Source: Candidatus Parcubacteria bacterium
Lineage (GTDB): Bacteria > Patescibacteriota > Patescibacteriia > Patescibacteriales > UBA12075
Assembly: GCA_023139655.1 (NCBI GenBank)
Contig: JAGLNE010000003.1
Coordinates: forward strand, 1 to 12,738
Reading direction: 5' to 3'
Length of the DNA stretch: 12,738 nt
Shown: positions 1-12,738 of the stretch, piece after piece
How positions within the stretch are numbered: the first letter of the stretch is position 1
Layout: every line of letters begins with the position of its first letter
The notes under the pieces: model-generated
Databases searched by the model: none
What the model was told of the DNA's origin: nothing
What the model saw: the letters and a program-made list of their open reading frames with translations, nothing else
Program-made: the position numbers and the translations under genes

Positions 1-275
1 GTAGGAGGGGCCGGGGGTGAGGTAGAATGAGAAAGGTAAACCAACTGCCCGGTCATCTTTAAGTGAATAAGCAAATACAAACCACTCTCCAGGCTAATCA
101 CTATCAACTTCCCTATCCGTTCAATATCTATAAACTTATTTCCCAAAATTAACTTTTTAAAATTCCTTGATTTTACAATCCTTGGCAGTAAAATATCAAT
201 CTTATTTATTTTTTTGTTCAAAATCCTCGTGCGTAAATCACGCACTATAGTTTCGACCTCGGGCAATTCAGGCAT
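1..275 (-). CDS. mutM: Formamidopyrimidine-DNA glycosylase, N-terminal part (runs off window)
   Basis: Base-excision-repair enzyme that removes oxidised purines such as 8-oxoguanine and nicks the DNA. Reading the minus strand from the ATG at 273-275 gives an open frame to the window edge (91 codons). It begins MPELPEVETIVRDLR, the Fpg/MutM family signature: Pro2 is the Schiff-base nucleophile after Met removal and Glu3 the catalytic acid. Around residues 53-56 is ERIGK, and around 70-76 is HLKMTGQL, the segment carrying the conserved active-site lysine. The C-terminal helix-two-turn-helix and zinc finger would lie left of base 1 and cannot be checked. After GQLVYLSHS the visible end is Ser/Pro-rich (STSPPAPP), which is less typical. 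The start is fixed by the signature; no Shine-Dalgarno is visible. A promoter lies at 306-334. Identity is close to certain; only completeness is unknown. Confidence 0.92.
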   Translation of the reverse strand, partial: MPELPEVETIVRDLRTRILNKKINKIDILLPRIVKSRNFKKLILGNKFIDIERIGKLIVISLESGLYLLIHLKMTGQLVYLSHSTSPPAPP

Positions 276-305
276 AAGATATTAATAAAATTTATTAACT
301 ATATC

Positions 306-334
306 ATTATACTACTCTCTAAATTACTACGCAA
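306..334 (-). promoter_or_regulatory. Sigma70-like promoter for mutM
   Basis: On the minus strand TTGCGT (329-334) is followed, after 17 bases, by a perfect TATAAT (306-311). Transcription would begin near 299 and give a leader of about 24 bases to the mutM ATG. Seen by eye only. Confidence 0.55.
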
Positions 335-349
335 ATATTAGAAGAGTTC

Positions 350-378
350 TTGCAAAAAACTCTAAATTAAGGGATAAT
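350..378 (+). promoter_or_regulatory. Sigma70-like promoter for the VIT1/CCC1-type gene
   Basis: TTGCAA (350-355), 17-base spacer, GATAAT (373-378), with the start near 385 and a leader of only about 14 bases before the ATG at 399, too short for a normal Shine-Dalgarno. The -35 box sits inside a loose inverted repeat (AGAGTT 343-348, AACTCT 358-363) that could be an operator. The promoter is back to back with that of mutM. Confidence 0.5.
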
Positions 379-398
379 TTAGATATAATTATATTACT

Positions 399-875
399 AT
401 GAAAAACTCTGCTCTAAAAGGCTTTTGTTTTGGCCTTACATCTGGGATAATAACTACGCTCGGTATGATGGTTGGTCTTCACTCCAGTGTCGGCTCAAAA
501 CTTGTGGTGCTAGGCGGCATCATAAGTATTGCGATCGCTGATTCTTTTTCTGATGCTCTTGGTATTCATATTTCCGAAGAATCAGACAAACAAACAACCG
601 AAAAACAGGTATGGTCAACCACTATCGCAACATTTGTTTCAAAATTGTGTTTTTCTTCTACTTTTATTATCCCGGTTCTATTATTTCCGCTTTCCACCGC
701 TATTTGGATTAGTATTATTTACGGCTTAACCCTTCTTTCAGCCCTAAGTTGGTTTATTGCCCGGTCACAAAACGCCAAACCCCATCGGGTAATTGCCGAA
801 CATCTTCTTATTGCCATCATTGTAATTATTATTACCCACTATGTCGGCGACATGATTCACACTGTATTTGAATAA
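399..875 (+). CDS. VIT1/CCC1 transporter family membrane protein
   Basis: A 158-residue integral membrane protein with about five hydrophobic helices (roughly 8-27, 34-56, 73-97, 99-121, 132-152). The first two carry VIT1/CCC1-like motifs: GLTSGIITTLGMMVGL (12-27) resembles the family's helix-1 substrate segment, and GGIISIAIADSFSDALGIHI (39-58) followed by SEES resembles helix 2, with acidic residues where the family has its metal-path Asp/Glu. Family members export Fe2+/Mn2+ from the cytosol into vacuoles or out of the cell. They are usually longer because of a cytosolic metal-binding region between helices 2 and 3; here that is only about 15 residues (ESDKQTTEKQ), so this is the short form, and metal transport is inferred from the family only. 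Monocistronic, with its own promoter and a terminator at 886-917. The ATG at 399 is preferred because it opens directly into helix 1. Confidence 0.78.
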   Translation: MKNSALKGFCFGLTSGIITTLGMMVGLHSSVGSKLVVLGGIISIAIADSFSDALGIHISEESDKQTTEKQVWSTTIATFVSKLCFSSTFIIPVLLFPLSTAIWISIIYGLTLLSALSWFIARSQNAKPHRVIAEHLLIAIIVIIITHYVGDMIHTVFE

Positions 876-885
876 TTTTCACATA

Positions 886-917
886 AAAAACTACCTCAAT
901 TAACCAAGGTAGTTTTT
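886..917. terminator. Bidirectional hairpin terminator between convergent genes
   Basis: Perfect 11-bp stem AAAAACTACCT (886-896) / AGGTAGTTTTT (907-917) with a 10-base loop. The A-tract and T-tract at the two feet make it work as a rho-independent terminator on both strands. It lies just after the VIT1/CCC1-type stop (875) and just past the stop of the convergent giant gene (939). Confidence 0.85.
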
Positions 918-938
918 ATTATCTTAAATATATCTAAT

Positions 939-3900
939 TTATTCACTTAAACTACTAAAATCCTTATTAGAAATTCCTAGGCCTAAATTCCGCATCACTG
1001 CGAAAGCATCGGCTGGCCGGCCCAGAAAATAACGCTTAGAGTCTGCCGGATTTATGTACCAGGCTTCGCCATTCTGCTCAACCTGCAAAAATATTTTACC
1101 TAGCTGAAGACTGGTAAACCATTTACTAAAACCGAGGTTAACGTTTGGAAGCAGTGGATTAAAACCGCCTTCCATTTCCGATTTATCACTATGCCCGTCA
1201 TTATCTGTGTCGACTAAATTTGAGTTCGTCCCCAGAGCATCTTCCAGCATGTCAGAGAGCCCATCGCCGTCCGTATCAAGGCCGGTCGCAGAGCCAAAGC
1301 CAACCGGTATTTTCATTAGATTAGCATTTGTAATACCCACGCCTTGTTCGCGCATGACCGCAAAAGCATCTCCGGGTCGACCGAGAAAATAAATAGTTTC
1401 ATTGTCCGGATGGACATAATAAGCTTCGCCATTCTGCTCAACCGTAAGCATAATTCTACCTTGCAAATTCTGATACATTTTCTTATTTTTAACCGTGAGC
1501 CTAACTCTCTCCTGGCTTAAGCTAATATCGATCAACGCGGTTGTAGGCGCTTGTACAGGCGCGACTATGCCATTGCTGTAAAAACGATCAGTCATTTCTG
1601 ACAAACCTTCCAAATTATTTCCCCGATTAACAACACTCAAGCTCTTGTTCGCCACATTAGCGCTCAAACTGGTAAATAAACCGCCGGAGTAATTAATTAC
1701 TAATGACATTACGCCGGTCGTATCTTGGCCAAAAGTATTTTTGGCTGACACTATCGCTCTCTCTGGCGTTAAAGTGATCAGCCCGTAGCCGGAACCGTCT
1801 GCTACTATGCCGTGCGACCAATTACCGCAATCACTTTCCCGGCCCGGGTTATGCAGGCGACAAGCCACTTCCGCGCCGCCTAGATTTAGATCCGGCACGC
1901 TCATTTCCGGATAGCCGGAATAAGTACCGTCATCAATTGCCCCGCCGGTATGCAAATCAGCTGACACAAATATAACCCCGGATATTCCCCGCGACTTTAA
2001 ATAAGCCATTAGCTCCAAACGCTCGGCCCGAAAATCCCACCAGGCGTCATCCTTTTCGGTCGTTGGATTCCAGGTTACCGGGGTAACAATTATCTTCCAC
2101 CTGGCATTTGAATACCAAAGCGCGTCCTTAAGCCACTCCTTTTGCCCGGTTGGCAACCCGCCTGGACACAGGTTGCCGTCCAGCATAGAACGACAAGTAT
2201 TAAAACGCAAGGTGTCGCGGTTGGATCTGGCCTCAGTATCCGGAATAAAGGCAGGATCTTTATATGTATCTGCGTCGCGCTGACTGCGGACATCAAGCAC
2301 AAACACCTCGGCTAAATTACCATATTTAAAATTCTGCCAAATTCCTTCTTCTTCCCTAGCCAAATCATAGCTTGGCCAATACTCTTTGTATGCCCTTAAA
2401 GCATCTTTTTTGCTCTTAGTATTCTTGTCTCCCTGGTTCTCACCGTAATCATGGTCATCCCAAACATACGCGACAGGAGTATTATACAAAAGATAATCTT
2501 TAAGCACCGCGCCCACTTGTTTTTCGTTGCTGCGATTAGCCTTATGCATGGCCCGGTATTCACCCAAACTCGCCGGGTTACCATGGTCCATATCGCCGAT
2601 CATTAAAAGAATGTCGGGATTCTCACGCGAAAGAGAAATAACCGCCGGCGCCGACACATTAGGGTCAGCCGCCGCGTCCGCGATTATTCCCAGGGTTAGT
2701 TCCTCACCATAACGGGGAAAGGTTCTAAATTTTAATTCATTTGTATTTTTATATTCTTCCCCGTTAATAAATATCCGGTAATAATACTCTGTATCCGATT
2801 CTAAACCATTTAGTGAAATAATGCCGGCATAATCCTTTTCCGCTCCGGTAGTTATTGCACCAGACCATTGCCAGCCACTATCCAACTCGGGATCAGCCGT
2901 GTATTGAATTTGCGCGCTGGCACCCGGCTCTATCCGCAGCCAAATACGAACGCTGCTTTCGGTCACCGCGCCTATCATTGGCCCATGGGTCAGACTGGAG
3001 CCAACACTATCCCCGCTGGCCAGAATATACTCGCGAATATGGGTTTGCGGCCAGCCGCTGTGAGCGGCTATTTTGGCACTCCCGGCTTTTATAGAAATAT
3101 TTTGCCTTAAATCGGTTGTCACTTGACCCGAAATAACGCCGTTGTCAGCGTCTAGATTAAAACCCGGAGGAATAGACCCTTCATAAAGATAATAAGCAAA
3201 TGGCGGCGTACCCCAGATAGAAAAATCAGCGCTGTACATTGTCCCCGGCGCCGCCAAAGGAATACTTGAATTAGTAATAAAAGTTCCCTTCTCCGGCTCT
3301 AAAGAAACCTGGAGTAAGCTGATGATCTCGTCATATTCAGCACTGCCGGCAATATTTGATTTTGCCAAAGGGTCAACAGTATAATCGTAGTATTCATTTT
3401 CGCCGCTAATATATTCTATGTAGGCATAATTTTTTGACTTAAAGCCGGCAAAACCATGCTCCGGGTGAAAAGACTCAATAAATATTTGCTCACGCCAATC
3501 ATCTCTTTGGCCATTTAAATAAGTAAGTAAATTCCGGCCATCGGTTTCCTTGCCAATTCCGGCTGCCCCCAGGATGGTCGCGCCTACATCCAGATTAGCC
3601 GCGACCAGCTCATCCACTTGCCCGGGAACAATGCCCGGATGGACCAATACCAGAGGAACATGTAGGGCTTCATCATAAGGCGCGTTCTTGCCCCAGAGCT
3701 TATGCTCGCCCCAAAGATAACCGTTAGTTGAGGTAAATATAAATACGGTATTTTCCAGTTGGCCCTGATCGGCAACTTTATCTATTATATCCCCGATTGC
3801 CTGGTCCACGCTGTTTAAAGAACGCAGTTGATTCAAATGAAAATCATCGCGCGAATCTTTAAGAGTGGAAAAACGCTTGTTGGCCTGATCCTCAGCCCAA

Positions 3901-4718
3901 GCCGGCTTGTCGGCCACGTTATTTTCAGCGTAGCTTCGTTCGCGATATAGATAGCCATCATAAAGACTTTCATCACCCAAGGCCGGGGTGGCCGGATAAC
4001 GCGGAGTATCCGTACTAAACAACAGTAAATATGGCTCACCATTGGCCTTATCAATAAAATCAAGCGCCAGCTCAGCTTTTCTATTAATAACATAATTACT
4101 CTCTTGAGTGGCCTGACCTTTTGTGGCCTCGCTCCCGCTAGAGCCATACACCAATGAATAATTATTCCAATTACTTACTTCTTTGACGGCGTAAAAACTG
4201 GACCAGCCTGGTGGGATATAATTATCTTTGTCCGCGTATTCACTTAAATACGCTCCAACAAAACCAGTCTTATAACCAGCGTTTTGCAAGCTGGTCGAGA
4301 TAGTATCTTTATCGCGAAAGCGATTTACACCTCCGTTAGGAGATTCATTGGTAAGTACACCGGTATTCTGCGCCAAATAACCGCCGGAGAGAATACTGGC
4401 CCGCACCGGGCTGGCCAGCGGCGTAGTAACATAGGCCTCGCTAAATATTACTCCTTGGTCAATCAGCTTACTCTGTACGTTTGGCATCACATTTCGTCCG
4501 AACTGGGCATTTATATCCACATTCACCTGATTATTTCCAATGCTATCCCAACGCTGGTCAGTAGTCATAAAAACAACAATATTCATGGCTTGCGGCTCCA
4601 AAGCTACTTCCTCGGATACTTCTTCTTCGGAAGATAAAACTTCTGGCGTAAATAAAAGAAAAAACGCCGGAACCGAAACTAATATAAGCGTAAGTAATAG
4701 AATAAAAAAAATTCTCAT
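939..4718 (-). CDS. Exported sulfatase-fold / PhoD-type phosphatase fusion with calcium and C-terminal CPR repeats
   Basis: A very large surface or secreted protein. Numbering from a possible GTG at 4745 (1268 aa): signal peptide or anchor 10-33; sulfatase fold about 53-480; Ig-like (He_PIG type, IPPGFNLDADNGVISG) about 497-552; PhoD N-terminal Ig-like domain about 574-676; PhoD metallophosphatase about 683-1000 with GDMDH (717-721), VWDDHDYG (761-768), VLDVRSQR (816-823) and SADLHTGG (928-935); TSP3 calcium loops 1155-1197 (DTDGDGLSD, DTDNDGHSD); and two similar terminal repeats. The PhoD part keeps its metal-binding motifs and probably acts as a phosphodiesterase or phosphatase outside the membrane. 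The sulfatase part seems catalytically dead: Ala111 stands at the formylglycine Cys/Ser (ASPVR for CxPSR), and Thr62 and Thr340 replace metal Asp residues of TDDQ and TSDNG. I prefer the ATG at 4716-4718 because it starts a canonical signal peptide (MRIFFILLL) and the promoter at 4752-4781 would put the transcript start at about the GTG. The gene is more GC-rich than its neighbours. Confidence 0.85.
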   Translation of the reverse strand: MRIFFILLLTLILVSVPAFFLLFTPEVLSSEEEVSEEVALEPQAMNIVVFMTTDQRWDSIGNNQVNVDINAQFGRNVMPNVQSKLIDQGVIFSEAYVTTPLASPVRASILSGGYLAQNTGVLTNESPNGGVNRFRDKDTISTSLQNAGYKTGFVGAYLSEYADKDNYIPPGWSSFYAVKEVSNWNNYSLVYGSSGSEATKGQATQESNYVINRKAELALDFIDKANGEPYLLLFSTDTPRYPATPALGDESLYDGYLYRERSYAENNVADKPAWAEDQANKRFSTLKDSRDDFHLNQLRSLNSVDQAIGDIIDKVADQGQLENTVFIFTSTNGYLWGEHKLWGKNAPYDEALHVPLVLVHPGIVPGQVDELVAANLDVGATILGAAGIGKETDGRNLLTYLNGQRDDWREQIFIESFHPEHGFAGFKSKNYAYIEYISGENEYYDYTVDPLAKSNIAGSAEYDEIISLLQVSLEPEKGTFITNSSIPLAAPGTMYSADFSIWGTPPFAYYLYEGSIPPGFNLDADNGVISGQVTTDLRQNISIKAGSAKIAAHSGWPQTHIREYILASGDSVGSSLTHGPMIGAVTESSVRIWLRIEPGASAQIQYTADPELDSGWQWSGAITTGAEKDYAGIISLNGLESDTEYYYRIFINGEEYKNTNELKFRTFPRYGEELTLGIIADAAADPNVSAPAVISLSRENPDILLMIGDMDHGNPASLGEYRAMHKANRSNEKQVGAVLKDYLLYNTPVAYVWDDHDYGENQGDKNTKSKKDALRAYKEYWPSYDLAREEEGIWQNFKYGNLAEVFVLDVRSQRDADTYKDPAFIPDTEARSNRDTLRFNTCRSMLDGNLCPGGLPTGQKEWLKDALWYSNARWKIIVTPVTWNPTTEKDDAWWDFRAERLELMAYLKSRGISGVIFVSADLHTGGAIDDGTYSGYPEMSVPDLNLGGAEVACRLHNPGRESDCGNWSHGIVADGSGYGLITLTPERAIVSAKNTFGQDTTGVMSLVINYSGGLFTSLSANVANKSLSVVNRGNNLEGLSEMTDRFYSNGIVAPVQAPTTALIDISLSQERVRLTVKNKKMYQNLQGRIMLTVEQNGEAYYVHPDNETIYFLGRPGDAFAVMREQGVGITNANLMKIPVGFGSATGLDTDGDGLSDMLEDALGTNSNLVDTDNDGHSDKSEMEGGFNPLLPNVNLGFSKWFTSLQLGKIFLQVEQNGEAWYINPADSKRYFLGRPADAFAVMRNLGLGISNKDFSSLSE
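960..1457 (-). repeat. Duplicated C-terminal module flanking the TSP3 calcium loops
   Basis: Residues 1097-1143 (bases 1317-1457) and 1217-1263 (about 957-1097) are two copies of one 47-residue module; by hand, 28 of 47 positions are identical, including VEQNGEA, YFLGRP and DAFAVMR. The TSP3-type loops (1155-1283) sit between them. Modules of this kind end many CPR surface proteins. Their function is unknown to me; cell-surface attachment or sorting is a guess. Confidence 0.8.
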
Positions 4719-4751
4719 ACAACTCTTAAAATTTATTATTAACACATCTAA

Positions 4752-4781
4752 ATTTTACCACATTTAGCTACCTAAAAGCAA
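4752..4781 (-). promoter_or_regulatory. Probable promoter of the sulfatase/PhoD gene
   Basis: On the minus strand TTGCTT (4776-4781), 18-base spacer, TAAAAT (4752-4757). Start near 4745, so a transcript would begin at the possible GTG start and have about 27 bases ahead of the ATG at 4718. The -35 box matches the consensus weakly. Confidence 0.4.
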
Positions 4782-4806
4782 AAAGAACGGCCTTAACCGT
4801 TCTTTT
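4781..4806. terminator. Hairpin terminator upstream of the sulfatase/PhoD gene
   Basis: Perfect 10-bp stem AAAAGAACGG (4781-4790) / CCGTTCTTTT (4797-4806), 6-base loop, with A- and T-tracts on both sides. It stops minus-strand transcription from the gene-poor region on its right before it reaches the giant gene. Confidence 0.75.
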
Positions 4807-5234
4807 TATTAATTATAAGAATGAAGTCGTAAAAAATCTCCTTTCTTTTTTTATTTTATTAATAAACTCTATAATTTTTTAACCTGGCGGACCTCGGAAA
4901 GACAGGGGCACTTCTTGTTTATTAACTAAATTAATACAGGCCAATTCTCTTATCAAAATATCATTATTGATCTCTAGCTTAAATGATACGCCTAAGCCAG
5001 CGTTTAAAACTGGCCGCAGGCAAGTTGAAACATGGGCCTGTGTGTACATAATTTTTTGTTTATTTAATTTTTTAAACTGCAACAAAAAATAACTGTCGCA
5101 AAAAGCTAAACAGTTATATCTATAGAGGAAAAATAAATTGTAATTCTATTTTTCACTTTATTTTTTTATTTTTTTCTATATTGAGACTATATTATAAATA
5201 TAGCATAAATACGCATTTTAGTGAAGTGGATAAG
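4807..5234. other. Gene-poor AT-rich interval
   Basis: No convincing gene. A minus-strand reading frame runs from a TTG at 5085 (or ATG at 5047-5049, 56 codons) to 4879 and ends SFRGPPG. It has no ribosome binding site and no family I recognise, although its codons (GCC, CTG, GGC next to AT-rich flanks) look less random than the surroundings, so a small hypothetical gene is possible. Its 3' end lies in a short GC-rich repeat (GGCGGACCTCGGAA, 4886-4899) seen again at 10261. A weak stem TAACTGT (5090-5096) / ACAGTTA (5110-5116) and an all-AT hairpin near 5186-5202 lie beyond the end of the MinD operon; neither is a strong terminator. Confidence 0.5.
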
Positions 5235-6122
5235 TTAAATTCTGCTTAAAATTTTATATAATTTTTCAGCAATATTACTAAATAATTTTTCTAAATTTTT
5301 ATTTATCAAAACCACTGGCACCATATTTACCAAAGCTTTAACGAAATCTTTATCATAAGGCAATTCGCCGATTATTTTTATTTTATTTTTCTTAGCAAAG
5401 CCCTTAATTTTCTCACAACCTTCCTGGTTAATATCAAACTTATTAATTATGATCCCGCTATTAATATTAAAATGCTTAATAACATTATAAGCTCTTTCCA
5501 TATCGAACAGCCCGGCTGGAGTCGGTTCAGCCACTAAAATACAATAATCACTACCAGTAACCGAGGCAATAACCGGACAGCCAATACCGGCAGCTGAATC
5601 AATTAATGTTATCTCCTCGTCCTTGGCGATTTCCTTGGCTTTTTCTTTTACCGCAGCCACCACTTTGCCCGAACCGGACTCGCCCATCTTTAGTTGAGCG
5701 GATACAAGCTTTATGCCATATTTCGTTTCTGCGTAGCCAATTTTCGCATTAACAACATCAAGCAATTTAATTGCTTTACTCGAACAAACCAACTCGCAAA
5801 CACCGCAGCCTTCACAGCTAAATTCTTTTAACCGCGGTTTATTATCAATCCAGTCAATAGCGTTAAAATAACATTCTTTGTAACATTTTTTACAACTATT
5901 ACACAAATTATAATCAAACTCAGCCTTCTCGGCCGCATTTAGACTAACCCATTCTTTAAAATCACTTTCCTTAACACCAAAAACCAAAGCTAAATTAGCC
6001 GCGTCAACATCGCAATCAGCGCATATTATTTTTTTCTTCCTGGCTATCATGAGCGCCAAAGATGCGGTAATACTGCTTTTGCCAGTACCGCCCTTGCCGC
6101 TTAAAATGGTAATAATCTTCAT
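5235..6122 (-). CDS. MinD/Mrp-type ATPase with inserted ferredoxin domain (downstream paralogue)
   Basis: A 295-residue cytosolic P-loop ATPase of the MinD superfamily with two [4Fe-4S] motifs. Visible: deviant Walker A GKGGTGKSS (9-17) with signature Lys10; switch segment ADCDVDAANL (35-44); CNSCKKCYKEC (Cys74, 77, 80, 84); CEGCGVCELVC (Cys103, 106, 109, 113); and IDSAAG (174-179). Proteins of this layout sit beside NifX/orange-protein genes and are thought to couple ATP hydrolysis to metal-cluster handling, by analogy with Mrp/NBP35 Fe-S carriers. The last gene of the operon, it starts 3 bases after the stop of its paralogue, so the two are almost certainly co-translated and may form a heterodimer. 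Compared with that paralogue it has SAQLKMGESGSG where the partner has SGELKVNEP, and a different Fe-S spacer. The ATG at 6120-6122 begins directly with the P-loop strand. The exact substrate is unknown. Confidence 0.88.
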   Translation of the reverse strand: MKIITILSGKGGTGKSSITASLALMIARKKKIICADCDVDAANLALVFGVKESDFKEWVSLNAAEKAEFDYNLCNSCKKCYKECYFNAIDWIDNKPRLKEFSCEGCGVCELVCSSKAIKLLDVVNAKIGYAETKYGIKLVSAQLKMGESGSGKVVAAVKEKAKEIAKDEEITLIDSAAGIGCPVIASVTGSDYCILVAEPTPAGLFDMERAYNVIKHFNINSGIIINKFDINQEGCEKIKGFAKKNKIKIIGELPYDKDFVKALVNMVPVVLINKNLEKLFSNIAEKLYKILSRI

Positions 6123-6125
6123 AAA

Positions 6126-6956
6126 TTAAATTTTTTCTATTATCTTATCAATAATCTCATTTTCAATCGGCTCTCCTTGCGCGTGTCGTTTAACCATCTC
6201 TTTTGAATAAGGGATCTTTGCAATTATCTTTGTATTGTATTTATGAACTAGTTTTTCAATTAGCTTTTCATCGCCAATGTCTGAACGGTTCAATACAATA
6301 TTAGCCTTAAGAGATATTTTTTTAAGAAGCTGTAGGATCAACCCCAGGTCATGAGCCCCCAAAGGTGTTGGCTCGGTAACCGCCAAAACCATGTCGCAAA
6401 TTTGGAGTGCCGCGATTACCGGACAATGGGTTCCGGCAGCCGTATCAATAATAACATAATCATATTCAGTTTTTTTCTTATCAATTATTTTATTTAACGC
6501 GTTAACGATGAATTCAGAAATTGGCTCATTAACTTTCAGCTCTCCGGACAAAAAATCAATATCGTATTTTGAACCAGTATATATTTTCCCGATCTCCTTT
6601 TTGTCCCAACTAATCGCCTTTTCCGGACAAACTAGCGCGCAGGCACCGCAGCCGTTGCACTGAGCAGGCATAAAAAATGGATTCTGGCCCTTAACTGAAA
6701 CAATAGCATTTGTTTTGCAAACCGCTGAACATAAACCACATTTTTTACATTTTGAATAATCCCATTTGGGAATTCTTTGCTCTACTTTTTTTCTTAATTT
6801 CCTTTTAATCCCCAGAAATAAATGATCATTAGGGCAATCAACGTCAGCATCAACTAAAAAAACTCTATTGTTTTGAGCCAATTTATAGGCTAAAGCAGTG
6901 GCCACGGTTGATTTGCCCGTACCGCCCTTGCCGCCGCTTACGCCAATTATTTTCAT
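6126..6956 (-). CDS. MinD/Mrp-type ATPase with inserted ferredoxin domain (upstream paralogue)
   Basis: A 276-residue paralogue of the next gene. Walker A GKGGTGKST (9-17) with Lys10; DADVDCPNDH (36-45); [4Fe-4S] motifs CKKCGLCSAVC (Cys70, 73, 76, 80) and CNGCGACALVC (Cys100, 103, 106, 110), the latter followed by PEKAI as in bacterial ferredoxins; Walker B-like VIIDTAAGTHCPV (168-180); and VTEPTPLGAHD (194-204), the conserved nucleotide-proximal loop of this family. All eight cluster cysteines are present. It starts 31 bases after the tandem NifX-domain gene and ends 3 bases before its paralogue, so it belongs to the same operon. ATP-dependent assembly, transfer or sensing of a metal-sulfur cluster carried by the NifX-like partner is an inference from gene context in other bacteria. 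The ATG at 6954-6956 opens directly into the P-loop. Confidence 0.88.
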   Translation of the reverse strand: MKIIGVSGGKGGTGKSTVATALAYKLAQNNRVFLVDADVDCPNDHLFLGIKRKLRKKVEQRIPKWDYSKCKKCGLCSAVCKTNAIVSVKGQNPFFMPAQCNGCGACALVCPEKAISWDKKEIGKIYTGSKYDIDFLSGELKVNEPISEFIVNALNKIIDKKKTEYDYVIIDTAAGTHCPVIAALQICDMVLAVTEPTPLGAHDLGLILQLLKKISLKANIVLNRSDIGDEKLIEKLVHKYNTKIIAKIPYSKEMVKRHAQGEPIENEIIDKIIEKI

Positions 6957-6987
6957 ATTTTGTTTTTCAATTATTTTTCTTAAAAAA

Positions 6988-7755
6988 TCAATGCCCGCAA
7001 TTTTTCGTTAGATCCTCAAGTTTATCAACATTATTTATCATTTCTCCCACGGTTTTATAAGGGCCGGTTTTTAATAAAATATTCCTAGCCGTAAATAAAT
7101 CAACCGCCCGCCTACCCATGTCTTGAACAAAAATAATAGTCGGATCAACCGCCTCTATCACCTGGTCGACCGGAGATTTACTTAGATCACTATGATCCAA
7201 TTTATTTTCTTTTATTGTCAATTTATTCGCGCTTGCGTCATACAAGCCAAAAAACGGGGCATGCCCAAAATGCAGTGATATTTTCGAATCCTCTCCATTG
7301 TCGTCCATTAAAGGAATAAATATTCTTGGCCGATCAACGCTAATATTATTATTATTTTTAGTGCCGGAAGAAGGAGCGTTTTCTTTATTTTCAGCTAAAT
7401 TATTATTAATATATTCGTTAATTGCCTCTTTAATTATTCCGGATTTTTTATACACCTCTATGCCTAATTGACTTAATACTTCCCCTGCCTTAGGTCCGAT
7501 ATCGCCGGTAATCAATGCCTTAACTTTCAAATTGCCAATCTGCTCAGCAGCGCTTAAGCCGGCCCCGCTGCCCTGAGATGCTCCAACATTCTCAATTATC
7601 TGACTGTTTAATATTTCCCCATTATTAATTTCTACTACAGCAAAATACTTACATCTTCCAAAACGAAGATCAATTTCTGAGTCAAGAGAATCCTTGGCTG
7701 AAGAAACGCAAATTTTGAATATTTTATTGTCGTTTGAATTCATAATTTTATCCAT
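6988..7755 (-). CDS. Tandem NifX/orange-protein-like (dinitrogenase Fe-Mo cofactor family) protein
   Basis: A 255-residue protein with two copies of the dinitrogenase iron-molybdenum cofactor (NifX/NafY/NifB C-terminal) fold joined by a Ser/Asn-rich linker (about 119-141). Copy 1 (about 13-118): KICVSS, DLRFGRCKYFAVVE (29-42), ALITGDIGPKA (80-90), VYKKSG. Copy 2 (about 143-245): PRIFIPL, ISLHFGHAPFFGLYD (159-173), IIFVQDMGRRA (207-217), LKTGPYKTVGEMI. It ends KNCGH, a Cys/His tail of the sort that could bind metal. Family members hold Fe-Mo or Mo-Cu sulfide clusters; most are single-domain, so the tandem arrangement is notable. Which metal is bound cannot be read from sequence. Start ATG 7753-7755, only 2 bases past the regulator's stop; a second ATG at 7741-7743 is possible. 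No nitrogenase genes are near, so FeMo-cofactor work is unlikely. Confidence 0.85.
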   Translation of the reverse strand: MDKIMNSNDNKIFKICVSSAKDSLDSEIDLRFGRCKYFAVVEINNGEILNSQIIENVGASQGSGAGLSAAEQIGNLKVKALITGDIGPKAGEVLSQLGIEVYKKSGIIKEAINEYINNNLAENKENAPSSGTKNNNNISVDRPRIFIPLMDDNGEDSKISLHFGHAPFFGLYDASANKLTIKENKLDHSDLSKSPVDQVIEAVDPTIIFVQDMGRRAVDLFTARNILLKTGPYKTVGEMINNVDKLEDLTKNCGH

Positions 7756-7757
7756 TA

Positions 7758-8057
7758 TTATTTAATAATCTTTATTGCTTTACCGTTTATCAAAGCTTCG
7801 GTAACTTTTGTACGCGCCGATAACAAAATTCTCTGCAAAGTACTCTGCGAAGTTTTCATTCTTTCGGCGCATTCATTTTGGTCCAAACCGACAATATTTT
7901 TTAAACGCAGGGCCTCAATTTCTTCGCACGTTAATTCCACTACTTCCAACTCGCACATCGGTACACCGCGCGGCTTAAAATAATTTACCCGCGGATTAAA
8001 ACAAATGTGCCGCTTAAGACGCGGCCGGCCTGATTGTCGCCTATATCTATTATTCAT
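7758..8057 (-). CDS. DUF134 family predicted DNA-binding regulator
   Basis: A 99-residue protein of the DUF134 family. From the ATG at 8055-8057 it has a basic N-terminus (GRPRLKRHICFNP), then FKPRGVPMCELEVVELTCEE, EIEALRLKNIVGLDQNECAE and RMKTSQSTLQRILLSARTKV, the sigma70 region-4-like helix-turn-helix of the family, ending ALINGKAIKI. This family commonly lies next to NifX-domain and MinD-ferredoxin genes and is thought to regulate them. The frame stays open to an ATG at 8111, but those extra 18 codons run through a repeat hairpin (8077-8103) and resemble nothing in the family, so the shorter start is preferred; no Shine-Dalgarno supports either. Its stop is 2 bases ahead of the NifX-domain ATG. 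It is the best candidate to bind the palindromes at 8489-8534; that link is inferred. Confidence 0.85.
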   Translation of the reverse strand: MNNRYRRQSGRPRLKRHICFNPRVNYFKPRGVPMCELEVVELTCEEIEALRLKNIVGLDQNECAERMKTSQSTLQRILLSARTKVTEALINGKAIKIIK

Positions 8058-8076
8058 ATTTTGATTCGTATGCTTG

Positions 8077-8138
8077 CCCTTCCGTAGCTTTAGCGTAGGA
8101 GGGTGCCCCATTCGCCTGTCCTGAGCGGAGTCGAAGGG
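8077..8138. repeat. Composite intergenic hairpin repeat
   Basis: Two GC-rich hairpin-prone units between the DUF5320 and DUF134 genes, in otherwise AT-rich DNA. Unit 1 (8077-8103) holds CCGTAGCTTTAGCGTAGG, with near-complementary CCCTTCC and GGAGGG ends. Unit 2 (8114-8138) holds CCTGTCCTGAGCGGAGTCG (CGACTCCGCTCAGGACAGG on the other strand), a sequence I have met as a dispersed repeat in many environmental bacterial genomes. Probably REP- or MITE-like; no transposase is here. Confidence 0.55.
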
Positions 8139-8166
8139 TAGTGGGGGCTTGCCAAAGGCAATAACA

Positions 8167-8212
8167 CTAAAATTAGCCTCGCTTCAAAACAAGGAAGTGA
8201 GGCTAATTTTAG
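8167..8212 (-). terminator. Long hairpin after the DUF5320 gene (terminator or attenuator)
   Basis: A 19-bp stem, CTAAAATTAGCCTCGCTTC (8167-8185) with 8194-8212, one wobble mismatch and an 8-base loop; the DUF5320 stop codon lies inside its right arm. There is no long T-tract outside the stem and I see no clear promoter between it and the DUF134 gene, so partial termination that tunes the rest of the operon is plausible. Confidence 0.6.
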
Positions 8213-8454
8213 CTCTTTAAAGCTTCTTTTTCTTTTCTTACTTGTTCTAATTCTTCTTTAAGAATTTTTTCTTCCTGGTCTAAATCCGTTTTTTGGTCGG
8301 TTTCGGTTAATGATTGTCTAAACAATCCTCGTCCGCGGCCAAATCCACGGCCAATGCAATCCCAGCCTCGCCTTATACCCCGTCCGCATGCTCCAAATCC
8401 TCTACCGGTCATTGGTCCTGCGCCTTGAGGGCCTGTTTTGTCATATCCTGGCAT
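8209..8454 (-). CDS. DUF5320 family small Gly/Arg-rich protein
   Basis: An 81-residue protein that opens MPGYDKTGPQGAGPMTGRGF, the DUF5320 hallmark, continues with a Gly/Arg/Cys stretch (GACGRGIRRGWDCIGRGFGRGRG) and ends in a charged coiled-coil-like helix (about residues 54-81, EEKILKEELEQVRKEKEAL). Its biochemical role is unknown; in other bacteria such genes accompany NifX-domain, DUF134 and MinD-ferredoxin genes, which fits this operon. The start is decided by the sequence: GGAGGT at 8462-8467 lies 7 bases ahead of the ATG at 8452-8454, whereas the in-frame ATG at 8467-8469 overlaps that ribosome binding site and adds only MEVVN. This is the one strong Shine-Dalgarno I found in the window, suggesting high expression. 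The promoter is at 8519-8547. Confidence 0.82.
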   Translation of the reverse strand: MPGYDKTGPQGAGPMTGRGFGACGRGIRRGWDCIGRGFGRGRGLFRQSLTETDQKTDLDQEEKILKEELEQVRKEKEALKS

Positions 8455-8461
8455 ATTTACC

Positions 8462-8467
8462 ACCTCC
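8462..8467 (-). promoter_or_regulatory. Strong ribosome binding site of the DUF5320 gene
   Basis: GGAGGT on the minus strand, 7 bases from the ATG at 8454. It decides the start against the upstream ATG that overlaps it. Confidence 0.85.
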
Positions 8468-8488
8468 ATTCTAGTTTATATTTATAAC

Positions 8489-8512
8489 ATAACATACTTA
8501 AATCTATGTTAT
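8489..8512. promoter_or_regulatory. Inverted-repeat operator candidate at +1 to +24
   Basis: ATAACATA (8489-8496) and TATGTTAT (8505-8512), a perfect 8-bp inverted repeat with an 8-base spacer, directly downstream of the predicted transcription start. All AT-rich, so a protein-binding site is more likely than an RNA hairpin. Confidence 0.5.
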
Positions 8513-8534
8513 ATTATGAGTATATACCCATAAT
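8513..8534. promoter_or_regulatory. 22-bp palindromic operator candidate over the -10 box
   Basis: Half-sites ATTATGAGTAT (8513-8523) and ATACCCATAAT (8524-8534) are reverse complements except for one base pair. The palindrome covers the -10 hexamer (8519-8524), a classic position for repression, and directly abuts the inverted repeat at 8489-8512. Confidence 0.6.
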
Positions 8535-8547
8535 GATATTTTGTCAA
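8519..8547 (-). promoter_or_regulatory. Consensus sigma70 promoter of the DUF5320-DUF134-NifX-MinD operon
   Basis: TTGACA (8542-8547), 17-base spacer, TATACT (8519-8524) on the minus strand; start near 8512. The -35 box overlaps the TGA stop of the upstream YibE/F gene, so read-through from that gene is also possible. Confidence 0.75.
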
Positions 8548-9617
8548 GTCCTACGGCTATACCACCAAGAAGCAATGAAAGTTGCGATCGGGACCGCGAG
8601 AATCAAACCGATTGAACCGGTCAAAGTGCGGACAATTTCCGTGGCAATCAGCTCGGTATTAATGGCTTGTTGCCAACTGGCAAAAGCGCTTGTACCAGAA
8701 CCAAATAAAATAAGTAAAGGTAGGGAGGCGCCAGCATAAGCCAGAAACAAAGTATTGGTCATAGAAGCAATGTGCGATATTCCCACTTGATATGCTTTTT
8801 TAAAAAGCTCTTTTTGGCTTAAATGCTTATTGGCCAGTTTCAACTGCTCAACCGTTGAAACTTGCGAGATCACCACATCGTCCAATACGCCCAGAACGCC
8901 GATTATTATCCCGGCCAAAAGCAAGCCGGTTAAGTCTATGCTAGCGCCCTGAATATTAAATAAAAATAAAGTTTCTTCACTGGCCGCTCCGGTCAAGCGG
9001 GCCAGAGAAACAAACAATTCCGAGAGTGTGATGGTTATGACCAGACTTAAAAATATACTAAGGGCAGAGAGATGGGCGCGCGCCTTAATCCCTTCGGTAA
9101 TATATATTATGGCTGCTAAAATAACCAAAGCGCTTACAAAAGTAACCATTATCGGATTCGCGCCAGAGAGAATCTGGGGAATTAGATATTTGATAATTAT
9201 AAAAAAAGTAATTGCCAAGGCGATAAGCGAACGCAAACCTTTTAATCGGCCAACAATTATAAGCGTTAGGAAAAAAGCCAGCCCTAAAAATAGCAAACTT
9301 TTACTGCGCACATAATCAATTACATAAAAATTTACTTCTCCACTTGCGTCGTAGCTGGCCGCCATCATTACTTTGTCACCCTTTTTGTATTTCTGAGAAT
9401 TTATTACATCCAGGTCACTAATACCATTAAACTCTATTTCTTTATTATCAAACTCCCCTTCCAGGCCGCGCAACTTTAAATATTGCTGATTCATCTCTTC
9501 CGCCAATATTTCAATTACCTCAGCCTTAAAAATAACATCCTCATTAATGTCAGCTTGCGCCAAAGCAAAATTCGGAATGAATAATAGTAGTAATAATAAA
9601 AATATAATTTTTTTCAT
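8544..9617 (-). CDS. YibE/F family multipass membrane protein
   Basis: A 357-residue protein with a signal peptide (1-20, cleavage likely after NFALA), an extracytoplasmic N-terminal domain of about 80 residues (21-104, with a KKGDKVMM turn) and about seven membrane helices (roughly 106-122, 128-147, 154-172, 183-207, 230-250, 283-306, 335-352). GIIIGVLGVLDDVVISQVST (236-255) and SMTNTLFLAYAGASLPLL (285-302) are typical YibE/F segments. The family's function is unsettled; transport has been suggested. It starts 8 bases after the YafQ-type toxin stop, so it is probably on the toxin-antitoxin transcript, and its TGA overlaps the -35 box of the next operon with no terminator between. No Shine-Dalgarno; the ATG at 9615-9617 fits the signal peptide (MKKIIFLLLLL). 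Confidence 0.85.
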   Translation of the reverse strand: MKKIIFLLLLLLFIPNFALAQADINEDVIFKAEVIEILAEEMNQQYLKLRGLEGEFDNKEIEFNGISDLDVINSQKYKKGDKVMMAASYDASGEVNFYVIDYVRSKSLLFLGLAFFLTLIIVGRLKGLRSLIALAITFFIIIKYLIPQILSGANPIMVTFVSALVILAAIIYITEGIKARAHLSALSIFLSLVITITLSELFVSLARLTGAASEETLFLFNIQGASIDLTGLLLAGIIIGVLGVLDDVVISQVSTVEQLKLANKHLSQKELFKKAYQVGISHIASMTNTLFLAYAGASLPLLILFGSGTSAFASWQQAINTELIATEIVRTLTGSIGLILAVPIATFIASWWYSRRT

Positions 9618-9625
9618 ACAATAAT

Positions 9626-9895
9626 CTATTTAAATAATTTAGAATGACTACCGGTTCTTTCAAAAATTATATTATTGCCGTCTTTTTGAAATATTAAAAG
9701 CCAATCAGGCTGAATATGGCATTCAAACCGATTTTTGTAAATTCCTGACAATTTATGTAGTCTGTATTTTGTTTCAATGTTTGTACCTTTAAGTAATTTA
9801 CGTATTACAACCTTTATTTTTTTCATTTCCTTGCCTTCTTTTTTACAGCTTTTAATGTCTTTTTTAAATTGTTTATTAAAATAAGGAGTAAACAC
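9626..9895 (-). CDS. yafQ: YafQ-type (RelE superfamily) mRNA-interferase toxin
   Basis: An 89-residue toxin of a type II system; YafQ cuts mRNA on the ribosome. The residues that matter in E. coli YafQ have counterparts: His47 (RLHKLSG), His60, Asp64 and Trp65 (ECHIQPDWLLIF), His84 and Phe88 (RTGSHSKLF). Length is normal and the frame is intact, so it is probably active. It uses a GTG start (9893-9895) whose G overlaps the last base of the antitoxin's TAG (TAGTG), so translation is coupled and the toxin is made after the antitoxin. A YibE/F gene follows 8 bases later. Confidence 0.9.
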   Translation of the reverse strand: MFTPYFNKQFKKDIKSCKKEGKEMKKIKVVIRKLLKGTNIETKYRLHKLSGIYKNRFECHIQPDWLLIFQKDGNNIIFERTGSHSKLFK

Positions 9896-10155
9896 TATAT
9901 TTCAAGCTTATCAAATAAACTCTTCGCATCCTTGGTTTTAACTAAATTTTTCTTTTTATCGGTTTCCTCAAACGTTTGTTTGGTTGTTTTATTTGGAATT
10001 TTCACGCTAAAAGGCAAGCCATCATGGAGCTTGATTTGTTTATAAAAAAGAGTGATAGCTTCAGTTGTTGAGAGCCCAAGCTTCTCAAAAACCTTTCCTA
10101 CGTCAACTTTTAGCTTTTCTTCAATTCGCGCCCTTATCATGGCTGATTTATTCAT
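9895..10155 (-). CDS. dinJ: RelB/DinJ-type antitoxin
   Basis: An 86-residue antitoxin. The N-terminus MNKSAMIRARIEEKLKVDVG gives the beta strand and first helix of a ribbon-helix-helix DNA-binding domain, and LGLSTTEAITLFYKQI (27-42) the second helix, followed by DGLPFSVKIPN, characteristic of DinJ. The Lys-rich C-terminal part (56-86, ending AKSLFDKLEI) should wrap the toxin. It is first in the operon, with a strong promoter at 10186-10214 and no Shine-Dalgarno. With YafQ it is expected to repress its own promoter; a TGTAT/ATACA inverted repeat within the promoter spacer is a candidate site. Confidence 0.9.
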   Translation of the reverse strand: MNKSAMIRARIEEKLKVDVGKVFEKLGLSTTEAITLFYKQIKLHDGLPFSVKIPNKTTKQTFEETDKKKNLVKTKDAKSLFDKLEI

Positions 10156-10185
10156 ATATTTGTTAGTTTAATTTATTATACCCAT

Positions 10186-10214
10186 ATTGTATCTCATTTG
10201 GAATACAGTGTCAA
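10186..10214 (-). promoter_or_regulatory. Sigma70 promoter of the toxin-antitoxin operon
   Basis: TTGACA (10209-10214), 17-base spacer, TACAAT (10186-10191). Inside the spacer, TGTAT (10188-10192) and ATACA (10203-10207) form an inverted repeat that may be the antitoxin operator. A second possible -10, TATAAT, lies just downstream near 10174-10179. Confidence 0.7.
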
Positions 10215-10218
10215 GTCT

Positions 10219-10256
10219 AAAATAAGACTACAGAGTTAACTCTGTAGTCTTATTTT
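10219..10256. terminator. Perfect 19-bp palindromic terminator
   Basis: AAAATAAGACTACAGAGTT (10219-10237) with its exact reverse complement (10238-10256): a 38-base perfect palindrome with A and T ends, folding with a short loop (TTAA). It terminates the dehydrogenase-like gene, which ends at 10314, and protects the toxin-antitoxin promoter from read-through. Confidence 0.85.
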
Positions 10257-10260
10257 TGTG

Positions 10261-10277
10261 GGCGGAAACCTCGGAAG
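10261..10277. repeat. Short GC-rich repeat, second copy of 4886-4899
   Basis: GGCGGAAACCTCGGAAG here and GGCGGACCTCGGAA at 4886-4899 match except for two extra A's. Both stand in AT-rich DNA near gene 3' ends, in the same orientation. It looks like half of a palindromic dispersed repeat. Confidence 0.35.
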
Positions 10278-10313
10278 TTCAAACGGTCTATTTGGAGAAA
10301 TTTGTTGAGGCGG

Positions 10314-11225
10314 TTAAAAAATCAAGTTTATAGGATTACCATTAATCCAAGCTTCAATATTATCAATCATCATTTTACTAGCAACCCTATCAGTAACATC
10401 TGTATTATAAGAAATATGCGGAGTGGCGAGCACTTTTGGATGTTCTACCAATCTTTTAAAGAATGGGTCAGAGGTATCTCCAACTTGGATACCTCCAGAA
10501 TCGTTAGCAACACCAGCTAAAATCCCTTGGTCTAATGCTTCAAACATTCCCTCAATATCATATATTTTAGTACCAGTTACAGTTATAAAAAATGATCCTT
10601 TTTTCAAAGATATAAAAAAGCTCTTATTAAGAAAGCCAAGGGTGCTAGGGTTTGTGCTTATAGTATTAATAACCAAATCAGCTTCCTTGACGCTCTCAAT
10701 TAAGTCGTCCCCTCTTTTGAAATAACTAACATCCATTTTTAATGAAGACAGAATATCGCCAACGGTTGAACCAATGTTTCCCTTTCCTAAAATTGTAACT
10801 TTTTTTGACATTAGACCTAAAGTTTCTTTTGGGATTCTATCCGATGACATTCCCAGATTATTAATTAATCTAGGAAATTCTCTAAACAAATTTAAAGTCA
10901 TTGCTACTATCCACTCTGATACGGCTTCTTTGTTGCAACCAGGACAATAAGAAACAGTAATGTTTCTTTCTTTGATTTTATCACGGTCAATAAAACTGAC
11001 TCCCACAAAAGGCAATGAAAAAAATACATCTTTTAGCTCATACAATTTTTCTGTTTTTAATCCAAATTTACCTGAACAAACAATATCGGCTCCCTGGCAT
11101 CTGCTCAACCATTCATCTGGGGTTTTTGGTAAATCATCGTACATTTTTAACTCTCCCAATTTTTCTAATCGGATAATTTCTTCTTTATTTAATCCCAAGT
11201 CTTGGGTAATTACTATTTTTGACAT
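10314..11225 (-). CDS. D-isomer-specific 2-hydroxyacid dehydrogenase-like protein
   Basis: A 303-residue protein with the two-part fold of NAD-dependent D-2-hydroxyacid dehydrogenases: substrate-domain pieces about 1-100 and 278-303, and a Rossmann domain about 101-277. Seen: VSEWIVAMTLNLFREF (102-117), dinucleotide loop GKGNIG (147-152), DLVINTIS (183-190) and TPHISYNT (268-275) with the catalytic His270. The other two catalytic positions look changed: the usual NxARG segment reads ITVTGTK (214-220), with Thr where Arg is expected, and the DVFEEEP region reads NDSGGIQV (241-248), without the Glu. It may have an unusual substrate, or bind NAD without normal dehydrogenase activity. No ACT domain, so not a full-length PGDH. 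Monocistronic, between terminators at 11260-11285 and 10219-10256. ATG 11223-11225, no Shine-Dalgarno. Confidence 0.82.
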   Translation of the reverse strand: MSKIVITQDLGLNKEEIIRLEKLGELKMYDDLPKTPDEWLSRCQGADIVCSGKFGLKTEKLYELKDVFFSLPFVGVSFIDRDKIKERNITVSYCPGCNKEAVSEWIVAMTLNLFREFPRLINNLGMSSDRIPKETLGLMSKKVTILGKGNIGSTVGDILSSLKMDVSYFKRGDDLIESVKEADLVINTISTNPSTLGFLNKSFFISLKKGSFFITVTGTKIYDIEGMFEALDQGILAGVANDSGGIQVGDTSDPFFKRLVEHPKVLATPHISYNTDVTDRVASKMMIDNIEAWINGNPINLIF

Positions 11226-11251
11226 ATTATTATTTAATTATTATTTATATT

Positions 11252-11280
11252 AGTATAACAAAAATCGCCAATTATGGCGA
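11252..11280 (-). promoter_or_regulatory. Possible promoter of the dehydrogenase-like gene
   Basis: TCGCCA (11275-11280), 17-base spacer, TATACT (11252-11257) on the minus strand. The -35 box would lie inside the terminator stem of the upstream gene. The -10 box is convincing, the -35 less so. Confidence 0.4.
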
Positions 11281-11285
11281 TTTTT
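11260..11285. terminator. Hairpin terminator after the lipoprotein gene
   Basis: Perfect 11-bp stem AAAAATCGCCA (11260-11270) / TGGCGATTTTT (11275-11285) with a 4-base loop, 80 bases past the lipoprotein stop at 11366. Confidence 0.85.
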
Positions 11286-11365
11286 ATTTGTGAACCTTTT
11301 TTACGAAATCAGGCTTCTGACAGTAGGGTCATATTGACATCAATAAAATAATTCCATCAATTAAT

Positions 11366-12481
11366 TTATGGCAGTAAATTGATCGCTTGATCCGCTGCAT
11401 TGGCATTATCCAGGGCCTGGCGCAAATCCACATCACTCTCGGCCTGCACTCCTTTGAAATAATCATACAAATCACAATTCAACTTAATATATTCGTGCGG
11501 TTTTAATTTTTGTTCCTCTAGGGCCGGCTCGCCAGATTGATAATTATAAAGCCGGTTTAAGCCTTCGCCGGCGTAATCAACCGCAGCGCCGGCTAAATTC
11601 TTAACATGTTCTCCAATTAATCCACTGGCTGTTTCCGCGGCCGAAGCAGTCATAGCCGCCACATCCGGGATACCGCCGGCAAGGACAGAGGCGATCCGAG
11701 TAGAAAATTCCATAATTGCCACGTTGGTCATATCGGCAATACCGTTAATGCAATTCTTATTTGCATCCAGCATAGCATCCCTGATGCCGTCCCGAACCGC
11801 GTTTATTTCTTTAACCGTATCGGACCAAAGTTTCTTTTCCGCGATTAATTTATCCCTAGCTACCTTAATACTGTTTTCATCGCGAATACATGCTCCTGCC
11901 TGGCAAATTTTCGGAAAACTTAGCTCGCCAAAATTTTCCGTGTCTGCATTGCAGTCATTGTCAAAAGTCTTCTCACAAGTATCGGTGCGTGCGTTACAGC
12001 CCATTTTCCACATTACACTCTCCTCGCAAATCGGGTCACAATCACTATCATATTTACATTCACCTTCATCATTATCATCATTATCATCAGCATCTTCATC
12101 CTCAGTTGAATCAACATCATCTCTTTTAACGCATTTATCATTACGGGAAACTTCATCCAAATCACATTGAATGCAGCTTTTTCCCTTGATTATACCATTA
12201 CCGGCTCGACAATTATCCTTATAACTATCAAACCTATCTTCCACCCAATTGTCATATTGTTCATTAACATATTTTTTAGCCTCTCTTTTGCTCATATTAA
12301 TACTATCGCAATACTTATTATGAAAAGCGCATTTGCAGTAAGACGCGTTAATACCCACTCCGCAAAAACTATCCTTTATATCCCCCTTCTTAAAACTGGT
12401 CTTTTCGCTACAAGCACTTAAAATAAACACGGCCGCAAACAGGGCTAATACTAACTTAAAATAATGCTTTTCTTTTGTCAT
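11366..12481 (-). CDS. Cys-rich lipoprotein of unknown function
   Basis: A 371-residue exported lipoprotein: positively charged start (MTKEKHYFK), hydrophobic helix and lipobox LSAC with lipidated Cys24. The mature N-terminal half (about 25-200) has 16 of the protein's 18 further cysteines (40, 49, 51, 58, 91, 103, 106, 117, 142, 148, 152, 162, 169, 177, 193, 198), an even number that suggests disulfide-linked small modules, some of the kind CKYDSDCDPIC and CNARTDTCEKTFDNDC. Between modules lies an acidic low-complexity tract (120-141), possibly calcium-binding. The C-terminal half (about 205-371) is mainly helical, with an Ala/Gly-rich segment (about 262-305). I do not recognise a named family; a surface structural or binding role is only a guess. 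The disulfides imply an oxidising compartment outside the membrane. Monocistronic, with a promoter at 12514-12542 and a terminator at 11260-11285. Confidence 0.75.
   Translation of the reverse strand: MTKEKHYFKLVLALFAAVFILSACSEKTSFKKGDIKDSFCGVGINASYCKCAFHNKYCDSINMSKREAKKYVNEQYDNWVEDRFDSYKDNCRAGNGIIKGKSCIQCDLDEVSRNDKCVKRDDVDSTEDEDADDNDDNDEGECKYDSDCDPICEESVMWKMGCNARTDTCEKTFDNDCNADTENFGELSFPKICQAGACIRDENSIKVARDKLIAEKKLWSDTVKEINAVRDGIRDAMLDANKNCINGIADMTNVAIMEFSTRIASVLAGGIPDVAAMTASAAETASGLIGEHVKNLAGAAVDYAGEGLNRLYNYQSGEPALEEQKLKPHEYIKLNCDLYDYFKGVQAESDVDLRQALDNANAADQAINLLP
12059..12124. repeat. Triplet-rich low-complexity tract encoding the acidic linker
   Basis: Repeated CAT/TCA-type triplets (for example ATCATCATTATCATCAT-like runs) encode the Asp/Glu/Asn tract of the lipoprotein. 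Gain or loss of whole triplets would change linker length without a frameshift. Confidence 0.6.
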
Positions 12482-12513
12482 ATTCTTTTTTTAATATTTA
12501 TATTTCTAAACTT

Positions 12514-12542
12514 AATGTATCATTTTTTGTCTAGAATTTCAA
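12514..12542 (-). promoter_or_regulatory. Probable promoter of the lipoprotein gene
   Basis: TTGAAA (12537-12542), 17-base spacer, TACATT (12514-12519) on the minus strand, giving a leader of about 25 bases to the ATG at 12481. An A-rich AAAAAAAGAAT precedes the ATG in place of a clear Shine-Dalgarno. Confidence 0.5.
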
Positions 12543-12544
12543 AT

Positions 12545-12574
12545 AAAATAATCCTGTAAAAACAGGATTATTTT
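12545..12574. terminator. Hairpin terminator beside the right-end element
   Basis: Perfect 12-bp stem AAAATAATCCTG (12545-12556) / CAGGATTATTTT (12563-12574) with a 6-base loop. On the minus strand it immediately follows the inverted-repeat element at 12578-12727, as expected if that element is transcribed. Confidence 0.8.
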
Positions 12575-12577
12575 TAT

Positions 12578-12727
12578 TTTGTGGGCCGGGTAGGACTCGA
12601 AGGGGCGGAAGCCCCACGCCATCATTGGATACGAAGGGTGTAGAATATATTTTAATACTATGTAACAATACTAATATCTTATAAAACATATAATCATAGT
12701 AGATTCTCGACACACCCGGCCCACAAA
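12578..12727 (-). other. 150-base element closed by a perfect 14-bp inverted repeat, tRNA-like 3' end
   Basis: Ends TTTGTGGGCCGGGT (12578-12591) and ACCCGGCCCACAAA (12714-12727) pair perfectly. Read on the minus strand, the 3' end TTCGAGTCCTACCCGGCCCA looks like a tRNA T-loop (TTCGAGT), 3' T-stem (CCTAC), acceptor strand (CCGGCCC) and discriminator A, and the 5' end GGGCCGG is the matching acceptor strand. But the 5' T-stem (GTAGG expected) is interrupted: CCTTCGTA is followed by about 28 extra bases with a GGGGC/GCCCC hairpin, and the middle is AT-rich with no clear D-arm or anticodon arm. It may be a decayed or invaded tRNA gene, a structured small RNA, or a MITE-like element. No convincing protein: a 60-codon minus-strand frame here starts within the element and has no ribosome binding site. 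Confidence 0.5.
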
Positions 12728-12738
12728 TAAAATACAGC

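Follow-up and report, generated by a model that had tools for sequence, protein, structure and literature searches.

A putative palindromic DUF134 operator and a candidate iron-sulfur carrier operon with a tandem NifX-fold protein in a Patescibacterium

Results

Gene content and layout of the locus

The window analysed here is the whole stretch of 12,738 nucleotides from contig JAGLNE010000003.1, whose host is a Falkowbacteria-like Patescibacterium (CPR) with a genome of 1.19 Mb that is ~90% complete. The minus strand carries five genes in a row, encoding a DUF5320 protein, a DUF134 regulator, a tandem NifX-fold protein and the MinD-type ATPases A and B. Profiles and coordinates confirmed this row as the preliminary description had read it, including the eight cluster cysteines of each ATPase: the PF02579, DUF134 and DUF5320 profiles, together with CbiA/ParA and Fer4 on the ATPases, all matched, and the gaps of 2, 31 and 3 bases given for the DUF134/NifX, NifX/ATPase A and ATPase A/ATPase B intervals were correct. 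The interval between DUF5320 and DUF134 measures 97 bases and contains a terminator-like 12-bp inverted repeat read from the sequence (8169..8210, minus strand; 7-pair stem at 8194-8177), so that DUF5320 may form a transcript of its own ahead of a four-gene unit. The upstream neighbour of DUF5320 is a YibE/F gene, and a Fapy-DNA glycosylase gene is also present in the window.

The DUF5320 protein (86 aa; 8209..8469, minus strand; PF17253 1.1e-14, 55.8 bits against a gathering score of 27) has an N-terminal half with 15 Gly, 9 Arg/Lys and 2 acidic residues per 47, a pI of 11.5 and two Cys, followed by an acidic C-terminal part; its Gly/Arg-rich composition resembles that of the tails in 5 of 42 single proteins on the X1 side. 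The DUF134 (UPF0251) helix-turn-helix protein (117 aa; 7758..8111, minus strand; PF02001 1.6e-20, 73.9 bits against a gathering score of 27) probably starts at 8057, giving 99 aa, a start favoured by the homologue on the Falkowbacteria contig L003; SQSTLQR is its predicted recognition helix. Across 31 DUF134 proteins, a Cys ribbon occurred in 20 and a DGTGP stretch in 18, and in DPANN archaea DUF134 is fused to a DUF5320-like stretch and the Cys ribbon. The two families are neighbours at many loci. A DUF134 match was found in 51 of 286 CPR genomes, and six sampled CPR genomes without a PF02579 match (G012, G020, G086, G174, G176 and G196) carry DUF5320-DUF134 pairs, indicating that the regulator is not specific to the NifX/ATPase complex. 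Judging by titles and the opening parts of abstracts, none of the papers found to mention DUF134, UPF0251 or DUF5320 is devoted to these families; a passage of the UPF0251 paper lists a mutation.

Two NifX lineages and a pair of ferredoxin-bearing ATPases

The tandem NifX-fold protein (255 aa; 6988..7755, minus strand) passed the PF02579 gathering score with two copies of the domain (2e-33, 115 bits in total; 72 and 47 bits for the domains). Its first domain, X1 (7408..7683, minus strand), has an RFGR signature, groups in the tree with ORP (orange protein) and MTH1175, and continues into an Asn-rich linker; the second, X2 (6988..7290, minus strand), is marked by an HFGH signature and a C-terminal Cys253-x-His255. 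X1 and X2 are distinct paralogues belonging to two lineages: the N halves of tandem proteins fell on one side in 31 of 31 cases and the C halves on the opposite side in 30 of 31, with support of only 81/85 for the fork that divides them. Single NifX genes preceding ATPase A were mostly of the X1 lineage (28 versus 5 X2), and those following ATPase B mostly X2 (21 versus 3 X1). In other anaerobes X1 and X2 are separate genes flanking the same ATPase pair, whereas the window has a fusion; separate adjacent genes in L033 and L034 represent its unfused counterpart, and the fused form also occurs in DPANN archaea and some CPR. The best solved relative of X1 is MTH1175 (8e-21), and the ORP structure PDB 2wfb matches at 1.2e-8. 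A C-terminal Gly-rich cationic tail, a feature of IssA, is absent from the window's NifX chain. As candidates for named families, X1-X2 scored 23 bits against a cut-off of 112 for the NifX equivalog TIGR02663, and 62.7 bits where MrpORP (NF041136) requires 450 over 365 positions.

Both ATPase A (276 aa; 6126..6956, minus strand) and ATPase B (295 aa; 5235..6122, minus strand) contain an inserted two-cluster ferredoxin with two C-x2-C-x2-C-x3-C sets. All eight cluster cysteines of A were invariant in 29 aligned sequences, and in 28 sequences of B seven were invariant and the eighth, C109, was conserved at 90% or more; further invariant cysteines lie outside the clusters (C178 in A, its ninth, and C182 in B). 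Neither ATPase reached the MinD cut-offs of TIGR01969 (201.75) and TIGR01968 (212.9), against which B scored 75.9 bits, the best score of the two proteins, and 66 bits. In L036, ATPase A is fused with an IscU-like NifU_N domain (PF01592 9.8e-24), and among the best 120 matches listed the same fusion was found in six protein clusters (P0121-P0126), including the query's own.

Conservation and distribution of the gene cluster

A neighbourhood survey, a check that the preliminary description had proposed, covered 36 loci (L003-L038) that encode relatives of the NifX pair, with flanks of up to 8 kb. ATPase A and DUF134 were each found in 31 loci and ATPase B in 30, 25 loci had all three, and the genes were on one strand in 36 of 36; the conserved gene order is not due to chance. 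The genes are not always adjacent: some NifX and ATPase A genes overlap, and others lie up to 5.3 kb apart. Several of the missing genes reflect contig ends, but the ATPases are absent from L035 and L037. The domain itself was detected by PF02579 in 16 of 286 CPR genomes (13 above the cut-off) and in none of 21 other sampled genomes of the window's class, in keeping with the earlier view that such a system is unexpected in a reduced organism; against that view, many DPANN archaea also have this operon. The paired architecture suggested earlier is supported by the two distinct lineages accompanying the two ATPases, but having exactly two ATPases is no special feature of this locus, given that 20 of 44 other loci, mainly in Anaerolineae and Chromatiaceae, show the same pair flanked by a NifX gene on either side.

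A palindrome overlapping the promoter

The regulatory site is the unexpected result of the analysis. Ahead of DUF5320, a predicted promoter consists of a -35 box (TTGACA; 8542..8547, minus strand), which overlaps the stop codon of the YibE/F gene, and, with a spacer of 17, a -10 box (TATACT; 8519..8524, minus strand) lying inside the 16-bp palindrome ATGGGTATATACTCAT (8516..8531), the proposed DUF134 operator. The preliminary description named the DUF134 regulator and missed this putative site. In the host genome, only 8516..8531 comes within one mismatch of ATGRRYATATRYYCAT. Exact matches to ATGRRYATATRYYCAT numbered 21 in 19 of 286 CPR genomes, against 1 for the reversed control; 15 of the 21 preceded a DUF134 match by 505 bp or less, and DUF134 was present in 17 of the 19 genomes compared with 51 of 286 overall (P=2e-12). 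The remaining six comprise two sites farther upstream of DUF134 (1.9 kb in G135 and 4.3 kb in G201), one 1.3 kb downstream (G259) and three on contigs free of DUF134 (G065, G192 and G127:C18); those in G192 and G201 are at the start of ArsR-family genes (PF01022).

The window and L003-L082 (988,616 bases) contained 13 matches, 8 of them exact and 5 with one mismatch, and every one lay 20-118 bp before DUF5320, NifX or DUF134 genes, L006 having a one-mismatch site before its DUF5320 gene. The palindrome with at most one mismatch occurred at 19 of 30 DUF134 loci, where shuffles expect 0.04; at loci lacking DUF5320 it can adjoin DUF134 directly (L176 at -22, L183 at -29), and it also precedes DUF5320 in archaea. 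A TTGACA-like -35 box at a spacer of 17 accompanied 15 of 27 sites. The looser 12-mer GGGTATATACTC gave 21 sites compared with 12 for its reversed control. Half-sites covaried with the predicted recognition helix, related sequences contributing part of the covariation: QR helices went with 13 of 13 GGG-type sites versus 3 of 13 GAAT-type sites (14 of 14 versus 5 of 16 once rows initially omitted were included; P=9e-5), and CATATG cores went with SR helices. Under the site filter applied, the palindrome was found for none of 20 HQST-type DPANN DUF134 proteins, although L006 has its one-mismatch site before DUF5320. We propose that DUF134 is an autorepressor reading the 16-bp palindrome, and the site appears to be a DNA switch common to bacteria and archaea that is read by the DUF134 family.

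Discussion

Relation to known systems

The closest parallel is the ORP complex of Desulfovibrio vulgaris (Orp3, Orp4, Orp5, Orp8 and MrpORP), which shares a NifX-fold carrier encoded with two two-cluster MinD-type ATPases; Orp3 and Orp4 carry two [4Fe-4S] motifs apiece and were co-purified with the NifX-fold protein Orp8 (PMC6345978), bearing out the likeness noted earlier. The window differs in that a single chain holds both NifX domains, the Mrp/NBP35-NifX fusion (MrpORP gene) is absent, the host genome gave no sign of molybdenum use in the PF00994 and PF00148 searches, and a single strand with a predicted sigma-70-type TTGACA-17-TATACT promoter and palindrome takes the place of two divergent sigma-54 operons. 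X2 has the same HFGH loop and C-terminal Cys-x-His as the Di-Nase domain of MrpORP, where CXHFGHCE and CDH motifs occur and a [3Fe-4S] cluster is bound (PMC6345978); the window protein is without the Mrp ATPase domain. X1 has its fold in common with MTH1175 and with IssA of Pyrococcus furiosus, for which MTH1175, called an IssA homologue, served as model template (PMC5524996); the window's chain lacks the cationic tail, and a separate Gly/Arg-rich DUF5320 is encoded upstream. The nitrogenase cofactor carriers NifX, NafY and NifB share the PF02579 domain, but profile searches of the ~90% complete genome gave zero matches to nitrogenase (PF00148), upholding the earlier claim of its absence. MoCF_biosynth (PF00994) and SufBD likewise had zero matches, while an IscS-like gene (Aminotran_5 1.3e-74) adjoins an IscU-like gene, and of the few Fe-S assembly genes sought, this pair was found. 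For DUF134/UPF0251 and DUF5320 the family assignments hold, and what we propose here is a DNA site, its position at the promoter and a recognition code.

Proposed mechanism and alternatives

The fusion of ATPase A to an IscU-like scaffold in relatives leads us to favour iron-sulfur assembly or trafficking as the function, and the compact gene set probably uses ATP for iron-sulfur cluster handling. The reading we prefer, at a probability of roughly 60%, is an iron-sulfur carrier complex of the ORP type, streamlined, driven by ATP and controlled by a repressor of its own. A DUF134 dimer would bind the palindrome and repress DUF5320 and probably the operon, with DUF5320 as its sensory or cofactor partner, as suggested by their DPANN fusion with the Cys ribbon. 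ATPases A and B would pair as a heterodimer and, through its ATP cycle and four [4Fe-4S] clusters, would reduce, build or pass on an iron-sulfide cluster carried by X1-X2; the RFGR loop of X1 would hold the anionic cluster, HFGH and the C-terminal Cys-x-His of X2 would coordinate it, and the IscS/IscU-like pair would supply iron and sulfur.

The strongest competitor, itself unlikely, is metal or thiometallate detoxification or storage, in which X1-X2 would sequester metal-sulfide and the ATPases would feed an exporter. It draws on a NifX-cation-diffusion-facilitator exporter (CDF) fusion between A and B in L004, L010, L032 and L034, on SBF-CBS transporters, ZIP transporters and a below-cut-off ArsP-like permease in DPANN loci, and on the tail-like composition of DUF5320; yet the window's unit is without a transporter, the ATPase A-IscU fusion indicates assembly, and a four-cluster ATPase pair is unnecessary for storage. 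The metal transporter neighbours in relatives fit efflux or storage equally well. We regard as improbable a true orange protein system, with a Mo-Cu or other thiomolybdate sulfide cluster loaded onto X1-X2 by the ATPases. The Mo-Cu cluster assumed earlier gains from the position of X1 on the tree side of 2wfb and from Orp8, described in PMC6345978 as homologous to Mo-Cu sulfide cluster proteins and co-purifying with two such ATPases, and loses from the unmatched PF00994 and PF00148 in the ~90% complete genome, the Fe-S-binding motif of X2 and the closer match of X1 to MTH1175. For septum or chromosome positioning, as by MinD/ParA proteins, one can cite the CbiA/ParA domains and a cell-division role of ORP suggested for D. 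vulgaris in PMC4672049; the scores well under MinD cut-offs, inserted ferredoxin clusters, NifX neighbours and IscU fusions make this very improbable.

Two further alternatives concern the switch and the origin of the DNA. Another regulator, such as an ArsR/SmtB-type repressor, might read the palindrome with DUF134 as a passenger, since TGAA-N6-TTCA also resembles ArsR-type operators and 2 of the 21 exact CPR sites are at ArsR-family gene starts. We consider this doubtful: most exact sites lie close upstream of DUF134, the site can stand directly beside DUF134 where DUF5320 is absent, and the half-site type tracks the DUF134 helix (QR with GGG-type, SR with CATATG). Misbinning of archaeal DNA is scarcely credible as the origin of the contig; the named-organism relatives of X1-X2 are archaea, but the promoter is bacterial, the window includes the Fapy-DNA glycosylase gene, and the Falkowbacteria contig L003 keeps the YibE/F-DUF5320-DUF134-X-A order with an X protein at 96% identity.

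Implications

Little is understood about iron-sulfur supply in the two large groups of tiny microbes, most of which depend on hosts. More speculatively, and with clearly lower confidence than the preferred reading, CPR and DPANN might share an ATP-powered iron-sulfide assembly and storage system distinct from ISC, SUF and NIF, in which X1-X2 would be the carrier, A-B the pump, DUF5320 an in-trans cationic scaffold (a tail in IssA) and DUF134 a cluster-responsive repressor with one operator and a simple helix-to-half-site code, placed over the -10 box in bacteria and just after the TATA box in archaea. With the fused X1-X2 carrier, the ATPase pair and the IscU fusion, ORP-type function could be tested on a small expressible set of proteins, bypassing the genetics of Desulfovibrio. 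Through the palindrome, two 'domains of unknown function' become a regulator and regulon open to testing, the same putative site serving bacterial and archaeal promoters.

A MinD-ferredoxin operon with a tandem NifX protein

Profile search of the window revealed five genes, all on the minus strand, encoding a DUF5320 protein, a DUF134 regulator, a protein with PF02579 in tandem and a pair of MinD-ferredoxin ATPases (A and B); the gene calls reproduced the gaps of 2, 31 and 3 bases given in the preliminary description. The genome comprises 148 contigs and 1,194,981 bases (completeness 89.65), the window being contig C72, and the tandem protein, composed of two NifX-fold domains (X1 and X2), is its sole match to PF02579. 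The nearest named relative is found on a contig of Candidatus Falkowbacteria (locus L003), a phylum within the Patescibacteria group; its NifX protein is 96% identical and its gene order (YibE/F, DUF5320, DUF134, X, A) matches that of the window.

The claim that the operon occurs without nitrogenase was borne out in that PF00148 is unmatched in the window's genome; SufBD and MoCF_biosynth also gave no match there, and with ~10% of the genome missing none of these absences is proof. One IscU-like gene is present, on contig C26, adjoining an IscS-like gene (Aminotran_5). Storage of a Mo-Cu cluster was dropped as first choice because of the missing MoCF_biosynth match; nothing supports molybdenum, and iron-sulfur work is the simplest reading of the operon. 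Two further roles were considered and set aside: defence, because the PADLOC matches were weak and partial, and cell positioning by the ATPases, because their MinD profile scores lie below the cut-offs.

X1 and X2 are distinct NifX lineages

Among 137 relatives of the NifX protein, the 120 listed span 237–277 aa and each covers at least 95% of the query, indicating that the tandem form is a family in its own right. The 15 organism-named rows among these 120 are assigned to Woesearchaeota, Aenigmarchaeota, Diapherotrites, Nanoarchaeota or simply 'archaeon'. Public genomes were scanned with a pair of peptide patterns, xHFGHAP among them; 80 of 90 loci were kept, and HMMs for A, B, X1, X2, DUF134 and DUF5320 were built from the scanned loci. 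The X1/X2 pair was present, whole or in part, in 36 loci (L003–L038), fused in 29 and encoded by adjacent separate genes in L033 and L034, while 20 of the 44 loci outside those groups (L039–L082) show the arrangement X, A, B, X. L015 is the only L003–L038 locus labelled as a non-CPR bacterium (Aminicenantes); trees place it with Woese- and Nanoarchaeota, so its contig may be misbinned.

In a tree of 165 rows, the N halves of the tandem proteins (31/31) fell on one side with the orange protein (ORP) and MTH1175, and the C halves (30/31) on the other with a Thermotoga protein, the fork between X1 and X2 having a support of only 81/85 from 116 columns. Single NifX genes located before A were X1 in 28 of 33 cases and those after B were X2 in 21 of 24; the order is swapped in L036, L048 and L059. 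The tree sides and the single-gene positions together argue that X1 and X2 are distinct partners older than their fusion, and that the window's protein is a fusion of both.

The two domains also differ in their motifs. RFGR is found in the X1 domain of 30/31 tandem and 29/42 single rows, and HFGH in the X2 domain of 28/30 and 51/52, respectively; the frequency of HFGH was selected for by the xHFGHAP scan pattern, while that of RFGR was not. Across 32 aligned relatives, C253 never varies and H255 hardly does. The Di-Nase domain of MrpORP, the Mrp-NifX fusion of Desulfovibrio, binds a [3Fe-4S] cluster and contains CXHFGHCE and CDH motifs (PMC6345978). Separately, the single-domain X1 proteins of L083, L086, L087 and L102 (CPR) and L061 (Anaerolineae) were seen to end in cationic, Gly-rich tails resembling the one reported for IssA, a Pyrococcus furiosus protein with the X1 fold, that is, in 5 of 42 X1-side single genes and in none on the X2 side.

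ATPases and their neighbours

Across the aligned A (29) and B (28) proteins the ferredoxin cysteines are kept, and one extra Cys after the switch-II motif is invariant (C178 in A, C182 in B). Its probable spacing of +7 from the switch-II Asp recalls Cys132 of NifH. A tree of ATPase A separates CPR plus DPANN from other bacteria at 100/100 but does not resolve the order within. The A protein of L036 carries an N-terminal NifU/IscU domain (PF01592, 9.8e-24), a fusion found in at least six protein clusters (P0121–P0126, including the query's own) down to 56% identity. A CDF exporter fused to NifX is placed between A and B in L004, L010, L032 and L034, and the six CDF-fused NifX domains form one clade (100/99). 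Neighbours of the DPANN operons include ZIP, SBF-CBS, thioredoxin and radical SAM proteins; adjacent ArsP-like and DsbD-like proteins score below their cut-offs. In the DPANN operons L011, L016 and L028, an SBF-family permease with CBS domains separates the NifX gene from ATPase A.

A palindrome at the DUF5320 promoter

The DUF5320 promoter reads TTGACA-17-TATACT, and its -10 box is covered by the palindrome ATGGGTATATACTCAT (8516–8531). The form GTATATAC occurs in four CPR loci, and the archaeal form was recovered by a mismatch-tolerant scan. The 12-mer GGGTATATACTC alone gave 21 sites versus 12 for the reversed control and was dropped as a predictor; the full palindrome is needed. Across 988,616 bases (the window and L003–L082), the consensus ATGRRYATATRYYCAT with at most one mismatch gave 13 matches, from CPR, DPANN, Halanaerobium and Opitutales, all 20–118 bp before DUF5320, NifX or DUF134 genes, whereas two shuffles of all these bases yielded no exact and three one-mismatch matches. 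Among the matches listed, it is the sole such site in the window's genome.

We extended the analysis to 286 CPR genomes, 51 of which contain DUF134 (interrupted by a stop codon in G274). Of the 53 DUF134 matches listed, the 30 with the highest scores were located by HMM and examined for the palindrome: 19 of these loci carry it, with at most one mismatch, within 900 bp upstream of DUF134 (0.04 expected), distances being taken from the centre of the site to the first position of the match. At 22 loci DUF5320 stands shortly before DUF134 (L182, with a DUF5320 match 1.4 kb off, is not counted), and in 19 of them the palindrome, at up to two mismatches, is found 27–82 bp ahead of the DUF5320 match; L175, L186 and L187 have no such site. 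Exact palindromes numbered 21 in 19 of the 286 genomes (reversed control, 1 site), 15 of them 23–501 bases upstream of a DUF134 match. The other six are the sites 1.9 kb (G135) and 4.3 kb (G201) upstream, one in G259 lying 1.3 kb downstream of DUF134 and 10 bases ahead of a DsbD/glutaredoxin-like gene, and those of G065, G192 and G127 (contig C18), with no DUF134 match on the same contig; the G192 and G201 sites are at the start of ArsR-family genes. Six genomes carry the palindrome (exact or one mismatch) with DUF5320-DUF134, but PF02579 is unmatched.

In L163, L171, L215 and L216, proteins resembling thioredoxin or DsbD and bearing a GCPHC or CGHC motif adjoin DUF134 or the palindrome and perhaps belong to the same regulon. 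Their Pfam support is weak: in a scan of three of them, L163 and L215 were near the cut-off for Glutaredoxin or DsbD_TM and L171 matched nothing.

DUF134 as the candidate reader

DUF134 is a sigma-region-4-like helix-turn-helix, and the end of its predicted recognition helix varies with the half-site. Helices at GGG-type sites end in QR in 13 of 13 cases, and those at GAAT-type sites mostly in AR, GR or HR (10/13; 11/16 once the rows first left out are restored). With types read off by the author and L003, L007, L035, L199 and three CATATG-type sites left out, a Fisher test of helix end against half-site type gave P=1e-4 (13:0 versus 3:10); adding these four loci gave 9e-5 (14:0 versus 5:11), and thinning near-copies 7e-4 (12:0 versus 5:9). 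CATATG cores accompany SR helices in L178, L183, L078, L043, L049, L054, L055 and L071, a weaker link given that L042 has an SR helix without such a site; no DUF134 helix was found in L075. The 20 HQST-type DPANN DUF134 proteins had no palindrome by the filter applied, although L006 still has a one-mismatch site before DUF5320, and these proteins may read some other site.

A -35 box at spacer 17 accompanies 15 of 27 CPR sites, picked by the author at up to two mismatches and counting L034, scored at the wrong site, as a miss; the background was 6% of 180 TATAYT hexamers at spacers 16–18. By visual inspection, five DPANN sites have a TATA-like box whose end lies immediately upstream of the palindrome. 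Because either promoter position would block transcription, DUF134 is likely to act through the palindrome by repression. A Cys ribbon follows in 20 of the 31 DUF134 proteins of these loci and a DUF5320-like DGTGP stretch in 18, tying DUF5320 to the regulator, of which it is perhaps the metal- or cluster-sensing part.

Other features of the window

A 1268-aa protein (939–4745, minus strand) combines, by profile search, a sulfatase, a PhoD-like phosphatase and a TSP3 repeat, which looks unusual. A YafQ-type toxin and RelB-type antitoxin pair (PF15738, PF04221; 9626–10155, minus strand) lies directly upstream of the YibE/F gene, and a 158-aa protein (399–875, plus strand) partially matches the VIT family (PF01988, 3e-10). 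The repeat CTTCGACTCCGCTCAGGACAG between DUF5320 and DUF134 (8116–8136) occurs three times in the window's genome when up to two mismatches are allowed. No known RNA element was found in the window at gathering score.

Discussion

Searches of the open-licence literature found no description of a DUF134 operator, of the fused X1-X2 family of CPR and DPANN, of the rule for X1 and X2, or of the fusions with IscU and CDF. The architecture and the candidate operator are apparent from sequence; the identity of the cluster, its direction of transfer and the signal are inferred. The complex belongs to the ORP type, as a variant of it. In the likeliest reading, DUF134 would hold the promoter until released by a signal, probably the cluster or metal state; A and B, charged by ATP and ferredoxin clusters, would build or transport an iron-sulfide cluster on X1-X2, which IscS and IscU would feed and which would be destined for Fe-S proteins.
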